The notes beneath the pieces were generated by a model. The model ran no database searches. It had not been told where the DNA came from and worked only from the letters and a program-made list of their open reading frames with translations. From Gordonibacter massiliensis (ex Traore et al. 2017) (lineage in GTDB: Bacteria > Actinomycetota > Coriobacteriia > Coriobacteriales > Eggerthellaceae): DNA of 64,000 nt. The DNA lies in the NCBI GenBank assembly GCA_900170005.1, contig LT827128.1, positions 3,034,168 through 3,098,167 on the forward strand. The letters are read 5' to 3'. The position numbers and the translations under genes are program-made. Of this stretch, positions 1-64,000 are shown in pieces; position 1 is the stretch's first letter; the number at the start of each line of letters is the position of its first letter.

Positions 1-112
1 ACACGCGCGGCGTGAAGCCCACGCCCTTGGCCTTCATGAAGCGCAGGACTAGGAGCAGGGCGACGAACACGGCCAGGACGGCCGCTACGGGAAGGATGGC
101 ATCGAGGGACAT
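1..112 (-). CDS. Cystine/dicarboxylate-type sodium symporter, N-terminal fragment
   Basis: The first 37 codons of a minus-strand gene that leaves the window at base 1. The peptide starts MSLDAILPVAAV, has one hydrophobic segment at about residues 6-24, and continues RFMKAKGVGFTPRV. The segment after the helix resembles the start of TcyP-type L-cystine and related sodium:dicarboxylate symporters, which continue F-T-x-R-V-F-T-A-L-G. The start is ATG at 112 with a GAGAAAG-like site upstream. The family assignment rests on this short N-terminus only, so substrate is uncertain. Confidence 0.55.
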   Translation of the reverse strand, partial: MSLDAILPVAAVLAVFVALLLVLRFMKAKGVGFTPRV

Positions 113-324
113 GGCGGTTCTGGCTTTCTCGCGCGCGTGGTTTCAGCGGTTGCTGCGAAATAGTATGCGGCCGCATCTGCTGGACGCGGCCGCATGCGGG
201 TGATTTGTCTCTGGTCTGTTGACCAACGCCAACAGGACGGCAACAAGGGCGAGCGGAAACCTTCAAGCGCCTCCGAGGGTGGTGTATCAAAATTCGCCGC
301 AGGGCGCCGCTTAGACGGTCCCGC

Positions 325-407
325 CGTAGGGCAAGGGCTCTGCCCTTGCCGTCGACCTGGGAAAATGTCGTCTTGCCGAGCGGCAAGGGCAGAGCCCTTG
401 CCCTACG
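325..407. repeat. REPIN-like inverted repeat, family B copy 1
   Basis: Two exactly complementary 27-base arms (325-351 and 381-407) flank a 29-base spacer. Each arm is itself a hairpin, GGCAAGGGC-tct-GCCCTTGCC, next to CGTA at the outer end. A second copy lies at 63208-63289. The element fills most of the gap between the symporter start and the dipeptidase stop (113-528); I see no gene in the remainder. It may act as a terminator for the dipeptidase gene. Confidence 0.8.
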
Positions 408-528
408 ACACCAGCGAAGCGGTCCTTTTGGTACAGCCTTGTTCGCGCGTATGCGCGAAAACGCGAACCGCAGCCGCTTTTCCGGCTTCGTCGAAACGGT
501 CGATCGGGGGGATCGCTCCTGCGGCGGC

Positions 529-1956
529 TTACAGGTTCTCGTCCATGTCGAACGACAAGGGGGAATCCTCCGCCTCGGCCATGATCGCGTCTTGCAGCAG
601 CGTGCGCGTGTCGGCCAGCAGCTCGTCCATGAACGCGCGGTTCGCGCCGGTCAGGGCCTCGGTGAGCGCTTCGCCTTTCAAGGGGGTGCAGGCGCGGTCA
701 GTGGCGGCGACGAAGGCGTGGGCTTTCTGGCGGCTGGCCTTCAGGTAGTCCTCCACGCGGCGTGCCACTAGCGGGTAGCGGCTCTCGGCCAGCACGTCCA
801 GCGCGCGCAGCAGCCAGTAGGCGCTCTCGGGATCGGGGCGGCGGGCCTCGCTCTCCCAGGCGGGGTGCGCGGCCGAGGCGTTCGCGAAGAACGGCACGAA
901 CGGCGAGAACGCCGTGGTGGCCAGCGACACCCAGTGGACGCCTGCGCGCTCGGGCGGCAGGTCGGGGCGAATCTGCAGCACATGGCCTTCCTGCGTGCGC
1001 GACAGCGCGATGGCGCGGTAGCGGGTACGGCTGCGCTCGTCGCCGTCCGAGCCCAGCGGGTCGAACGGCGTGCCGTCGAAGTGCGAGGCCAGCAGCTGCG
1101 CCACGTCGTCCACGTCCAAAAGACGGTTCGCGCGGCGGATGAACGGCAGGTCCAAATCCTCGGGCTGCTGCTCGGCCTCGGGTGTGAACAGGCGCTGGCC
1201 GAACCAGACGCGTGGGGCGTTGTAGTGGGTGTCCTGCTGCGAGTACGTGCCGAAGATGCGGCGGAAATCGAACGTGCCGGGACGCGGGTTCAGGTGGTTG
1301 TCTTCCACGAACTTTCGGATGCCCTGCGAAGCCATGAAGTCGGGCGATTCGAAGTCGACCTCCTGGATGGAGATGCGGTTCGCGCACACGGCGTACGCGT
1401 CGTCGGGGATGCGCTGCGCCACCCAGTGGTGTCCGGTGGCCAGCTCCATGTACCACACCTCGTCGGCGTCGGCGAACAGGATGCTGTTGCCTTCAGCCGA
1501 CCCGTGTTTGGCCACGATGGCCGCCACGCGCTCTACGCCCGCGCGCGCCGAGGAGATGAAGGGCAGCACCACGGTGACGAGCGCGTCTTCGGCCAGGCCG
1601 CCTTCCTCCACCAGCGGGTCGTGCGCCAGCACGCGCTCGTTGGCGTAGGTGGATTCGGTGGCGCTCATGGCCACGCCGGCCGCATTGATGCCGGCTTCCT
1701 CGTAGGCGCCCTCGGACTGATCGACGTCGGGCGTGGACGTGTAGCGCAGGCCCGCTCCGTCCAGTTCCATCGTGAATTGGTTGTTGGCCGACACGAACGA
1801 CTCTTTCTTGTGCACCCGCTCGGGCACGACGGTGAAGCGCTTCGGCGCGCAGGCTTCCGCATGGTCCTCGGTGCGGGCGATGAGGGTGGAGCCGTCGAGT
1901 GTGGCCGCCTTCCCCACGAGGACGGATGTGCATGCGCAGTGGGTGAGTCGGGCCAT
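529..1956 (-). CDS. C69-family dipeptidase (PepD-like)
   Basis: A 475-residue Ntn-hydrolase of peptidase family C69, which cleaves dipeptides with broad specificity. The N-terminus reads MARLTHCAC, then TSVLVGKAATLDGST and ARTEDH; Cys9 matches the nucleophile that becomes the mature N-terminus after propeptide removal. Length is normal for the family. The frame stays open upstream to 2700, but the ATG at 1956 has a well-placed GAGGAG site and is where family similarity begins. It appears monocistronic. No signal peptide is visible, so a cytoplasmic enzyme is likely. Confidence 0.85.
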   Translation of the reverse strand: MARLTHCACTSVLVGKAATLDGSTLIARTEDHAEACAPKRFTVVPERVHKKESFVSANNQFTMELDGAGLRYTSTPDVDQSEGAYEEAGINAAGVAMSATESTYANERVLAHDPLVEEGGLAEDALVTVVLPFISSARAGVERVAAIVAKHGSAEGNSILFADADEVWYMELATGHHWVAQRIPDDAYAVCANRISIQEVDFESPDFMASQGIRKFVEDNHLNPRPGTFDFRRIFGTYSQQDTHYNAPRVWFGQRLFTPEAEQQPEDLDLPFIRRANRLLDVDDVAQLLASHFDGTPFDPLGSDGDERSRTRYRAIALSRTQEGHVLQIRPDLPPERAGVHWVSLATTAFSPFVPFFANASAAHPAWESEARRPDPESAYWLLRALDVLAESRYPLVARRVEDYLKASRQKAHAFVAATDRACTPLKGEALTEALTGANRAFMDELLADTRTLLQDAIMAEAEDSPLSFDMDENL

Positions 1957-2187
1957 GAGGGCTCCTCTCGTTCGATGATGCCGATGGTTGACATGGTACC
2001 TCGTGATGGCGCGGGAGTGCGGGATCTCTTTCGCTGGAGGCCTATCGGTTTCGGACTTCGGTGCGCGTTCTGTGCGGATTCGCGTGACAACGATCGCCGG
2101 GCGTGCCGTGCCGAGGGCCGCGTTCGCATCCCGCCGTCCCGCGCGAACGGAAGGTCGGCAGCCTGACGTGCTGTTGCGGCGTGCCGG

Positions 2188-2216
2188 TTGACGGGGCCGG
2201 GGCGGCGCGGTATGCT
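2188..2216 (+). promoter_or_regulatory. Sigma-70-type promoter upstream of MATE gene leader
   Basis: TTGACG at 2188-2193 and TATGCT at 2211-2216 are separated by exactly 17 bases. The predicted transcription start is near 2223, about 310 bases before the MATE start codon. Confidence 0.6.
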
Positions 2217-2222
2217 GGGCGG

Positions 2223-2394
2223 CGTTTTCGTACACCCCTTTGGAGGACTCGTGATACTTTGCAGGGCTGCGGCTCCGCGCGTGATCGCCGATGAAGCATC
2301 GCACGGAGCAGGGACGAGCATAGTCATCGGCATCGGAAGGCGCGCCGCCTAGAGGCCCGTCGTCTTCGTCGATGCCGGAACGCCGAACTCGCAA
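2223..2394 (+). ncRNA. Structured leader or small RNA, unknown class
   Basis: This stretch lies between a good promoter and an intrinsic terminator and holds no convincing ORF. Nested helices can be drawn: 2248-2252 with 2314-2318 (CTCGT/ACGAG), 2272-2277 with 2304-2309 (GCTCCG/CGGAGC), and 2289-2293 with 2297-2301 (CGATG/CATCG, loop AAG). I compared it by memory with guanidine, TPP, FMN, SAM, ZTP and cobalamin riboswitches and could not match any. It could be a riboswitch attenuating the exporter gene or a free-standing RNA. The whole gap 1957-2533 has no gene. Confidence 0.4.
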
Positions 2395-2430
2395 GCGCCG
2401 CAGGTGATGATTCATCTGCGGCGCTTTTTT
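2395..2430 (+). terminator. Intrinsic terminator before MATE gene
   Basis: GCGCCGCAG at 2395-2403 pairs perfectly with CTGCGGCGC at 2416-2424 and is followed by six T residues. It ends 103 bases before the MATE start and would terminate or attenuate the leader transcript. Confidence 0.8.
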
Positions 2431-2533
2431 GCGCGCTGGCTCGCGGACCCGTTGACGATGCGTCGTTGCGGGGAGTATCCGCCGAGGCTCGGCGCGCGTT
2501 CCTTGTCCCGCATTCCGAGATCCAAAGAGGTGC

Positions 2534-4030
2534 ATGGTGTCTACTTCCGTTTCGTTTTCCGAGGGGCCGCTGTTCCGGCAGCTGCTCTCGTTCGCTTTGC
2601 CGCTTATGGCGGTGAATCTTCTGCAGTACGTGTACCAAGCGGTCGACATGGTGGTGGTCGGCCAGGTGGTTGGCGATGTGGGGCTGGTGTCCATCAGCAA
2701 CGCGACGAACGCCGCCTTTCTGGTGAACGCATTCGTTATCGGGCTGACCGCCGGGGGCGGCGTGGTGGTGGCGCGGGCCGTGGGTGCGCGCGACGCGTTC
2801 GCGCGGCGGCGCGCCTATGCGGCCACGCTCGCGGTGGCGCTGTTGGCGTCGGCCGCCATCGCGGCGGCCGGCATGCTGTTGGCGCGGCCGGCCTTCACGG
2901 CGAACGCGGTGCCCGCCGCTGCGCTCGACGATGCCGTAGCCTATACGGTGGTCATGTGCTGCGGTGCCGTGGGTCCGTTCCTGATGAATGCCGCCGCGGC
3001 GTTTTTGAAGGCGCAGGGCGATGCGTGGACGCCGCTTGTGCTGGTGGGCGCGGCGGCCTTCGTGAACGTGGCGCTCGACTTGGCGCTGGTGGGGCCGGCA
3101 GGCCTCGGCGTGGTGGGGGCCGCGTTCGCCACGGTGTCGGCGCAAGGACTCGCCGCCGTGCTGGCGCTCGCGTTCGTGTGGCGGCGCTATCCCGAGGTGC
3201 GGCCGTTCGGCCGGGGCGGAGCTGCGCCGGGGCAAGGTCGCGGTCGCGGCGGAGCGCTGGAGGACGGCCGGCGCCAAGGTCGTGACGGTGCGCCGCTCGG
3301 CCGAGCCGGCCGCCGCGCGCCCGGGTTGGGCGCCGCTGTGCTGGCGGTTCTGCGCGTGGGCGTTCCGTCGGCCGTGCAGATGGCGGTGGTGAACCTGTCG
3401 TACGCGCTGGTCACGGGCTTGCTCAACCGCTACGGCGCCGACGTGGCCGCAGCTGCCGGGGTGGGGCTGCAGATCAGCACCATCGCGGGGCTTCCGTGCT
3501 GGGCCATCGGCCAGGCCATCACCACGGCCGCCGCGCAGAACGCCGGGGCGGGCGAGCTGCGCCGCGCGCGCGACGTGGTGCGGCTGGGCGCCGCGCTCAA
3601 CATCGGCGTCACGTTGAGCATCCAGGTGCTCATTCAACTGCTGGCTCCGGCCATCGTGGCGCTGTACGGCCTGACCGAGCCGGCGACGCTCGACGTGGCC
3701 GTGCTCTACCTGCGCATCACGTGCAGCGTGAACGGGCTGTTCTACGCCGCCATGTACAGCTTCGACTCGTTCGCGCTCGGCGCCGGCTCGCCGCGGCTCG
3801 TGCTGGCCAACTCCCTCATCGACGCGTTCGCCGTGCGCTTCGGCCTGGCGTTCCTGCTGAGCGGCGTGCTTGGCGCGGGCTACGTGGGCATCTTCGTCGC
3901 GCAGGCGGCCTCGCCCGTCATCCCGGCGATCATCGGCGGCGCGTATGTGCGCCACTGGTCGCGCTCGCGCGGGGTGGGGCGGGCGCGAGCGGCTCGGGCG
4001 GGCGCCATTGGAGAGCGCGCTGCCCGATGA
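2534..4030 (+). CDS. MATE-family multidrug/metabolite exporter
   Basis: A 498-residue polytopic membrane protein of the MATE family, which extrudes organic cations in exchange for Na+ or H+. The N-terminal part, PLFRQLLSFALPLMAVNLLQ and then YQAVDMVVVGQVVGDVG, is typical, with about twelve hydrophobic segments in two six-helix halves. Between the halves (about residues 223-260) is an unusual Gly/Arg-rich linker with GRGGAAPGQGRGRGG. The AAAGAGG site at 2524-2530 sits only 3 bases from this ATG, so the GTG at 2537 (6-base spacing) could be the real start. Expression may be attenuated by the upstream leader and terminator. Confidence 0.9.
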   Translation: MVSTSVSFSEGPLFRQLLSFALPLMAVNLLQYVYQAVDMVVVGQVVGDVGLVSISNATNAAFLVNAFVIGLTAGGGVVVARAVGARDAFARRRAYAATLAVALLASAAIAAAGMLLARPAFTANAVPAAALDDAVAYTVVMCCGAVGPFLMNAAAAFLKAQGDAWTPLVLVGAAAFVNVALDLALVGPAGLGVVGAAFATVSAQGLAAVLALAFVWRRYPEVRPFGRGGAAPGQGRGRGGALEDGRRQGRDGAPLGRAGRRAPGLGAAVLAVLRVGVPSAVQMAVVNLSYALVTGLLNRYGADVAAAAGVGLQISTIAGLPCWAIGQAITTAAAQNAGAGELRRARDVVRLGAALNIGVTLSIQVLIQLLAPAIVALYGLTEPATLDVAVLYLRITCSVNGLFYAAMYSFDSFALGAGSPRLVLANSLIDAFAVRFGLAFLLSGVLGAGYVGIFVAQAASPVIPAIIGGAYVRHWSRSRGVGRARAARAGAIGERAAR

Positions 4031-4031
4031 C

Positions 4032-4083
4032 GAGCCCCGGCCGTCCTTGCCGGCGAGGCCGGAAGGGCGGCCGGGACGGGCTC
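4032..4083. terminator. Long imperfect hairpin between convergent genes
   Basis: GAGCCC at 4032-4037 can pair with GGGCTC at 4078-4083, enclosing GGCCG/CGGCC and GCCGGC/GCCGG helices. It lies between the convergent MATE and nitroreductase genes. There is no clear T tract, so its action as a bidirectional terminator is inferred from position. Confidence 0.35.
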
Positions 4084-4151
4084 CTCCTCAACGGGACGGG
4101 CTCCTCCCAAGAGGGAGTCTCGCTCTCTGCCGTTCCTTGTTCGTGCCCCTG

Positions 4152-4664
4152 CTACGCCGTCGTCACCAGCTCGCTTGCGGGGATCCGCTCGACGGTGTGG
4201 CGGTCGGGGCTCTTCGGCTCGCAGGCGGCGTGGCCCACGGCCAGGATGTTCACCGGCACGAGCGATTCCGGCAGATCGAACTCCGCACGCACGATGGCGG
4301 GGTCGAAATGGCATATCCACACGCTTCCCAAGCCCAGGTCGGTGGCGGCCAGCATCATATGGTCGGTGAGGATGGAGGCGTCGATGTCGACGGTGCGCAT
4401 CCCGTCGATCGGGCGCCGCCAGGCCTGCTCGCGGTCGGCGCACACGACGAACGCGAGCGGCGCGCCGTGCAGGTTGGCCGCCCGGCCCAGCTTCGCGAGC
4501 CCCTCCTCGCTGGACACCTGCACGATGCGGACCGGTTGGCGGTTCGCGGCGGTCGGCGCGACGCGGGCGGCTTCGACGATGGTGTCGATGCTCTCCTGAT
4601 CGACGGGATCGGGTCGATAGGTGCGGATCGAGCAGCGTTTTTTGGCAAGGTCGAGAAACGTCAT
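4152..4664 (-). CDS. Nitroreductase-family flavoprotein
   Basis: A 170-residue FMN-dependent oxidoreductase of the nitroreductase superfamily. The N-terminal FMN phosphate-binding signature R-C-S-I-R-T-Y is visible at about residues 10-16, then AARVAPTAANRQP, then the later motif AATDLGLGSVWIC. Such enzymes reduce nitro groups, quinones or flavin-like substrates with NAD(P)H; the substrate here cannot be told. Short length fits the compact clade. ATG at 4664 has AGGAG seven bases upstream. It is divergent from an HxlR regulator, a pairing commonly seen for redox-inducible nitroreductases. Confidence 0.85.
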   Translation of the reverse strand: MTFLDLAKKRCSIRTYRPDPVDQESIDTIVEAARVAPTAANRQPVRIVQVSSEEGLAKLGRAANLHGAPLAFVVCADREQAWRRPIDGMRTVDIDASILTDHMMLAATDLGLGSVWICHFDPAIVRAEFDLPESLVPVNILAVGHAACEPKSPDRHTVERIPASELVTTA

Positions 4665-4717
4665 GAGATGCTCCTGTTCTCTTTGGTCGGAAAGGCCGGC
4701 TTCGTTCTCAATCCATG

Positions 4718-4768
4718 CTACTCGCTAGTATCTTTCAGGCAAGTAGGCACTTTTTCGGAATATACTAT
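4718..4768. promoter_or_regulatory. Putative HxlR operator/promoter region
   Basis: The AT-rich centre of the divergent gap 4665-4956 carries TAGTAT (4726-4731) and ATACTA (4762-4767) as an inverted pair, GCTACT (4718-4723) opposite AAGTAGGC (4741-4748), and a TATACT -10 candidate at 4761-4766. It is the obvious place for HxlR control of both genes. Site boundaries are a guess. Confidence 0.35.
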
Positions 4769-4956
4769 CCAAAAGGAAAGCAAGGGGATCGACTGCGCCT
4801 CCGGTCAACCGTGCGGCGAACGCTCGCAAACGAACCGCTCGGCCGGAGCCTCCGCATGCGGAAGGGGTCGCCAACGCGCGCATGGAAAAGCGGCCGAAGT
4901 GCCCCGCATTTGGAAGAAGGCGCGAACGCTCCGCGCATAAGGAAAGGAAGCCGTGC

Positions 4957-5298
4957 ATGAAAACCTGTCCGAGCGCCTACCATTGTCCCGTCGAAGCTAC
5001 CATCGACATCGTGGGCGGCAAGCACAAGGTGCTCATCCTGTGGCATTTGAGCAAGCACGGCGTGCTGCGGTTCGGCGAGCTGCAGCGCCTTATGACGCAG
5101 GCCACGCCCAAGATGCTCACCCAGCAACTGCGCGAGCTCGAGGCCGACGGCATGGTGCATCGCGAGCTGTACCACCAGGTGCCGCCCAAAACGGAGTACT
5201 CGCTCACCGAGCGTGGGAGCAGTTTCGTGCCCATTCTCAACGAGATGTGCGCGTGGGGGAAGGACGTGCTCGCCGAGGCGGGCGCGTCGGAGTTCTAG
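4957..5298 (+). CDS. HxlR-family transcriptional regulator
   Basis: A 113-residue winged-helix regulator of the HxlR/YodB family. The N-terminal CPSAYHCPVEATIDIVGGKHK contains the Cys just before the domain that is often redox-sensing in this family, followed by WHLSKHGVLRFGELQR and TPKMLTQQLRELEADG as the recognition part. An in-frame extension upstream to 4882 is possible, but ATG 4957 has an AAGGAAAGGAAG site and matches family length. Divergent to the nitroreductase gene, its probable target. Confidence 0.88.
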   Translation: MKTCPSAYHCPVEATIDIVGGKHKVLILWHLSKHGVLRFGELQRLMTQATPKMLTQQLRELEADGMVHRELYHQVPPKTEYSLTERGSSFVPILNEMCAWGKDVLAEAGASEF

Positions 5299-5406
5299 CG
5301 CGCGGCGTTTGCTCGGTAGCGGGCGATTGCTGGCGCCGCGCCGCGGCCGTGGCGGCAAGCCAGCCGCTTCGACGACGAGCGACGCCGAAGCGTTCGCCGC
5401 CGCCCG

Positions 5407-5961
5407 CTACGCTTTCGGCTTCTTGCGCAGCCTGAGGTCGATGCCCCGCTCGGTGGCCAAACCCTTGAGCGTGTCGGCCGCGAAGGCGGCGCGCTCCCTG
5501 AGCGGCACGGCATCGTCGACGGCCACGGGCTCGATGCGCTCCATGGCGCGCCGCACGTCATCGAGTTCGAGCAGGTTCGCAGCCTGACAGAACAGCGTCT
5601 TGCGACGGCCGTCGTTGCACCGGTCCAGCAACAGGGCCAGGGCCGCCGCCTTCTCCCGCTGCTCGGCGCGATAGGCGTCCAGCCCGTCGCGCTGCGCCCG
5701 TTCGAGATTCTCCATCTGGTTGCGATGGGTGACGAACAGGTCGTACTCGCTGATGCCGTCGTAGTGGGCGCAGGGAAACTCGGCGCACTGGAAGCAGTAT
5801 TCGACGCCCGGCTTTTCCCGCGCGCACCGCGCGATGGCGCAGCCTTGGTTTCCGGCACCGCCTCCGCAGCCGGGGCAGTATCCTCCCACGCGCATCGAGC
5901 ACAGCCCGCAGTTCAGCCCGCAGAGGGAGAGCAAGAGGTCGCCGCGCTCGAAGCCTTTCAT
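5407..5961 (-). CDS. DUF3795 Cys-rich protein
   Basis: A 184-residue soluble protein whose first half is packed with cysteines: LCGLNCGLCS, GYCPGCGGG, QGCAIARC, EYCFQCAEFPCAHYDG. This pattern is that of DUF3795 proteins, likely metal or Fe-S binding, of unknown role. The C-terminal half is Ala/Arg-rich and helical. ATG at 5961 has a GGAAGGCGG site; a GTG 33 bases upstream is possible but less supported. It is convergent with the HxlR gene. Confidence 0.75.
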   Translation of the reverse strand: MKGFERGDLLLSLCGLNCGLCSMRVGGYCPGCGGGAGNQGCAIARCAREKPGVEYCFQCAEFPCAHYDGISEYDLFVTHRNQMENLERAQRDGLDAYRAEQREKAAALALLLDRCNDGRRKTLFCQAANLLELDDVRRAMERIEPVAVDDAVPLRERAAFAADTLKGLATERGIDLRLRKKPKA

Positions 5962-6165
5962 GGAACCGCCTTCCGTTGTCGCACGTGTGCTCAAAAAAGG
6001 TGTGGGCTTTGATTATGGCAGGGCGCTCTCTGGCATGCGGGCAGGGCGATGACGCGCGTGCGGCGTTTTCGGCACGCGGCCGCATGCGCTCGTGCTAGGA
6101 GGTCGAGGCGCTTCGGCGACGCGAGGGCTGGGCGCGCTTTCGCTGAGCGTTGTGCGCGGCGGACG

Positions 6166-6549
6166 CTACAGGCCGGCTATTTCCCGTTGCAGCTTCTTCG
6201 TCAACTTGGCGAACACGAGGCTGTACGAGTGGTCGCACAGCTCGCGCAGCAGGTCTTCGGGCACGGCCCCGTCCAGATCGACGGAGATCCAGCAGCGCTT
6301 GTCGGCGTAGAAGCCGGGCAGGATGTCGCCGGGCCAGTCGGCACGCAGCCGCTCGCTCCACACAGGATCGCATTTCAGCGACACCAGGTTGAGGCCCGCG
6401 TACTCGCGGTGCTGCTCGCCGGGCTGCATAGTCGCCGCGAACATCTTGCCGCCCACCTGGTAGCGCCACCATTCCCACTCCACCTTGTAGTCCTTGGTCG
6501 CGCCGGGCTTGCTCAGCAGGTATTCGTCCAGCCAATCGTGCATGATCAT
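6166..6549 (-). CDS. MmcQ/YjbR-family protein
   Basis: A 127-residue protein with the MmcQ/YjbR (CyaY-like double-wing) pattern: VGGKMFAATM, LNLVSLKCDP, then ILPGFYADKRCWISVDLDGAVPED and a C-terminal HSYSLVFAKLTKK. Family members are proposed DNA-binding or single-stranded-nucleic-acid proteins but function is not established. ATG at 6549 has GGAAGGAGC and overlaps the upstream stop codon (ATGA), so it is translationally coupled to the preceding membrane protease gene. Confidence 0.85.
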   Translation of the reverse strand: MIMHDWLDEYLLSKPGATKDYKVEWEWWRYQVGGKMFAATMQPGEQHREYAGLNLVSLKCDPVWSERLRADWPGDILPGFYADKRCWISVDLDGAVPEDLLRELCDHSYSLVFAKLTKKLQREIAGL

Positions 6550-7775
6550 ACGGGTGCTCCTTCCTCGGTTGCGTGCGTGCCGATTCCGTGCGCTTTGTTC
6601 ATGCGGGCGGCGGTCTCGCACTCAGCGCGCTCGCTAAAACGGGCGGCAGCGGCGTCCATCAGCTCCCGCTCGCCTTTTATCTCGCTTGGGTAGGGGTGGC
6701 GCGTCGCCATGCGGTCGAATTCCTCGCGGACGCGTCGGGCTTCCTCTTCGTCGCCTTCGGCCAGAAGCGCCAGAGCGTGGCGCGTGCGCAGCACGGACGG
6801 GTAGTTCTTCATGGCCTTCATGAGCTTGCGGGCGTCGGCGTCCAAGATGCGCTCCGCCTCCTGCGTCCCTTTCCCAGCCATGAGCTCGCAGTACGCGAGG
6901 TCGATCTTCAGCAGCGAGCGATGCAAGCCGAGCATGCCGGTCTCGCCTTCCAGCAGGTCGCAGATGGCCTCGGCGGCCTCGGCGATGCGCCCTTCGTCCA
7001 GAAACCGGCTGCAGGCGACGACGGCCACGGAGGCCACGAGGGGGTTGCGCAGCTGCTCGGGCTCGGCGGGCGCGGCAAACCACGCGGCGGGCATGTCCTT
7101 CGTCCGCACGTCGTCCGCCTGAGCCTCGCTGATCTTCAGTATGGTCCAGAATGCCCGCAGCGCCTCGTGACCCTCGCCTGCCGCTCGTAGGTTCTTGCCG
7201 TCGTTGTTCACGCCGCTCACGGTGAGCGGTAGGCCGTTCGTCAACGCGAACGCGAGCCCGATGATGGCGACGAACGCGAAGAAAGCGGTGCCGAGCCCCT
7301 TCGGCAGCAGGAAGGCCGGCACGGCGGCGGCCAGGCCGACGAGCACGTTCGCCAGCGCGCCGCCCAGGTTGTAGAGCCGGTAGGGGATGCGTCCGTTCAC
7401 AAGGTCGGGCGGCGCCATAAGGCACTGGCCGCCCGTCCCCTGCACGGAGAACCGCCTGAAGCGCAGGCGGCCGTCCTGCTGGACCAGCATGAGGCTGCCC
7501 ACGCGAAACGAGCGGAACCGGTAGCCGGTGGTCAGCCCGAACACGAGGTGCCCCGCCTCGTGGACGATGATTTGCAGGAAGTAGGCCGCCACCAGAAGCA
7601 CGACGAGCGCCACGATCCATGCGGCAGTGCCCAGGGGATCGGCATCAGGGCCCTCCGCACCGCGAGTCAAGTGGCCCGCAAGGTAGCCGACTGCCGCGCC
7701 GAACACCATGAACAGCGCGACGATCAGCGCTTTCGTCGCCAGGCCCCGCTTCTGCGCGCTTTTCTTGCCGGACAC
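6546..7775 (-). CDS. M50-like membrane metalloprotease
   Basis: A 409-residue membrane protein. A first membrane segment (about residues 14-34) is followed by a second that ends in IIVHEAGHLVFG, the HExxH zinc motif of site-2-protease-like M50 enzymes. Two or three more hydrophobic segments lead to GVNNDGKNL, which may supply the third ligand (family motif N-x-x-P-x4-DG, here degenerate). The last 200 residues form a soluble helical repeat-like domain. GTG at 7775 is chosen for its AAAGG site; in-frame starts exist up to 7835. Forms a two-gene operon with the MmcQ gene and is divergent from the TetR gene. Confidence 0.7.
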   Translation of the reverse strand: MSGKKSAQKRGLATKALIVALFMVFGAAVGYLAGHLTRGAEGPDADPLGTAAWIVALVVLLVAAYFLQIIVHEAGHLVFGLTTGYRFRSFRVGSLMLVQQDGRLRFRRFSVQGTGGQCLMAPPDLVNGRIPYRLYNLGGALANVLVGLAAAVPAFLLPKGLGTAFFAFVAIIGLAFALTNGLPLTVSGVNNDGKNLRAAGEGHEALRAFWTILKISEAQADDVRTKDMPAAWFAAPAEPEQLRNPLVASVAVVACSRFLDEGRIAEAAEAICDLLEGETGMLGLHRSLLKIDLAYCELMAGKGTQEAERILDADARKLMKAMKNYPSVLRTRHALALLAEGDEEEARRVREEFDRMATRHPYPSEIKGERELMDAAAARFSERAECETAARMNKAHGIGTHATEEGAPV

Positions 7776-7846
7776 GCCCCTGCCTTTCTCGATTGCTCTC
7801 ACCGAAGTACCGTCACAGTATCTCATATCGCTCACGGAATCGTCCC

Positions 7847-7894
7847 TTGCCCCGCGACGCTGCGTAGCGTATGATACATACCGTTAGTATGTAT
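7847..7894 (+). promoter_or_regulatory. TetR gene promoter with palindromic operator
   Basis: TTGCCC (7847-7852), 17 bases, TATGAT (7870-7875) form a promoter. A perfect inverted repeat overlaps the -10 and start point: ATACATAC (7874-7881), CGTTA, GTATGTAT (7887-7894). This is a textbook autorepression layout, and the site also lies within the gap upstream of the divergent protease gene. Confidence 0.7.
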
Positions 7895-8009
7895 AGAGCG
7901 TCTTCGCCGCGCGTTGGGAGCGGGCGGCAGGTCGTCAGCCTGTGCTGCGCACCGGCTGGGGCGCTTCATCTGGACCATGTGTTTGTTCGTCTACCCGAGA
8001 GGAGGGCCC

Positions 8010-8687
8010 GTGGCGCGCAACAAGCATCCCGAGGAGACGGTGGGTCGCATCCTCGACGTGGCCATGCGCCTGTTCGTGGAGAAGGGGTTCGAGCACACCA
8101 CCATTCAGGACATCGTCGACAACTTGAACGTGACGAAAGGCGCGGTGTACCATCACTTCAAATCGAAGGAGGACATCCTCGACGCGGCCATCGAACGCGA
8201 GAGCGCGCCTCTCATGAAGGAGCTGGTGGCCATTCGCGACGACCCGCGCATGACCGGCCTCGAGAAGATGCAGGCCTTGTTCGAGGCCTCGATGGACGGT
8301 CCGCAGCTGCCCTTGAGCGCCGAGGTGGCCGTCGAGCCCGACCCGGTGAAGAACAGCCGTTTTCTGGGTATGCAGTACCGGTCTATCATCGAGGAAGTGG
8401 CTCCGGGGTTCGTAGAGCCCATCATCCGGCAGGGGATGGAGGACGGCACCATCCGCACCGAGCATCCGCGCGAGATGGCCGAGGTCGTGCTCATACTGGC
8501 GAACCTGTGGGTGAGCCCGATGTTTCGCATGACCGATGCCGACCAGCTGCGTCGCCGCATGGACTACTACGTGGAGCTGCTGCACCTCATGGGCCTGAAC
8601 GTCAAGCCCGGACGCATCACCGGCATGCTCGAGGACTTCCGCAGCGGTTACGAGCAGAAGCTGCAGGAGAGGGGAGGGCGCGCATGA
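8010..8687 (+). CDS. TetR-family transcriptional repressor
   Basis: A 225-residue TetR regulator. The N-terminal helix-turn-helix is clear: RLFVEKGFEHTTIQDIVDN followed by NVTKGAVYHHFKSKEDI at about residues 18-54. The ligand-binding C-terminal part is divergent, as usual. GTG at 8010 with GAGAGGAGG fits family length better than the in-frame start at 7914. Sites resembling its operator lie before its own gene and before the MFS gene, so it likely represses both. Confidence 0.88.
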   Translation: MARNKHPEETVGRILDVAMRLFVEKGFEHTTIQDIVDNLNVTKGAVYHHFKSKEDILDAAIERESAPLMKELVAIRDDPRMTGLEKMQALFEASMDGPQLPLSAEVAVEPDPVKNSRFLGMQYRSIIEEVAPGFVEPIIRQGMEDGTIRTEHPREMAEVVLILANLWVSPMFRMTDADQLRRRMDYYVELLHLMGLNVKPGRITGMLEDFRSGYEQKLQERGGRA

Positions 8688-8729
8688 CCCGATGATCGCG
8701 ACATCCCGCCTGCGGCGCTCCGTGCCAGA

Positions 8730-8745
8730 TGTTTCATGTGAAACA
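8730..8745. promoter_or_regulatory. parS-like ParB-binding palindrome
   Basis: TGTTTCATGTGAAACA differs from the consensus bacterial parS TGTTTCACGTGAAACA by one central base (T for C); flanking A and T extend the palindrome. It lies in the 281-base gap between the TetR and MFS genes, which otherwise holds no gene. No parA, parB, dnaA or other origin marker is in the window, so function is inferred from sequence alone. Confidence 0.55.
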
Positions 8746-8919
8746 TTTGTTCCGAAACCGCTGGCACGTCGGCACATGCTGCACTGCCGCCGCGCCGCAC
8801 GGCACACTGCGGTGCTGCATCGTCGCCTCGCCACCGCACCGATGCACCACCGCACCGCCGCTGCGCTGTCGCGCTCCTCGCGGCCCCGTGGCGCCACGCT
8901 GCTTCGAGCAGCATCTTTT

Positions 8920-8950
8920 TTGACCAAGATACATACCAACCGAAGGTATG
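8920..8950 (+). promoter_or_regulatory. Second TetR-type operator at MFS promoter
   Basis: ATACATACC (8929-8937) repeats the left half of the TetR gene operator, and CATACC (8932-8937) pairs with GGTATG (8945-8950). A TTGACC -35 candidate lies at 8920-8925. The half-site spacing is 4 bases longer than at the first operator, so binding geometry may differ. Confidence 0.5.
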
Positions 8951-8968
8951 AAAGAAAGGAATCGAACC

Positions 8969-10255
8969 ATGGCTGCTTTGTTCAACCGATCGTTCGTGTC
9001 GGTCATCATCGTGCAGATCGCGTCGCTGTTCGGCGACGCGGTGCTGCGCTTCGCCCTGCCGCTCTACGTGCTAAATGTGACGGGCTCGGCCGCGCTCATG
9101 GGGGCGGTGTCGGCGGCGGCGTGGCTGCCGTACCTGCTGCTCACGCCCATCGGCGGCGTGGCGGCCGACCGCGTGAACAAGCGGCGCATCATGGCGTCGC
9201 TCGACGTGCTGCTGGCGCTGACGTGCGCGGCGTTTCTGGCGCTCGACGGCACGATCGACCTCGTCGGCATGTCCATCTGCGCGCTCATCATCCTGTACGC
9301 GGTGCAGAGCGTGTACCAGCCCACGGTGCAGGCGGCCGTGCCGTTCATGGTGCCGCGCGAGAGCGTGGTGCGGGCCACCGCCATCGTGAGCCAGATCAGC
9401 GCGCTGTCGGGCCTGGTGGGACCGGTGATCGGCGGTTTGGTGTTCGGCCTGTTCGGCATCGAGCCCGTGGTGATGGTGGCCGGCGCGGCGTTCGCGCTTT
9501 CGGCCGTGCTCATCGTGGCGTTCGTCCGCATCCCCTTCCAGCGCGTCGAGCGCGAGCAGGGCATCGTGCGCACGGTGCTGGGCGATCTGGCCGAAAGCCT
9601 CGCCTTCTTGCGCCACGAGCGGCCGGTCATCCTGAAGACCATCTTCCTGGTAGCGGGCATCAACGTCACGGTGTCGGCCTTCATCATCATCGGCACGCCC
9701 GTCACCGTGACGCAGATACTGGGGCTGCCGAACCAGTTCATGGGCTTCGCAGAAGGCGCGCTTGCGCTGGGCGGCCTGGCAGGCGGTGTGGCGGTGGGCG
9801 CGCTGGGCAATCGGCTGAGCCTGCGCAAGGCGCCGGTGTTCCTGCTGGTGGCCGCGCTCTCGCTCGTGCCGGTGACCGTGGTGCTGGGCGTGCCGATGGA
9901 CGCGATGGCGGCCTACGGGGTGCTGCTGGCCAGCCTGTTCGCCAGCATGGCGTGCGCGACGATGTTCAGCATCCAAGCCATTTCGTTCATCCAGATGGAA
10001 ACGCCCGCCCATCTGGTGGGGAAGGTGATCGCGCTGGCCATGTCCCTGGCGAACTGCGCGCAGCCGGTGGGGCAGCTGGTGTACGGCGGCCTGTTCGACG
10101 CGCTGCGCGGCAACCTGGTTCCCGTGGCCATCGGCACCATGCTGGTGGCGTTCGTCATCGCAGGGCTCACGTACCGCGTGCTCAAGCGCGGGTTGCCGGC
10201 GGAGGAGCTTGCGGCGGCCGAGGCATCGGCTGAAGGCGAGATGCAGTTCCTCTAA
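8969..10255 (+). CDS. MFS exporter (macrolide-efflux-like)
   Basis: A 428-residue twelve-segment major facilitator. The start NRSFVSVIIVQIASLFGDAV and the cytoplasmic loop signature GGVAADRVNKRRIM are typical of MefA-like drug exporters. ATG at 8969 has AAAGGA upstream; an in-frame ATG at 8948 overlaps the operator and is less likely. With the TetR gene just upstream it forms a regulator-exporter unit. Substrate unknown. Confidence 0.85.
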   Translation: MAALFNRSFVSVIIVQIASLFGDAVLRFALPLYVLNVTGSAALMGAVSAAAWLPYLLLTPIGGVAADRVNKRRIMASLDVLLALTCAAFLALDGTIDLVGMSICALIILYAVQSVYQPTVQAAVPFMVPRESVVRATAIVSQISALSGLVGPVIGGLVFGLFGIEPVVMVAGAAFALSAVLIVAFVRIPFQRVEREQGIVRTVLGDLAESLAFLRHERPVILKTIFLVAGINVTVSAFIIIGTPVTVTQILGLPNQFMGFAEGALALGGLAGGVAVGALGNRLSLRKAPVFLLVAALSLVPVTVVLGVPMDAMAAYGVLLASLFASMACATMFSIQAISFIQMETPAHLVGKVIALAMSLANCAQPVGQLVYGGLFDALRGNLVPVAIGTMLVAFVIAGLTYRVLKRGLPAEELAAAEASAEGEMQFL

Positions 10256-10272
10256 CCGTGTCCGACATGCGG

Positions 10273-10328
10273 ATCGTCGCCTGAAACGGTCGCTTTTCGT
10301 GTTAAAACCGACCGTTTCGGGCGACGAT
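10273..10328. repeat. Inverted repeat, family D copy 1
   Basis: 20-base arms (10273-10292 and 10309-10328) beginning ATCGTCGCC and ending GGCGACGAT pair with a single G-T wobble around a 16-base loop. It lies between the convergent MFS and GH3 genes and could terminate both. Outer bases resemble the copy at 11839-11896. Confidence 0.65.
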
Positions 10329-10397
10329 GGCGGGGGACGAGATTCGGGGACGGCGCCGATGGCCGCTCCGCCCGCCCCGTTCTCCATCCGCCCTCCG

Positions 10398-11702
10398 TTA
10401 GCCTTCGGCCAGCGCCAGCTTCGTCTTCACGATGCGGGTGACGGACTGGTCGATGCGCTCCTCGGAAAGCGCTCCCGAGCGCACCGCGTCGAGGACGCCT
10501 TGGTAGGCGGCGGCGAAATCCTCGGGCATGAGCACGAGGTCCACCCCGGCTTGCAGGGCCGCGACGCCCGCTTGGTCGGGCGTGCAGAAGTCGCCCACGG
10601 CGCCCATGCTCATGGAGTCGGTGATGACGAGGCCCTCGTAGCCCAGCTCGCCGCGCAGCAGGTCGGTGACGATGGCGGGGTTGATGGAGGAGGGCACGTC
10701 GTTGCTGGTGGCGTTCGGCGCGGTGAGGTGCCCCACCATCACGAGGGGCACGCCGGCTTCGATGGTCGCCTCGAAAGGCACGAGCTCCCACGCGCGCAGC
10801 TCGTCGAGCGTCTTGTTCGACACGATGGCGCCTTCGTGGCTGTCGCCCAGCACGCCGCCGATGCCGGGGAAGTGCTTGGCGGCGCAGAGCACGCCCGCCT
10901 CGGAGAAGCCCCTCACCTGCGCGGCCACCATGCCGCCCACGAGGTCGGGGTCGGTGCCGAACGAGCGCAGCGCCATAACGTCGATGGCCGGATCGCCGCA
11001 GATGTCGGCGTCGGGTGCGAAGTCGAGGTTGAAGCCCAGCTCGCGCAGGTAGTCGCCGATGCCGGCGGCCACGTCCTGCGCCTGTGCCGGGTCGCCGGCG
11101 GCGCCCACGTCGGCCATGTTGCCCGCGTTCGGCACGGAGAAGCCGGGGTTGCCGCCGATGCGGCTCACGGTGCCGCCCTCCTCGTCCACGCCAACGAGCA
11201 GCGGCAGCCCGCACGCGTCCTGTGCGTACGCCTGGGAGTTCGCGATCATCTCCTTGGTTTGGTCGGCGGAGAGCAGGTTCTTCTGGAAGTACACGATGCC
11301 GCCCACCGGATAGGCGTGCAGCGCCTCCTGCGTGACGGTGCCGGCCTGCGTGGCGGTGTCGACGCCGGTGATGGCCTCGGGTCGCACGACGAACAGCTGC
11401 GCCACCTTCTGCTCGAGCGTGAGCGCGGCCGTCTTCTCGGCGGCGCGCTCGTCGAGCGTCGGCGCCGGGGCGGGCTTGGCGGGCGCGGCACTGGGGGCGG
11501 TGACGTCCGGGTCGGCGCTGCCTTCCGCGTCGCTCACATTGCCGAACTCGCTTCGCGGCGTCTCTTCCGCAGCCGTTTCCGAAGGGGGCGTCGAGCATCC
11601 CGCAGCTAAGGCCAGCGCGAACAGCGCCGCCGCAAGCGCTGCAGCGGCGGCGATGGCGCCGCGGTTCGACATCGTCTTTCGGCCTTGCTGGTTTCCGAGC
11701 AT
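10398..11702 (-). CDS. GH3 beta-N-acetylhexosaminidase-like lipoprotein
   Basis: A 434-residue secreted lipoprotein. The signal peptide ends in the lipobox LALAAGC (Cys at about 36), then an acidic, Pro/Ala-rich linker, then a glycoside hydrolase family 3 barrel with VGGIVYFQKN, GVDEEGG, KHFPGIGG and GDSHEGAIV, the last holding the Asp-His dyad used by NagZ-like enzymes. Likely trims N-acetylglucosamine from peptidoglycan fragments outside the membrane. ATG at 11702 has GAGGAGG. Confidence 0.87.
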   Translation of the reverse strand: MLGNQQGRKTMSNRGAIAAAAALAAALFALALAAGCSTPPSETAAEETPRSEFGNVSDAEGSADPDVTAPSAAPAKPAPAPTLDERAAEKTAALTLEQKVAQLFVVRPEAITGVDTATQAGTVTQEALHAYPVGGIVYFQKNLLSADQTKEMIANSQAYAQDACGLPLLVGVDEEGGTVSRIGGNPGFSVPNAGNMADVGAAGDPAQAQDVAAGIGDYLRELGFNLDFAPDADICGDPAIDVMALRSFGTDPDLVGGMVAAQVRGFSEAGVLCAAKHFPGIGGVLGDSHEGAIVSNKTLDELRAWELVPFEATIEAGVPLVMVGHLTAPNATSNDVPSSINPAIVTDLLRGELGYEGLVITDSMSMGAVGDFCTPDQAGVAALQAGVDLVLMPEDFAAAYQGVLDAVRSGALSEERIDQSVTRIVKTKLALAEG

Positions 11703-11838
11703 GCTTCCTCCTCACGCGCCTTTTGAGCGCGAACAAGTATAGAAGCGTCGGAACCTCTACCAGCGCAGATGCCGCGTTTGGAGCAAAAGTTGAGGGGAGC
11801 CCGAACGTGGAGGCGGGATCTCTCTGATCCCCGGTGTG

Positions 11839-11896
11839 CGTTGTCGCCCGAAAGCCGCGTTTTCGGCGGCGATTCCGCGTGTTTCGGGCGACAACG
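11839..11896. repeat. Inverted repeat, family D copy 2
   Basis: 15-base arms CGTTGTCGCCCGAAA (11839-11853) and its exact complement at 11882-11896 enclose a 28-base loop that can form its own GC helix. It sits between the GH3 start and the phosphofructokinase stop. Similar outer arms occur at 10273-10328. Confidence 0.65.
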
Positions 11897-11912
11897 GCTG
11901 CGGGATGCGTTG

Positions 11913-13127
11913 TTAGCGCCGGTTGAACGGCACGATGGTGGCGGGGATGCCGCCTTCCATGATGACGCGCGGCTCGCCCTTGATGAGCGGGCGGAAGTAC
12001 TCGAGCGCTTCCGGCGCGATGCCCTGGTAGTTCGGCAGGATCCACTCGGCGGGGAAGTGCTTCACGAAGTTCGCGAACTCGCTGGCGGGCGCGGAGAAGA
12101 ACTTCGCGTTGTAGAGGCCCTGCGCAGCGGCGGCCTCGTCGCGGCGCACGCCCACCACCTGGCCGGTGAACGCGGCGTCGGCGCTGCGCATGTGGGCGCT
12201 CATGCCCAGCTCCCACGCCTCGGTGCGGTCGACGATGCTCTGGGCGAAGTTGCTGGAGCGCGCCGCGCGCGACAGGTCCTGCACCACGCCGCGCGGCACG
12301 ATGTCGGCGTCCACGATCATCTGCTTGAGGGCGGCCGCGGCGCCACCCAGCACGGCGTGCGCGAACCCGTCGTCGGCGGCGTTGCCGGCCGACAGGTACG
12401 CTCCATCCGCGTAATGCGCGCCCTCGGAGGTGACGATGTAGCATTTGCCCGTCTCGTCGAACTTCTTGCGCACTTCGGCTAGGAACGCGTCCTGGTCGAA
12501 GTCGACCTCCGGCAGCACCAGCAGGTCCACGTCGCCGGTGACGCAGCAGCTGGCGGCGAGCCATCCCGCGTCGCGGCCCATGACCTCGAGCACGAACACC
12601 TCGGGGCGCGTGTACGCGTCGTAGTCGAGGCGCGTGGCGTGGGTGATCTCGCAGGCTACCTTCGCGGCGCTCGGGAAGCCGGGGCAGTGGTCCACGGGCA
12701 CGAGGTCGTTGTCCACCGTCTTCGGAATGCCGATGAAGCGTTTGCCCGGCGCGTTGTCCTGCGCCCACGAGGCCAGCGCGTCCACCGTGTCCATGGAGTC
12801 GTTGCCGCCGATGTAGAACATGGTGGTGATGTCGTGCGCGTCCATCACCTCCACCAGGCGGCGGTAGTCGGCGTCGTTGCCGCGCTTCAACTTGTAGCGG
12901 CACGTGCCCAAGGCGGACGACGGCGTTTGCTGCAGCAGCTCGATGTCGTGCCCCGTGAGGTCGGTGAGGTCGTACAGCAGCCCGTCCAGCGTGCCCTCGA
13001 TGCCGTACAAGCCGCCGAACACGCGGTCGTACACGGGGTTCAGCTGGTTGGCGCGCACGACGCCGGCCAGGCTGGAGTTGATGACGGCGGTGGGGCCGCC
13101 AGACTGCGCGACGAGGCAGTTTCTCAT
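11913..13127 (-). CDS. 6-phosphofructokinase, PPi-type
   Basis: A 404-residue phosphofructokinase. The N-terminus NCLVAQSGGPTAVIN is characteristic. The phosphoryl-donor loop reads GGNDSMDT and the substrate loop reads PKTVDNDL: an Asp in place of the second Gly and a Lys before T-V-D-N-D are the hallmarks of pyrophosphate-dependent rather than ATP-dependent enzymes. MGRDAGW follows. It would give a reversible, PPi-using glycolytic step. ATG 13127 has AGGAGC; the longer frame upstream has no family similarity. Confidence 0.88.
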   Translation of the reverse strand: MRNCLVAQSGGPTAVINSSLAGVVRANQLNPVYDRVFGGLYGIEGTLDGLLYDLTDLTGHDIELLQQTPSSALGTCRYKLKRGNDADYRRLVEVMDAHDITTMFYIGGNDSMDTVDALASWAQDNAPGKRFIGIPKTVDNDLVPVDHCPGFPSAAKVACEITHATRLDYDAYTRPEVFVLEVMGRDAGWLAASCCVTGDVDLLVLPEVDFDQDAFLAEVRKKFDETGKCYIVTSEGAHYADGAYLSAGNAADDGFAHAVLGGAAAALKQMIVDADIVPRGVVQDLSRAARSSNFAQSIVDRTEAWELGMSAHMRSADAAFTGQVVGVRRDEAAAAQGLYNAKFFSAPASEFANFVKHFPAEWILPNYQGIAPEALEYFRPLIKGEPRVIMEGGIPATIVPFNRR

Positions 13128-13414
13128 AGAGGATGCTCCTATCGTTTCGTTTCTTGCTACGTTCCAGTTCGGTGCGCCGCAGGGATCGTGGGTTGTGGCG
13201 GCGCTCCTTGCATGCGATTGCGTTGTCCAGTCTGCATCATAAAGGTGGCGAGCCATCTCCGCAATCGGCGGGGGAGTAAACCGGCGGGTATCCACGGTTC
13301 GAGGACGCCTGTGCGTTCTTGCCGCCGTTTCGGGTGGCACAGCTCCCGCTGTCAATCTTGACGGTGCAGCTTCCCGGTTGCCATCCTAAAGCGAGCGCAC
13401 GCAGGCTGACGGCG

Positions 13415-13454
13415 GAGCGCACAGGGGCGTTCGTGCGCTCAAAAGCCCCTTTCG
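13415..13454 (+). promoter_or_regulatory. Mutually exclusive hairpins upstream of Hint operon
   Basis: GAGCGCAC (13415-13422) pairs perfectly with GTGCGCTC (13433-13440). The loop AGGGGC (13423-13428) could instead pair with GCCCCT (13445-13450), followed by TTTCGTT. The two cannot form together, as in attenuators. The gap 13128-13586 holds no gene. Confidence 0.3.
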
Positions 13455-13586
13455 TTCTCTATTCATGATTTATCCGATCATAGAACGGCAGGCGGATATA
13501 TGATGAAGCGGTGCGCATACCCCTGCGCCCCTCGAGCGGCCGTTGCGCGCGGCGCGCGCTCGCGGCCGAGAAAGGAGACGGTACGA

Positions 13587-15200
13587 ATGACCGCTCTCGA
13601 CACGCTCCGCTCCCTCAGAACGCCCGGCACCAGCCTGCCCCTCGACTTTTCCAACCCCGTTTGCCGCGAAGGGGTGCTCGCGTTATACGGCGGCGAGGCC
13701 GCAGCGCGTGAGCGCTTTCCCCAGCTGTGCCGCGCGCTCGAGTGCTCCTGCGAGAATCCCTCGCTGGCACGCCCCGTGGGCGAGCCCACCGACTTCGCCG
13801 ATGGCGCGCTCATCGACGCCGTGACGTGGACGCGCGAGGACGGCAAGCTCACCGTGCGCGCCGCCACGTCGCTTCTGGAACCGGCGTACTTCATCGACGA
13901 GCACCTGGAAGTGCGCACGGCTGCAGGCGAGATCGTGGGCGGCTTGGCGCAGTCCACCGTGGACGCGTGCCACAGCGAGCTCGTGTTCGAGACGGACTTC
14001 GACCCGCAGACGTTCGCCTCCGACGTGCTGGAGATCGACTACGCCTCCAACTGGGTCACGGCCGGCGAGCGGCAGCTGCGCGGCATGCTCACCAGCAAGG
14101 ACGCCCATGAGGAAGCCTACCTTTCCACACAGGTCAAAGCCGTGCACGTGTTGAAGCCGGTTAAGAAGACGGCGGGCAAAACCGCGCCGGTGAACATCTG
14201 CTACAACCGCTTCCCGCTGGCCGAGGAGGACACGGACTACCTGTTCCAGGAGTCGTTCAGCTCCGGCACTGGCGTGCAGCGGCTGTTCGCGCCCGTGGCG
14301 GCCTGGGTGGAGTTCGAGCTGGACGAGCAGGGTCGGCAAGATGCGTTCAGCCGCATCGACATCACCACGTTCCACCTGAAGATGGACTGCCAAAACGGCA
14401 TCGCCCGCTACGACACCACGGGCCGCGAGACGCTGGTGGAGCGGCATTTCGTGGCGCAGCCCGACAGCGCCAAAACCCACCCGAGCGGCTTCAGCTTCGA
14501 GTTGGATCCCGAATGGAAGGCCGACGTGCCCGCGCGGCGCTGGCCGAAGCGCGATCGCGTGGATCTGCTGATGGAGGTGGAGTTCGAGCACGAAAGCGGC
14601 AAGCGCGGCAGCTTCGAGCTCTCCACGACGGCCGATCGGTCGCAGGGCAACGTGGGAAAAGTGGACTGGATGAACCTGCTGTGGGGGTGCGTGAAACGCG
14701 GAACGCGCGTGTTGATGGCGGACGGCTCCGAGCGTCCTATCGAGGATGTGCGCCCCGGCGACCGCGTGCTCTGCGACGCCCAGGGCGGCTCGGCCACGGT
14801 GCGGGATGTGCTGAGGGGCACCGAGGAGCGCCTGGTGGCGTTCAGCACGACGAACGGCCGCCAGCTGCTGTGCACGGCCGACCATCCCCTCTTCACCAAC
14901 GAGGGAACGCTGACGGCTGAGCAGGTGCACGGCAACTGCCGGCTGTACGGCCCGGACGGCGGAGAGCTGGTTTTGGACGGCATCTGGGACCTGCCGGGCG
15001 ACGAGGTGTACAACCTGTGCCTTGAAATGCCCGGCGCCGATGGCGAGGGCGGCACGTTCTTCGCCGAGGGCATCCTCGTGGGCGACAACGCGTTGCAGGG
15101 TTCGCTGGCGTGGGCTCGCAGCCGCGCGGCGCTGGCCGACAACCCCTTCCGCGCCGAGTGCGAGGAAAAGGCGCGGCAGTGGGCGGAGGACCTGCTATGA
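13587..15200 (+). CDS. Hint-domain protein of unknown function
   Basis: 537 residues. I do not recognise the first 360 residues, which are soluble, acidic and without a signal peptide. From Cys368 to Asn501 the sequence is a Hint (Hedgehog/intein) module: CVKRGTRVLMADGSERPIE with PGDRVL, then CTADHPLFTNEG (T-x-D-H block), then DEVYNLCLEM and FFAEGILVGDN. The His usually found before the terminal Asn is Asp here, so C-terminal cleavage may be lost or altered. A 36-residue tail follows. There is no homing endonuclease insert. ATG 13587 has AAAGGAGA. The next gene overlaps its stop (ATGA). Confidence 0.6.
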   Translation: MTALDTLRSLRTPGTSLPLDFSNPVCREGVLALYGGEAAARERFPQLCRALECSCENPSLARPVGEPTDFADGALIDAVTWTREDGKLTVRAATSLLEPAYFIDEHLEVRTAAGEIVGGLAQSTVDACHSELVFETDFDPQTFASDVLEIDYASNWVTAGERQLRGMLTSKDAHEEAYLSTQVKAVHVLKPVKKTAGKTAPVNICYNRFPLAEEDTDYLFQESFSSGTGVQRLFAPVAAWVEFELDEQGRQDAFSRIDITTFHLKMDCQNGIARYDTTGRETLVERHFVAQPDSAKTHPSGFSFELDPEWKADVPARRWPKRDRVDLLMEVEFEHESGKRGSFELSTTADRSQGNVGKVDWMNLLWGCVKRGTRVLMADGSERPIEDVRPGDRVLCDAQGGSATVRDVLRGTEERLVAFSTTNGRQLLCTADHPLFTNEGTLTAEQVHGNCRLYGPDGGELVLDGIWDLPGDEVYNLCLEMPGADGEGGTFFAEGILVGDNALQGSLAWARSRAALADNPFRAECEEKARQWAEDLL

Positions 15201-18200
15201 GCACGCAGCGGCGCAGCTTCTTCGCGCTCAAGTGCGACCCGCCCGATCTCGCGAGTTGCGAGGCAGCGTGCGCCCTTTCGCTCAGCGGCGGCGACGCGTT
15301 CTCGCTGGGGGCCACGCTGTTCGTGCCGCGCCAGGGTAACGACCAGATCGTCGTGGAGCAGCCGGGCGCGTTCCGGTTCGGCTGCGACGAAGGGGCCGTG
15401 CTGTTCGAGTCGAAGAACCTGGGGCGGCACCGCAGCGACCCGGCCGACTTCCACCTGTTCGAGGGCGAGTGGAACCGCATCGACGCCGTGTACGACGGAT
15501 CGACGCTGCGCCTGTACATCCAGGGCATTGCGGCCTACGAGGCCCGCGTGACGGGCGAGCGGTTCGTGGACGCCTCCACGCGCTGGCAGATGGGCGACAT
15601 GGATGGCTACCTGCAGGAGGTCACGCTGGCGGCGCGCGCCCTGACCGACGACGAGGCGCGGTGCAACCAGTTCGAGCACGCGGTGCCGGACGGCGAGATG
15701 GAGCTGTGCGCCGACTTCGACGCGTTCGAGCCTTGCGACCGGGGCCGCCACGCCCTGCCGCTGCAGTTGGCGGGGCACTGCGACGTGGCGAACCTGGTGC
15801 CGGCGCTGCAGGCGGTCACGGGCGGGTACGCGCTGCCGCAGCGCTCGCCGGCGAACCCGGGCGCGTTTCCGTCGGGGGCTTTCACCGTGCTGGCGAAGGT
15901 GTTCGCCACCGTGGCGCCCGACACCGGCGACGCTTACGTGTTCGCGAACGGGCCCTTGGGCGACGCGCAGGGATTCGCGCTCGGCGTGGCCGCGCGTCAG
16001 GCGAAGCCGTTCTGCGTGATAGCGGGAACGCGCTACGAGTTCGAGGGGCAGATTCCCGCCGCGGTGTGGAGCGACCTTGCCGTGAGCGTGTCCGGCACGA
16101 CCGCGACGTTCTTCATCGACGGCGCGTCGGCGGGCTCGGCGGTGCTGGCGGCTCCGCTCGCGCGCACCGACCCGGCGGCCGTCACGGTGGGCAACATCCT
16201 GAACGCATCCGGCGCGGCCGCGGCGGGCTTCCCCGGGTACATCGACGCGGTGGCGGTGTTCGACCGGGCGCTCGACGCCGCGCGGCTGGCGGGCTACGCG
16301 GATGTGGCGCCGTACCGCTTCGATGCCGACCTGGCGGCGCTGTGGCTGTTCTCCGGCGAGGCGCCAATCGAGGTGCTGCACGACGGTCCGCTGCTGTACG
16401 CGGGAGGCGCTGCCGTGGCGCTGCGCGAGAACACGGTGCGCGAGCCGGTGCCGCCCACGCTCTCGTTCGCCATGCCCGACGTGGCCACCGGCTCGACCGC
16501 TGCGGAGGCGTGGGAGAGCCTCGCGGCCGCCACGGTGCTGCTGGACACGGTGAAGGCGCTGACCGGCCAGGACGCCGTGTCCGGGTTCAGCGGCGGGGGC
16601 CGGGACAAGCTCAACGGCTCGGTGGAAGGGCTCATGTCGGTGACGCTGGCCGCCGATGCGCGCGTGCGGTCCCTCGAAGATACGGGCGACGTGGGCCGCG
16701 ACGTGCTGGTGGGGCTGTTCGCCACGGCGTCGGGCGTCGCGGCGCTCTGGCCCGCCTTCGAGGCGTTTTTCCTGTTGGGACAGCGTTGGCAGGCTGCGTA
16801 CCGGCTCCAGCGCTTCTTCCGCTACCTGCGCATCTTCTCGCTTTCGACGCGCGGCAAGCTGCTGTTGCTGTTCGCCGCCGCAGCGGCCGCCGTCGCCGTG
16901 GCCCTGGCGCTGCGACCCTCGCCCGACCCGGAGGAGGAGAAGACGAAGGGGGCCACCGTCTCGTTGAAGTCGCTCGCCTTCTACAACGACGCGTCGAAGG
17001 AGCGGGGCGCCGTGTGCATCCTGCCCGCCTTCGGCAAGGAGCCCGTGCTGCCCGAGTGGACGGCGGGTTGCGGCACGTCGCAGTCGGCGTACTGGCGCGT
17101 GGGCGCGGACGCGCGGCCGGTGCTGCGCGCCACGTTTACCGTCTCGGCGCTCGAGGCTCCGGTGTCGGTGCAGGTGGAGGCGGCGGCTCAGGGCGACAAG
17201 CTGCTCGGATCGCTCGACGCGCAAACCGTGGCGCTGGCCGCCGTGGGCGACGTGACGGTGGAGTTTCCGCTGGCGCACCAGGCGCTGGCGGCGGCCGACC
17301 TGGGGTCGCACGAGGCGCGGTTCCAGTGGCGCGTGGGCGGTATGCTGCTGGGCTCCACGAAGCACGAGGTGCACCTGCTGGCGGCGCGCCCGCTGGCCCC
17401 CTGGTCGAACGCGCCCGGAGCGGGGGAGCTGCCCGCTCTTCCGGTCATCCGCCTGGCGGAGGCGGTGCAGGCGCAGGAGAGCGCCGAGGGCGAGGCGAAC
17501 CGGCGGTTCTGCGGCCAGTTCGTCGCCTGGGCGCGCGCCCAGGCCGCGGCGGGTGCGCTTGCGGGACGGGCTTGGGCCGACGGCTCGGCGTTCGCGAAGT
17601 GGGATGCGACGCACCATGCGCTCACCTTTAATATAGAGGCGTTCTTCGCGGCTTGCACCGGCACGGCTGCGGCGGGCGTCGGCGCGCTCGACACGGCGTG
17701 CCTGCTGCTGGCGCTCGCGCGAATGGAGGGCCTGGCCAGCGTGCGGTTGGCCGAGGCCAGCGCGCTGGCGGGCACGGGCAGCCTGACGGTGCGCGCCGCA
17801 TACCGGCTGGGTGCGACCCAAATCGAGCGCTCGCTGGCAACGGGCGCCTACGCGGTGGGATGCGTGAACGACGGCGCGCACGACCGCGTCTACGATGCGT
17901 TCCTCGAGCCAGTGGACGCTTCTGATGTGCAGGTGCCCGCCACCGGGCTGCCGTTCTCTCTGGGCACGGAGAAAACCGACGCTGTGATCAGGTTAGATGC
18001 CTCTACCTATCGCACGCTTTTATGCGCACCGGGCTCGACGGGATGCATGGCGCTGAAAACGGCCGTGCTCGCGTTCGGCACGCTGCCCCTCGGGGGCATT
18101 CAGCCGGGTGATCCGATTCTCGAGCGAACGACGGACCGTCCGCCGTTCGACGAAAGCGTCATCGAGACGCTTCCCCTCGATCCCCATACCGTGCGCTGCC

Positions 18201-18943
18201 ACTCCATCAGCTTCGTCAACATCGAAAACATTTTCATATCGGCCGTGAATAGGTTCGTGTCTGCGCCCGGAGACCCCGACTCCCTGCGGACGGTGCTGCT
18301 CGATCTGTGGCGTGCGGTGTCGTGCAATGAGACCGATGACGGAGAGGGCCTTCCCATTCCCCAGTCCGACTTGCAGGACTCCTCGCTTTTCGGACTGCGT
18401 TACCATCTGGAAAACGAAGTGCCCACCGACGAAGATGAGTGGTCGCAGTTTGGCAACGATCTGGTGCGCCTGCTGAACAGCACGGTGGAGAACCTCCGCT
18501 ACGGCATGTCCGATTGGAACTCGTCGATCGGGAGCAGCTTCGATCCGCAGGAGTGGGTTCACATTATCCAGCTTCCCGACGGCTCTCTCATGTGCGACTG
18601 CGAGGACAGCGACGAGGCCTCTTGGACGTCCTATGCCACCGTCGGCGGCCAAGCGATCTCCATGCCCGGGTTCTACTTGGCCAACGATGAGGATTGGCAG
18701 CGGCTTTCGCGTCTGAAGAACCGCACGCCGACGGTGGACGCGGGTGGAGAGGTCCGGTGCGTGCAGGGAGTCATCGTCGACTCGGAGAGCGAGTCGGGGT
18801 TGGCCGATGCCCGTCGCCGTCTGCTGTACTCGTCGGACAACTCGTGGAACTTCGGCGATTACGAGCTGGTAAGGCTTGCCGTCCCCGAGCCCATCTACTA
18901 CTGGAACGGCTTGCTGGCCACGCCGGCGTGGGTCGCCATATAG
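15197..18943 (+). CDS. Large LamG-repeat transmembrane protein, unknown function
   Basis: 1248 residues, translationally coupled to the Hint gene. Two concanavalin/LamG-like beta domains are visible, about 30-165 (LFEGEWNRIDAVYDGSTLRLY, GYLQEVTLAARALTDDEA) and 225-370 (WSDLAVSVSGTTATFFIDG, GYIDAVAVFDRALDAARL). One hydrophobic segment follows (about 554-573, then PSPDPEEEKTKG). Beyond it a region with ALDTACLLLALARMEGL (Cys835) and GAHDRVYDAFLEP (His895, Asp900) faintly resembles the Cys-His-Asp order of transglutaminase/papain folds. The last 340 residues are unrecognised. No N-terminal signal peptide. Confidence 0.55.
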   Translation: MSTQRRSFFALKCDPPDLASCEAACALSLSGGDAFSLGATLFVPRQGNDQIVVEQPGAFRFGCDEGAVLFESKNLGRHRSDPADFHLFEGEWNRIDAVYDGSTLRLYIQGIAAYEARVTGERFVDASTRWQMGDMDGYLQEVTLAARALTDDEARCNQFEHAVPDGEMELCADFDAFEPCDRGRHALPLQLAGHCDVANLVPALQAVTGGYALPQRSPANPGAFPSGAFTVLAKVFATVAPDTGDAYVFANGPLGDAQGFALGVAARQAKPFCVIAGTRYEFEGQIPAAVWSDLAVSVSGTTATFFIDGASAGSAVLAAPLARTDPAAVTVGNILNASGAAAAGFPGYIDAVAVFDRALDAARLAGYADVAPYRFDADLAALWLFSGEAPIEVLHDGPLLYAGGAAVALRENTVREPVPPTLSFAMPDVATGSTAAEAWESLAAATVLLDTVKALTGQDAVSGFSGGGRDKLNGSVEGLMSVTLAADARVRSLEDTGDVGRDVLVGLFATASGVAALWPAFEAFFLLGQRWQAAYRLQRFFRYLRIFSLSTRGKLLLLFAAAAAAVAVALALRPSPDPEEEKTKGATVSLKSLAFYNDASKERGAVCILPAFGKEPVLPEWTAGCGTSQSAYWRVGADARPVLRATFTVSALEAPVSVQVEAAAQGDKLLGSLDAQTVALAAVGDVTVEFPLAHQALAAADLGSHEARFQWRVGGMLLGSTKHEVHLLAARPLAPWSNAPGAGELPALPVIRLAEAVQAQESAEGEANRRFCGQFVAWARAQAAAGALAGRAWADGSAFAKWDATHHALTFNIEAFFAACTGTAAAGVGALDTACLLLALARMEGLASVRLAEASALAGTGSLTVRAAYRLGATQIERSLATGAYAVGCVNDGAHDRVYDAFLEPVDASDVQVPATGLPFSLGTEKTDAVIRLDASTYRTLLCAPGSTGCMALKTAVLAFGTLPLGGIQPGDPILERTTDRPPFDESVIETLPLDPHTVRCHSISFVNIENIFISAVNRFVSAPGDPDSLRTVLLDLWRAVSCNETDDGEGLPIPQSDLQDSSLFGLRYHLENEVPTDEDEWSQFGNDLVRLLNSTVENLRYGMSDWNSSIGSSFDPQEWVHIIQLPDGSLMCDCEDSDEASWTSYATVGGQAISMPGFYLANDEDWQRLSRLKNRTPTVDAGGEVRCVQGVIVDSESESGLADARRRLLYSSDNSWNFGDYELVRLAVPEPIYYWNGLLATPAWVAI

Positions 18944-19083
18944 CAACGAGCGACGGGAGGGAGGGACCGTCAGCGCTTAGCGGGCCCTCCCCGGCTTTTG
19001 CCGCAGACCTTTTCGCGCCTGATGCGCCCGTCACTCGTGTTCCCCGCCGATCGCGAACGACGGGGGTTCGTGCGCTCGCCGTG

Positions 19084-19755
19084 CTATTTCCCGGGCAGGT
19101 TCTCCTGCGGTGCGTACGGGGTCGGATAGCCGGGCTGGTACGGGTACGGCGTGCTGCCGATGGGCGGCGCCGCGGGTGGTGGCGGGGGCGCGGCCGCGTC
19201 TCGTTCGCGTTTGCGGCCGCGCACGAACAGGACGATCGCGTCGACGACGTCCGCGAAGAAGAACAGCTGCAGGATGATGTGCGCCACGCACTCGCCGGTG
19301 GAGATGCGCCGCTCCGCGCGCAGACCGCCCGCATAGGCGATGGCCCACAGGGAGCCTCCCATCATGGTGATCCAGCCAACCGTCATGGCGATGGGCACGG
19401 ACATCCAGCCGACCACGGCGAGCACGGGGTGCAGGGAAAGCAGCAAAAGAAACATCATAATCAGCCCGCCAAGGCAGAAGAACGGGATGAGGCCCAGCTT
19501 GGCGAGCAACATCGCCCTGCGCGAGAAGGCGAGGCGATCGTCGGCTTTCTTGGCGTACAGGACGATGCATTGGACGACGCTGGCCACGAACGCCGCGAGC
19601 ACGCAGAAGCTCAGCACGGCGAAGCCCGCGTCGAACATGCCGGTCGAGTCGGGGTCGAACGTCGATGCCAGACCCACCAGCACCAAGAACCCGTCCAACG
19701 ACGCGACGTAGGCGATGGGCGCGATCCAGCGCAGCGGATGTCGGGTGCTTTCCAT
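19084..19755 (-). CDS. Multipass membrane protein with Pro-rich tail, unknown
   Basis: 223 residues with five or six hydrophobic segments (for example PIAYVASLDGFLVLVGLAS and FCLGGLIMMFLLLLSLHPVL) and a C-terminal cytoplasmic tail rich in Pro and Tyr (AAPPPPPAAPPIGSTPYPYQ). I do not recognise the family. ATG at 19755 has AGGAGC. It is convergent with the LamG gene; the 140-base gap holds a weak GGAGGG/CCCTCC hairpin that may terminate both. Confidence 0.65.
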   Translation of the reverse strand: MESTRHPLRWIAPIAYVASLDGFLVLVGLASTFDPDSTGMFDAGFAVLSFCVLAAFVASVVQCIVLYAKKADDRLAFSRRAMLLAKLGLIPFFCLGGLIMMFLLLLSLHPVLAVVGWMSVPIAMTVGWITMMGGSLWAIAYAGGLRAERRISTGECVAHIILQLFFFADVVDAIVLFVRGRKRERDAAAPPPPPAAPPIGSTPYPYQPGYPTPYAPQENLPGK

Positions 19756-19998
19756 GGCGGCTCCTGTCAGACAATGCTTGGACGCTGTGCCCCATCGGCT
19801 CAGTCGGACGTCGCGTTCCATCATAGTCTGCCGAGGGCGCTGGGGCAAACTCTGCCGCGCGTGCACGGGCGAACGAGCGTATGCGGAAGGCCTCCTCGCT
19901 ATCCGGGATATAAGGAGACCCCGCTCCTTTTTCTGAAGGGTAAACGTGCTCTTGCCTTCCGCTGCTAAACCGGCATTGACATTACGCAGGCCAGCGCG

Positions 19999-20194
19999 TT
20001 GTCATCCTGAGCGAGCGAAGCGAGTCGAAGGATCCCGTGCGGTGCCAACCGGGGGTGCTTTCGGCTGCCGCCGCACGGGGTCCTTCGACTCCGGCGGCTC
20101 GCGCCGCTCATCGCTTCGCGATGCCTCCCTGCGCCCGCTCCGCGTGCTCGGGAGTGCAACAGTCCACTGGACTGTTGCATGCTCAGGATGACAA
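19999..20194. repeat. Inverted-repeat element, family A copy 1
   Basis: The ends TTGTCATCCTGAGC (19999-20012) and GCTCAGGATGACAA (20181-20194) are exact complements. Inside, TCGAAGGATCCCGTGCGG faces CCGCACGGGGTCCTTCGA, and a small ACAGTCCA/TGGACTGT palindrome is near the right end. Related elements are at about 39124-39262 and 58631-58793. The GTCGAAGGATC hairpin type recurs in many bacterial genomes. The 1.1-kb gap 19756-20866 has no convincing gene. Confidence 0.75.
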
Positions 20195-20241
20195 TCTGGA
20201 CGGCGCATGTCAATGGCGGTTGAACGGCGGATCTTGTCCTG

Positions 20242-20407
20242 AAAGCACGAAAATGCGAGCAATGTTGCGTTTCGAAAGCCCGCATTTGCGTTCGTGTCCA
20301 AGGGCTTCGTAAATTGCCTGCTCAGGGCATCTGCTTGCTTGCGAGGCGGATGGAGTGGGCGCCTTTATCGACCTCGATTGCAACATTGCTCTCGTTTTCG
20401 CGCTTTT
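20242..20407. repeat. Imperfect inverted repeat in intergenic region
   Basis: The stretch at about 20242-20271 (CGAAAATGCGAGCAATGTTGC) reappears inverted at about 20380-20407 with two mismatches in 21 bases (GCAACATTGCTCTCGTTTTC). About 110 bases separate the arms. No ORF uses them; possibly a decayed repeat element. Confidence 0.45.
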
Positions 20408-20735
20408 TGGGCGGCTCGAAGTTGCTTCAAGCGTTTCGCGGCTGCTCGCGTTCGGCGCTCTGCGCAGCGTCTTCCTCCACCAAGCCTGCGGCCGCCAGTA
20501 TGGCTGCCTTCGGGTTCAAACGCGCTTTCCCGTCTGCCGAAATCCATAAGAAACGGATAGCCGCAGATGGTCTTTTCCGGGCTTCCGCACTGCGCGCGGA
20601 CAACGGTTTGTTCTATTCTCGCAGGTCGCCTTTCGTAACGGCAACGTACGGTCGACGGCAAAACCCCAGATGGCGAAAAACTACCACATGTTGTTGTTCA
20701 TTGTGTTTTCATCTTCAACATATGGGTGACATGCA

Positions 20736-20866
20736 TTGACGAGGACCCGGAGCGCTGGTAGGGTGGAATCACCGTCCGGCGGCGAGGGACAGTAGGCCCG
20801 CCGGCTCCGAGGACGCCCCGCTGCGGGCGCGCTGAGCGAAACAACACACTGCACAAAGGAGACCGT
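20736..20866 (+). promoter_or_regulatory. nrdD promoter and structured 5' leader
   Basis: TTGACG (20736-20741), 17 bases, TAGGGT (20759-20764) form the likely promoter. The ~95-base leader can fold CCGGCGG with CCGCCGG, closed by GTCC/GGAC, followed by a CGCCC/GGGCG hairpin, and ends in AAAGGAG before ATG 20867. I considered a cobalamin riboswitch but its conserved boxes are not evident. Confidence 0.45.
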
Positions 20867-23296
20867 ATGTATCAGGTTCAGAAGCGCGACGGCAAGATCG
20901 CGGAATTCGACATCGCCAAGATCTCGTCCGCCATCGCCAAAGCATTCGACGCGTTGGAGAAGCAGTACCATCCTTCCACGATCGACCTTCTGGCCCTGAA
21001 CGTGACCGCGCACTTCGAGCCCCGTATCAAAGACGGCATCATCAGCGTCGAGGACGTGCAGGACAGCGTCGAGGAAGTGCTCTCCACGGCCGGGTATGCC
21101 GACGTGGCGAAGTCCTACATCCTCTACCGTCGCCAGCGCGAGAAGGTGCGCAACGCCAAGGCCACGCTGCTCGACTACAAGGACCTCGTCGACCAGTACG
21201 TCAAGGTGGAGGACTGGCGCGTGAAGGAGAACTCCACGGTCACGTACTCCGTGGGCGGCCTCATCCTGTCGAACTCCGGCGCCATCACGGCGAACTACTG
21301 GCTGTCCGAGATCTACGACGACGAGGTGGCCAACGCCCACCGCAACGCCGACATTCACCTGCACGACCTGTCCATGCTCACGGGCTACTGCGCGGGCTGG
21401 TCGCTCAAGCAGCTCATCCAGGAGGGCCTGGGCGGCGTGCCCGGCAAGATCACGTCGAAGCCGGCCAGCCACCTGTCCAGCCTGTGCAACCAGATGGTGA
21501 ACTTCCTCGGCATCATGCAGAACGAATGGGCCGGCGCCCAGGCGTTCAGCAGCTTCGACACCTACCTCGCCCCGTTCGTGAAGGTCGACGACCTCACGTA
21601 CGAGGAGACGAAGCAGTGCATCGAGTCGTTCGTGTTCGGCGTGAACACCCCGTCGCGCTGGGGCACGCAGGCGCCGTTTTCCAACATCACGCTCGACTGG
21701 GTGTGCCCGGCCGACCTGCGCGACCAGCCTGCCATCGTGGGCGGACGCGAGATGGGCTTCACCTACGGCGACTGCACGCGCGAGATGGACATGGTGAACA
21801 AGGCGTTCATCGAGATCATGATCGAGGGCGACGCGAACGGCCGCGGGTTCCAGTACCCCATTCCCACGTACTCCATCACGCGTGATTTCGACTGGAGCGA
21901 CACCGAGAACAACCGCCTGCTGTTCGAGATGACGTCGAAGTACGGCACGCCCTACTTCTCCAACTACATCAACTCCGACATGGAGCCGTCCGACGTGCGC
22001 TCCATGTGCTGCCGCCTGCGCCTCGACCTGCGCGAGCTGCGCAAGAAGTCGGGCGGGTTCTTCGGCAGCGGCGAGTCCACGGGCTCCATCGGCGTCGTGA
22101 CCATCAACATGCCGCGCATCGCGTACCAGGCGGTGGACGAGGCCGACTTCTACCGCCGCCTCAACCACCTCATGGACGTGTCCGCGCGCTCGCTGCACAC
22201 GAAGCGCGAGGTCATCACGCGCCTGCTGGACGCCGGCCTCTACCCGTACACGAAGCGCTACCTGGGCACGTTCGAGAACCACTTCAGCACCATCGGCCTG
22301 GTGGGCATGAACGAGGCGTGCCTGAACGCCCGCTGGCTGCGCGCCGACATGACGCAGGAGGCCGCGCAGGCGTTCACGAAGGACGTGCTGAACCACATGC
22401 GCGAGCGTTTGGCCGACTACCAGGAGGAATACGGCGACCTGTACAACTTGGAGGCCACCCCGGCCGAGAGCACCACGTACCGCTTCGCCAAGCACGACAA
22501 GGAGCAGTTCCCCGACATCGTCACCGCCAACGACCAGGGTTCGCCGTACTACACGAACTCGTCGCACCTGCCGGTGAGCTACACCGACGACATCTTCAGC
22601 GCGCTCGACGTGCAGGACGAGCTGCAGACGTTGTACACGTCTGGCACGGTGTTCCACGCGTTCCTGGGCGAGAAGCTGCCCGACTGGCAGAGCACGGCCA
22701 CGCTGGTGCGCAAGATCGCCGAGAACTACAAGCTGCCGTATTACACCATGTCGCCCACGTATTCCGTGTGCAAGAACCACGGCTACATCGCCGGCGAGGT
22801 GTACGAGTGCCCCTGCTGCCACGAGGAGACGGAGGTGTACTCGCGCATCACCGGCTACTACCGTCCCGTGAAGAACTGGAACGACGGCAAGTCGCAGGAG
22901 TTCGCCGACCGCGTGGAGTACGACTTGGGGCATTCGCATCTGACGCGCGAGGGCGTGCAGGTGACGGCCGCCGCTGAGCAGGCCGGGCAGGCGGGTTCGC
23001 ACGTGACGGTGCCCGAGGAGATCGCCCCCGACCACAGCACGCTGCCGGCGGGCCTGTACCTGGTGGCCACCCGCACCTGCCCGAACTGCAAGCACGCCGC
23101 CGCCCAGATGGACGAGGCCGGCATCGCCTACGAGGAGCTGTTGGCCGAGGAGAACGTGGAGCTGGCCCAGCGCTACCGCATCATGCAGGCTCCCACGATG
23201 CTCGAGGTGGGTGCCGACGGCTCCGTGGCCATCACCGGCGGCGCGGCCCCGGTGTTCCAGCGCATCAACGAAATGAAGATGCAGGTGGTTGCTTAG
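20867..23296 (+). CDS. nrdD: Anaerobic ribonucleoside-triphosphate reductase with C-terminal glutaredoxin-like domain
   Basis: 809 residues. Class III glycyl-radical reductase making dNTPs without oxygen. An ATP-cone regulatory domain occupies about 1-90 (MYQVQKRDGKIAEFDIAKI). The catalytic barrel carries GSGESTGSIGVVTINMPR. The zinc site CPCC is at 648-651 and the radical Gly in RITGYYRP at 663. Beyond the normal end is an extra ~110-residue domain with TRTCPNCKHAA (CPNC 738-741) and MQAPTMLEV, a glutaredoxin/thioredoxin-like fold that could re-reduce the active site. Activated by NrdG, encoded 3.2 kb downstream on the other strand. Confidence 0.95.
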   Translation: MYQVQKRDGKIAEFDIAKISSAIAKAFDALEKQYHPSTIDLLALNVTAHFEPRIKDGIISVEDVQDSVEEVLSTAGYADVAKSYILYRRQREKVRNAKATLLDYKDLVDQYVKVEDWRVKENSTVTYSVGGLILSNSGAITANYWLSEIYDDEVANAHRNADIHLHDLSMLTGYCAGWSLKQLIQEGLGGVPGKITSKPASHLSSLCNQMVNFLGIMQNEWAGAQAFSSFDTYLAPFVKVDDLTYEETKQCIESFVFGVNTPSRWGTQAPFSNITLDWVCPADLRDQPAIVGGREMGFTYGDCTREMDMVNKAFIEIMIEGDANGRGFQYPIPTYSITRDFDWSDTENNRLLFEMTSKYGTPYFSNYINSDMEPSDVRSMCCRLRLDLRELRKKSGGFFGSGESTGSIGVVTINMPRIAYQAVDEADFYRRLNHLMDVSARSLHTKREVITRLLDAGLYPYTKRYLGTFENHFSTIGLVGMNEACLNARWLRADMTQEAAQAFTKDVLNHMRERLADYQEEYGDLYNLEATPAESTTYRFAKHDKEQFPDIVTANDQGSPYYTNSSHLPVSYTDDIFSALDVQDELQTLYTSGTVFHAFLGEKLPDWQSTATLVRKIAENYKLPYYTMSPTYSVCKNHGYIAGEVYECPCCHEETEVYSRITGYYRPVKNWNDGKSQEFADRVEYDLGHSHLTREGVQVTAAAEQAGQAGSHVTVPEEIAPDHSTLPAGLYLVATRTCPNCKHAAAQMDEAGIAYEELLAEENVELAQRYRIMQAPTMLEVGADGSVAITGGAAPVFQRINEMKMQVVA

Positions 23297-23389
23297 TTCC
23301 CGACGCTTGCGTCGGATTAACGAGAGGGCGCGCGGCGAACACAATCGCACCCCATTGCCAGCATACTGACAGCTAGCGCCCATAAAGAG

Positions 23390-23423
23390 CAGGGCCGGAT
23401 TCGAAGGAGTCCGGCCCTGTTTG
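23390..23423 (+). terminator. nrdD terminator
   Basis: CAGGGCCGGA (23390-23399) pairs perfectly with TCCGGCCCTG (23410-23419), loop of ten bases, followed by TTTGCG. It lies 94 bases after the nrdD stop. Confidence 0.75.
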
Positions 23424-23440
23424 CGTCTGGGGTCGCGCCT

Positions 23441-23475
23441 TTTGAATTGTGCACACGACGTGTGCACAATTCAAA
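23441..23475. repeat. 35-bp perfect palindrome
   Basis: Arms TTTGAATTGTGCACACG (23441-23457) and its exact complement (23459-23475) flank a single base. It sits between the nrdD terminator and the AT-rich promoter of the DUF1016 cassette. It could be an operator, a terminator-like cruciform or a recognition site; its core GTGCACAATT resembles a second palindrome inside the DUF1016 gene. Confidence 0.85.
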
Positions 23476-23519
23476 GTCATTTATATAGCATAATTTACAA
23501 ACATATGTTCCTTAAATTA

Positions 23520-23528
23520 TGATATAAT
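23520..23528 (+). promoter_or_regulatory. Extended -10 promoter of DUF1016 cassette
   Basis: TG-A-TATAAT at 23520-23528 is a perfect extended -10 element in a markedly AT-rich stretch (about 23476-23530), unlike its surroundings. No good -35 is seen, as expected for this promoter type. Start point near 23535. Confidence 0.65.
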
Positions 23529-23546
23529 CGCAGAAGAAAGAGCCAG

Positions 23547-23644
23547 TGCAAGCGCATCCTCTCCGCCGTTCCAACCGGCGGAGAGGATGCCCATAGATGG
23601 CGACGGTGTTCCGCGTCGCCCGTACCACGCTTGCAAGATCCTCT
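23547..23644 (+). ncRNA. Three-way-junction RNA, unknown class
   Basis: P1 TGCAAGCG (23547-23554) with CGCTTGCA (23628-23635); P2, 14 pairs, 23555-23568 with 23576-23589, loop TTCCAAC; P3 GGCGACG (23599-23605) with CGTCGCC (23614-23620). All three helices are perfect. The P2 3' strand AGAGGAT (23582-23588) can instead pair with ATCCTCT at 23638-23644, a copy of its P2 partner, giving a possible switch. No ORF is present. It starts a few bases after the predicted transcription start and ends 85 bases before the DUF1016 start codon. Confidence 0.6.
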
Positions 23645-23728
23645 AAGACAACGGAATACCCTGCGCGTATCGGCGTCTAATTCGTGCGCGTGCGCGACGC
23701 TGCAAACCGCAGAGGGGGAGGGGCGAGT

Positions 23729-24739
23729 ATGGACGATTCGATGGTTCGAACGGATGCCGCTGTGTATGATTCAGTGAGTAGCACGCTCAAGATGGCGCGA
23801 AAGAAAGTCGCTACTGCGGTGAACGCTGCTATGGTTGAGGCTTATTGGGAGATCGGCCGACAGATCGTGGAGGCGCAAGGAGATCGCGCCGAATACGGGA
23901 AACACCTGATAGAGTATTTGTCCGAAAGATTAACGAGAGAGTTTGGAAAAGGCTTCAACGAACGCAATCTTTGGCATATGAGGCAGTTGCATTTAACGTT
24001 TCCAATTCTGAGCACAATGTGCTCAGAATTGAGCTGGTCGCACTATCGCCTGCTCATTCGTGTGGAAGACGAAAAGAAGCGCACCTTCTACATGCAAGAA
24101 GCCGTCAGTCAGCAATGGACGGTTCGCCAGCTCGACCGCGAGATTCACTCGTTTTACTACGAGCGTCTACTTGCCACGCGCGAAGAAGGCAGAGAGTCCG
24201 TTCGGCAAGAAATCAAGGAGCTCGAGCCGCCCACCAAAGCCGATGGCCTTCTCAAAGACCCCTACGTGCTCGACTTCCTGGACATGGGCGGCCGCACCGA
24301 TTACCGGGAGGACGAGCTGGAGCAGGCCCTCATGGATCGACTGCAGGAATTTCTCTTGGAGATGGGCAAGGGCTTCGCGTTCGTTGCGCGCCAGCAACGT
24401 ATCGCCGCCGAGACTGACAACTACTACGTAGACTTGGTGTTCTACAACTGCATCCTCAAATGCTATGTGCTCATCGATCTTAAAACTGGCAAGATCACGC
24501 CGCAAGACGTCGGTCAGATGGACTTCTACGTCCGCCTGTTCGACGACCGCTGCGCGCAGCCAGATGATAACCCCACTATCGGCATCATCCTCTGCGCGAC
24601 AAAGGACGCCACGGTGGCAAAGTACTCGGCCCTCGCCGACGACAAGGGCCTGTTCGCCTCACGCTACACGCTCTGTCTGCCAACGGAGGAGGAGATCGCC
24701 CAAGCACTTGAGCCTACGAGCGCATTGTTTTTGAAGTGA
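23729..24739 (+). CDS. DUF1016 (YhcG-type) PD-(D/E)XK nuclease-like protein
   Basis: 336 residues. The N-terminal domain (about 20-170) has AYWEIGRQIVEAQ, FGKGFNERNLWHMRQ and SELSWSHYRLLIRV, the standard DUF1016_N signature. The C-terminal domain carries the nuclease core YVDLVFYN (Asp235) and LIDLKTGKITPQDVGQMDFY (Asp250, Lys252). The family is predicted to act on DNA and is scattered by horizontal transfer, often near defence genes. ATG 23729 has GAGGGGGAGGGG. It lies in an AT-richer insert between nrdD and a sigma-factor unit and contains an internal palindrome at 24003-24031. Confidence 0.9.
   Translation: MDDSMVRTDAAVYDSVSSTLKMARKKVATAVNAAMVEAYWEIGRQIVEAQGDRAEYGKHLIEYLSERLTREFGKGFNERNLWHMRQLHLTFPILSTMCSELSWSHYRLLIRVEDEKKRTFYMQEAVSQQWTVRQLDREIHSFYYERLLATREEGRESVRQEIKELEPPTKADGLLKDPYVLDFLDMGGRTDYREDELEQALMDRLQEFLLEMGKGFAFVARQQRIAAETDNYYVDLVFYNCILKCYVLIDLKTGKITPQDVGQMDFYVRLFDDRCAQPDDNPTIGIILCATKDATVAKYSALADDKGLFASRYTLCLPTEEEIAQALEPTSALFLK
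24003..24031. repeat. Palindrome inside DUF1016 gene
   Basis: CAATTCTGAGCAC (24003-24015), AAT, and the exact complement of the first arm (24019-24031). It encodes the stretch just before the SELSWSHY motif, about residues 92-101. Its arms share GTGC-x-CA and AATT with the 35-bp palindrome at 23441-23475. Confidence 0.75.
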
Positions 24740-24747
24740 GATAACAG

Positions 24748-24787
24748 TCTAAGGCGATGCCGTACGGCCGCACGGCATCGGCTTAGA
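24748..24787. terminator. Bidirectional hairpin between DUF1016 and anti-sigma genes
   Basis: 16-base arms beginning TCTAAGGCGATG (24748) and ending ATCGGCTTAGA (24787) pair with one mismatch. The hairpin lies exactly in the 59-base gap between convergent genes; no strong T tract on either side. Confidence 0.5.
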
Positions 24788-24798
24788 GCTGCGGGAAG

Positions 24799-25902
24799 CT
24801 ACGCCTCGGTTTCGGTGATGGTGTAAAGCGTCGGCCAGAGAGCCCGCGGGTTCTTGTAGCTCTCGGCGCTGAAGTCGGCGTAGCGTTGCTCGAAATCTTC
24901 AACGGGTGCGATGATGTACGATTTGGTTTCGGTGGAGCCGTCGTCGAACGTCACCGTCAGTGTAAGGGGGGACTTGGACAGTATCTCGCCGTAGCGGCGC
25001 AAGATGATCTGCCCAAGCTCGTCGTTGAGCGTTTTCAGCTCGATGTCGGACAAGAGCTCCGGATGCTCGCTGCGCGGGATTTGCGTGGTTCCGCCATCAG
25101 GAGCTAGACTATCGTAAACCTCCTTCTGCTTCTCATAATCCCTTTTGAGGACCGTCCATATTTCGATTGCTCGCCCTTCCAAGGGGAAATACGCCATCAA
25201 CTTCCGCTGCATCTTCGTCTTGTCGGCGGTCTGTTCACCGTAGGCGATGGTGAAGCTGTCCTGCTCCTTGAAATCAACCGGACGCCTGTCGTTCGGCCCG
25301 TAGGTACGGTTTTCGGTGGTGAAATGCACGCCCTCGCCGTCGATGGAGTAGGTGACGGACCGTATGTTGTTTCCGACGCACGTCAGATCGAGAAAGTAGC
25401 CTACCTGGGCGTAGCATGTTCCGTCGTCGCCCACCGAGTTAGGCGAATCTCCATCCTCGTGGGAAAGGCCGGTTTCGGCATCGTAGCTACCCCACGACCA
25501 GCCGCCGCCAATCCCGAAGTTCTTAAACTCGAGCGTCGCCGATTGCTCCAGCTTCCCCTCGCCCTGCTCTGCAGCGTAAGCGGCAAGCGTGAAGAAGTTG
25601 CCCGAGGTGGGAAGGGATGCTTTAATGGTGGAGTCGGAAGGCAGCGCGTTGGGCCAAAAAACGGCGTTGCCGGCGAATGCCAGCCCCACCGCCAACACGA
25701 CCGCGCACGCCGCTGCTGCGACGCCTCGTACGAGGGGATGGCTCTTCTTGGTGGTCCGCGTATGCGGCGAGGTTGTTGCGTTCCCAGCCCGCTGCCCCTC
25801 CTGCGCCTGCTCGACTTCTCGCATCACGTTCTCGCGCACGCGATCTGGCAGCTCAACGTCGCTCATCAGCGAGTGGTAGTCGTCCATATTCGTCTGTTTC
25901 AC
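24799..25902 (-). CDS. Membrane-anchored anti-sigma-like protein (pair 1)
   Basis: 367 residues. A short cytoplasmic N-terminus (MDDYHSLMSDVELPDRVREN) that could bind a sigma factor, one membrane helix at about 56-82 (GVAAAACAVVLAVGLAFAG), then a ~280-residue extracytoplasmic part ending APVEDFEQRYADF and LYTITE. The C-terminal domain closely resembles that of the protein at 27494-28540, so they are paralogs. GTG 25902 has GGAGGC and overlaps the sigma gene by 50 bases. Role as anti-sigma is inferred from position and layout. Confidence 0.7.
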   Translation of the reverse strand: MKQTNMDDYHSLMSDVELPDRVRENVMREVEQAQEGQRAGNATTSPHTRTTKKSHPLVRGVAAAACAVVLAVGLAFAGNAVFWPNALPSDSTIKASLPTSGNFFTLAAYAAEQGEGKLEQSATLEFKNFGIGGGWSWGSYDAETGLSHEDGDSPNSVGDDGTCYAQVGYFLDLTCVGNNIRSVTYSIDGEGVHFTTENRTYGPNDRRPVDFKEQDSFTIAYGEQTADKTKMQRKLMAYFPLEGRAIEIWTVLKRDYEKQKEVYDSLAPDGGTTQIPRSEHPELLSDIELKTLNDELGQIILRRYGEILSKSPLTLTVTFDDGSTETKSYIIAPVEDFEQRYADFSAESYKNPRALWPTLYTITETEA

Positions 25903-26407
25903 GTTTTGCCTCCTGTTCCAGATCGAGCTTGAGCTTCTTGCGTGCGCGGTGGAGCCGGGTGCGCACAGTGGAGGGATTGCAGCGGGTGAGACGCGCTATC
26001 TCATCAACGGGATACCCTTCGAAATAGTAAAGATGCACGACAAGCCGCAGCTGTTTGGGCAGGCGACTCACGGCTTCCCAAACGTCGCTGGCAACGAGCT
26101 CCTGCAAGGGGGCCTCGATGTTCGCCAGCTCGGGAGAGGCGGTGTCCGTTGCGTCGACACGGCGTTTCCAAGCGGATCGGCGCAACTCCTTGCAGCGATT
26201 GACGGTAACGCGGATGAGCCATGCTTTCAGGTGCTCGTCATCGCGAAACACCGGCGGATTGTTCAATAGCTTCAAGAACACGTCCTGCGCGACGTCGTCC
26301 GCGTCTTGGGGCGAGCGCGTCTGGTTCAGAGCGAGCCGATATACCATAGCGCCCCATGAGTCCATGGCGCGCTCGATGAACGTCGTCGCTCTCGCGTTGG
26401 CTCTCAT
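25853..26407 (-). CDS. ECF sigma factor (pair 1)
   Basis: 184 residues. Region 2 reads AMVYRLALNQTRSPQDADDVAQDVFLKL and continues HLKAWLIRVTVNRCKEL; region 4 reads LPKQLRLVVHLYYFEGYPVDEIARL then STVRTRLHRARKKL. This is a complete sigma-70 ECF protein with no extra domains. ATG 26407 with AAGGGG upstream is chosen over an in-frame GTG at 26428. It is followed by, and overlaps, the membrane partner gene. No promoter motif of its own could be defined. Confidence 0.88.
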   Translation of the reverse strand: MRANARATTFIERAMDSWGAMVYRLALNQTRSPQDADDVAQDVFLKLLNNPPVFRDDEHLKAWLIRVTVNRCKELRRSAWKRRVDATDTASPELANIEAPLQELVASDVWEAVSRLPKQLRLVVHLYYFEGYPVDEIARLTRCNPSTVRTRLHRARKKLKLDLEQEAKRETDEYGRLPLADERR

Positions 26408-26551
26408 GTTCGCATCACCCCTTCGCACTCTAACATGCGACAGAAGAGCGGAATGTTCCCGGAATCGGAGAAAACGGTGGGGAAGCGATGAATTCTCGAA
26501 TGAGGGTTTTCGCTTAAGCGCTTTGCATCTGAGTGAGGGGACGCCGCATTG

Positions 26552-27253
26552 CTAGACCCCGCGCAAGCGGGTGTTGGGGACGGCTTGTTGCAGCTCGGGC
26601 AGCAGCGTTTCCAGTTCGTCGGGGGTGTAAGCGTGCAGGGTGCCCGCTCCGGCGAGCACGGTGTCGGCGTCGACGAAGCTTTGCAGGTGCCAGGCGCTTG
26701 CGCCGGCTATCCAGTGGGAAAGGGCCACAAGATCGGCGAGCGTATGCAGTTCGCGCACGACGGTGGTACGGAACTCGTAGGGCACGGCACCCGACAGCAA
26801 GTAGCTGATCGAATCGCTGATGGGGGCTATGTCGAAGCCGGGCACGCCCACGGTTTCCGCATAGCGTTCGGGTGCGTTCTTCACGTCCATGGCCACGTAG
26901 TCCACGAGCTCCGCTTCCACGAGCGCTCGCAGCGCTTCGGGGAAGCTGCCGTTCGTGTCCAGCTTCACGCTGAAACCCGCGCGCTTGATGCGTGTGCAGA
27001 AGTCGGCGAGATCAGGCTGGAGCAGCGGTTCGCCACCGGTGATGCACACGCCATCGAGCAGGCCATGCCGCTTGTCCAAGAATGCGAAGAACTCCTCGAC
27101 CGTTGTGTCGCCGGACGTGTCGTTCGGATCCAGCACGAGCGCGGCGTTGTGGCAGAATGGGCAACGGAAGTTGCAGCCCGGAAGAAACACGGTGGCCGCC
27201 GTATGCTCGGGGAAGTCCAGCAACGTCAGCTTCTGCAATCCGGCTATTCTCAT
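26552..27253 (-). CDS. nrdG: Anaerobic RNR-activating protein
   Basis: 233 residues. Radical-SAM activase that installs the glycyl radical on NrdD. The cluster motif is LPGCNFRCPFCHN (C-x3-C-x2-C), followed by GVCITGGEPLLQPDL for SAM binding and VKLDTNGSFPEAL. ATG 27253 has AAGGAGC. Unusually it is not cotranscribed with nrdD: it is on the opposite strand, with the DUF1016 cassette and a sigma/anti-sigma pair between them. Confidence 0.92.
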   Translation of the reverse strand: MRIAGLQKLTLLDFPEHTAATVFLPGCNFRCPFCHNAALVLDPNDTSGDTTVEEFFAFLDKRHGLLDGVCITGGEPLLQPDLADFCTRIKRAGFSVKLDTNGSFPEALRALVEAELVDYVAMDVKNAPERYAETVGVPGFDIAPISDSISYLLSGAVPYEFRTTVVRELHTLADLVALSHWIAGASAWHLQSFVDADTVLAGAGTLHAYTPDELETLLPELQQAVPNTRLRGV

Positions 27254-27359
27254 GAGGCGGCTCCTTGGATGTGCGGTGGGAGCCCGACGTGCCGCCGGGC
27301 TCCCGTCATCATAAGCTGCGATCGCTCATTCCGCAAACGCACGCATCTCCCTGGTGGAA

Positions 27360-27391
27360 CGTAGGGGCGGCCTGCTGGCCGCCCGGCGCGG
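27360..27391. repeat. REP-like palindrome, family C copy 1
   Basis: CGTAGGGGCGGCC-TGCT-GGCCGCCCGGCGCGG, in the 240-base gap between nrdG and the pair-2 anti-sigma gene, which otherwise holds no gene. Other copies: 46598, 47493 and 56174. The stem sequence changes between copies but stays self-complementary. Confidence 0.7.
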
Positions 27392-27493
27392 CAAGTTGCG
27401 GCGGCTGAAAACAATGCAGCGAGCGTACGGCGCGCTCGCTGCAATATCTCGTGTTGTCGAACGTTTCGGCACCGGTCAGCCAGTAGGCTGTCT

Positions 27494-28540
27494 CTACGAG
27501 AGCTCCGTGATCGTGAAAAGCGGAGTGGCTAAAGCAGGGTCGTTTTCGTCATGATCCGGCGTGAACGATACGTCCAAAAATGTTTTACATTTTTGTTCGA
27601 AGTCCTCTACAGGAGCAATGCGGTAGTTCTTGGTGGCGGTGGTCCCGTCGGTGAACGTCGCCGTGACGGACAAGGTTGCATTTGCAAGCTTTTGAGCGGC
27701 TTCGGTCACTTTTGAAGCGAACCACGTATTGTTGTCGATCTTTCCGCTCATCAAGTCGCCACCATAGTAGGCATTGTTTAGCTCTGTGGACTCGACAGAC
27801 AGCTCATTCAATTGGTCCTGCAGGGCTGCGGCTGCGTCAGGGTCTTCGGTGGCTTCAAGCTGGCGGTGGAGGTCGCTTATCTGCTGTTTGTTTTCCGTTA
27901 TCGCCGGATCGGCCGTGTTGACGAGTATCTCTCGACGAAGACCCTCGGGGTTTTGGTCATCATAATCTACTTCAAACTGGGCGGGTGTATCCATTACGGG
28001 CTGCGATGCGTCTTGGGATATGTCAAAGCCCATAAACCTCACGTCGTCACCTTCAATGGCGTACGAGAGATGCTTGATGCTTTCACCGGCGCAGGTTAGG
28101 TTCATGGCGAAACGGATGTCGAAGCCGCCGTTGCCAGCAAGGCTGATGCCCGATTCGTCGGTCGAAAGAGCGATGCTCTGCCCGGGCTCAGCCGCTTCGG
28201 CCACTGCGAGGCCGAACGGATTGGCGAAGGATGGCGATAGCGTTGTATCTGCACCGCCATTGTTGTTGGACGATAGGGCGAGGGGGCTCAAAGCCAAGGC
28301 GCCAGCTCCCAAAGCCAAAACGGCGCAAGCGGCGATGGCAAAACCTTTGACGCGGGTGCGCTTGGCGGAAAAGACTGGTGCGGCTGTGGGACGGACGGGT
28401 TTCGCGCTGCGAGTCGCATTTGCCGAAGCACTCGCTGCCGATTGCGCGCGCGCCTGTTCGAGCACTTGTTCGGGCAGGTGGGCGGGTGCGTGGGTGTCGT
28501 TCATCATGGATTGGTAGCGGTTCAGGGGATCTTCGTTCAT
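27494..28540 (-). CDS. Membrane-anchored anti-sigma-like protein (pair 2)
   Basis: 348 residues. Cytoplasmic N-terminus MNEDPLNRYQSMMNDTHAP, a basic linker, one membrane helix at about 67-87 (GFAIAACAVLALGAGALALS), then an extracytoplasmic domain with a coiled-coil-like stretch (QQISDLHRQLEATEDPD) and the ending APVEDFEQKCKTF and PLFTITELS shared with the pair-1 protein. ATG 28540 has GGAGG and overlaps the sigma gene stop as ATGA. Confidence 0.7.
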   Translation of the reverse strand: MNEDPLNRYQSMMNDTHAPAHLPEQVLEQARAQSAASASANATRSAKPVRPTAAPVFSAKRTRVKGFAIAACAVLALGAGALALSPLALSSNNNGGADTTLSPSFANPFGLAVAEAAEPGQSIALSTDESGISLAGNGGFDIRFAMNLTCAGESIKHLSYAIEGDDVRFMGFDISQDASQPVMDTPAQFEVDYDDQNPEGLRREILVNTADPAITENKQQISDLHRQLEATEDPDAAAALQDQLNELSVESTELNNAYYGGDLMSGKIDNNTWFASKVTEAAQKLANATLSVTATFTDGTTATKNYRIAPVEDFEQKCKTFLDVSFTPDHDENDPALATPLFTITELS

Positions 28541-29187
28541 GAAAGGCCTCCTTTCGAAGGGAGGATGGAGGGAATCGGTTGGGGTTGGTCCGTGCAGCGC
28601 AAGACGCTGATGTTGGGCGGACGAGGCTTGGCCGGCGTGTCGGGTCGTCCGGTCGTTTCAGGCTCGGCTTGCAACCCTTCCTTGAGCGTATCGCCTTCCA
28701 GCAGCTCTTTGATGCGGGCTCGGGCGCGGAACAGCCAGGTTCTGGCCGTCGCGGGCCGGCAGTCGAGCGCGCGTGCGATCTCGTCGGTGGAATACCCCTC
28801 CACATAGTGCAGGTGCACAGCCGTGCGCTGCTGCTCGGGCAGCTGGCCCACGGCGTCCCATACGGCGGCGTCCTCATCGTCGCGCGCGGGGGTGTCGGGC
28901 GCGTCCCATTCGGGGTCGAGGGCGACGGTGCGGCGCTTCCAGCCCGATCGCGCCAGGTCGCGACATCGATTCACGGTCACGCGCAGCAGCCATGCCTTCA
29001 CGTGCTCGGGGCTCTCGAACGCCGTGGCGTCGTTATGCAACTTCAGGAACACGTCCTGGTACACGTCTTCCGCATCGGCGCGCGACCGCGTTTGGCTGAG
29101 CGCCAGCCGGTACACCGCGTCGCCCCAATCGGCCATAGCCTGCCTGAGAAACGCCTCCGCGTCCGTTCGATCTTCGTGGTTCGGCAT
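28537..29187 (-). CDS. ECF sigma factor (pair 2)
   Basis: 216 residues. Region 2: AVYRLALSQTRSRADAEDVYQDVFLKL and VKAWLLRVTVNRCRDL; region 4: LPEQQRTAVHLHYVEGYSTDEIARAL and ATARTWLFRARARIKELL. A ~45-residue Pro-rich C-terminal tail follows region 4. ATG 29187 has a perfect AAGGAGG. Translationally coupled to its membrane partner. Closely related to the pair-1 and pair-3 factors. Confidence 0.9.
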   Translation of the reverse strand: MPNHEDRTDAEAFLRQAMADWGDAVYRLALSQTRSRADAEDVYQDVFLKLHNDATAFESPEHVKAWLLRVTVNRCRDLARSGWKRRTVALDPEWDAPDTPARDDEDAAVWDAVGQLPEQQRTAVHLHYVEGYSTDEIARALDCRPATARTWLFRARARIKELLEGDTLKEGLQAEPETTGRPDTPAKPRPPNISVLRCTDQPQPIPSILPSKGGLS

Positions 29188-29293
29188 GTTTTCACCTCCT
29201 TGAAGAAGCATACGATTCAGAAAGCCCGCATGTTTCGGAGGATGGAAAAGAGTGCGAAAAAGAACGCCGCGGCCGGTGACGTGCCTTCCATCT

Positions 29294-29315
29294 TAGTATC
29301 ATAATATAGTATGAT
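29294..29315. promoter_or_regulatory. Putative operator upstream of GntR-SPFH module 1
   Basis: ATCATA (29298-29303) and TATGAT (29310-29315) form an inverted pair around ATATAG, within TAGTATCATA (29294-29303). The reverse of this ten-mer, TATGATACTA, recurs at 30871-30880 in the promoter of the molybdoenzyme operon. Position suits GntR autoregulation. Confidence 0.4.
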
Positions 29316-29367
29316 TGCTCGAGTGCAATGCAAGGGCAATCCGAGGGGCGGCAGAGGAGAGGCGCGC

Positions 29368-29799
29368 ATGGACGAGTTTCATATCGACCCCAAAAGCCCG
29401 GTTCCGGTATGGGCTCAAACCAAGAGCAGGCTGCTTTATCTCATATTGAGCGGCCGCTACCAGGAAGGCGACAAGCTCCCTACGGTTCGCGACCTGGCCG
29501 TCGAGTTGAACATCAACTACAACACGGTGAACAAGGCATACCAAGATCTCGAGCGCGATGGATACGTGCTCACCACGCGCGGCAAGGGAAGCTACGTGAC
29601 CGACAAGGCACGCGAAGGTTTCTTCGCTATCGAAAGCGACGTGGATTTCCTTATCCAAGAACTTATTGAGAAGGCAACGGCGAAGGGGATGACCGGCGAG
29701 GAGCTGACGATGCGCATCGTCGGTCGCCTGAAGTCCGAGGGCAAGATAAGCTCGAAAGCGATCGAAGAAGTGCAGGAGAGCATACGGGAGGTGGGGTAA
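29368..29799 (+). CDS. GntR-family (YtrA-like) regulator, module 1
   Basis: 143 residues. Winged-helix DNA-binding domain at about 10-80: PVPVWAQTKSRLLYLILSGRY, LPTVRDLAVELNINYNT, VNKAYQDLERDGYV, TRGKGSYV. The short helical C-terminal tail without an effector domain is the YtrA subtype. ATG 29368 has AGAGGAGAGG. The stop overlaps the SPFH start (TAATG). A paralog with the same partner is at 57190-57630. Confidence 0.88.
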   Translation: MDEFHIDPKSPVPVWAQTKSRLLYLILSGRYQEGDKLPTVRDLAVELNINYNTVNKAYQDLERDGYVLTTRGKGSYVTDKAREGFFAIESDVDFLIQELIEKATAKGMTGEELTMRIVGRLKSEGKISSKAIEEVQESIREVG

Positions 29800-30734
29800 T
29801 GGCCGCTCTGGAAAACGCCGACTTCGCCAGCCAAGAGAAAGACGAGCTCGAAGAGGAGAAAACCCCCGTTCGCAAAAAGCACGCATGGCTCAAGCGTCGA
29901 GGCGCCTTCGTGTTCAATGTCGCTGTCTTCGTCGTGTTGTCGCTGTTGCTTTGCGGTTTGGGCGTGGCGGCATTCGGCTTTTGGGCCGTTCCCTTCGCGT
30001 TGGTGCTCAGCGCTTTCGCCGCGAGCGCAGTGCACATCGCCTTTGTGTGGGAGCGCGCGGTTGTCTTAAGGTTCGGCAATTTTTCCCGCATAGCGGAACC
30101 CGGCTTGTACTTCACCATCCCCATCGTCGAGCAGATCGCCCTTCACGTCGATCAGCGAATCAACGTCACCTCGTTTTTGGACGAGCGCGCCCTCACGTCC
30201 GACCTCGCTCCGGTCGATGTGGACGCGGTGGTGTTTTGGATGGTGTGGGACGCCAAGCAGGCTTACACCCAGGTCACCGATTATCCCAATGCCGTGTCGT
30301 GGTCGGCGCAAACGGCGCTGCGCGACGCCATCGGCCGCATCAGCCTCACCGACATGCCGGTGAAACGCCTCCAGATCGACCACGAGGTCCAAGAGCGCCT
30401 CGACCGGAAAGTGGCCGACTGGGGCATCAGCATCATATCCGTGGAAATCCGCGACATCGTGCTGCCCGACGATCTGCAGGGTGCCATGTCGAAGGCTGCG
30501 CAGGCCGAACGGGAGAGGGACGCGCGCATCATTTTGGCCGAGGCGGAGAAAGAGGCGGCGTGCATGTTCGTGGAGGCTGCTGAAACCTATCAGGAAAGCG
30601 ACGTGGCCCTGCAGTTGCGCATGGCCAACCTGCTGTACGAAGGAGTGAAGGACCATGGTGGCCTGGTGATCGTGCCGTCCTCGTTCGCGGAAAGCACGGC
30701 CGTTATCGAGAAGATGGTCAATTTGACGAAGTAG
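29799..30734 (+). CDS. SPFH/band-7 (stomatin-like) membrane protein, module 1
   Basis: 311 residues. Charged N-terminus, two adjacent hydrophobic segments at about 36-85, then a band-7 domain: ERAVVLRFGNFSRIAEPGLYFTIP, DQRINVTSFLDERALTSDL, DVDAVVFWMVWDAKQAY, WGISIISVEIRDIVLPDDLQ, and a helical stretch AQAERERDARIILAEAEKEA. Such proteins scaffold membrane microdomains and proteases. Usual stomatin partner NfeD is absent. Coupled to the GntR gene and paralogous to 56244-57203. Confidence 0.88.
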   Translation: MAALENADFASQEKDELEEEKTPVRKKHAWLKRRGAFVFNVAVFVVLSLLLCGLGVAAFGFWAVPFALVLSAFAASAVHIAFVWERAVVLRFGNFSRIAEPGLYFTIPIVEQIALHVDQRINVTSFLDERALTSDLAPVDVDAVVFWMVWDAKQAYTQVTDYPNAVSWSAQTALRDAIGRISLTDMPVKRLQIDHEVQERLDRKVADWGISIISVEIRDIVLPDDLQGAMSKAAQAERERDARIILAEAEKEAACMFVEAAETYQESDVALQLRMANLLYEGVKDHGGLVIVPSSFAESTAVIEKMVNLTK

Positions 30735-30768
30735 GCGCAGAGGGCGCGGCCGTAGACGGATCGCCTTC

Positions 30769-30803
30769 AACGAGGGGTGGGTGCATAGGCATCCACCCCT
30801 CGT
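30769..30803 (+). terminator. Terminator after SPFH gene 1
   Basis: AACGAGGGGTGG on the left pairs with CCACCCCTCGTT on the right, with TGC/GCA near the ATAG loop, then TTTGCTT. It lies 35 bases after the SPFH stop. Confidence 0.8.
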
Positions 30804-30843
30804 TTGCTTCAATACGTAGATGACCAGCGACATCATGTTAGAA

Positions 30844-30880
30844 TCTTACAGTTGTAAGACAATATGATTATATGATACTA
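30844..30880 (+). promoter_or_regulatory. Promoter/operator of first molybdoenzyme operon
   Basis: TCTTACA (30844-30850), GT, TGTAAGA (30853-30859) is a perfect palindrome overlapping a TTGTAA -35 candidate (30852-30857). GATACT (30874-30879) is the -10 candidate at 16 bases. TATGATACTA at 30871-30880 matches the inverted motif before the GntR gene. The region is strongly AT-rich. Confidence 0.45.
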
Positions 30881-30957
30881 TGCTCGATACCGAGCCAAGG
30901 CGTACCGAGGGGAAACGGGGCGCTTGGCAAAACATCGCCATCTAGTTCGGGGGAGCC

Positions 30958-31539
30958 ATGATGCGAGAAGAGGCCGTTGCCATGTTGTCGTGGTGCTTTG
31001 CGCCGGTAAGCCGCAAAGAGTGGGAAGCTGCGACAGACGTCGATGCGTGGTCGGAGCTCTTGGGGTTCCTGACCGGCGAGACCAAGCCCTCCGCTCGGCG
31101 GGATGCCGCCCTGAGGCGCCTGGCCGTTCCGCCGACCTACGAAGAGAAAACGGGTTTCGCGTCGCGCCATTTTACGGGCGGACTACCCGGCTCGGCCCTT
31201 CCTGTTGAGTCCCTGTACGCCCAGTCGGAAGCCGGGCCGTTTGACCAAGCGTACTTCCGGGAACCGGCATGGTACATGCGCGATTTGGCGGAGTCGCTGG
31301 GTCTCGAGATCCCCGCTTCTTTCGCGGCGTATCCCGACCACCTTTTCCTTGAATTGGATATGGCCGTATTTTTGCACGCCGCGAATCCTGAAGACGCCCG
31401 TGATTTCGTGGCGCATCGGTTCACGTGGCTGCCCAGGTACGTCGCCCGACTGAAATCCATCAACGCCGACGCATCGTTCTACGTCGCTGTCATTGAAGTG
31501 CTGATGTGCGTCGTCGATGCGTGGCGTGAGGAGAGGTAA
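30958..31539 (+). CDS. TorD/DmsD-family molybdoenzyme chaperone 1
   Basis: 193 residues, all-helical. LPVESLYAQSEAGPF and HLFLELDMAVFLHAANPEDARDFVAHRFTWLPRY match the TorD family, which binds the Tat signal of a molybdoenzyme and holds export until cofactor insertion. ATG 30958 is followed at once by a second ATG; GGGGGAG is just upstream. First gene of the operon with the catalytic, FeS and membrane subunits that follow, so its client is probably the next gene's product. Confidence 0.85.
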   Translation: MMREEAVAMLSWCFAPVSRKEWEAATDVDAWSELLGFLTGETKPSARRDAALRRLAVPPTYEEKTGFASRHFTGGLPGSALPVESLYAQSEAGPFDQAYFREPAWYMRDLAESLGLEIPASFAAYPDHLFLELDMAVFLHAANPEDARDFVAHRFTWLPRYVARLKSINADASFYVAVIEVLMCVVDAWREER

Positions 31540-31570
31540 GCAAGGAGAGAGCAGAGGGAGGAGAGTGGCT

Positions 31571-33772
31571 ATGTTGGACGCTAAGCTTTCAAGGCGAGGC
31601 TTTCTTGCAGGCGCAGCGGGGGCTGCGGCGGCAGTGGGAGCTTCGGGCTATCTGAGCTTCGGCGCATGGGAGAAAGCCCATGCGGACGAAGCCGACGACG
31701 AGCCCCGGTTCGCCGGCCACAGCGCCTGCGGAGGGTGCTATTCGAAATGCGCCTATTCGGCCTATGTGAAGAACGGCCGTCTCGGCAAGATCGTCGGTGA
31801 CAAAGACCATGCTTTCGGCGTCGGCAAGCCGTGCGCCCGCGGTTACGGTTGGTCGCAGATGGCTTATTCCGCCAACCGCCTGACCGATCCGCTGAAGAGG
31901 ACGGAGGACGGCGATTTCGAGGTAATCAGCTGGGATCAGGCCTATCAAGAGATAGGCGACAAGATCAAGGAGATTATCGCCACATCGGGTCCTCAGGCTT
32001 TGTCGCTCGTGGAAACGGGTTCCGTATCCATGGACTTCTACGTACAGCGGCTGTTCACGGCGCTTGGTTGCGCCAACATGTACCGCCATGGCGTGGCGTG
32101 CAACCTTGCCCGCAATTCCGGTTTGCTGCAATCCATCGGCACGGGCGACTTCGGCGCCGACTACGCCAACGCGAAGGCGGTCATGTTCATCGGGCGCAGC
32201 TTCGCCGACGGTATTCGGCCCGCCTACGTAGCCGAAGTGAAGGCGGCGCGCGACAACGGCGCCTACCTCATCATGGTGGATCCGCGCTACAACTCGTCGA
32301 TGGGTTTCTGCGACGAGTGGCTGCCCATCAACCCCGGCACCGACCTCGCGTTCATCTTGGCGATGGCGCATGTAGTGGTACGTGACGGTTTGGAGGACAA
32401 GGAGTTCATCGAATCCGACACGGTCGGCTTCGACATATGGGCGGAAAGCCTCAAGCAGTACACGCCCGAATGGGCCGAGAAGATCACGGGCATCGCCGCA
32501 GCCGACATCGAGCGGCTCGCCAAGCTGCTCGCCGAGAACGCCCCGGCCGCTTCCATCGATTCCGGATGGCGCGCGGTAACGGGCTGCTCGTACATCAACT
32601 CAGGTGAAACCGCTCGCGCCATCGCGGCGTTCAACGGCTTGCTCGGTTGCTGGAACAAGCCTGGCGGCGCCATTCTGTTCCCTGCCGCCCCAGCGTTCGG
32701 CAAGTTAGAAGACCCGCGTTTCGCCGCGCCGCCGGCGGTCAAGGACAAGAAGCTGGGTGCCAAGGAGTACCCTGTGTCGCTGTACAGCATGGTCTCGGCG
32801 AACTTCCTCATGGAGCAAATCCAGGAGGGCAACGTGCGCGGCATCGTGTTCTGCCAATCCAACATGGTGGGCGGCTACTCTAACCCCAAAGTGCTCGAAG
32901 AGATTTTGACCAGCGCCGAGCTAAGCGTCGACATCGAGGTTCAGATGACCGACACGGCGCGCTGCTGCAAATACGTGTTGCCCGATACCAGCTTCTTGGA
33001 GCGCGACGACCTTCCGTGGAGCTTCGCCTACGCCGTTCCGTGCCTCACGCTGCGCAGCCAGGTTGTCGACGTGCTGCATCCCAACACCCGACCCGTCCAC
33101 CAGATCGCAAAAGAGCTGGCGGAGGCGTGCGGCGTTGGCCAGTATTTCGACTTCACCCTTGACGAGCTGGCGGAAGCGCAATTGAACACCTTGGGTTTGA
33201 CCTTGACCGAAATGCGCGAGAAAGGCTCCATCTCCTATCCGGACAAGGGCGTGGATTACGGTGCTCCCATCAAGTGGGGGACCGCTTCCGGCAAGTTCCA
33301 GTTCGCCAACGACGATATGACGAAGGTGGGGCTGACCCCCGACGTCAACTGGATCGAGCCTTTGGTCATGCCCTCCGGCGACGAGTTCCGTCTCATCGGC
33401 GGCAAGCAGCCCATTCACTCCCAGTCTTGGACGACCGACAACCCCGAGCTCATCCAAATCACCCACGACTACGATTTGACGCGTATCTGGATGAACGCCG
33501 CGAGGGCGGCGGAGCTGGGCATTGCCGACGGCGACGAGGTCGAGGTGTACAACGATCTGAATACCGGCAAAGTGCGCGTGAAGGTGACCGAGCGCCTCAA
33601 CCCCACCTGCATCTGGATGCCGAGCGGTTACGGCTGCAACTCTCCCGACCTCACCAACGCCTACGGCGTGGGCCTGAGCTTCATGAGCTTCGTGCCGTTC
33701 CAAAGGGATCCGTATTACGGCGCCACCATGAGCCAGGAGGCTCTGGTGAAGGTCAGGAAGGTAGGTGCGTAA
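31571..33772 (+). CDS. Molybdopterin oxidoreductase, PsrA/PhsA-like catalytic subunit
   Basis: 733 residues with a Tat signal (LSRRGFLAGAAGAAAAVGAS). The [4Fe-4S] ligands are C53, C56, C60 and C88 (CGGCYSKC, then KPCARG). HGVACNLARNSG at about 174-185 places Cys177 where thiosulfate/polysulfide reductases have the molybdenum ligand, so a PhsA/PsrA-like rather than a Ser-ligated DMSO reductase is likely. The C-terminal domain ends with GYGCNSPDLTNAYGVG. Likely faces outside and receives electrons through the next two gene products. Substrate not deducible. Confidence 0.9.
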   Translation: MLDAKLSRRGFLAGAAGAAAAVGASGYLSFGAWEKAHADEADDEPRFAGHSACGGCYSKCAYSAYVKNGRLGKIVGDKDHAFGVGKPCARGYGWSQMAYSANRLTDPLKRTEDGDFEVISWDQAYQEIGDKIKEIIATSGPQALSLVETGSVSMDFYVQRLFTALGCANMYRHGVACNLARNSGLLQSIGTGDFGADYANAKAVMFIGRSFADGIRPAYVAEVKAARDNGAYLIMVDPRYNSSMGFCDEWLPINPGTDLAFILAMAHVVVRDGLEDKEFIESDTVGFDIWAESLKQYTPEWAEKITGIAAADIERLAKLLAENAPAASIDSGWRAVTGCSYINSGETARAIAAFNGLLGCWNKPGGAILFPAAPAFGKLEDPRFAAPPAVKDKKLGAKEYPVSLYSMVSANFLMEQIQEGNVRGIVFCQSNMVGGYSNPKVLEEILTSAELSVDIEVQMTDTARCCKYVLPDTSFLERDDLPWSFAYAVPCLTLRSQVVDVLHPNTRPVHQIAKELAEACGVGQYFDFTLDELAEAQLNTLGLTLTEMREKGSISYPDKGVDYGAPIKWGTASGKFQFANDDMTKVGLTPDVNWIEPLVMPSGDEFRLIGGKQPIHSQSWTTDNPELIQITHDYDLTRIWMNAARAAELGIADGDEVEVYNDLNTGKVRVKVTERLNPTCIWMPSGYGCNSPDLTNAYGVGLSFMSFVPFQRDPYYGATMSQEALVKVRKVGA

Positions 33773-34312
33773 ATGACTCGCTACGGAATGCTCATCAACG
33801 CCAAGGACTGCATCGGGTGCTACACCTGCCGCGTGTCGTGCCAACGGCAGAACGACCTTGTTCCCACGGAGGCTTTCATTCGCTTTCTCGATTCGGAAAG
33901 CGGTGCGTATCCTCGGGTGAAAACGGAGGTGCTGCCCGTTCAGTGCATGCACTGCAAAGACGCTCCTTGCGCGAAGGCGTGTCCCACGGGTGCAACGTAC
34001 GTCACCGACGGGGGTATCGTAAGGGTTGACCAAGGCAAATGCATCGGCTGCAAATACTGCATGGCGGTGTGCCCATACGGAGCGCGCGTGGTCAACGAAT
34101 CCACGGGAACGGTTGACAAGTGCCGGTTGTGTGCTGCCGATCTGACCGAGAACGGCACGCCCAACTGCAGCTGCGTTTCGGCTTGTTTGACCGGGTGTCG
34201 CATGGTGGGCGATCTCGACGACCCCGAGAGCGAAATCGCAAAGGCCGTTCTCGACCTGAATGCCCGGCCCCTTACGGGCGATCCTAATGCTGCTATTTAC
34301 TATGTGAGGTGA
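33773..34312 (+). CDS. DmsB/PsrB-like four-cluster ferredoxin subunit 1
   Basis: 179 residues, no signal peptide. Four cysteine groups typical of the electron-transfer subunit: CIGCYTCRVSC, CMHCKDAPCAKACP, CIGCKYCMAVCPYGAR, and CRLC with CSCVSACLTGC. It carries electrons between the membrane subunit and the catalytic subunit and is probably exported with it. Starts one base after the catalytic gene's stop; the next start overlaps or closely follows its end. Confidence 0.92.
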   Translation: MTRYGMLINAKDCIGCYTCRVSCQRQNDLVPTEAFIRFLDSESGAYPRVKTEVLPVQCMHCKDAPCAKACPTGATYVTDGGIVRVDQGKCIGCKYCMAVCPYGARVVNESTGTVDKCRLCAADLTENGTPNCSCVSACLTGCRMVGDLDDPESEIAKAVLDLNARPLTGDPNAAIYYVR

Positions 34313-34317
34313 TTGAA

Positions 34318-35166
34318 ATGATATGGGGTCCTTTGATTGCCTGGTATCTTTTCCTTGCCGGTTTGTCGGCGGGCGCGTTCGCGGCCACGGCCTATATCGG
34401 ACGCAAGTATCCTAAAACGGGCAAAATCTGCTTCTTCGGCCGCATCGTCGCCTTCGTCGCTTTGTGTGCCGGGCTCGTCTTTCTCATGGTCGACGCAGAG
34501 GCCGGCTTGTCCGATCCGGGGCGCTTTTTCCTGCTGTTCAACAACCCGGCCTCGGTTATGACCATCGGCGTGTACATCATATGCCTGTACCTGGTGGTGC
34601 TCGTCGCGTCGATCGTGCTCGACGTGATGAAAAAGGCGCAGCCGCGTATCCTTTCGGCGATTGGCTGCGTGCTGGCGCTGTGCTTGGCGGCCTACACCGG
34701 CTTCCTGTTGGGCGCCGCCACGCCGTACCCGCTGTGGAGCAATGCGGCGCTTCCGGTGCTGTTCGTGGTGTCGGGCGCATCGGCGGGTTTAGCCGCGGTG
34801 CTCGCGGTGGGGCGCATCGTGAATGCCGGCCAGGTCTCCCGCATGCGCGAGTTGAACCGCTTCGGCGTGGCGCTGCCGTTGGCGGAGGCGTTCGTTTTGT
34901 TCTGCATGCTCGTTTCGGTGGCATCTGGTTCCGCTGACGGTGCGGCTTCGGTGGCCTCGCTGGTAAGCGGTGCCCATGCGCTGGCGTTCGTGGGCGGCGT
35001 GATTGTGCTGGGTTTGCTGTTGCCGTTCGTGATCGAGCTGGTGCAAGTGAAGCGGAAGAGCCACAACGCGGCGCTCGGCTTCATTGCCGATGCCGGTGTT
35101 CTAGTGGGCGGTTTCTGCCTGCGCTACGCGGTTGTTGCCGCTGCGGTTTTCACGCTGTGCGTGTAA
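34318..35166 (+). CDS. NrfD/PsrC-like membrane quinol oxidase subunit 1
   Basis: 282 residues and about eight hydrophobic segments, beginning GPLIAWYLFLAGLSAGAFAATA, the NrfD signature. It anchors the complex and exchanges electrons with menaquinol. ATG 34318 has AGGTGA at good spacing; an in-frame GTG at 34309 overlaps the ferredoxin stop but has no binding site. Last gene of the operon, followed by a terminator at 35209. Confidence 0.88.
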   Translation: MIWGPLIAWYLFLAGLSAGAFAATAYIGRKYPKTGKICFFGRIVAFVALCAGLVFLMVDAEAGLSDPGRFFLLFNNPASVMTIGVYIICLYLVVLVASIVLDVMKKAQPRILSAIGCVLALCLAAYTGFLLGAATPYPLWSNAALPVLFVVSGASAGLAAVLAVGRIVNAGQVSRMRELNRFGVALPLAEAFVLFCMLVSVASGSADGAASVASLVSGAHALAFVGGVIVLGLLLPFVIELVQVKRKSHNAALGFIADAGVLVGGFCLRYAVVAAAVFTLCV

Positions 35167-35208
35167 AGAGCAAGCTGCAGCGTGATTGAGAAGCGTCTTT
35201 GCGCGTTT

Positions 35209-35240
35209 GAAAGGCGAGGCCGAATCGGCCTCGCCTTTTT
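35209..35240 (+). terminator. Terminator of first molybdoenzyme operon
   Basis: AAAGGCGAGGCC (35210-35221) and GGCCTCGCCTTT form a perfect stem with a short loop, followed by further T residues. Placed 43 bases after the NrfD stop. Confidence 0.9.
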
Positions 35241-35288
35241 CAAAGGAGCTTTTGTTGCGGCCTTCATGCATGATGTGCAGTTGGGTGC

Positions 35289-37148
35289 TCACATAAGCGC
35301 TCCAATGCGGAAGGCCAGAACGCCGGGCATGTCGGTGTGGCCGTAGTATACGAACGAGAACGCGGGGTCGGCCAGCATCTCGTCTTTTACCACGTACAAG
35401 ACCGACACTTCACGCGTTTCACCGGGCTCCATCGTCTGGAAGTAGTAGCGGGACTCCCACGTGGGGCCTTCGTGTCCGCTGCGCCAGACGGACTCGGAGA
35501 GCATCCCCATGTCGGCATAATACTGGTCGCCATCCGGCTGCAAGGTGGCGAAGAAGCCTTGGGTAAGGAACACGTCGGCCTGCTCGCTAGAGGTGTTCGT
35601 CACGGTCTTCGTGAGCAGCACGTACGAGAAGCCGGGCGACAGGGTGCCGTCGGCTGCGATGGAATACTCGCCGCGCACATCAATGGTGCCGGTTTCCTCG
35701 TCGCGTCGACCGCCACTGCCCTCGTAATATAGAATCAAGTCCTCTAAGGCAACACCTTCGGGCAGGGCGTCCAAGTGCTCGACACGCTCGAACGTGGTTG
35801 CGGTGTTCGCCTCTTGATACGACTTCATGGCCGCAAGATCGGTGACGTTGCCCTTCTCGATAGTTGGGCCGGGTGGCACGTTGGATTTCCCGTTGCCGGA
35901 TTCTGGCTGTGGCTCGGGCGGCGGCTCGAGCTCTCGCGGCTGAGTGAGCGGTTCGGCGAGATAGGGGTGAGACGCCTCGCCGCAGGGGAAAGGCTCGTCG
36001 CTTTGCTTGCTTACCAGTCCGTACAACGTGTGGATGAAAGAGGTTCCGGATTCGTAGCCGGCGATGATGTCGTCGGTTGTCTTACTGGGAACGTTGATGA
36101 TCTCCGGCACCAGCTCCAGTACTTTGTTCATGCCATTTGCTGCAACGGTGATTACGTTCGCCTTGAAGTCAGCGGCGTGTAGATCAATGACTTGTGTGGC
36201 ACACGTTCCGTCATCGAACGTAGCGGTTATGGTGAGCTGCGCACCGTCAAGTGTGTCGAGTGCCTTGTCGTGGTTGGCGTGTATCTGATCGGCTAGCTCG
36301 TCACCGCTGGTCATGGGGAAGACTTCGTTTGTCCACAGGCCGAATGAGTAGTCGCTCATGCTGCTTTCCGGGTCGTCGATGGCATCGGTGTCCACCGTCG
36401 CGCCGAGGCGTTGGTACATATTTACCTTATTGGTCATGTTTGGGTCGTTGCGGTCTTTGCCCACGTTTTCGTCGTTTTCGTTGATGCCTCCGTAGAACGG
36501 TACGCCGGCCACATAGTCGTATTTGCCCAGAAGTTCGCCCTGGCCAATTTTGTACCACTTCCAGCTGTTTGCTTCCTTAGCGAACTCAGGGTCGCTCTCG
36601 CGTGAGTACACTTTGCTTGTTACCCGGTACAGCTCGCCGCGGGACACGTTTGCCTGAATACGGGCGATGTTGTCGCCCACCACGCTGAACACGCAGCCGG
36701 TGTAGAAACCCTCGTTTGCGTAGTCATCTTCGGGCGGGATCATGCGTTGCGTTTCCGTCTCGCAGTTGAAATAGACAACGCCGTTGGATCCCGAGGGCAG
36801 GAGAGTGTCATCCACTGCGCCATATGCCTTCACTTGAAAAGCAAAGTTGTCAGTCACGTTCCCCGATAAGGGGCCTCGCGGCCACGCAAGCGACAGGCCC
36901 ACAACCACGGCGAGCGCTGCCAAGCAGGCGGCGAAAGCTGCCTTATGGAGTGCGGGACGCTTCGCGCGCGAGTGGACGGCGAAGGTGGCCGGGTGCGTGC
37001 GCTTCGATGCGGCAGGGCGTGCGCGCGTTGCCGCACCTGTCGCACGGCGTTCGGCGGCCGCTTTCTTCATCACGTCGTCAAGCAGGCGGTCGGACGCCCT
37101 CACCTCCTGCATCTTCGTAGCGTAGTCGTTGAAGGGATCGTTGCTCAT
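35289..37148 (-). CDS. Large membrane-anchored anti-sigma-like protein (pair 3)
   Basis: 619 residues. N-terminus MSNDPFNDYATKMQEVRASD resembles the other two partners; one membrane helix at about 70-90 (AAFAACLAALAVVVGLSLAW). The extracytoplasmic part is much longer than in pairs 1 and 2: a first domain to about 385, a Pro-rich linker (EPPPEPQPESGNGKS), and a C-terminal beta-rich domain with FSYVLLTKTVTNTSSEQ and TMEPGETREVSVLYVV, like DUF5067/immunoglobulin-type folds. ATG 37148 has AAAGGAGG. Confidence 0.7.
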   Translation of the reverse strand: MSNDPFNDYATKMQEVRASDRLLDDVMKKAAAERRATGAATRARPAASKRTHPATFAVHSRAKRPALHKAAFAACLAALAVVVGLSLAWPRGPLSGNVTDNFAFQVKAYGAVDDTLLPSGSNGVVYFNCETETQRMIPPEDDYANEGFYTGCVFSVVGDNIARIQANVSRGELYRVTSKVYSRESDPEFAKEANSWKWYKIGQGELLGKYDYVAGVPFYGGINENDENVGKDRNDPNMTNKVNMYQRLGATVDTDAIDDPESSMSDYSFGLWTNEVFPMTSGDELADQIHANHDKALDTLDGAQLTITATFDDGTCATQVIDLHAADFKANVITVAANGMNKVLELVPEIINVPSKTTDDIIAGYESGTSFIHTLYGLVSKQSDEPFPCGEASHPYLAEPLTQPRELEPPPEPQPESGNGKSNVPPGPTIEKGNVTDLAAMKSYQEANTATTFERVEHLDALPEGVALEDLILYYEGSGGRRDEETGTIDVRGEYSIAADGTLSPGFSYVLLTKTVTNTSSEQADVFLTQGFFATLQPDGDQYYADMGMLSESVWRSGHEGPTWESRYYFQTMEPGETREVSVLYVVKDEMLADPAFSFVYYGHTDMPGVLAFRIGALM

Positions 37149-37959
37149 GGTCGGCCTCCTTTCCTGAAGGCGTGGTTTCGTTGGTTGTGGGGTGTGGGGA
37201 AGAGGGTAGGTCGTTGGCGGCCGCGCTGCGCGCGGACCGCCCGGCCAACTCCCCGGTTTCGAGGGCGGCCCTCATGTGCTTGCGGGCGCGGTGCAGGCGC
37301 GTGCGCGCGGTCGAAGGGCGGCAGCCCACGAGGCCGGCCACCTCGTCGGTGGAATAGCCCTCCACGTAGTGCAGGTGCACTACGGCGCGCAGGTCGGGAG
37401 GGAGCGCGCCGATGGCGTCCCATACTTCGGAGCCGAACAGGTTGGGCGCTTCGATGGCCGTGTGGCGTTCCGCCAAAGGCTCGTTGCGGCGCTTCCAACC
37501 CGATCGGCCGATATCGCGGCAGCGGTTGACGGTCACGCGCAGCAGCCACGCCTTCAAATGCTCGTCGTCGTTGAATATCGTGTGGTCCTTCAACAAGCGG
37601 ATGAACACGTCTTGGAACACGTCCTCGGCGTCGGAGGCATCGCGCAGCTGGCTCAAGGCCAGGCGCAGCACCATGTCGCCCCAACGGCGCATGGCGCGCT
37701 CGAGGAACGCGTCGGAGCGCAGGTCCGCGGCGGCCGAGTTTGCGGTGGACGGCAGGGTGGCCGTTCGTTGAGGTGCGGGTTCGGGCGCAGGTAGGACCCA
37801 GGGTGCGGGTGCTGGTGCAGGCGCGACTTCAGGAACGAGCGTGCCCCCTGGCGCCGCTGCGGCCTCGGGTGCCGCTGCGGCCCCGCGCGCGAATGCAGCT
37901 CCGGGTGTCGTTGCATCCGCCATTCCGGACGCGCGGACGGACGGTATATGTTCGGGCAT
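37078..37959 (-). CDS. ECF sigma factor with Ala/Pro-rich N-terminal extension (pair 3)
   Basis: 293 residues. The core (about 85-240) matches the other pairs: MVLRLALSQLRDASDAEDVFQDVFIRLL, HLKAWLLRVTVNRCRDI, LPPDLRAVVHLHYVEGYSTDEVA, STARTRLHRARKHMRAA. The first ~80 residues are a low-complexity Ala/Pro stretch (APAPAPAPW) absent from typical ECF factors. ATG 37959 has GAGGAGG. The 3' end overlaps the membrane partner gene by 71 bases. Confidence 0.85.
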   Translation of the reverse strand: MPEHIPSVRASGMADATTPGAAFARGAAAAPEAAAAPGGTLVPEVAPAPAPAPWVLPAPEPAPQRTATLPSTANSAAADLRSDAFLERAMRRWGDMVLRLALSQLRDASDAEDVFQDVFIRLLKDHTIFNDDEHLKAWLLRVTVNRCRDIGRSGWKRRNEPLAERHTAIEAPNLFGSEVWDAIGALPPDLRAVVHLHYVEGYSTDEVAGLVGCRPSTARTRLHRARKHMRAALETGELAGRSARSAAANDLPSSPHPTTNETTPSGKEADHEQRSLQRLRYEDAGGEGVRPPA

Positions 37960-38059
37960 TGGTTTCACCTCCTCGACCATAACACGAACGAGGACGTGCG
38001 ATTGTTCGCGATGGGCGAATCGGATTCACGGGACGGGTTCGCACGACGGGTAGGCCGCG

Positions 38060-38995
38060 CTACGAAAGCTCCCCTTCGGCTTCCGCAGGCTCGCCGTGTC
38101 CCTGCCCGTTCTTTCGTTCGCGGCGTTCCGCCCTACCTGGCAGCGTCACCACGAAGATCGACGCGACGACGAGCACGCAGCCGATCCCCTGCAGAGCCGT
38201 AAGCGTCTCGCCCAGCACGAGATAGGCGAAAAGCAGCGAGAACGGCGTTTCCGACGTGCCTACGAGCGACGCCTTGGTCGCGCCGATGATCTTGATGGAA
38301 ATAAGCAGCAATGCCACGGGAATGACGGTGTTGAACAGCGCCATGGCCGCGCCCAGCCCCAACTGCGTAGGCGTCAGGTCGAGCATGGTGGGAAACGTCG
38401 CGGGAAACGACACGGCCAGCACCGCCAGGCTCACGGCCGTGAGCGAGAACGTGATGGTGAACGTGCCGTCCTTCTTCACGACCTTCTGCCCCAGCACCGA
38501 GTAAACGGCGAACGTCAAGCAGGCCCCCACGCCGTACAACACGCCGAGCGGGGATAGCTGCAGGTCGGACCCCGGCAGTACGCCCGATATGAGCACCACA
38601 CCGGCCATGGCCAGCACGAGCGCGGCCACGATCCGCTTCGTAAGGCGTTCGCGAAACACGAGCGTTCCCATAAGCGCCACGACGGCGGGGTACGCGTAGA
38701 GGATGACGGTGGCAAGCCCGGCGGTGATCTCGTTCACCGCCATGAAGTACAAAAGCGCGCTGCCCACGAAGAACACGCCCTGCACGTACACGAGCGGCTG
38801 CCGGCTGAACAGCGGTTGTCGGCGCCATACGACAAGGAAGGCGCCCAGCAGGAGGAATGTCAGGCTGAAGCGCAGCACCATGACCTGCGGCGGTTCGAGT
38901 CCCGTGCCGAACAGGTACTTGCCGATGACTCCCATCGTCGAGTAGAGGATCGCCTGGATCACAGCGAGCGCGTATCCGACTGCCTGCGAGCGCAC
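38060..38995 (-). CDS. EamA/DMT-family transporter
   Basis: 311 residues with ten hydrophobic segments in two EamA repeats (GYALAVIQAILYSTMGVIGKY; GVLYGVGACLTFAVYSVLGQ). PFSLLFAYLVLGETLTALQ near the end is a strong family signature. Exports metabolites or amino acids; substrate unknown. GTG 38995 has GGAGG four bases upstream. It ends with a short charged cytoplasmic tail. Confidence 0.87.
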   Translation of the reverse strand: MRSQAVGYALAVIQAILYSTMGVIGKYLFGTGLEPPQVMVLRFSLTFLLLGAFLVVWRRQPLFSRQPLVYVQGVFFVGSALLYFMAVNEITAGLATVILYAYPAVVALMGTLVFRERLTKRIVAALVLAMAGVVLISGVLPGSDLQLSPLGVLYGVGACLTFAVYSVLGQKVVKKDGTFTITFSLTAVSLAVLAVSFPATFPTMLDLTPTQLGLGAAMALFNTVIPVALLLISIKIIGATKASLVGTSETPFSLLFAYLVLGETLTALQGIGCVLVVASIFVVTLPGRAERRERKNGQGHGEPAEAEGELS

Positions 38996-39123
38996 CGAGC
39001 CTCCTTCTTACACCGATAGGGATTATTCCGTAGTATGCACCCTCCGCCCCATCCCATCAAGCGCCCTTGCCGCCTGAACCGTCAACCGCCTTACGCGGGC
39101 TGCCTCGCGCCCTGGCGGATGCC

Positions 39124-39262
39124 TTGAGTGCGCGATGCGAGCGAAGGGAGGCGCCGCGGAGCGGCGAGCCGAAGGCCGGAGTCGAAGGATCTTCAAGGAC
39201 GGAAGCCTTCCTTTGCCGAAGATCCTTCGACTCCGCGCTTCGCGCTCCGCTCAGGATGACAG
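39124..39262. repeat. Inverted-repeat element, family A copy 2
   Basis: GGAGTCGAAGGATCTTC on the left faces GAAGATCCTTCGACTCC on the right within about 39176-39237, flanked by GAGCGAAG-type and CTCAGGATGACA ends. Related to 19999-20194 and 58631-58793. The gap 38996-39533 has no gene. Confidence 0.7.
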
Positions 39263-39400
39263 GGTGGGGCGTCGTGTTTCGCTCGGATGACAGGATGGGG
39301 CGTCGCGCTCCCATAGGATGACAGGGCGGGTCGTCGTGTTTCGCCCAAGACGCCGGGATGGGCCTTCGCGCTCTGCTCAAGACGGCGGGGAGGGGCTCCT
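39254..39400. repeat. Degenerate 31-32-bp tandem repeats
   Basis: Units begin near 39254, 39285, 39316, 39348 and 39380, each starting GGATGACAGG or AGACGCCGGG and continuing with a TGGGGCGTCG-like core. They extend the right end of the family A element, as if its terminus had been serially duplicated. Confidence 0.5.
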
Positions 39401-39533
39401 CACCCCGTTTCGTCGCATCCCGCGTGCGAAAACAACGTAATCGCACGTGGAGCGGTTGCGCGACGCCGCCTCGTCCTCTATATTATCCTTATCAATATCT
39501 ATTTCTATATGGATATATTCGAAGGGAAGGCCC

Positions 39534-40520
39534 GTGCCCAGCAACGACGCTCTGACCGCCGACGAGGTTGCCGGCATCCTCCAAGTGAGCAAGAACACCG
39601 TTTACAACCTGGTCAAACGCGACGAACTCGCGTCGTACCACATCGGGCGCAAAATGCGCTTCACCATGGGCGACGTCGAGAACTACATCGCGCGCTCGAA
39701 GCGCACGGCGCCCGCGGTGGGAAGGCGGTCCGCCGTTAAGCCTCGTCGCGCGGATTCTTCGCGCGCCGTGTCGAAGCCGGTGGAGGTCGCCGGTTCGCTA
39801 CGCCCTTCGCCTGCGCCGTCGGGCGAGTACGTCATCGCGGGCAACGACGTCATCGGCGACGTGATCGCGAACTACCTGGGAGCCACGGACTCCCCGGTCA
39901 ACCGCGTGTACGAGGGCAGCTACGCGGCGTTGGTGGACCTCTACCTCGGTCGGGCGCACGCGGCGCTCGTCCATCTGTACGACGGGGCCACGCGCTCCTA
40001 CAACGTGGAGGCGGTTTCCCGGCTCATGCCGGGCCTGCCGGTGAAGCTGGTGCGCCTTGTGGGGCGCCGCCAAGGGTTCATCGTCGCGCGCGGCAACCCC
40101 AAGAACCTGCGCACGTGGGAAGACCTGCTGCGTCCCGGCGTGCGCCTGGTGAACCGCGAGCGCGGCTGCGGGTCGCGCATCCTGCTGGACGAGGCTCTTT
40201 CAAGCTTGGGAGCCGACCGCTCAAAGCTTGCGGGATACGACCGCGAGGCGAATTCCGCTCTGTCCATGGCCTCGTTCGTCGCCCGCGGCGCCGCCGACGT
40301 GGGCATCGGGGCGGAGCGGGTGTTCCATCAGGTGGAAGGCGTCGACTTCCTGCCATTGCAGGACGAATGGCTCGACATCGCCCTCGCGAAGGGCCCTGGT
40401 TCCGCGCGCGTCGCAGGCACGGTGGCGAAGCTCGCGCGCACGCGCCCTTTTCGCGAGGAGATAGCCACCATCGTGGGCTACGACGTGTCACGTATGGGCG
40501 AGGTCGTGTACGAACGCTGA
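39534..40520 (+). CDS. HTH regulator with substrate-binding-like domain
   Basis: 328 residues. An excisionase/MerR-type helix-turn-helix at about 5-55 (LTADEVAGILQVSKNTVYNLV, YHIGRKMRFTMGDVENYI), a basic linker, then a ModA-like periplasmic-binding fold used in the cytoplasm (GNDVIGDVIANYL, VRLVNRERGCGSRILLDEAL, VARGAADVGIGAERVF). Such one-component regulators often sense molybdate, tungstate or a related ligand, which would fit this molybdoenzyme-rich genome, but no target is adjacent. GTG 39534 follows GAAGGGAAGG. An AT-rich stretch at 39480-39520 with AATATC/GATATATT halves may be its operator. Confidence 0.75.
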   Translation: MPSNDALTADEVAGILQVSKNTVYNLVKRDELASYHIGRKMRFTMGDVENYIARSKRTAPAVGRRSAVKPRRADSSRAVSKPVEVAGSLRPSPAPSGEYVIAGNDVIGDVIANYLGATDSPVNRVYEGSYAALVDLYLGRAHAALVHLYDGATRSYNVEAVSRLMPGLPVKLVRLVGRRQGFIVARGNPKNLRTWEDLLRPGVRLVNRERGCGSRILLDEALSSLGADRSKLAGYDREANSALSMASFVARGAADVGIGAERVFHQVEGVDFLPLQDEWLDIALAKGPGSARVAGTVAKLARTRPFREEIATIVGYDVSRMGEVVYER

Positions 40521-40561
40521 AAAACTGGCAATAGGCTCTTCTCAAATAATAGACTATGTCA

Positions 40562-40626
40562 TATAATAGCAGTGGTCTGAGGCACCGGAACCATCATGAT
40601 CCCTCCAACCATGATGGTTCCGCCTC
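40562..40626 (+). promoter_or_regulatory. Promoter -10 and strong leader hairpin before recJ-recQ
   Basis: TATAAT at 40562-40567 is followed by a hairpin: GGAACCATCATG (40587-40598) with CATGATGGTTCC (40610-40621), extended by GAGGC (40579-40583) with GCCTC (40622-40626). Little T tract follows, so it is either a structured leader or a terminator for the upstream gene. Gap 40521-40750 has no gene. Confidence 0.45.
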
Positions 40627-40750
40627 TTCAGGAACGTTTCCTCTCATCTTCTTCTCATGCGCGCTCGACTCCCTCCGGTGACACGGCGGGCGGATTGTGG
40701 GACAATGAGGCGTGAAATATCGACTCTTCGCATGTGAGGTATGAGCGCCC

Positions 40751-43700
40751 ATGTCTGCCCAGTTCAACATCAAAGCGGCCGACCCTGCCGCCGTCGCGCG
40801 CATCGAGCGCGGCTTGGGGTTGCCGCGTTTCGTGGCCGCCACGCTCGTGGCGCGCGGTATCGTCGAGCCCGAACAGGTTCGCACGTTCTTGGAGCCCTCG
40901 CTCGATCGCGACTGGCTCGACCCCTACGGCATCCCAGGTTTGTCCGAGGTGGCCGACGCGCTCGAGGCGGTCATGCGGAAGGACGGCCGCATCGTCGTGT
41001 TCGGCGACTTCGACCTCGACGGCATCTCGGCCACGTCCGTGCTCACGCGCGGGCTGCGCGCGCTCGGCGCGCATGCCGACCCGTTCATCCCGCGCCGCTT
41101 CGAAGAGGGGTACGGCCTGACCGAGGCCGCGTTCGAGCGCGCGCGCACGCTCGACCCCGACTTCATCGTCACGGTGGACTGCGGCATCGCCTGCAAGGTG
41201 GAGGCCGCCGCCATCGTGGCCGCCGGCGTGGGCCTGGCCGTGACCGACCACCACGAGCCGGTCGACCTGGTGCCGGAGGGCGTGCCGGTGGCCGACCCGA
41301 AGTGCGACGAAACGTGCGAAAGCGCCATCTTGGCCGGCGTGGGCGTGGCCTTGAAGCTCGTGCAGGTGCTGGGCGGCCGCTTCGGCTACCCGCATCTGTG
41401 GCGCAGCTACACCGACCTGGCAACGCTGGGCACGGTGGCCGACCTCATGCCCATGCGCGGCGAGAACCGCGCGCTCGTGGCCGACGGCATCCGCCGCATG
41501 AACGACGCGCCGCGCCCCTGCATTGCCGCGCTGCTGGGCACGAGCGGCGCGGCCGACAAGCCCGTCTCCGCCACGAACCTCAGCTTCTCGCTCATCCCGC
41601 GCCTGAACGCCGCCGGTCGCATGGGCGACGCGCAGCTGGCGCTCGACCTGCTCATGACCGACGACTTCGACACGGCGTGCCGCCTGGCCCAGGAGCTGGA
41701 GGCCGTGAACGACCAGCGCCGCACCATCGAGGCCGAGCTTTCCGAGATAGCGAAGGCGCAGGCGGCCGACCTCTACCACGGCCAGCGCGCGCTCGTGGTT
41801 TCGGGCGACGGCTGGCACGAGGGCGTGAAGGGCATCGTGGCGAGCCGCTTGGTGAACGCCTACGGCGTGCCCAGCCTGCTGTTCACCATCGACGGCGACG
41901 AGGCGCGCGGGTCGGGCCGCAGCGTGGGCCAAGTGAACCTGTTCAAGGCCGTCGAGAGTGCGTCGGACCTGCTCACGCGCTTCGGCGGGCACGATGCGGC
42001 CGTGGGCGTGACGCTGCCGGCCGACAAGCTGCCCGAGTTCTCCGAGCGCCTGTGCGCCTACATGGACGAGCTGCCCGAAGGCGCCTTCCACCCGCTCATC
42101 GAGATCGACACGTGCGTGGCGCTCGACGAGCTCACGCTCGAGAACGTGGAGAAGCTGGACGCGCTGGCGCCCTTCGGCCAGGAGAACCCTGTGCCGTGCT
42201 TCCTCGCGCGCGACGTGACGCTGGTGAACTGCCGCGCGGTGGGCGCGGAGAAGAACCACTTCTCGTGCTCGCTGTCCGACGGGCGCAACACGGTGGCCGG
42301 CATCATGTTCCACTGCACGGACATCGAGGCGCTCATGCACACCGACAGCGTGGTGAACGCCGCGTTCGAGGTGCAGATCGACGAATGGCGCGGACGCCGC
42401 ACGGTGAAGGCCATGCTACAGTCGCTCGCGCCCGCGCGCACCTGCGGCGCGCTCGAAGCGTGCCTCAACCCCGAGAACCTCAGCTTCGTGGCCGATCTGT
42501 ACGCCACGAGCGACGCCGAGCTGTGCGCCGACGTCGAGCACAGCCCCGAGGCCGTCGAGGCGTACGAGGCCGCCCGCGCGGCGAACCGCGAGCAGTGGGA
42601 GCGCAAGGCCGCGAGCGACCCGGCGGGCCTCGAGGCCGACATCGTGCGGGCCATCATCGGCGACGGCGCCCTCCACGCGTCGCAGCGCACCGTGCTCGAC
42701 CATCTGGACGCGGGCCGCTCCGTGCTGGCCGTCATGGCCACGGGTCGCGGCAAGTCGCTCGTGTTCCAAGTGCACGCCGCCTGCCGCGCCTTGCGCGAGC
42801 GCACGGCCAGCCTGTTCGTGTACCCGCTGCGCGCGCTCATCGCCGACCAGGCGTTCCACTTGAACGAGGCGCTGGAACCGTTCGGCATCGCCGTGTCGGT
42901 GCTCACGGGGGAGAGCACCCCCGAGGAGCGCCGCCAGACGTTCGCTGGTTTGGCCGACGGTTCGGTGGACATCGTGCTGACCACGCCCGAGTTCTTGGGG
43001 TACCACGCCGGCGAGTTCGCGCAATCGAGGCGCATCGGCTTCGTGGTGGTGGACGAGGCCCATCACATCGGCTTGGCCCGCGCGGGCCAGCGTCCCGCCT
43101 ACGCCGCCATCGGGCAGGCGGTGGCGCAGCTGGGAGAGCCGGTGGTGCTGGCGCTCACCGCGACGGCCGACGACGGCATCGCCGACGCCATCCGCACCGC
43201 GCTGCCGCTGGACGAGCTCGTGCTGGACGAGGCGGATCGTCCCAACCTGGGCGTGGACGACCGCCGCAACCTGAAGAACCGCGAGGACTACCTGGCCAAC
43301 CTCGTAGCCGGCGGCGAGAAGACGGTGGTGTACGTGAACTCCCGCGAGCAGTCCGTGGCCGTGGCGCGCACGCTGCGCAAGCGCGTGCCGCAGATGGCGC
43401 CGCTCATCGGCTTCTACAACGCGGGACTCACCCGTGTGGAGCGGGCGCGGGTGGAGGATCTGTTCCGCACCGACGCGCTCAAGGTGCTCGTGGCCACGTC
43501 GGCCTTCGGCGAGGGCGTGAACATTCCGAACATCAAGCACGTGGTGCTGTACCACCTGCCGTACAACGAGGTGGAGTTCAACCAGATGAGCGGCCGCGCC
43601 GGGCGCGACGGCACGCCGGCCCAGGTGCACTTGCTGTTCGGGCGCAACGACGCGGGCATCAACGAGCAGGTTCTGCGCGACATGACGCCCGACCACGACT

Positions 43701-44098
43701 GCCTGGCGCAGGTGTACCGCCGGCTGCGCGCCATCCAGCGCGACCACGGCGACGCGTTCTTCACGCTGGGCAACGTGGATCTGGCGAAGCTCGCCAACGA
43801 GGGCGGACACGCGGTGAGCCCCGCCTCGGCGGCGTGCGGCGTGGCCGTGTTCCGCGAGCTCGGGCTCATCGAAACGCACACGGCGTACGCCTCGGGCGAA
43901 ACCACGCGTTCCATTCGCGTGGTGGACACGAACAGCAAGGTGGAGCTCACCGACAGCGTGCGCTACCGCGAGGGTCTGGGCGAGCGTGCGATATTCAACG
44001 CGTTCCGCGACTGGGCGATGGGCGCCGACGCGGCCAGCCTGCGCGTGCGCGTGTCGCGTCCCATCCTGCCGGGCTCCGCGTCGCGCGCCGACCGCTAG
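40751..44098 (+). CDS. recJ: RecJ-RecQ fusion (DHH exonuclease plus helicase)
   Basis: 1115 residues. The first ~560 are RecJ: DFDLDG (from Asp86), TVDCG, VTDHHEP (D166-H168), then GRSVGQVNLFKAV and FGGHDAAVG of the DHHA1 part. From about 635 on it is a RecQ-like DEAH helicase: ATGRGKSLVFQ (Lys668), VVDEAHHIG (768-771), VLALTATAD, YVNSREQSV, FGEGVNIPNIKHV, QMSGRAGRDG. One protein could unwind and degrade single strands in recombination repair. Start ATG 40751 with GAGGT ten bases upstream. Nineteen bases separate it from relA. Confidence 0.92.
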   Translation: MSAQFNIKAADPAAVARIERGLGLPRFVAATLVARGIVEPEQVRTFLEPSLDRDWLDPYGIPGLSEVADALEAVMRKDGRIVVFGDFDLDGISATSVLTRGLRALGAHADPFIPRRFEEGYGLTEAAFERARTLDPDFIVTVDCGIACKVEAAAIVAAGVGLAVTDHHEPVDLVPEGVPVADPKCDETCESAILAGVGVALKLVQVLGGRFGYPHLWRSYTDLATLGTVADLMPMRGENRALVADGIRRMNDAPRPCIAALLGTSGAADKPVSATNLSFSLIPRLNAAGRMGDAQLALDLLMTDDFDTACRLAQELEAVNDQRRTIEAELSEIAKAQAADLYHGQRALVVSGDGWHEGVKGIVASRLVNAYGVPSLLFTIDGDEARGSGRSVGQVNLFKAVESASDLLTRFGGHDAAVGVTLPADKLPEFSERLCAYMDELPEGAFHPLIEIDTCVALDELTLENVEKLDALAPFGQENPVPCFLARDVTLVNCRAVGAEKNHFSCSLSDGRNTVAGIMFHCTDIEALMHTDSVVNAAFEVQIDEWRGRRTVKAMLQSLAPARTCGALEACLNPENLSFVADLYATSDAELCADVEHSPEAVEAYEAARAANREQWERKAASDPAGLEADIVRAIIGDGALHASQRTVLDHLDAGRSVLAVMATGRGKSLVFQVHAACRALRERTASLFVYPLRALIADQAFHLNEALEPFGIAVSVLTGESTPEERRQTFAGLADGSVDIVLTTPEFLGYHAGEFAQSRRIGFVVVDEAHHIGLARAGQRPAYAAIGQAVAQLGEPVVLALTATADDGIADAIRTALPLDELVLDEADRPNLGVDDRRNLKNREDYLANLVAGGEKTVVYVNSREQSVAVARTLRKRVPQMAPLIGFYNAGLTRVERARVEDLFRTDALKVLVATSAFGEGVNIPNIKHVVLYHLPYNEVEFNQMSGRAGRDGTPAQVHLLFGRNDAGINEQVLRDMTPDHDCLAQVYRRLRAIQRDHGDAFFTLGNVDLAKLANEGGHAVSPASAACGVAVFRELGLIETHTAYASGETTRSIRVVDTNSKVELTDSVRYREGLGERAIFNAFRDWAMGADAASLRVRVSRPILPGSASRADR

Positions 44099-44117
44099 AA
44101 CAGGGAAAGGAGGCCGC

Positions 44118-46526
44118 ATGGGCAAAGGCGAGCACAAGCGCGAAGAGCTGTTGGGAGAGCCGCTCGAGCAGGCGTCGCACAAGCAGACGGTCGAAGACGA
44201 CCTTTTGGGCAGGCCGCATGTGGCCGAGAAGGCGTTCGCGTCCGAAGGCCGCGCCGATGCGGGCGGGTCGCGCCGCACCGAAACGCCGGAAGAGCGCTTC
44301 GTCGAACTGCAGCGCCTCACTTCCGCGTACTTGACCGAACCCGACCAGGCGCTGCTGGCCAAGGCGTTCCAGTTCGCCAGCGAGGCGCACGAGGGCCAGT
44401 GCCGCAAGAGCGGCGAGCCGTTCGTGGCGCACCCGGTTGAGGTGGCCATCATCCTGGCCGACCTGCGCATGGACGTGGAGACGCTCTGCGCGGCGCTTCT
44501 GCACGACACGGTGGAGGACACGTCCGTCACGGCCGAGCAGGTGGCCGAGGAGTTCAACGACCAGGTGGCGCAGCTGGTGGAGGGCGTGACGAAGATCACG
44601 CGCATCGAGGTGGAAAGCCTCTCCGACGAGCAGGCCGCCACCATCCGCAAGATGTTCGTGGCCATGAGCAAGGACATCCGCGTCATCGTCATCAAGCTGG
44701 CCGACCGCCTGCACAACATGCGCACGCTGGGAGCCCTGCGTGAGGACCGCCGCATCTTCAAGGCGCGTGAGACGCTGGAGATCTACGCGCCCATCGCGCA
44801 CCGCTTGGGCATCAACAACATCAAATGGGAGCTTGAGGACCTGTCGTTCTACTACCTCGAACCCAACAAGTACAAGCAGGTCAGCCGCATGGTCACGGAA
44901 AGCCGCGCCGAGCGCGAGGGCTACCTGGACCAGATCATCGGCATCCTGCACGACGAGATGGAGAAGGTGAGCATCCAAGCCCAGATCATGGGCCGTCCGA
45001 AGCACCTGTACTCCATCTACCAGAAGATGACGCAGAAGGGCAAGGGCTTCTCCGAGATATACGACCTCATCGCGGTGCGCATCATCGTGAAGTCGGTGAA
45101 GGACTGCTATTCGGCGCTCGGGGCGGTGCACACGCTGTGGCACCCCATGCCCGGCCGTTTCAAAGACTACATCGCCATGCCGAAGTACAACATGTACCAG
45201 AGCCTGCACACCACCGTCATCGGCCCGGCGGGACGCCCCCTGGAAGTGCAGATCCGCACCGAGGACATGCACCGCCAAAGCGAGTACGGCGTGGCGGCCC
45301 ACTGGCGTTACAAGGAGAAGGGCGGCAAGAGCGGCGACGCCTTGGACCAGCAGCTGGCGTGGCTGCGCCAGATGGTCGATTGGCAGGACGAGACCCAGGA
45401 CTCGCGCGAGTTCCTGAAGGACCTCAAGGTCGACCTCGCGCCCACCGAGGTGTTCGTGTTCACGCCGAAGGGCGAGGCCATGAGCCTGCGTGCCGGTTCC
45501 ACGCCCGTGGATTTCGCCTACGCCATCCACACCGAGGTGGGCAACCACTGCGTGGGCGCGAAGGTGAACGGCGCCATCGTGCCGCTCACCTACGAGCTGC
45601 AGCTGGGCGATCGCGTGGAGATACTCACGCAGAAGAGCGCGAGCCCCTCGCGCGACTGGCTCAACTTGGTGAAGACGCCCAGCGCGCGCAGCAAGATACG
45701 CTCGTACTTCAGCCGCGTGAGCCGCGGCGACGACCTGCAGAGCGGCCGCGACAAGCTCACGCGCGAGATGCGCAAGCACGGCCTGGGCATCTCCAGCGCG
45801 CAGTCCATGCGCGCCATCAAATCAGTGTCCGAGCATTTGGGTTACAACGACCCCGACGACATGCTCGTGAACATCGGCACGGGCAAGGAGAGCGCCCAGC
45901 ACGTGGCGAACCGCCTGCTCAAGATACTGGTGGACAAGGGCAACGAAGAGGCGGAGACGCCCGGTTTCGGCATGGGCGACATGTCGACGGGCAAGCTGCC
46001 CCCCATGCTCACCAGCGTGAAGCGCCCGAAGAAGCACGAAGCTCACAGCTCGAACGGCGTGGTGGTGAAGGGCATCGACGATGTGCTCGTGCGTCTGTCG
46101 CGCTGCTGCAACCCCGTGCCGGGCGACGACATCCTGGGCTTCGTCACGCGCGGCCGGGGCGTGTCGGTGCACCGCGCCGACTGCCCGAACGCGCGCGACC
46201 TTATGACGGAGCCCGAGCGCATCATCGAGGTGTCGTGGGAGAGCGCTCCGTCGAAGAGCACGTCGTACCAGATCGAAGTATTCGTGGAGGCGCTCGACCG
46301 CATGAACCTGCTGCGCGACGTGGCCGTCACGCTGTCCGAGGTGGGGGCGAACGTGCTGTCGTCGTCCACGACCTCGCATCGCGACGGCATGGCGGAGATG
46401 CGCTTTTTATTCCAAGTGTCGGACATCAAGCACATCGACATCATCCTCAACAAGCTGCACAGCATCGAGGGCGTGTTCGATGCCCGCCGCATGCTGCCCG
46501 GCGAAACCGGCAAGAAGAAGAAATAA
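44118..46526 (+). CDS. relA: Bifunctional (p)ppGpp synthetase/hydrolase
   Basis: 802 residues, RelA/SpoT long form. An HD hydrolase domain (VAHPVEVAIILADL, LLHDTVEDT, KLADRLHNMRTL), synthetase domain (GRPKHLYSIYQKM, YDLIAVRIIV, FKDYIAMPKYNMYQSLHT), TGS domain (VFTPKGEAMSLRAGSTPVDFAY), a conserved-cysteine region (RCCNPVPGDDILGF) and a C-terminal ACT domain. The HD-E-D motif is intact, so both activities are expected. The first ~60 residues are a variable charged extension. ATG 44118 has AAAGGAGG. Confidence 0.95.
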   Translation: MGKGEHKREELLGEPLEQASHKQTVEDDLLGRPHVAEKAFASEGRADAGGSRRTETPEERFVELQRLTSAYLTEPDQALLAKAFQFASEAHEGQCRKSGEPFVAHPVEVAIILADLRMDVETLCAALLHDTVEDTSVTAEQVAEEFNDQVAQLVEGVTKITRIEVESLSDEQAATIRKMFVAMSKDIRVIVIKLADRLHNMRTLGALREDRRIFKARETLEIYAPIAHRLGINNIKWELEDLSFYYLEPNKYKQVSRMVTESRAEREGYLDQIIGILHDEMEKVSIQAQIMGRPKHLYSIYQKMTQKGKGFSEIYDLIAVRIIVKSVKDCYSALGAVHTLWHPMPGRFKDYIAMPKYNMYQSLHTTVIGPAGRPLEVQIRTEDMHRQSEYGVAAHWRYKEKGGKSGDALDQQLAWLRQMVDWQDETQDSREFLKDLKVDLAPTEVFVFTPKGEAMSLRAGSTPVDFAYAIHTEVGNHCVGAKVNGAIVPLTYELQLGDRVEILTQKSASPSRDWLNLVKTPSARSKIRSYFSRVSRGDDLQSGRDKLTREMRKHGLGISSAQSMRAIKSVSEHLGYNDPDDMLVNIGTGKESAQHVANRLLKILVDKGNEEAETPGFGMGDMSTGKLPPMLTSVKRPKKHEAHSSNGVVVKGIDDVLVRLSRCCNPVPGDDILGFVTRGRGVSVHRADCPNARDLMTEPERIIEVSWESAPSKSTSYQIEVFVEALDRMNLLRDVAVTLSEVGANVLSSSTTSHRDGMAEMRFLFQVSDIKHIDIILNKLHSIEGVFDARRMLPGETGKKKK

Positions 46527-46549
46527 GGGAAGCCCGCAATCCGCCTACT

Positions 46550-46598
46550 GGTCAACCTGCGGGCGGTCTGCCGACCGCGATCCATCCGCAGGTTGACC
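46550..46598 (+). terminator. Hairpin downstream of relA
   Basis: GGTCAACCTGCGG (46550-46562) pairs perfectly with CCGCAGGTTGACC (46586-46598), and an inner GCGGTC/GACCGC helix fills the loop. No T tract; a family C palindrome abuts it. It probably ends the recJ-relA transcript. Confidence 0.5.
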
Positions 46599-46629
46599 GT
46601 AGGGGCGGGGCTTGCCCCGCCCGGCGCGG
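46598..46629. repeat. REP-like palindrome, family C copy 2
   Basis: CGTAGGGGCGGGGC-TT-GCCCCGCCCGGCGCGG. Same outer CGTAGGGGCGG and CCGGCGCGG as copy 1, with different but complementary inner stem bases. Confidence 0.7.
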
Positions 46630-46716
46630 CACCTGGCGAGTACCGAAGCCATGCGGCGAGCAGCGCGACGTGCCAGCAAGCAACAAGAGAGACCAAGCAA
46701 CCGAAAGGATTTCCTC

Positions 46717-47376
46717 ATGACCTATAAAGCAAAGGGAACGTGCGTGACGGTGGAGTACCTGGTGATGGGCATGTTGGAGAACAACGTGTACCTGATCTCG
46801 GACGGCGACGCCACCATGGTGGTGGACCCTACGTGCAAGGCCGACAAGATCGTCGAGGCGCTGGGCGGGCGCAAGCTCGATGCCATCGTGCTGACGCACC
46901 GTCATTCCGACCACGTGGGTGCCGCGAAGGACCTGGCCGACAAGACGGGCGCTCCCGTGATCGCGTCCGCCATCGACGCGCCCATGATCTCGGGCGAGCA
47001 GAGCCTGCCGCGCGACGACACCCGCTTCGTGCCGTGCCCCGTCGACCGCACGGTGTCCGACGGCGAGACGCTGAACGTCGGCGGCATGCCGTGGAAGGTC
47101 ATCGTCACGCCCGGCCACACGAAGGGCAGCATGTGCCTGTTCCTCGATCCGGAGCGCACCGCGAACCCGGTGGCCGCGCCCGTGCTCGTGTCGGGCGACA
47201 CGCTGTTCTGCGGCTCCATCGGCCGCACCGATTTCGTCGGCGGCGACATGAACGACATGCGCCGCTCGCTCAGGCGCCTGGAGCAGCTGCCCGACGACAC
47301 CGTCGTCCTCCCCGGTCACAACAACCTCACCACCATCGGTGCCGAACGCAAGCGCGTGTTCGCGTTCTACGCTTAG
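46717..47376 (+). CDS. Metallo-beta-lactamase-fold hydrolase (glyoxalase II-like)
   Basis: 219 residues. The zinc motif THRHSDHVGAA (HxHxDH with R in the second place), then TPGHTKGSMCLFL, SGDTLFCGSIGRTD and LPGHNNLTTIG. This is the YcbL/glyoxalase-II-like subgroup that hydrolyses thioesters. ATG 46717 has GAAAGG. It follows relA after two repeat elements and is probably transcribed separately. Confidence 0.87.
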   Translation: MTYKAKGTCVTVEYLVMGMLENNVYLISDGDATMVVDPTCKADKIVEALGGRKLDAIVLTHRHSDHVGAAKDLADKTGAPVIASAIDAPMISGEQSLPRDDTRFVPCPVDRTVSDGETLNVGGMPWKVIVTPGHTKGSMCLFLDPERTANPVAAPVLVSGDTLFCGSIGRTDFVGGDMNDMRRSLRRLEQLPDDTVVLPGHNNLTTIGAERKRVFAFYA

Positions 47377-47492
47377 GGAGTTCCGCCGTTCTACGAACGG
47401 CGGAACGACTCGACGCTGCGGCCGCCCTCGCTGGCTTACTACGCCAACCTGGGCGTTCGTTATGCCGCCTCCGGCGGCATAGGCGCCGTGGC

Positions 47493-47523
47493 CGTAGGGG
47501 CGGGCTGCTGCCCGCCCCGGCGC
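47493..47523. repeat. REP-like palindrome, family C copy 3
   Basis: CGTAGGGGCGGGC-TGCT-GCCCGCCCCGGCGC, with a TATGCCGCC/GGCGGCATA hairpin about 15 bases upstream. In the gene-free gap 47377-48043. Confidence 0.65.
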
Positions 47524-47675
47524 AAGACGATACAGGGGGTTCTGCCGTGCGGCGAGCGCGTCGTGCACTCGCCGCACAACGCGCCGGGCTTTGTGGCGGG
47601 CGAGTCGGCCCGGGCCGTGCCGACGCTGGTTTATCGTAGAGATGGGGTCCTCTAACATAGAGATGCGATCCTACG

Positions 47676-47802
47676 GGACAAAATCGAGAGCTATGGTAAG
47701 TTTTCGCCCATTGTTTCTGTTGTTCAAATTTGCCACCAGGGGTTTTCCGCGCTGCTTTGCTGGGTCGACTGTTAGAACTTACCATGCAAGGCGAATTTGT
47801 CC
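47676..47802. mobile_element. MITE-like element with terminal inverted repeats, copy 1
   Basis: A 127-base unit whose left end GGACAAAATCGAGAGCTATG (then GTAAGTT) is roughly the complement of its right end AACTTACCATGC...TTTGTCC. A second unit of 128 bases with the same left-end sequence is at 49124-49251. The interiors differ. No ORF. The two copies bracket the repeat array and endonuclease gene. Confidence 0.6.
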
Positions 47803-47847
47803 ATGATTGTATTGGTCATATAAACATGTCAGCATGGTTTTCTGCTG

Positions 47848-47977
47848 CTTGCGCGAACCTTGCATAAACCTTGCACAAACCTTCCCACGTTCTTGCGCGA
47901 ACCTTCCTCCAATCTTGCACATCCAACGCAATTCTTGCACGGATCTTGCAACGATCCAGCACGGATCCAACACGGAT
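47848..47977. repeat. Array of 11-bp direct repeats
   Basis: Twelve consecutive units, eleven of exactly 11 bases and one of 9. Units read CTTGCGCGAAC, CTTGCATAAAC, CTTGCACAAAC, CTTCCCACGTT, CTTGCGCGAAC, CTTCCTCCAAT, CTTGCACATCC, AACGCAATT, CTTGCACGGAT, CTTGCAACGAT, CCAGCACGGAT, CCAACACGGAT. The period is about one DNA helical turn and not a multiple of three. It ends 66 bases before the next gene, followed by an AT-rich stretch. Confidence 0.8.
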
Positions 47978-48043
47978 GAATTTTAAAAAAATACCTGGTC
48001 AAAATAAGTTTTAAAAGAAAAGAGAACATGGTAGCCTGCGCCT

Positions 48044-49030
48044 ATGGGAATCCTGCTTGCAAGCATATCGGCATTGGAATATTGGCGCTTTGCGTCTCAT
48101 GCGCGCTGCTTGCCCCCTGCGTCGGCGCGATGCGACCGCATGCCGGCCATCGGCAAAGTGCGCGCTCAGGAAGTGCGAGAACTCGGAAACGAGGAACTCC
48201 CGTTCTTGTCGGCACCTTTGCACGTGCTCGTGCAGGATGCCGAATCTCGCTGCCGTTGCGACGGGGTTGCGTGCCGCGTGGTGCCGAGCGGCTTGAGCCG
48301 TTCGGGCGTTTTCCGCATAAGGGAGGGGCTTTATGTCGTTTCGCCCGAAATGTGCTTCGTGCAATTGGCAGCAGCTTTGCCATTTCCGAATCTGGTGGAG
48401 GCAGGGTTCGAATTCTGCGGCAGATATGCTCGACCTGTGGGTAAGTACACCGAGCTCGGCAAGCGCGACCCGTTGACGGATGCCGAAAGCCTCATGCGTT
48501 TTCTTCGCGGGTTGCATCGTGTTCCCGGAGCGAATGCGGCGCGTCGGGCCATGACCTTTGTTCTGGACGGGTCGATGTCGCCTATGGAAACCTCGTCGGT
48601 ACTGTACTTGTGCTTGCCGGCGAGCCTTGGTGGATATGGGCTTCCGCTTCCTCGAATGAACGCGGTCGTTCCTGTTTCGGCAAAGGATCGTGCCTATGTT
48701 GGGAAAAGCTATTACCAATGCGATCTGTACTGGCCGGAAGCTCGCTTCGCGATTGAGTACGACAGCAACGTGCATCATACGGGGGCCGCTCGCATCGCCG
48801 ATGACGCAAGCCGCCGTACCGACTTGGCCTATTTGGGGATAGAAGTTGCGACGTTGACCCAGGGGCAGGTAAGCGATCGGCGCGAGTTAGACCGCATTGC
48901 CCGTTTGCTGGCCAAGCGGCTGGGGAAGCGATTGCGCATGGAGCGCATCAACCCGTCAGGCGCCCAAGATCGGCTGCGCGCCTGTCTTCTGGATTCGGCA
49001 AGGAACGAGCGGCATCCCGGTCGCGTTTGA
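48044..49030 (+). CDS. AbiEi/DUF559-like endonuclease-domain protein
   Basis: 328 residues. The C-terminal third reads YYQCDLYWPEARFAIEYDSN, HHTGAARIADDASRR, DLAYLGIEVATLTQGQVSD, LLAKRLGKRL: a Vsr/DUF559-type PD-(D/E)XK fold (D...E-Y-D). The middle part resembles AbiEi-type transcriptional antitoxins (SGVFRIREGLYVVSPEMCFVQLA). No toxin partner is adjacent. ATG 48044 lacks a close ribosome site (AAAGAGAA is ~20 bases away). Lies in an AT-richer island between two inverted-repeat elements, suggesting acquisition. Confidence 0.75.
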   Translation: MGILLASISALEYWRFASHARCLPPASARCDRMPAIGKVRAQEVRELGNEELPFLSAPLHVLVQDAESRCRCDGVACRVVPSGLSRSGVFRIREGLYVVSPEMCFVQLAAALPFPNLVEAGFEFCGRYARPVGKYTELGKRDPLTDAESLMRFLRGLHRVPGANAARRAMTFVLDGSMSPMETSSVLYLCLPASLGGYGLPLPRMNAVVPVSAKDRAYVGKSYYQCDLYWPEARFAIEYDSNVHHTGAARIADDASRRTDLAYLGIEVATLTQGQVSDRRELDRIARLLAKRLGKRLRMERINPSGAQDRLRACLLDSARNERHPGRV

Positions 49031-49123
49031 CCTTGGCGTGCGAACAGGTCTTTGAATGAAACCGCGGCGATAGCCTTGCCCGGCTATTCGCGGATCCTGC
49101 ACCCAATCGATTCAAGCCGCACG

Positions 49124-49251
49124 GGACAAAATCAAGAGCTATGGTAAGTTTGCATGGCAGATTGCTTTCAATGGAACATTGTGATCAGGTATTTCTTTGC
49201 TTGCGGACATTTTTTGGTGGGAAAAACTTGCCACGGCTCTTGATTTTGTCC
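49124..49251. mobile_element. MITE-like element with terminal inverted repeats, copy 2
   Basis: Left end GGACAAAATCAAGAGCTATG (continuing GTAAGTTT, 49124-49151) and right end AAACTTGCCACGGC...TTTTGTCC (49224-49251) are near-perfect complements over 28 bases. It ends 58 bases before the stop of the nitrate transporter gene. Same length and termini as 47676-47802. Confidence 0.65.
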
Positions 49252-49308
49252 ATGAGCGAATTGCATATTGTATAGTCTTCGCGACATCCCTTGTGAGGCT
49301 CGTGCCCT

Positions 49309-50454
49309 CTACGAGGATCGCCTCTTCCGCATGCAAACCGCCACGCCCAGGCACACGAGCGCCAGGGCGCCGAAGGCGGCCAGGCCGGGGACGTTGGAGC
49401 CGAAGGCGGCCATGCTGGCGGACAGCACAAGCGGCGGGAAGAAGCCGCCCAAGCCGCCCCACATGGACACCAAGCCGTTCACCGGGCCGGCCTGGTCCAT
49501 GAAGTACGTGGGCACGAGCTTGAACACCACGCCGTTGCCGATGCCGCATGCCACGCTGATCAGGTATATGCCGGCCAGGTACACGGGCAGGTCGGGCGCC
49601 AGCGCCAGCACCACGGCACCGGCCGCCAGCGCGGCGAACACGCCGGTCAGCAGACCCAGGCAGTCCCGCCGATCAGCTAGCCAGCCGCCCAGCACGCGCA
49701 CGGTCGCGGCCGCGACGATGAACACGCTCGTGCACATGCCCGCCGTCACGCCGTCCAGCCCGTAGTGCGACGTGAGGAAGTTCGGCAGGTACACGGTCAG
49801 CGCCACGAACGCGCCGAACGTCACGAAGTAGAACAGCGACAGGAACCATAGGCGCCCGTCACGCCACACGGCCTTGATCTGCGCCACGATGGGCGTCTTC
49901 ACGCGCGGCTCGCGCGCATCGCCCAGCACGAGGTTCACCGCGATGGCGGCAACCAGCAGCACCAGGTACAGCTTCACGGCGATGCGCCAATCCCATGCGG
50001 CCGCCGCCAGAGGGGCGAGCCAGGTGGTGAGCGCCGTTCCCATGTTGCCGAACCCGTACACGCCGTTCACGAAGCCGTGCCGCTCGCGCGGGTAGTACTT
50101 CGGCAACGACGTGACCCCGACGGAGAAGATGGCGCCGCCTATTCCCAAGAACACCCCGCCCGCGATGAGTTCCTCGTAGGTGGTGGCCTCGCTGATGAAC
50201 CACACGGGGAACAGCAGGCACACGAAGCTGCCCAAGAACACGGCGCGCGCGCCCAGCAGGTTCGCCAAATAACCCAACGGCACGCGCAGCACCGAGCCCA
50301 GTATCACGGGCACGGCCGTGACGAGCGCCAGTTGATCGGGCGGTATGGAAACGTCCTGCTTGATGTACGGCAACAGCGACGACAGGATCACCCACACCAT
50401 GAAACCGACGATCAAGTCGCCCGTCTGCAGCGGCAACTGCGCCCTCTTGTCCAT
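49309..50454 (-). CDS. NarK-type nitrate/nitrite transporter
   Basis: 381 residues, twelve hydrophobic segments, major facilitator. VILGSVLRVPLGYLANLLGA, GIGGAIFSVGVTSLPKYYP, HGFVNGVYGFGNMGTAL and GIGNGVVFKLVPTYF match the nitrate/nitrite porter family, including the two Gly-rich nitrate signatures. No nitrate reductase genes are in the window, so nitrite export or another anion is possible. ATG 50454 has GGGGGAGC. Confidence 0.85.
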   Translation of the reverse strand: MDKRAQLPLQTGDLIVGFMVWVILSSLLPYIKQDVSIPPDQLALVTAVPVILGSVLRVPLGYLANLLGARAVFLGSFVCLLFPVWFISEATTYEELIAGGVFLGIGGAIFSVGVTSLPKYYPRERHGFVNGVYGFGNMGTALTTWLAPLAAAAWDWRIAVKLYLVLLVAAIAVNLVLGDAREPRVKTPIVAQIKAVWRDGRLWFLSLFYFVTFGAFVALTVYLPNFLTSHYGLDGVTAGMCTSVFIVAAATVRVLGGWLADRRDCLGLLTGVFAALAAGAVVLALAPDLPVYLAGIYLISVACGIGNGVVFKLVPTYFMDQAGPVNGLVSMWGGLGGFFPPLVLSASMAAFGSNVPGLAAFGALALVCLGVAVCMRKRRSS

Positions 50455-50893
50455 GCGATCGCTCCCCCTCGAGCACGGTCCCGCGTCGAAAGCGCCGTCA
50501 GCGCGGCACCTTCTTTAATTCATAGCAATATACTTGTAGTTTAGCAGCCGTCACGGCTTCGATGCCGCTTGCCACCTCCCCTTGAGGGTTTTCCCCTATG
50601 GCATTCGCCGGGGTGGCCTCGCACTCGACGCCTCAAGCGGCGGGCGGGAACAAGCCGACTCTTGTCGAGCGGGGCGCCCCCCTGCTTCGATGCCGGGGAG
50701 GCGTGGCGAAGGGGGAGGGTCGGCCGCCGTTTGCCGCCTGTCTTTTAGGCGGCGATTGTGTTCCTTTACGTGAATTTTACCAAACGGCGCGTCCGTCGAC
50801 GTAAAAAGAAGGGCCGCCGCCTAGCTGTTTGTCAGATTTACGTTAAACTGGTGAACTGCTGAGCCTTTTTACTGTTTTGTTGAAAGGGAACCC
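50455..50893. other. Divergent intergenic region, no gene seen
   Basis: Between the divergent narK-type and pit genes. GC-rich centre with a GCCGCCT/AGGCGGC hairpin near 50733-50753 and two TTTACGT motifs (about 50764 and 50838) closer to pit. I see no supported ORF. Probably holds both promoters. Confidence 0.4.
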
Positions 50894-51946
50894 GTGACCA
50901 TAGAGTGGGCTACGTTTATCGCCGAGCTCGCCTCCAACCCCGTACTGGTGGCTGTGACCCTGCTCAACATCGGCGTTATCGTCGTCAACGGCGCCACCGA
51001 CGCCCCGAACGCCATCGCCACGGTGGTGTCCACGCGGGCCATGAAGCCCAAGTGGGCCATTCTCATGGCGGCCGCCTGCAACTTCCTGGGCCTGCTGCTC
51101 GTGTCGCTGGTCACGTCGGCCGTCGCGCATACCATCTTCAACATGGTCGATTTCGGCGGCAACTCGCAACAGGCGCTCATCGCGCTCACGGCGGCCATGA
51201 TCGCCATCATCGTATGGGGCGTGGCCGCATGGTACTTCGGCATTCCCACCAGCCAGTCGCACTCGCTCATCGCCGGCCTCACGGGCGCGGCCATCGCGCT
51301 GCAGGGCGGTTTCGGCGCCATCAACGGCGGCGAGTGGATGAAGGTGGTCTACGGCATCCTGCTGTCCACGCTGCTGGGTTTCTTCCTGGGGTGGCTCAAT
51401 TCCAAAATCGTCGGCCGCGTGTGCCGCAACATGGACCGCAAGCGCACGACCAAGGCGTTCCGTTGGGCGCAGGTGGTGTCCGGCGCGGGCGTGGCGTTCA
51501 TGCACGGCGCTCAGGACGGCCAGAAATTCATGAGCATTTTCGTGCTGGCCATCACGCTGGCCACGGGCGTGGGCCAGGCCGACCAGATGATCCTGCCCAT
51601 TTGGCTCATGTTCTTCTGCGCGCTGAACATGGGCATCGGCACGGCGGTGGGAGGCGAGCGCATCATCAAAAGCGTCGGCCTCGACATGGTGAAACTGGAG
51701 CCGTTCCAGGGCTTCGCCGCCAGCTGCGCCACGTTCTTCTGCCTCATGCTGTCCACGTTCGCCGGCCTGCCGGTTTCCACGACGCACACCAACACCACGG
51801 CCATCATGGGCGTGGGCGCCGCCAAGCGCAAGAGCGCCGTGAAATGGGGCATCGCCGTCGACATGGTGAAAACCTGGGTGCTCACGTTTCCCGGATGCGG
51901 CCTGCTCGGGTTCGCATTCGCCCACCTGTTCCTGCTCTTCTCGTAA
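50894..51946 (+). CDS. pit: Pit-family inorganic phosphate transporter
   Basis: 350 residues, about ten hydrophobic segments. The duplicated family signatures are both present: NGATDAPNAIATVVSTRA near the start and GVAFMHGAQDGQKFMSIF in the second half; GLPVSTTHTNTTAIMGVG also fits. Low-affinity phosphate or metal-phosphate symport. GTG 50894 with AAGGG upstream. Twelve bases before the DUF47 gene, its usual accessory partner. Confidence 0.93.
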   Translation: MTIEWATFIAELASNPVLVAVTLLNIGVIVVNGATDAPNAIATVVSTRAMKPKWAILMAAACNFLGLLLVSLVTSAVAHTIFNMVDFGGNSQQALIALTAAMIAIIVWGVAAWYFGIPTSQSHSLIAGLTGAAIALQGGFGAINGGEWMKVVYGILLSTLLGFFLGWLNSKIVGRVCRNMDRKRTTKAFRWAQVVSGAGVAFMHGAQDGQKFMSIFVLAITLATGVGQADQMILPIWLMFFCALNMGIGTAVGGERIIKSVGLDMVKLEPFQGFAASCATFFCLMLSTFAGLPVSTTHTNTTAIMGVGAAKRKSAVKWGIAVDMVKTWVLTFPGCGLLGFAFAHLFLLFS

Positions 51947-51958
51947 AAGGAGTGTTCA

Positions 51959-52588
51959 ATGTCCAAGAAGCACAAGTTCGATTACTTCGACGCCTTCGAA
52001 AAGCAGTCAGAGCTGGCGGTGAAGGAGGCCGAGCTGCTCATCGAGGCCATCGAGAACTTCACCGAGGCCGAGAATCTGCGCGATGTCATGGAACGCGCGC
52101 ACGAGCTCGAGCACGAGGGCGACGAGATCAACCACGCCATCTTCAAAACGGTGGCCACCGATTTCATCACGCCCATCGAGCGCGAGGACATCATCGAGCT
52201 GTCGCAGTACCTCGATAACATCATCGACTACATCGAGGACGTCATGCAGCGCTTCTACATGTACGACGTCCACTTCATGCACCACGACGCGCACGAGTTC
52301 GCCTGCCTGATCAAGAAGAGCTGCGAGGCGCTCGAGCGCGCCATGGAGGACTTCCGCAACTTCAAGAAGTCCAAGACGTTCAAGCAGCTCATCATCGACG
52401 TGAACACCTACGAGGAAGAGGCCGACCGCCTGTTCCTGAAGGTCATCCGCAAGCTGCACACTGAGGACAACGACAACCCCATGCGCGTGCTGGTGTGGAC
52501 GCAGATCTTCGACCGCATGGAGAAGTGCTGCGACGCCTGCGAGCACGTGGCCGACACCATGAACACCATCCTGTTGAAGAACGTGTAG
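51959..52588 (+). CDS. DUF47/PhoU-like Pit accessory protein
   Basis: 209 residues, all-helical and acidic. HELEHEGDEINHAIFKTVATDFITPIEREDI and YLDNIIDYIEDVMQRF are the PhoU-like repeat with the E-x3-D metal-site pattern. DUF47 proteins occur almost always with Pit and modulate it. ATG 51959 has AAAAGGAG. Confidence 0.92.
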   Translation: MSKKHKFDYFDAFEKQSELAVKEAELLIEAIENFTEAENLRDVMERAHELEHEGDEINHAIFKTVATDFITPIEREDIIELSQYLDNIIDYIEDVMQRFYMYDVHFMHHDAHEFACLIKKSCEALERAMEDFRNFKKSKTFKQLIIDVNTYEEEADRLFLKVIRKLHTEDNDNPMRVLVWTQIFDRMEKCCDACEHVADTMNTILLKNV

Positions 52589-52592
52589 GGAT

Positions 52593-52613
52593 CCGCGGGC
52601 CTACGGCCCGCGG
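52593..52613 (+). terminator. Hairpin after pit operon
   Basis: CCGCGGGCC-TAC-GGCCCGCGG, five bases after the DUF47 stop and before the convergent TRIC gene. Very stable stem but no T tract. Confidence 0.5.
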
Positions 52614-52645
52614 AACCTGCCGACGCTGCGCTCCGCGCATCGCTC

Positions 52646-53611
52646 CTACGAGCGCGGTTCGAACGGGTCGTGGGGCTCTTCCTCGCTTGCGTCGCCGCCT
52701 ATGATGCGGCGCAGCTCCTCGCGGTCCACGTGGATGCGGTCGCTCGGATCGCTGGGGGTCGCCTCGGGCACGGCTTCGCCGGGCTGCCTCGATCCCGACG
52801 TGTCGCCGTCGATGTTCTTCTCCACCGGCGGCAAGGGGGACGTGGCGCCGGGCGTGCGCCAGAACCGGCGGAGCCGCTCGTAAGCCGTGCGCCGCTCGCG
52901 TTCGCGCTCCACCTTGCCCTTTGGGGGACGCACGCGGCGCGCCACAGATTTCACCGGGCGGGCCACGGCGCTCGTCACCACGTCGGTGTAGTCTTTGGGC
53001 GGCTTCGTCTTCCAACCGAAGAACAGCGACGCGTAGCGCAGCGCCAGCACGATGGCCACGCACGCGTAGGGCGCGTATTGGTCGAGCACGTGGTTCTGCG
53101 CCATGAGCGCGTACACCGTGGAGCCGATGAGCGCGGCCGAGCCGTACATCGCCCCGGCCTGGAACGACTCGGGCTCGCGGTTCATGAACACGTCGCGCAG
53201 GATGCCCCCGCCCACGGCGGTGACGGTGCCCAGGATGATGGACGGCACGATGTCCAGGCCGGCCGAAAGCCCCTTGCCCACGCTGATCACGGCCCACAGC
53301 GCCACCGACAGGTTGTCGAGTAGCGCCACGACCGGGTCCAGATAGGCGGCCAGCTTGCCGAAGTAGAACACGACGACGCCCGCGCCGGCGCAGGCCAGCA
53401 GCAGCTCGGGTTTCTGGAACGCGTAGATGCCGTAGTTCTGCATGAGCAAATCGCGCATGATGCCGCCGGCCAACCCGGCTGTGAGCGCGATGCACACCAC
53501 GCCGAATATGTCGTAGCGCGCCCGCACGGCGCTCATGGCGCCCGACAAGCCGCCTGTCAGCGCGGCGGCCAGCTCCAGCCAGAACGGTATGGTGAGAACG
53601 ACCTCGAGCAT
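52646..53611 (-). CDS. TRIC/UPF0126 family cation channel-like protein
   Basis: 321 residues. Two repeats of the UPF0126 domain, each three helices: SGAMSAVRARYDIFGVVCIAL with GGIMRDLLM, and ILGTVTAVGGGILRDVFMN. The GG-x-L-RD signature appears twice. Members are trimeric intracellular-cation-channel homologues or glycine-related transporters. The last ~120 residues are a charged cytoplasmic tail longer than usual. Starts 6 bases after the phospholipase gene's stop, so cotranscribed. Confidence 0.88.
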   Translation of the reverse strand: MLEVVLTIPFWLELAAALTGGLSGAMSAVRARYDIFGVVCIALTAGLAGGIMRDLLMQNYGIYAFQKPELLLACAGAGVVVFYFGKLAAYLDPVVALLDNLSVALWAVISVGKGLSAGLDIVPSIILGTVTAVGGGILRDVFMNREPESFQAGAMYGSAALIGSTVYALMAQNHVLDQYAPYACVAIVLALRYASLFFGWKTKPPKDYTDVVTSAVARPVKSVARRVRPPKGKVERERERRTAYERLRRFWRTPGATSPLPPVEKNIDGDTSGSRQPGEAVPEATPSDPSDRIHVDREELRRIIGGDASEEEPHDPFEPRS

Positions 53612-53617
53612 GCGGGG

Positions 53618-54667
53618 CTAGGCGCCGGCAGGGGAGGGCTCGTCGGCGCTCGGAGCGCCGTCCGCGTCACCCCGCTCCGGTGCGTCGTTCGGTTCCGGCG
53701 TCGGAGCGCCGTCCTCCACCGATACGAGTGTGGCCACGACGGGTCGTCCCGAGAAGTCGAGCTCGCCCGTGAGTTCCCGCGCGTCCTCCAAATCGAAGTC
53801 ATCGCGGTCGAACGCTGCGATGTTCGCCAGGGCCTTCTCGAGCGCTTCTTCGAACAGGTCCCAGAACCCTGCCGTGCTCGTCTCGCCCGTGTAGGGGTTC
53901 TCCCACGCCTCGTGGGCGCGGTTGTCGTAGGCGCTCTCGGTAAGCTCCACGGGCCTGTGGCTCATGGACTGGTAGAACGAGAACGGGCGCACCAGCTGCT
54001 CCACGCGCCCGATGGCGGCGCGCTTGGCACCGGTCTTGGAGTAGAACAGCCGCTGCACGCGGCGGAAGCTGCGCACGGACTGCGCGAACATGCTGGGCGG
54101 GATGATGCGCCCGTACACCGTGAGCGCCACGTAGGAGTACATCTTCGAGATCACGTCGAGGGCGAAATCGCTCGCTTGCAGTATCTCGCACCACGGCTGG
54201 AACGTGGCCACGGTCTCGCCGCGCTTCGCGAACAGCACGAGCTCGTCCAACTCGCTTTCGATGACGGCGTGCACCTCGTGGCCGTCGGCGCGCGAGAGGC
54301 CCGGCTCGCCGGCATCGCACAGGCGGTACTCGTGGAAGAACACGAGCGGGTGCATGGTGGAGTCCAGCGTGTAATGGCACAGGAATCCCAGCGCGTAGGC
54401 GCGGCCCACCGGCAGCTCGTCTTCGCCCAAAATGCCCAGAGAGTCCTTGAACGCCTTGATAAGCTCGCTCGGCTTCTCGCTGTGCATGATGTTTCCCAAG
54501 CGGTTGTGCTCGCGCAGGCGCGGATCGACCACGGCGTAGAACAGGGGGTCGGGCCCCTGGTTGCCCAGCAGGAACGCCTGCGCCTCGTCGCGGGTGCCCC
54601 CGATGTCGCGGAAGAGCCGGTCGTAAACGTCCTGGCCGAAGAAGTCGTGCGTGATGAGAGCAGGCAT
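53618..54667 (-). CDS. Zinc-dependent phospholipase C-like protein
   Basis: 349 residues, helical. ITHDFFGQDVYDRL near the start, NIMHSEKPSELIKAF and GFLCHYTLDSTMHPLVFFHEYR place the His/Asp ligands of the Zn_dep_PLPC family. No signal peptide is visible, so an intracellular phosphatase/phospholipase-like role or inactive homologue is possible. The C-terminal ~70 residues are low-complexity and acidic. ATG 54667 is chosen because family similarity starts there; the frame is open upstream. First gene of a pair with the TRIC gene. Confidence 0.75.
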   Translation of the reverse strand: MPALITHDFFGQDVYDRLFRDIGGTRDEAQAFLLGNQGPDPLFYAVVDPRLREHNRLGNIMHSEKPSELIKAFKDSLGILGEDELPVGRAYALGFLCHYTLDSTMHPLVFFHEYRLCDAGEPGLSRADGHEVHAVIESELDELVLFAKRGETVATFQPWCEILQASDFALDVISKMYSYVALTVYGRIIPPSMFAQSVRSFRRVQRLFYSKTGAKRAAIGRVEQLVRPFSFYQSMSHRPVELTESAYDNRAHEAWENPYTGETSTAGFWDLFEEALEKALANIAAFDRDDFDLEDARELTGELDFSGRPVVATLVSVEDGAPTPEPNDAPERGDADGAPSADEPSPAGA

Positions 54668-54890
54668 GGCGAGCGCCCCGTTTCTGACTTGAAATTTACC
54701 CGTGTCGCTACGCGGTATCATATACAATGAGGCGGTGCTTGTTAACCGTCGGTTTCCCAGTTGTGAAGAACGTTTCAGGCTGAACGGCGGTGCGCGAGGC
54801 GCGTCGCGGAGGGTGCGCCCTCGGCGGCCGGCTTCGCTGCGGCTTCGGGACACGGCGCGCGGGGGCGCGCGAGACGAGAGGAAGGCGCGC

Positions 54891-56114
54891 ATGGCGCGAG
54901 TGAAGATGACGAAGCAGGAGCGCAGCTGGGTTCTCTACGACGTGGGCAACTCGGCGTTCGTGCTGTTGGCGACCGCGCTCATTCCCGTGTACTTCGCCTC
55001 GCTGGCCGAGCCGGGATCATCGGTCGTGGTGGCGTGGGGCTACGCCGAGACGGTGGCCTCGCTTATCCTGGCGCTGCTCATGCCCATCCTGGGCAGCCTC
55101 GCCGACCTGAAGGGCAACAAGAAGAAGTTCTTCGTGGGCACCGTGGGCACGGGCGCCGTGGCGCTGGCCGCGCTCGGCATACCCACGGCGGCGCTGGCGT
55201 TTCTCGTGCTGTACGTGGTCGCGTCCATCATGCTGAATGGCTCCATGGTGTTCTACGACGCGTTCTTGGTCGATGCGGCCACCGACGAGCGCTACGACGA
55301 AGTGTCGTCGCAGGGCTACGCATGGGGCTACATCGGCTCGTGCGTGCCGTTCATCGCGTGCTTGGCCGTGGTGCTGGGCGGGCCGACCATCGGCATTCCC
55401 ATGGACGTGGGCATGAAGGTGGCGTTCCTCATCACGGCGGTGTGGTGGGTGGCGTTCAGCATTCCGCTCATCCGCGACGTGCACCAGACGCACTTCAAGG
55501 AGCGCCCGGAGCACCTGGTCAGCGACACGTTCTCGGGGCTATGGCGCACGCTCAAGCGCATTTTCAAGGACCGCAAACTGCGCTTGTTCATGCTGGCGTT
55601 CTTCTGCTATATCGACGGCGTGCACACCATCATCAAGATGTCCACGAGCTACGGCACCGACTTAGGCATCGATTCCACGCAGCTCGTGCTGGCGCTGCTG
55701 GTGACGCAGTTCGTGGCGTTCCCTTCGGCCATCGCCTACGGGCGGCTGTCCACGAAGTTCGGCACGAAGAAAATGCTCATGGTGGCCATCGGCGCGTACT
55801 TCTGCATCACGCTGTTCGCGGCGTTCTTCCTGCGTGAAGCCCTTGAGTTCTGGATCCTCGCCATCTGCGTGGGCCTGTTCCAGGGTGGCATCCAAGCGCT
55901 GTCGCGCTCCGAGTTCGGCAAGCTCATACCCAAGGAGCACGCCAACGAGTACTACGGGTTCTTCGACATCTTCGGCAAGTACGCCGCCGTCATGGGCACG
56001 TTCTTGGTGAGCATCTTCACGCAGATAACCGGCAACTCGTCCATGGGCGTGCTCTCGATAGCCGTGCTGTTCGTCATCGGCTTCGTGCTGCTGTGGAGGA
56101 TGCCGGAAAAGTAG
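54891..56114 (+). CDS. UMF1/Atg22-like MFS transporter
   Basis: 407 residues, twelve segments. The start ERSWVLYDVGNSAFVLLA and ILGSLADLKGNKKKFF followed by YDAFLVDAATDERYDEVSSQGYAWGYIG are diagnostic of the UMF1 (vacuolar amino-acid-exporter-like) family. SRSEFGKLIPKEHANEYYGFFDIFGKYAA is also conserved. ATG 54891 has GAGGAAGG. Substrate unknown. Confidence 0.88.
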   Translation: MARVKMTKQERSWVLYDVGNSAFVLLATALIPVYFASLAEPGSSVVVAWGYAETVASLILALLMPILGSLADLKGNKKKFFVGTVGTGAVALAALGIPTAALAFLVLYVVASIMLNGSMVFYDAFLVDAATDERYDEVSSQGYAWGYIGSCVPFIACLAVVLGGPTIGIPMDVGMKVAFLITAVWWVAFSIPLIRDVHQTHFKERPEHLVSDTFSGLWRTLKRIFKDRKLRLFMLAFFCYIDGVHTIIKMSTSYGTDLGIDSTQLVLALLVTQFVAFPSAIAYGRLSTKFGTKKMLMVAIGAYFCITLFAAFFLREALEFWILAICVGLFQGGIQALSRSEFGKLIPKEHANEYYGFFDIFGKYAAVMGTFLVSIFTQITGNSSMGVLSIAVLFVIGFVLLWRMPEK

Positions 56115-56173
56115 CTGCGGCGATTGCGCCCGCCGGGCGGAACGTGACCGTTGCTCCACCGCTTGGGAGCGCC

Positions 56174-56206
56174 CGTAGGGGCGGCCTGCTGGCAGCCCGT
56201 CCCTGC
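56174..56206. repeat. REP-like palindrome, family C copy 4
   Basis: CGTAGGGGCGGCC-TGCT-GGCAGCCCGTCCCTGC, a decayed copy with mismatches on its right arm, between the UMF1 and SPFH gene stops (convergent). Confidence 0.55.
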
Positions 56207-56243
56207 AGAGATGCCCGTCCTGCCGCTTGCCGCGGTCTCCAAT

Positions 56244-57203
56244 CTACCGCTCGCTCGGCCCGCCGTTGCCGTCTACGAAGCCTTCCGCGTAGGAGCTGGG
56301 CACCACGAGGGAGCCCTTCGAGTCCTTCAGGCTCTCGTTCACCAGGTGCATCTGCCGTAGCTTGAGCGCGATGTCGTCCTCGCGGTAGATCTCGCTCGCG
56401 TCGTGCAGCATGGCGGCGATGTCGCGTTCCACCTCGGCCAGCACGATGCGGGCGTCCTTCTCGCGGTCGGCCCGCGCCTCAGCCGACATGGCGCGCTGCA
56501 GATCCTTGGGGATGACGATGTCCCTGATCTCCACGAACAGGATGGACACGCCCCACACCGACGTCTTCTCCTCGATGGCCGCCTTCAGCTCCTCGTCCAG
56601 CTGGTCGCGGTGCATGGTGATGTCGGTGATGCCCTTGCGACCGATGGAGTCGCGCAGCGTGGTTTGCGCGGCCAGCGCTACCGAGTCGTAGTAGTCCTCC
56701 ACTTCCAGGCAGGCTTTTTCGGCGTCCCACACCATCCAGAACACGGCGGCGTCCACGTTGACGGGCACGAGGTCGGCCGTGAGCGTTTCCTCGGCGCTGA
56801 ACCCGGTGAGCATGGTGCGCTGGTCGGCGCGCAGCGACACGTGGTCGATGAAGGGGATGGTGAGGTAGAGGCCGGGGCCCGCGGTGCGCCGGTATTTGCC
56901 CAGGCGCAGGATGACGGCGCGCTCCCACTGCGGTGCGATGTGCACGGTGAATATGACCAGCACCGCGAGCACGAGGGCGGCCGCGAGCAGCCAGATGTTG
57001 ACGGTGCCCATAACGGCGAACCCGATGCCCAGCACCGCCAAGGCCGTCGCGACGAACAGGAAGGCGGAGAACACGAAGCTGGCGTTCTCGTCGGTGTGCC
57101 GGGTTTTGGGGGAGCTGTACGACTCGACCTGCTGCACCTCTTCGCGCTCGCTTCTCCGGGCTCCTTGGGCCGCCTTTTTGCCGTGCGCCTTATTCCGCGT
57201 CAT
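56244..57203 (-). CDS. SPFH/band-7 (stomatin-like) membrane protein, module 2
   Basis: 319 residues. Basic N-terminus, two hydrophobic segments at about 43-85, band-7 domain with ERAVILRLGKYRRTAGPGLYLTIP, DQRTMLTGFSAEETLTADLVP, DAAVFWMVWDAEKA, WGVSILFVEIRDIVIPKDLQ and EARADREKDARIVLAEVERD, ending with KGSLVVPSSYAEG. Clearly paralogous to the protein at 29799-30734 along its length, including the ending GLVIVPSSFAE. Overlaps the GntR gene by 14 bases. Confidence 0.88.
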   Translation of the reverse strand: MTRNKAHGKKAAQGARRSEREEVQQVESYSSPKTRHTDENASFVFSAFLFVATALAVLGIGFAVMGTVNIWLLAAALVLAVLVIFTVHIAPQWERAVILRLGKYRRTAGPGLYLTIPFIDHVSLRADQRTMLTGFSAEETLTADLVPVNVDAAVFWMVWDAEKACLEVEDYYDSVALAAQTTLRDSIGRKGITDITMHRDQLDEELKAAIEEKTSVWGVSILFVEIRDIVIPKDLQRAMSAEARADREKDARIVLAEVERDIAAMLHDASEIYREDDIALKLRQMHLVNESLKDSKGSLVVPSSYAEGFVDGNGGPSER

Positions 57204-57630
57204 AGTATATCGTCCTCTCTTCGGCCGCGCTGCGGGCCTCGCTTCTCATGGAGTCCGTGATGGCTCGCACGTGGTCGTCTATCTCGTCGAACGTCATGCC
57301 GAGGGAGCGGTACTGCTGCACGCAATCCTCCAGCACCGCGTCGATGGCCAGCGTCTTCTGCTCGCCCTGCGCCGCCAGGTTCTTCTGCACGTACATGCCG
57401 CGCCCGCGTACCGACACGATGAGCTTCTCGAGCTCTAGGTCGCGGTACGCCTTGGTCACGGTGTTGTAGTTGATCTTCGCGTCGGCGGCCAGGCTGCGGA
57501 TGCTGGGCAGCTGCTCGCCGCCCTTCAGGCGGCCGGTGCGTATGAGGTACGCGATCCTGTTGCGCAGCTGCACCCAGATGGGCAGATCGGACGCCTCGTC
57601 CACTTCGAATATGCTGGTGTTCGCACTCAA
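57190..57630 (-). CDS. GntR-family (YtrA-like) regulator, module 2
   Basis: 146 residues. LPIWVQLRNRIAYLIRTGRL, LPSIRSLAADAKINYNTVTK, AYRDLELEKLIVSVRGRGMYV match the paralog at 29368-29799 through the winged helix and the short helical tail. The start is TTG at 57630, since the alternative ATG 57640 is in another frame; AGAGAGA lies upstream. Coupled to the SPFH gene. Confidence 0.85.
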   Translation of the reverse strand: MSANTSIFEVDEASDLPIWVQLRNRIAYLIRTGRLKGGEQLPSIRSLAADAKINYNTVTKAYRDLELEKLIVSVRGRGMYVQKNLAAQGEQKTLAIDAVLEDCVQQYRSLGMTFDEIDDHVRAITDSMRSEARSAAEERTIYYDAE

Positions 57631-57646
57631 ACGTTACCATCTCTCT

Positions 57647-58537
57647 CTAGAAGAAAACGGGGCCCGCCCAATGGGCTCCGCACATGACGACGCAGTACCG
57701 AAGGACGAGGCCGCCGATCAGGCACACGACGTCCGAAACGGGGATGCTCCTCGACTCCTTCCTCAGCAAGGAGGCCGTTTCCAGAACCAGGGGAACCGCC
57801 AGCCCCATGCCCAGCACCCCGACGACGCCGTTGGCGAGCATGTCAGGTTCGAGCAGCAGGGCGACCGACTGCTGGGCCTGCGGGTTCGAGAACGCCGACA
57901 GCAAAAACAGCGCGAGGGCGATCGCCTCGAGAACGAGGCAGGCCACATGGGCCTTCTGCAACGGCTTCACCGCGCGCAGCAGCAGCGTTTGCCCCTGCGT
58001 GAAGTAGTCGATGAGCAGAACCGTGGACACGCCCGTGGAAAGGGCGGAGAAGAAGAACAGCGCCACGAGCGTCCACGTGCTCCAGAGGGGTATGGCGCTG
58101 TCCGCCAACAGCAGTCCCGTGTACGCCATGACCACGCACGAACACAGGCAGCAGAGCACCTCGACGACTTTCTTCGCGCGCCCGCCGAGGCGGGGGAGGC
58201 CGAACAGGTTGGCGGCTGCCAGCGCCAGCACGATCGGCAGCTCGGCGGCGAGCGAGAACGCCCCCAAGGTGAGGATGGTGGGTTGCGCGCGCGTGAACAG
58301 CAGCAGCGCGCGGCTGGGGGAGCCCAAGTCCCAGACCAGGCACAGCACCGCCACGACGAGCAAGACGAAGCAGATGCCGTAGCAACGCCCCAGCAAGGCT
58401 TTGAACGCAAGGCGCAAGCGCGGGCCGTGGCGATCGTCGTTGCGATGGAACACGAGGCTCCACAAGGACATGACGAAGCAGGCGCCCGCGGAAGCGCCGC
58501 CGAGGAACAAGTACATGATCACGAGCATGCCGAACAA
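57647..58537 (-). CDS. NrfD-family membrane subunit, orphan
   Basis: 296 residues with eight hydrophobic segments. MLVIMYLFLGGASAGACFVMS and the loop GSPSRALLLFTRAQPTILTLGAF are the NrfD signature. TTG 58537 has AAGGAGC at ideal spacing; the ATG at 58528 is alternative. No catalytic or ferredoxin gene is upstream on this strand; a repeat element begins about 100 bases upstream. It may be the remnant of a truncated operon or serve another complex. Confidence 0.8.
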   Translation of the reverse strand: MFGMLVIMYLFLGGASAGACFVMSLWSLVFHRNDDRHGPRLRLAFKALLGRCYGICFVLLVVAVLCLVWDLGSPSRALLLFTRAQPTILTLGAFSLAAELPIVLALAAANLFGLPRLGGRAKKVVEVLCCLCSCVVMAYTGLLLADSAIPLWSTWTLVALFFFSALSTGVSTVLLIDYFTQGQTLLLRAVKPLQKAHVACLVLEAIALALFLLSAFSNPQAQQSVALLLEPDMLANGVVGVLGMGLAVPLVLETASLLRKESRSIPVSDVVCLIGGLVLRYCVVMCGAHWAGPVFF

Positions 58538-58630
58538 ACGGTGCTCCTTGCCATCGTCGTTGCGGGTATCACCGCCATCCCAAGCATCCGCGATGCCCCT
58601 TAAGCAAAGGCGGCGCAGCCGTTGTGCCCC

Positions 58631-58793
58631 CTGTCATCCTGAGTGGGGCAGCGCAGCTGTCGTTGCCCCCCTGTCATCCTGAGCGGAGGCCGAAGGCCGG
58701 AGTCGAAGGATCTTCGGCTGCGTGATGCTTCCTTCGCCGAAGATCCTTCGACTGCGCTCACTTCGTTCGCTCCACTCAAGATGAAGAAGGGCG
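58631..58793. repeat. Inverted-repeat element, family A copy 3
   Basis: CCCCTGTCATCCTGAG occurs twice in tandem (58628-58643, 58669-58683), then GGAGTCGAAGGATCTTCGG faces CCGAAGATCCTTCGACTGCG. Related to copies at 19999 and 39124. Lies between the orphan NrfD and the second molybdoenzyme promoter. Confidence 0.7.
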
Positions 58794-58843
58794 CTAACCA
58801 CAAAGCCCATTATCCCTCATTTTCCCCCAAAGCGGAATACCTA

Positions 58844-58938
58844 TTGACTGAACCAGTGAATCGCTGTAGCATATCACCAACGAACGAGCGTGAATCCGCG
58901 CGGCCGCGAAGACAATAGTGGCGGAGTCCGTTCGTTGG
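58844..58938 (+). promoter_or_regulatory. Promoter and structured leader of second molybdoenzyme operon
   Basis: TTGACT (58844-58849), 17 bases, TAGCAT (58867-58872). CCAACGAACG (58877-58886), at the predicted start point, pairs perfectly with CGTTCGTTGG (58929-58938), enclosing 42 bases. The leader continues to the DmsC start at 59063. The class is unknown; a molybdenum-cofactor-responsive RNA is only a guess. Confidence 0.55.
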
Positions 58939-59062
58939 CGGGGCACGCCGAGAGGGGGCTTGCTCGGATCTAGTTGGGATTCCGTTCGAGGGGGAGGGTC
59001 CCGCGCCACCGGAAGCGCGAGCGCTTTTCCTCGGCAACGAGGCTGATTGCGAGGTGCTGTTG

Positions 59063-59824
59063 ATGATTTCTGAATTTCCCTTGCTCGTGTTCACGACGCT
59101 AGCTGGCTTGGCGGCCGGGTCGTATACGATGAGCGCGATTTTCCCGGTAGGGCAGGAGGGCAAGCGCGCGTGGTTGTTCCCGCTCGTCTGCGGCTCGCTG
59201 CTCGCAGCCGGGCTGGTGGGGCTCCCGATGCACCTTGAGCATCCGGAGCGCATGCTTATCGCGTTGAGCAATCCTGGTGCCATGATCGCCCAAGAGGCGT
59301 ACTGGTCCATCGGGTTCGGCGTGATCTTGGCGGCGGACTTCATCGTGTCGAAGGTGAAGGGCAAGAGCCCGCGCGCGCTGCGCGTCGTGGGCGCCGTGGC
59401 GGGTCTCGGCCTCATGTGCGTCATGGCGAACGCGTACTTCGTTTCGAACGCTGTCGCCCCGTGGGCCGCATGGCAGACGTTCCCGCTGTTCATCGTGGGA
59501 GACTTGGCCATGGGCGCCGCATTGTGCGGCCTGATGGAGAAGCCGCTGTTCGAGAAGCGCTCGTTCTTCGGCGCCGCCGTGGCTTTGGACGCGCTGTTCG
59601 CCGTCGCCGCGGGTTTGGAAGCGGCGTATTTCGCCGGCTTGGGATTGGACGTCGTGCCGTTCATCGTGGCGTTGGTCGTGGCCGCGGTCGGCGGTATCGC
59701 CGGCACGGTGCTGGCGCGTCGCGGCAAGCCGACCGCCACGTCGATGGCGACGCTCGCGTTCGCCTGCGTGCTGGTAGGCGTCGTGATCGCCCGCTACGCG
59801 TTCTACGCGGCGGGAAGCATGTAG
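59063..59824 (+). CDS. DmsC-like membrane anchor subunit
   Basis: 253 residues and eight hydrophobic segments. EFPLLVFTTLAGLAAGSY, GLPMHLEHPERML and YWSIGFGVILAADF are DmsC features; the PxHLxxPxR-like motif is involved in quinol interaction. ATG 59063 has GCGAGG. First gene of the operon DmsC, DmsA, DmsB, TorD, an order different from the first molybdoenzyme operon. Confidence 0.88.
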   Translation: MISEFPLLVFTTLAGLAAGSYTMSAIFPVGQEGKRAWLFPLVCGSLLAAGLVGLPMHLEHPERMLIALSNPGAMIAQEAYWSIGFGVILAADFIVSKVKGKSPRALRVVGAVAGLGLMCVMANAYFVSNAVAPWAAWQTFPLFIVGDLAMGAALCGLMEKPLFEKRSFFGAAVALDALFAVAAGLEAAYFAGLGLDVVPFIVALVVAAVGGIAGTVLARRGKPTATSMATLAFACVLVGVVIARYAFYAAGSM

Positions 59825-59867
59825 GATGCAGGGTGAGAGACAAATGGGGATGCGAGAGGAGAATCGT

Positions 59868-62525
59868 ATGACCGTATCGAAGAGTATAGACCGCCGCCAG
59901 TTCTGCAAAGGCGCCGCCGCGGCAACCGCCGCGTTCGGAGCCCTATCGCTGGCAGGCTGCGCAGAGGGCAATCTGACGGAAACAGGCGAGGCCGTCGGCT
60001 CCGCCGAGGCTTTCGTGGCGAATGAGAAGGACGCGGAATGGGTCTCCGTGCCGTGCTGGCACAACTGCGGCGGCCGGTGCCTGAACAAGGTGCTCGTGAA
60101 GGACGGCGTGGTGCTGCGCCAGAAGACCGACGACACCCACGAGGACAGCTGGGACTGGCCCCAGTCGCGCGGTTGCCTGCGCGGCCGCTCGGTGCAGCAG
60201 CAGGTGTTCGGCGCCGACCGCTTGAAGTACCCCATGAAGCGCAAGCACTGGGAGCCGCTTACCGGCGGCGACAAGAGCCTGCGCGGTCGCGATGAGTGGG
60301 TGCGCATCAGCTGGGACGAGGCGCTCGATTACGTTGCCGCTGAGTTGAAGAACGCCAAGGAGAAGTACGGCAACCGCTCGATCTTCTATATGAACATGGC
60401 CAACTTGGAAGGTGTTCTCGGCGGGGTTCTGGGAGCTTTCGGCGGATACGCCGACGTGTGCGGCACCCAATCAGGTGGCACCTTCCAATACCCGACGATG
60501 CCGTTCGGTTTGGTCTACGGCGGCCTCAACGACCGCTACGACATCCTGAACGCCGACTACCACATTTTATGGGGCCACAATGCGGCATGGTGTGCGTTCG
60601 GCAATCCGTCGTATTACCTCAAGCACTTCAAAAAAAGCGGTGTTAAATACGTGTTCGTCGGCCCTGAATTCAACGCGACGGCCAGCTTTGTCGATGCGGA
60701 ATGGATTCCAACGCGTCCGGGTACCGACACCGCCCTCATCCTGGGCATCGCGCATTCCATGATCACGCGCGACGATAACGGATCGCTCATAGATTGGGAC
60801 TTCCTCGACCGCTGCACGGTGGGCTTCGACGCCGACCACATGCCGGCGGATGCCAAGACCGACGAGAACTTCCGCGACTACGTCATGGGAAAGTACGACG
60901 GCGTAGAGAAAACGCCCGAATGGGCGAGCGAGATCTGCGGCACGCCGGTCGACAAGATACACCGCTTGGCCGACATACTCAGCTGCAAGAACAACTGCTA
61001 TTTCTCCACCAACGGTGCTCCTGCGCGCAACAAGGGTGCGGAAAACTATCCGCAGGCATTCATGACGTTGGCGTGCTTGGGCGGGCATATCGGGAAGTCG
61101 GGCAATGCCTGCGCTCTCGATATGAACTACTCTTCCTTCAACCGAGGTCCCAACTTGGTGCAACCGGTGGACGGAAGGGTGCCCTGGCAGGGTTCGATTG
61201 ACATGAACCCCGTGGATGACGTGCTGCAGTGCGGCGAGATGTGGAACACCATCCTCACAGGCAAGTACACGTATACCGGACATCACACGAGGGCCAAGTA
61301 CAAGGCTCCGGAAGAGCGCGAGATCGACATTCGCGTGATCGTAAGCGATCAGCACAATTTCCTTCAAACCCAGTCTCACATGAGCGAGGGCATCGAGGCG
61401 TTCCGCAAGGTCGACTTCGTGTTCTCTTTAGCCTACGTCATGAAGACCGATGCCCGGTATGCGGACATAGTGTTACCTATCGCCACGCGTTGGGAATACA
61501 ACAAGAATTCCTTCTACGACACGATGATGGACAAAGAAAACGGTTTTGCACATCGCAAAGCAGTCGACCCCTTGTTCGAATCAAAGACCGATTGGAATAT
61601 CGCTAAAGGATTGTGCGAACGTCTTGGCGTCGATTGGGGCAAGCTTTGCCCCGATACCGACGATCAGATGTGGATGAACGCCATGGCGAAGACCACCGTC
61701 ATGAACGAGGCGGGTAAGTACGAGCCGCTGCTCACCATCGCGCAGGAGGACTACGAACGCTACAACGTCATCGGCACGCCGCAGGAGGGGCGCATCCCCT
61801 TGGAGAAGTTCCTGGACGACGGTGTGTACCGCGTGAAGCGATCAGCCGACGACCCGTTCGTGCATATTCAGTACAAGAAGTTCCGCGAAGATCCTGATGC
61901 CAATCCAATCGCTACGACGGCCAGCGGCAAGCTCGAGATATACTGCCAGGCCAAAGGAGACGTGTTCGCGCTTATCAACAAAGGCATCGATCGATATGAG
62001 GACATCTCCCCCCTGCCGAAATACGTGGAGCAACACGAGGGCTATACTGACAGCTTCACCGACTGGGAGAAAAAAGTACGGGGGCCGTATCCGTTCCAGA
62101 TGACGCATGTGCACTACCTGCGTCGCGCGCATTCCGATATGGACAATCTGCCGTGGGCACGCGAGGCGATGACCAATCCCGTGTTTATCAACAAGGATGA
62201 TGCCGCTGCCAAGGGTATTAGCAATGGTGACATCATTCTTGTTCGCAACGACAACGGTTCGTTCATCCGTCCCGCCTCGGTGAGCCGCACGATCATGCCG
62301 GGCGTTATTCTCGTGCCCCATGGTGCCGGTGTGCGCATCGACGAGGAATCGGGCATCGACAAAGCGGGCGCTGACAACATGATGACCAGTTCTTGCAAGG
62401 AGACGTCCGCAGGTCTCAACGGCTGGAACACTACGTTGGTCGACTACGAGAAGTACACCGGAAATATCGAGCTTCTGCCCGACTGTGAGTGGCCGCTCGA
62501 GATTCCGCTGCCGGACGAGGAATAG
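59868..62525 (+). CDS. DMSO-reductase-family catalytic subunit (DmsA-like)
   Basis: 885 residues. Tat motif DRRQFCKGAAAA with a possible lipobox SLAGC (Cys31). [4Fe-4S] ligands C63, C67, C71 and C103 (CWHNCGGRC, RGCLRG) match the DmsA type. CGTQSGGTFQY lies where the molybdenum ligand region is expected, with Ser as candidate. GHIGKSGNA and the C-terminal HGAGVRI are typical. Larger than DmsA of enterobacteria. Terminal electron acceptor unknown; Eggerthella relatives use such enzymes on varied organic substrates. ATG 59868 has GAGAGGAG. Confidence 0.9.
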   Translation: MTVSKSIDRRQFCKGAAAATAAFGALSLAGCAEGNLTETGEAVGSAEAFVANEKDAEWVSVPCWHNCGGRCLNKVLVKDGVVLRQKTDDTHEDSWDWPQSRGCLRGRSVQQQVFGADRLKYPMKRKHWEPLTGGDKSLRGRDEWVRISWDEALDYVAAELKNAKEKYGNRSIFYMNMANLEGVLGGVLGAFGGYADVCGTQSGGTFQYPTMPFGLVYGGLNDRYDILNADYHILWGHNAAWCAFGNPSYYLKHFKKSGVKYVFVGPEFNATASFVDAEWIPTRPGTDTALILGIAHSMITRDDNGSLIDWDFLDRCTVGFDADHMPADAKTDENFRDYVMGKYDGVEKTPEWASEICGTPVDKIHRLADILSCKNNCYFSTNGAPARNKGAENYPQAFMTLACLGGHIGKSGNACALDMNYSSFNRGPNLVQPVDGRVPWQGSIDMNPVDDVLQCGEMWNTILTGKYTYTGHHTRAKYKAPEEREIDIRVIVSDQHNFLQTQSHMSEGIEAFRKVDFVFSLAYVMKTDARYADIVLPIATRWEYNKNSFYDTMMDKENGFAHRKAVDPLFESKTDWNIAKGLCERLGVDWGKLCPDTDDQMWMNAMAKTTVMNEAGKYEPLLTIAQEDYERYNVIGTPQEGRIPLEKFLDDGVYRVKRSADDPFVHIQYKKFREDPDANPIATTASGKLEIYCQAKGDVFALINKGIDRYEDISPLPKYVEQHEGYTDSFTDWEKKVRGPYPFQMTHVHYLRRAHSDMDNLPWAREAMTNPVFINKDDAAAKGISNGDIILVRNDNGSFIRPASVSRTIMPGVILVPHGAGVRIDEESGIDKAGADNMMTSSCKETSAGLNGWNTTLVDYEKYTGNIELLPDCEWPLEIPLPDEE

Positions 62526-62538
62526 GGGGTAACTCGCT

Positions 62539-63123
62539 ATGGGACAGATGGGATTCTATTTCGACGCCGATAACTGCATCGGCTGCCACTGCTGCCAAGT
62601 GGCATGCAAGGACGTGAACCGCCTCGAGGTGGGCACCGACTTTCGCCACGTCAAGAGCTACACTACCGGTTCGGGTTGGGACGTGCATATGTACCACACG
62701 TCCATCGCTTGCAACCATTGCGCCGATCCCGCCTGCGTGAAGAACTGCCCGACGGGCGCCATGTACAAGGACGCGGACACCGGTCTCGTGCTGCACCACG
62801 ACGACCAGTGCATCGGTTGTCGCAGCTGTGTTATGGCCTGCCCGTACGGCGAACCGGTTCTTATCGAGGAGTTGGGCGTCGTGCGCAAGTGCGACGCGTG
62901 CGCCGGACTGCGCGCCCAAGGGGAGCAACCGTCGTGCGTGGCGTCGTGCCCCCAGCGCGTGCTGGAGTTCGGCGATCTCGATGAGCTGCGCAAAGCCCAT
63001 GCGGATGCCAATCTCACGTCAGACTGCTACGTGCTGCCGGATTCGTCGCAGACGAACCCGAGCCTGCTGATGGAAATCAAGGACTGCATGCTCGACGAGG
63101 ACTGCGATCCTCTCGTGTTGTAA
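62539..63123 (+). CDS. DmsB-like four-cluster ferredoxin subunit 2
   Basis: 194 residues. Cysteine groups CIGCHCCQVAC, CNHCADPACVKNCP, CIGCRSCVMACPYG, and CDAC with CVASCP. Trp or Cys at the fourth position could not be judged. It lies 13 bases after the DmsA stop with GGGGGT upstream and moves electrons from DmsC to DmsA. A repeat element separates it from the TorD gene. Confidence 0.92.
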   Translation: MGQMGFYFDADNCIGCHCCQVACKDVNRLEVGTDFRHVKSYTTGSGWDVHMYHTSIACNHCADPACVKNCPTGAMYKDADTGLVLHHDDQCIGCRSCVMACPYGEPVLIEELGVVRKCDACAGLRAQGEQPSCVASCPQRVLEFGDLDELRKAHADANLTSDCYVLPDSSQTNPSLLMEIKDCMLDEDCDPLVL

Positions 63124-63207
63124 GAGTTGCCGAGCGCCCCAAAAGGTGCCCGACCCCCTTTGGAGCGCTCCTTTTGGGGCCCTACGGCTGGATCGCGGCT
63201 ATCCACC

Positions 63208-63289
63208 CGTAGGGCAAGGGCCCTGCCCTTGCCGTCGATCTGCGAAAACGTTGCCTGTTAAGCGGCAAGGGCAGGGCCCTTGCCCTACG
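63208..63289. repeat. REPIN-like inverted repeat, family B copy 2
   Basis: 27-base perfect arms (63208-63234, 63263-63289), spacer of 28 bases resembling that of copy 1 (TCGAYCTGSGAAAAYGT). The inner base change GGGCTC to GGGCCC in the left arm is matched by GAGCCC to GGGCCC in the right arm. It lies inside the DmsB-TorD gap. Confidence 0.8.
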
Positions 63290-63352
63290 GAGTGGTTATC
63301 CGGGAGCATGCGTTGGGGCGGCTCCGATGCGGTCCGCTTAAGAAGGAGGGGC

Positions 63353-64000
63353 ATGACCATGGTGACAGCGATGAGCGAAGAGAACGAGGCGCGCTTGTAC
63401 GGGCGGGCTTTCCTGTACGAGATGGCGCATACGGTTTTCGGCGGCGAGCCGAACGAGGCGCTGTTCGAGGCGCTCTGCTCGCCTGCGTGCCTCGGCACGC
63501 TGCAGGACATGCGTCGCGAGGGCGCGGCCCTTGCGCGTTTGGCGGACTTCTGCGAGTGCATGGACGCCGACCCGGAGGCGCGGGCGGCCGAACTCGAGCG
63601 GAGCGTATCGGATTTCAACCGCGTGATCGCAGGTTTGGGTGCCAATCGGGAGTCGTTCCCGTGGGAGTCCGCCTATACCAGCAGCAAGCGGCTGCTATTC
63701 CAGGTGGAAACCCTCGAGGTGCGCAACGCCTACCGCGCCTTTGGGTACCAACCCGAGCTGTACCCCCGCGTGGCCGACGACCATCTGGCGCTGGAGTGCG
63801 CGTTCATGGCCGCCTTGGCGAAGGCGATGCTCGAAGTTGAGGACGAGGCCGAGCGGGACCGTCTCTTGGCGGGTCAGGAGGATTTCCTGGCGAACCACGT
63901 TCTGAAGTGGATCGAAGACTACGCGCGCGACCTGCACGAAGACGCGCCTGGCGGCCTGTACGACCTGACGGTGGCCGCTCTGGTCGAGTATGCGGCAACG
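63353..64000 (+). CDS. TorD-family molybdoenzyme chaperone 2, 3' truncated by window
   Basis: 216 codons visible with no stop. ARLYGRAFLYEMAHTVFGGEPNEALFEAL, LLFQVETLEVRNAYRAFGYQ and FLANHVLKWIEDYARDL are TorD features (the latter is the conserved H-x3-W motif region). ATG 63353 has AAGGAGGGG. Presumably specific for the DmsA-like protein of this operon. Confidence 0.88.
   Translation, partial: MTMVTAMSEENEARLYGRAFLYEMAHTVFGGEPNEALFEALCSPACLGTLQDMRREGAALARLADFCECMDADPEARAAELERSVSDFNRVIAGLGANRESFPWESAYTSSKRLLFQVETLEVRNAYRAFGYQPELYPRVADDHLALECAFMAALAKAMLEVEDEAERDRLLAGQEDFLANHVLKWIEDYARDLHEDAPGGLYDLTVAALVEYAAT

What the first reader, a model, noticed from the sequence alone, without database searches (positions are those of the whole stretch)
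23547..23644. Three-way-junction RNA upstream of a DUF1016 nuclease gene
Three perfect helices of 8, 14 and 7 pairs lie right after an extended -10 TATAAT promoter and before the nuclease start. A duplicated ATCCTCT offers an alternative pairing of P2, as in a switch. No known RNA class comes to mind. An RNA transcribed ahead of a PD-(D/E)XK protein could regulate it or act as its partner.
Basis: partly seen in the sequence, partly recalled or inferred. Interest (0 to 1): 0.75.

Follow-up and report, generated by a model that had tools for sequence, protein, structure and literature searches.

The report
Shared leader RNA on gut-bacterial toxin genes
A folded RNA at the very start of many toxin-like and nuclease messages in a family of gut bacteria, usually behind a DNA-damage control site, looks like a new shared safety catch on dangerous genes.

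Summary
The three helices are present (z -7.7). They belong to a conserved RNA of about 120 nt that also has a 4-bp closing helix (P0) and a pseudoknot between the P3 loop and a strand beyond the reported interval. One covariance model finds it in 50 of 138 genomes of the window's family (1-9 copies each, 4 in this genome) and rarely in sister families. No Rfam match. P1-P3 and the pseudoknot covary strongly. The RNA follows an extended -10 closely (95 of 112); 76 of 113 copies have a LexA-type box at the promoter; in 72 of 110 the pseudoknot ends within 30 nt of the start codon. The genes behind it are unrelated but alike in kind: DUF1016, weakly DUF559-like and Rpn-like nucleases, DinD, KilA-N, HicA, BrnT, VapD-like, DUF4160 and unknowns. 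It is not a DUF1016 partner RNA (7 of 73 DUF1016 places have it). Best reading: a new cis-acting leader that gates translation of toxin-like genes, mostly under SOS transcription. Direction and trigger of the gate are inferred.

The parts
23498..23511 (+). LexA/SOS-type box CAAACATATGTTCC just upstream of the -10
   Evidence: 12 of 14 on one strand and 13 of 14 on the other to CGAACRNRYGTTYG (consensus recalled); same box type in front of this genome's lexA. The consensus alone is loose (37 sites of 12 or more in the 64 kb); the weight comes from its fixed place in the family
23520..23528 (+). extended -10, TG-A-TATAAT
   Evidence: sequence; TGnTAnnnT in this region in 95 of 112 copies
23539..23542 (+). 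P0 5' strand AGAG (pairs with 23641-23644)
   Evidence: 94.1% of cells paired; outer pair changed on both sides in 20 of 98 rows with letters, unpaired in 18
23547..23554 (+). P1 5' strand
   Evidence: 98.7% paired, 6 of 8 pairs with double changes
23555..23589 (+). P2 hairpin, variable in length and sequence
   Evidence: all 6 basal pairs modelled have double changes, 76.5% of cells paired
23590..23598 (+). J2/3 CCCATAGAT, conserved, unpaired in the model
   Evidence: alignment A1
23599..23620 (+). P3 hairpin; loop 23606-23613 forms the pseudoknot
   Evidence: 93.5% paired, 7 of 7 pairs with double changes
23621..23627 (+). J3/1 CGTACCA, conserved, unpaired in the model
   Evidence: alignment A1
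23628..23635 (+). P1 3' strand
23636..23644 (+). AGATCCTCT: near-invariant loop and P0 3' strand (23641-23644); complementary to Shine-Dalgarno sequences
   Evidence: anti-SD role only weakly supported
23652..23659 (+). pseudoknot 3' strand CGGAATAC, pairs with loop 23606-23613 (8 pairs, one G-U)
23729..24739 (+). DUF1016 (YhcG) nuclease gene behind the leader; start ATG 23729 chosen by me after a G/A-rich stretch
   Evidence: Pfam YhcG_C 1.1e-56, DUF1016_N 2.5e-45 on the longer reading from 23684

Best explanation
This is a new class of cis-acting leader RNA, centred on one bacterial family (Eggerthellaceae). It forms the first ~120 nt of the message: P0 closing helix, P1, three-way junction with P2 and P3, and a pseudoknot from the P3 loop to a strand that usually ends about 20 nt before the start codon. 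Most copies lie behind an extended -10 promoter with a LexA-type box over its upstream part, so DNA damage should start transcription. The leader is a second gate on translation: whether the P0/P1/pseudoknot form is folded decides whether the 30S subunit reaches the adjacent ribosome-binding site. It is a shared module that keeps unrelated toxin-like and nuclease genes silent until both gates open. Shown by computation: structure, conservation, position at the promoter, spacing to the start codon, gene kinds, joint gain or loss with the gene at this locus. Inferred: transcription itself, LexA binding, translational (not transcriptional) action, direction of the switch and its trigger.
For: Structure: 91.2% of cells paired over 99 distinct sequences against 77.4% in shuffles, 386 doubly changed cells against 120, 0 of 500 shuffles as high; slid controls 31-54%. 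Pseudoknot: the two pairs inside CC:GG are kept in 99 and 88 of 108 copies; the best of 2000 shuffles reach 85 and 67. Position: extended -10 in 95 of 112, median 14 nt from its end to GAGCC, shuffled 2 of 112; a start codon after an SD within 140 nt of the model end in 105 of 113; pseudoknot to start codon within 30 nt in 72 of 110. SOS: 76 of 113 copies against 1 of 1130 shuffled upstream stretches; three similar boxes before lexA in this genome. Gene link: in two sister species nrdD-RNA-DUF1016 is kept; in G067 only a 214-nt piece of the gene remains there and the RNA is gone; in G065 both are absent from the place. No terminator-like site between RNA and gene. Gene kinds.
Against: No transcript, binding or translation data. 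Pairing of the SD by the leader is only slightly above controls (SD unpaired 0.278 real, 0.329 shuffled, 0.291 swapped leaders, 100 copies; p 6e-5 and 0.053), and in the full-length folds without pseudoknot P1 often loses to other pairings (mean probability 0.29). The complementarity of AGAUCCUCU to the SDs is not more special than that of the 16S end. All 29 DUF559-like copies lack the LexA-type box, so SOS control is not intrinsic to the RNA. In 38 of 110 copies, among them 5 of 7 DUF1016 and all 7 DinD copies, the pseudoknot lies further than 30 nt from the start, in the window copy about 70 nt. Shuffle controls ignore relatedness. The consensus promoter scan found only a chance-level pair here.
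Confidence: 0.68

Rival explanations
1. It is a riboswitch: the conserved junctions (CCAG/AGAUC, CCCAUAGAU, CGUACCA) form a pocket for a small molecule or nucleotide made under DNA damage or phage attack, and binding sets the pseudoknot.
For: Near-invariant unpaired nucleotides around freely covarying helices, compact three-way junction with a pseudoknot near the start codon. This is a sub-case of the best explanation that names the trigger.
Against: No metabolic theme in the downstream genes; no riboswitch among the 8 sub-threshold Rfam matches at E up to 5 in three loci.
Confidence: 0.25
2. It works in trans, as a small RNA or as an RNA partner/antitoxin of the downstream protein (type III-like).
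For: Several copies per genome; genes behind it are toxin-like.
Against: Downstream proteins are unrelated, so a common protein partner among them is unlikely; 105 of 113 copies have a start codon with an SD within 140 nt; no terminator-like site before the gene here; no tandem repeats as in ToxI (ToxI recalled); 66 of 73 DUF1016 places lack it.
Confidence: 0.08
3. It is a 5'-stability or processing leader: the fold protects the message or is cut by an RNase to activate it, as tisB is activated by processing.
For: The fold should begin at the 5' end of the transcript; tisB needs processing and a 5' pseudoknot (abstract of PMC7708055).
Against: Short spacing to the start codon in 72 of 110 copies and a variable P2 point to initiation control rather than to a cut site.
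Confidence: 0.12
4. It is a DNA-level element (cruciform or repeat) and not an RNA.
For: Inverted repeats at the locus.
Against: It sits in one orientation between promoter and gene; G-U pairs occur; the pseudoknot covaries.
Confidence: 0.02

Closest known systems
tisB-IstR1 of E. coli (type I toxin mRNA)
   Same: DNA-damage-induced toxin message (LexA control recalled) with a structured 5' leader and a pseudoknot needed for translation (abstract of PMC7708055; commentary PMC11295053, part 1 of 2)
   Different: tisB encodes a small toxin (size recalled), is activated by processing and is countered by an antisense RNA; I made no sequence or structure comparison; here one leader class serves many unrelated genes
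timP-TimR of Salmonella
   Same: leader pseudoknot that activates translation of a toxin without processing (PMC11295053, part 1 of 2)
   Different: single gene with an RNA antitoxin; no three-way junction mentioned in the part read
Riboswitch leaders (Rfam cis-regulatory class)
   Same: conserved junctions, pseudoknot, 5' leader position
   Different: no Rfam family matches; ligand unknown
Type III toxin-antitoxin ToxIN (recalled)
   Same: RNA encoded directly before a toxin-like gene
   Different: here no tandem repeats, no terminator-like site between, many unrelated protein families

Membership tests
Any Rfam 15 family | covariance-model score at or above the gathering score | tested here: not met
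   0 matches in the window; in 20 further loci only a tRNA (L163 761-841) and a SAM riboswitch (L011 1133-1225), both outside the element
Type I toxin message of the tisB kind | LexA-type box at the promoter | tested here: met
   sequence level only: the window copy and 76 of 113 copies; binding not testable
Type I toxin message of the tisB kind | pseudoknot in the 5' leader | tested here: met
   by covariation only
Type I toxin message of the tisB kind | small membrane toxin as product (recalled) | tested here: not met
   products are nucleases, TA proteins, phage-type proteins and unknowns
Type I toxin message of the tisB kind | antisense RNA antitoxin | not tested
   no transcript data
Type III toxin-antitoxin | tandem-repeat RNA and terminator before the toxin gene (recalled) | tested here: not met
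   The repeat finder shows no tandem array between promoter and gene; no terminator-like site there; window copy only
Type III toxin-antitoxin | ToxN-like toxin | tested here: not met
   DUF1016 here, other or unknown families elsewhere; no ToxN family among the Pfam hits of 22 proteins tested
Riboswitch | binds a metabolite and changes expression | not testable with these tools
   needs probing and reporter experiments
SOS regulon | box of the type found before the species' own lexA | tested here: met
   boxes before lexA in L223; binding and induction not testable
DUF1016 partner RNA | found with DUF1016 genes in general | tested here: not met
   7 of 73 PF06250 places; 106 of 113 copies before other genes

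The most novel reading that the evidence does not exclude
A single ligand- or protein-sensing RNA class acts as a general safety catch that has been placed on about a dozen unrelated toxin, nuclease and phage-type genes of one bacterial family, with SOS transcription as the first key and an unknown second signal read by the RNA as the other: an AND gate for self-harmful genes.
Probability: 0.4. Interest if true: 0.9.

Novelty: new variant of a known kind. Interest (0 to 1): 0.8.

Why it matters
Leaders with pseudoknots are known for single type I toxin messages (PMC7708055, PMC11295053). Here one RNA class is shared by type II toxin-antitoxin pairs, stand-alone nucleases and phage-like genes, and it follows two promoter types (with and without the LexA-type box). 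That separates the RNA from SOS control and suggests a signal of its own. It gives a way to find unrecognised toxin or defence genes (an unknown 285-residue family is the largest group behind it), and it is testable in Eggerthella, for which genetic tools exist (PMC9734109, seen only as a search listing with the start of its abstract).

Tried and rejected
Alternative P2 pairing through the duplicated ATCCTCT: present in 2 of 113, rejected as a general switch. Conserved upstream reading frame through AUAGAUGGCG: rejected by eye, since the P3 loop length changes the frame between copies and some copies lack the AUG. Anti-Shine-Dalgarno role of AGAUCCUCU: the 105 SDs downstream pair better with it than 345 control SDs do (-7.3 against -5.8 kcal/mol), but they also pair better with the 16S end (-9.1 against -7.7), so not specific; folding gives a small effect only. 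First crude pseudoknot test (mean 14.7 against 12.2 permuted, 112 copies) was replaced by the anchored test; 5 of 113 copies were left out there (1 not segmented by the script, 4 without CC in the loop: L158, L160, L168, L169). Mobile carriers: an exact 21-nt pattern found nothing in viral contigs, and blastn of 176 bases of the window found nothing in phages or plasmids; divergent copies there are not excluded. Structure of the unknown 285-residue family: mean pLDDT 76.7, no PDB match at E 0.001. The model of the DUF559-like group (mean pLDDT 69.2) was not searched. Covariance model R2 added no copy in this genome. Literature: no description of this RNA seen in the listings of eight searches (open-access papers only). 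PMC8040213 was searched for six terms in its main text; its supplements were not read, so the RNA could be among its many predictions.

Full report
What is there. Between nrdD (20867-23296; NRDD and ATP-cone by Pfam) and a DUF1016/YhcG gene (ATG 23729 chosen by me; Pfam) lie a promoter and an RNA. The three helices of the finding are real and far more stable than shuffles. Rfam has nothing for it at gathering scores, neither in the window nor in 20 other loci that carry it, where the only matches were a tRNA and a SAM riboswitch elsewhere. At E up to 5 three loci gave 8 weak matches, two of them a microRNA model over P2 on both strands, none a riboswitch.

A repeated element. A DNA search of the window's own genome gave further copies; the covariance models fix the number at four: this one before DUF1016, one before the unknown 285-residue family (L010), one before DinD (L011) and one before a DUF559-like gene (L049). 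By DNA alone 37 of 138 genomes of the family match. By covariance model R1, 50 of 138 genomes and 22 of 48 genera match, 121 matches in all, up to 9 per genome. In a class sample 43 of 346 genomes match at E 0.01, 38 of them in this family and 5 in two others of the same order, one of those weak. In a phylum sample 7 of 396 match at E 0.001, all in this family. In the second family of the order, 6 of 140 match with model R2, one strongly (G375, 96.7 bits) and five at 33-37 bits; G358, weakly matched, is not among them. These large searches use stricter filters and may miss weak copies. A global exact-pattern scan of one genome for each of about 85,000 species returned 53 stretches; the titles that name a genus are nearly all of this family (Gordonibacter, Eggerthella, Paraeggerthella, Adlercreutzia, Senegalimassilia, Rubneribacter, Raoultibacter, Enteroscipio and others). 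Three come from other lineages (Vreelandella, Rathayibacter, Catellatospora); in the model they score 14.1 bits, no match at E 1, and 17.9 bits, which looks like chance (11 of the 53 stretches were scored).

Sample used below. I extracted 113 elements: 112 of the 121 family matches plus L114 from the sister family. Nine were not used (eight not fetched; one partial match, L079, dropped). Near-identical copies from sister species are included, so counts are not independent events.

Structure. Model R1 was built on 52 sequences and has 25 pairs. On the 101-row alignment fitted to it, 99 rows are distinct: 91.2% of cells pair (shuffles 77.4%), 21 of 25 pairs have changes on both sides, 386 cells have double changes (shuffles 120), and none of 500 shuffles reaches these values; sliding the partners by 1-3 columns gives 31-54% paired. 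The MAFFT alignment gives the same picture, 90.6% against 81.0%. P0 was found from the alignment: its outer pair changes on both sides in 20 of 98 rows and fails in 18, while its inner three pairs are nearly fixed, which suggests a sequence role as well. The P3 loop pairs with a strand a few nt after AGAUCCUC (further on where extra bases are inserted). In the 108 of 113 copies with a definable CC and GG, the next two pairs are kept in 99 and 88 copies (best of 2000 shuffles 85 and 67), and the flanking ones in 72 and 67 (best 64 and 60). Types include GUUCC/GGAAC, CUCCG/CGGAG, GCUCC/GGAGC, UGCCCU/AGGGCA and CCCCU/AGGGG. The shuffles do not correct for relatedness.

Promoter and SOS. An extended -10 lies in the same region in 95 of 112 copies, median 14 nt before GAGCC (shuffled 2 of 112), so the RNA should begin within a few nucleotides of the transcript start. 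A LexA-type box scores at least 11 of 14 in 81 of 113 (6 of 113 shuffled). By the stricter rule 76 of 113 have it (1 of 1130 shuffles; 1 in at most 452 upstream control stretches): 0 of 29 in the DUF559-like group and 76 of 84 in all others. One of the eight others without it, L074, has an N run upstream. The consensus is loose: 37 sites of 12 or more on either strand in the 64-kb window, so the argument rests on place and family. The lexA gene of this genome (PF01726, 6.0e-24) has AGAACCTTTGTTCG, CGAACAAAGGTTCA and AAAACATTTGTTCG within about 100 nt upstream, so the box type is that of the species. The generic promoter scan finds one neighbouring hexamer pair, at chance level.

Genes behind it (113 copies): unknown 285-residue family 31 (weak DUF6557 hit below cut-off for L028); DUF559/MTES_1575-like 29 (hits below cut-off for L078; nuclease motif by eye); DUF1016 7; DinD/Bro-N 7 (NCBIfam DNA damage-inducible protein D, 1.9e-102 for L011); KilA-N 5; an unknown pair beginning MAEFQPDPF 5; Cas2-like 4, called VapD by recall; PDDEXK_2 4, called Rpn-like by recall; an 88-residue unknown 3, plus one that also has KilA-N; DUF4160 with DUF2442 3; BrnT 2; HicA with HicB 2; and 11 others, among them Gp49/HigB-like (L169; L160 weak), a weak MazE (L153) and two without an ORF by my rule. 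An ~80-residue small ORF of one family comes first in 16 copies, 13 of them before the 285-residue family. L150, counted among others, has a DUF559-like ORF without a recognised SD. Families were assigned from representatives of BLAST clusters, not from each protein. The common theme is toxins, nucleases and phage-type proteins, but 285-residue and other unknowns make up a third or more.

Why cis. 105 of 113 have a start codon with an SD within 140 nt of the model end. The end of the pseudoknot lies within 30 nt of the start codon in 72 of 110 copies, overall median 23 nt: DUF559-like 22 of 27 at 6-22 nt, small-ORF 14 of 16 at 19-24, 285-residue 13 of 14 at 8-28, KilA-N 5 of 5 at 21-24; but DUF1016 5 of 7 at 47-72 and DinD 7 of 7 at 57-69. 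Start codons were chosen by script. The same locus in sister species is a natural experiment: G066 and G068 keep nrdD-RNA-DUF1016; G067 keeps only 214 nt of the gene there and no RNA; G065 has neither at this place. Conversely 66 of 73 DUF1016 places in the family (partial ones included, two below the cut-off) have no such RNA, including four of the five in this genome. Between RNA and gene there is no terminator-like site; the palindrome upstream of the promoter (23440-23476) does score as one.

Mechanism. Shown by computation: a conserved RNA fold at the expected 5' end, a pseudoknot near the initiation region, and LexA-type boxes on most copies. Inferred: the pseudoknot gates 30S access. 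The parallel is tisB, where a DNA-damage-induced toxin message needs a 5' pseudoknot for 30S and S1 binding (abstract of PMC7708055), and timP, where a leader pseudoknot activates translation (PMC11295053, part 1 of 2). A pure SD-sequestration model is not well supported: SD unpaired 0.278 with the real leader, 0.329 shuffled, 0.291 swapped, 0.395 without leader, 100 copies; and without the pseudoknot the full-length folds often disfavour P1. I therefore commit to translational gating but not to its direction. Since the DUF559-like copies use the RNA without the LexA-type box, the RNA must do something that is separate from SOS.

Novelty. Eight paper searches listed no description (open-access library only). 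As a kind, structured leaders of toxin messages are known; a single leader class spread over about a dozen unrelated gene families of this sort is, as far as I know, not.

Noticed in passing
window 24003-24031; L002, L015, L016, L017, L024, L237, L240, L245, L247, L250: DUF1016 genes carry a perfect palindrome (mostly 14-bp arms, 1-nt centre) at the same codons just before the L(S/T)W(S/T)HY motif; the arms differ from gene to gene with compensation. 14 of 21 DUF1016 loci whose motif my script recognised have one of 11 bp or more (16 of the 37 loci given were not recognised; L015 and L249 are one gene). In G000 the pattern AATTCNNNNCACNNNGTGNNNNGAATT occurs at 2 places, the palindromes of the window gene and of L002. 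It looks like a gene-specific self-site or mRNA hairpin and deserves its own study.
   Followed up: partly
window 23441-23475: A 17-bp-arm palindrome of the same style lies just upstream of the LexA-type box; similar ones lie outside DUF1016 genes in L002, L015, L016, L240 and L260.
   Followed up: partly
L026, L027, L030, L054, L058, L064: Some copies of the RNA carry extra bases with a repeated or self-complementary GAUC inside the AGAUC/CUCU strand, before the pseudoknot strand (by eye).
   Followed up: no
L010, L018, L019, L028, L211 and others: Unknown 285-residue family, in 13 of 31 copies after an ~80-residue ORF: largest gene group behind the RNA, no PDB fold match at E 0.001; possibly a new toxin or defence gene.
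   Followed up: partly
window 24799-29211: Two pairs of a small sigma-factor-like gene and a ~350-residue gene (anti-sigma-like by eye) on the minus strand, with similar stretches elsewhere in the genome.
   Followed up: no
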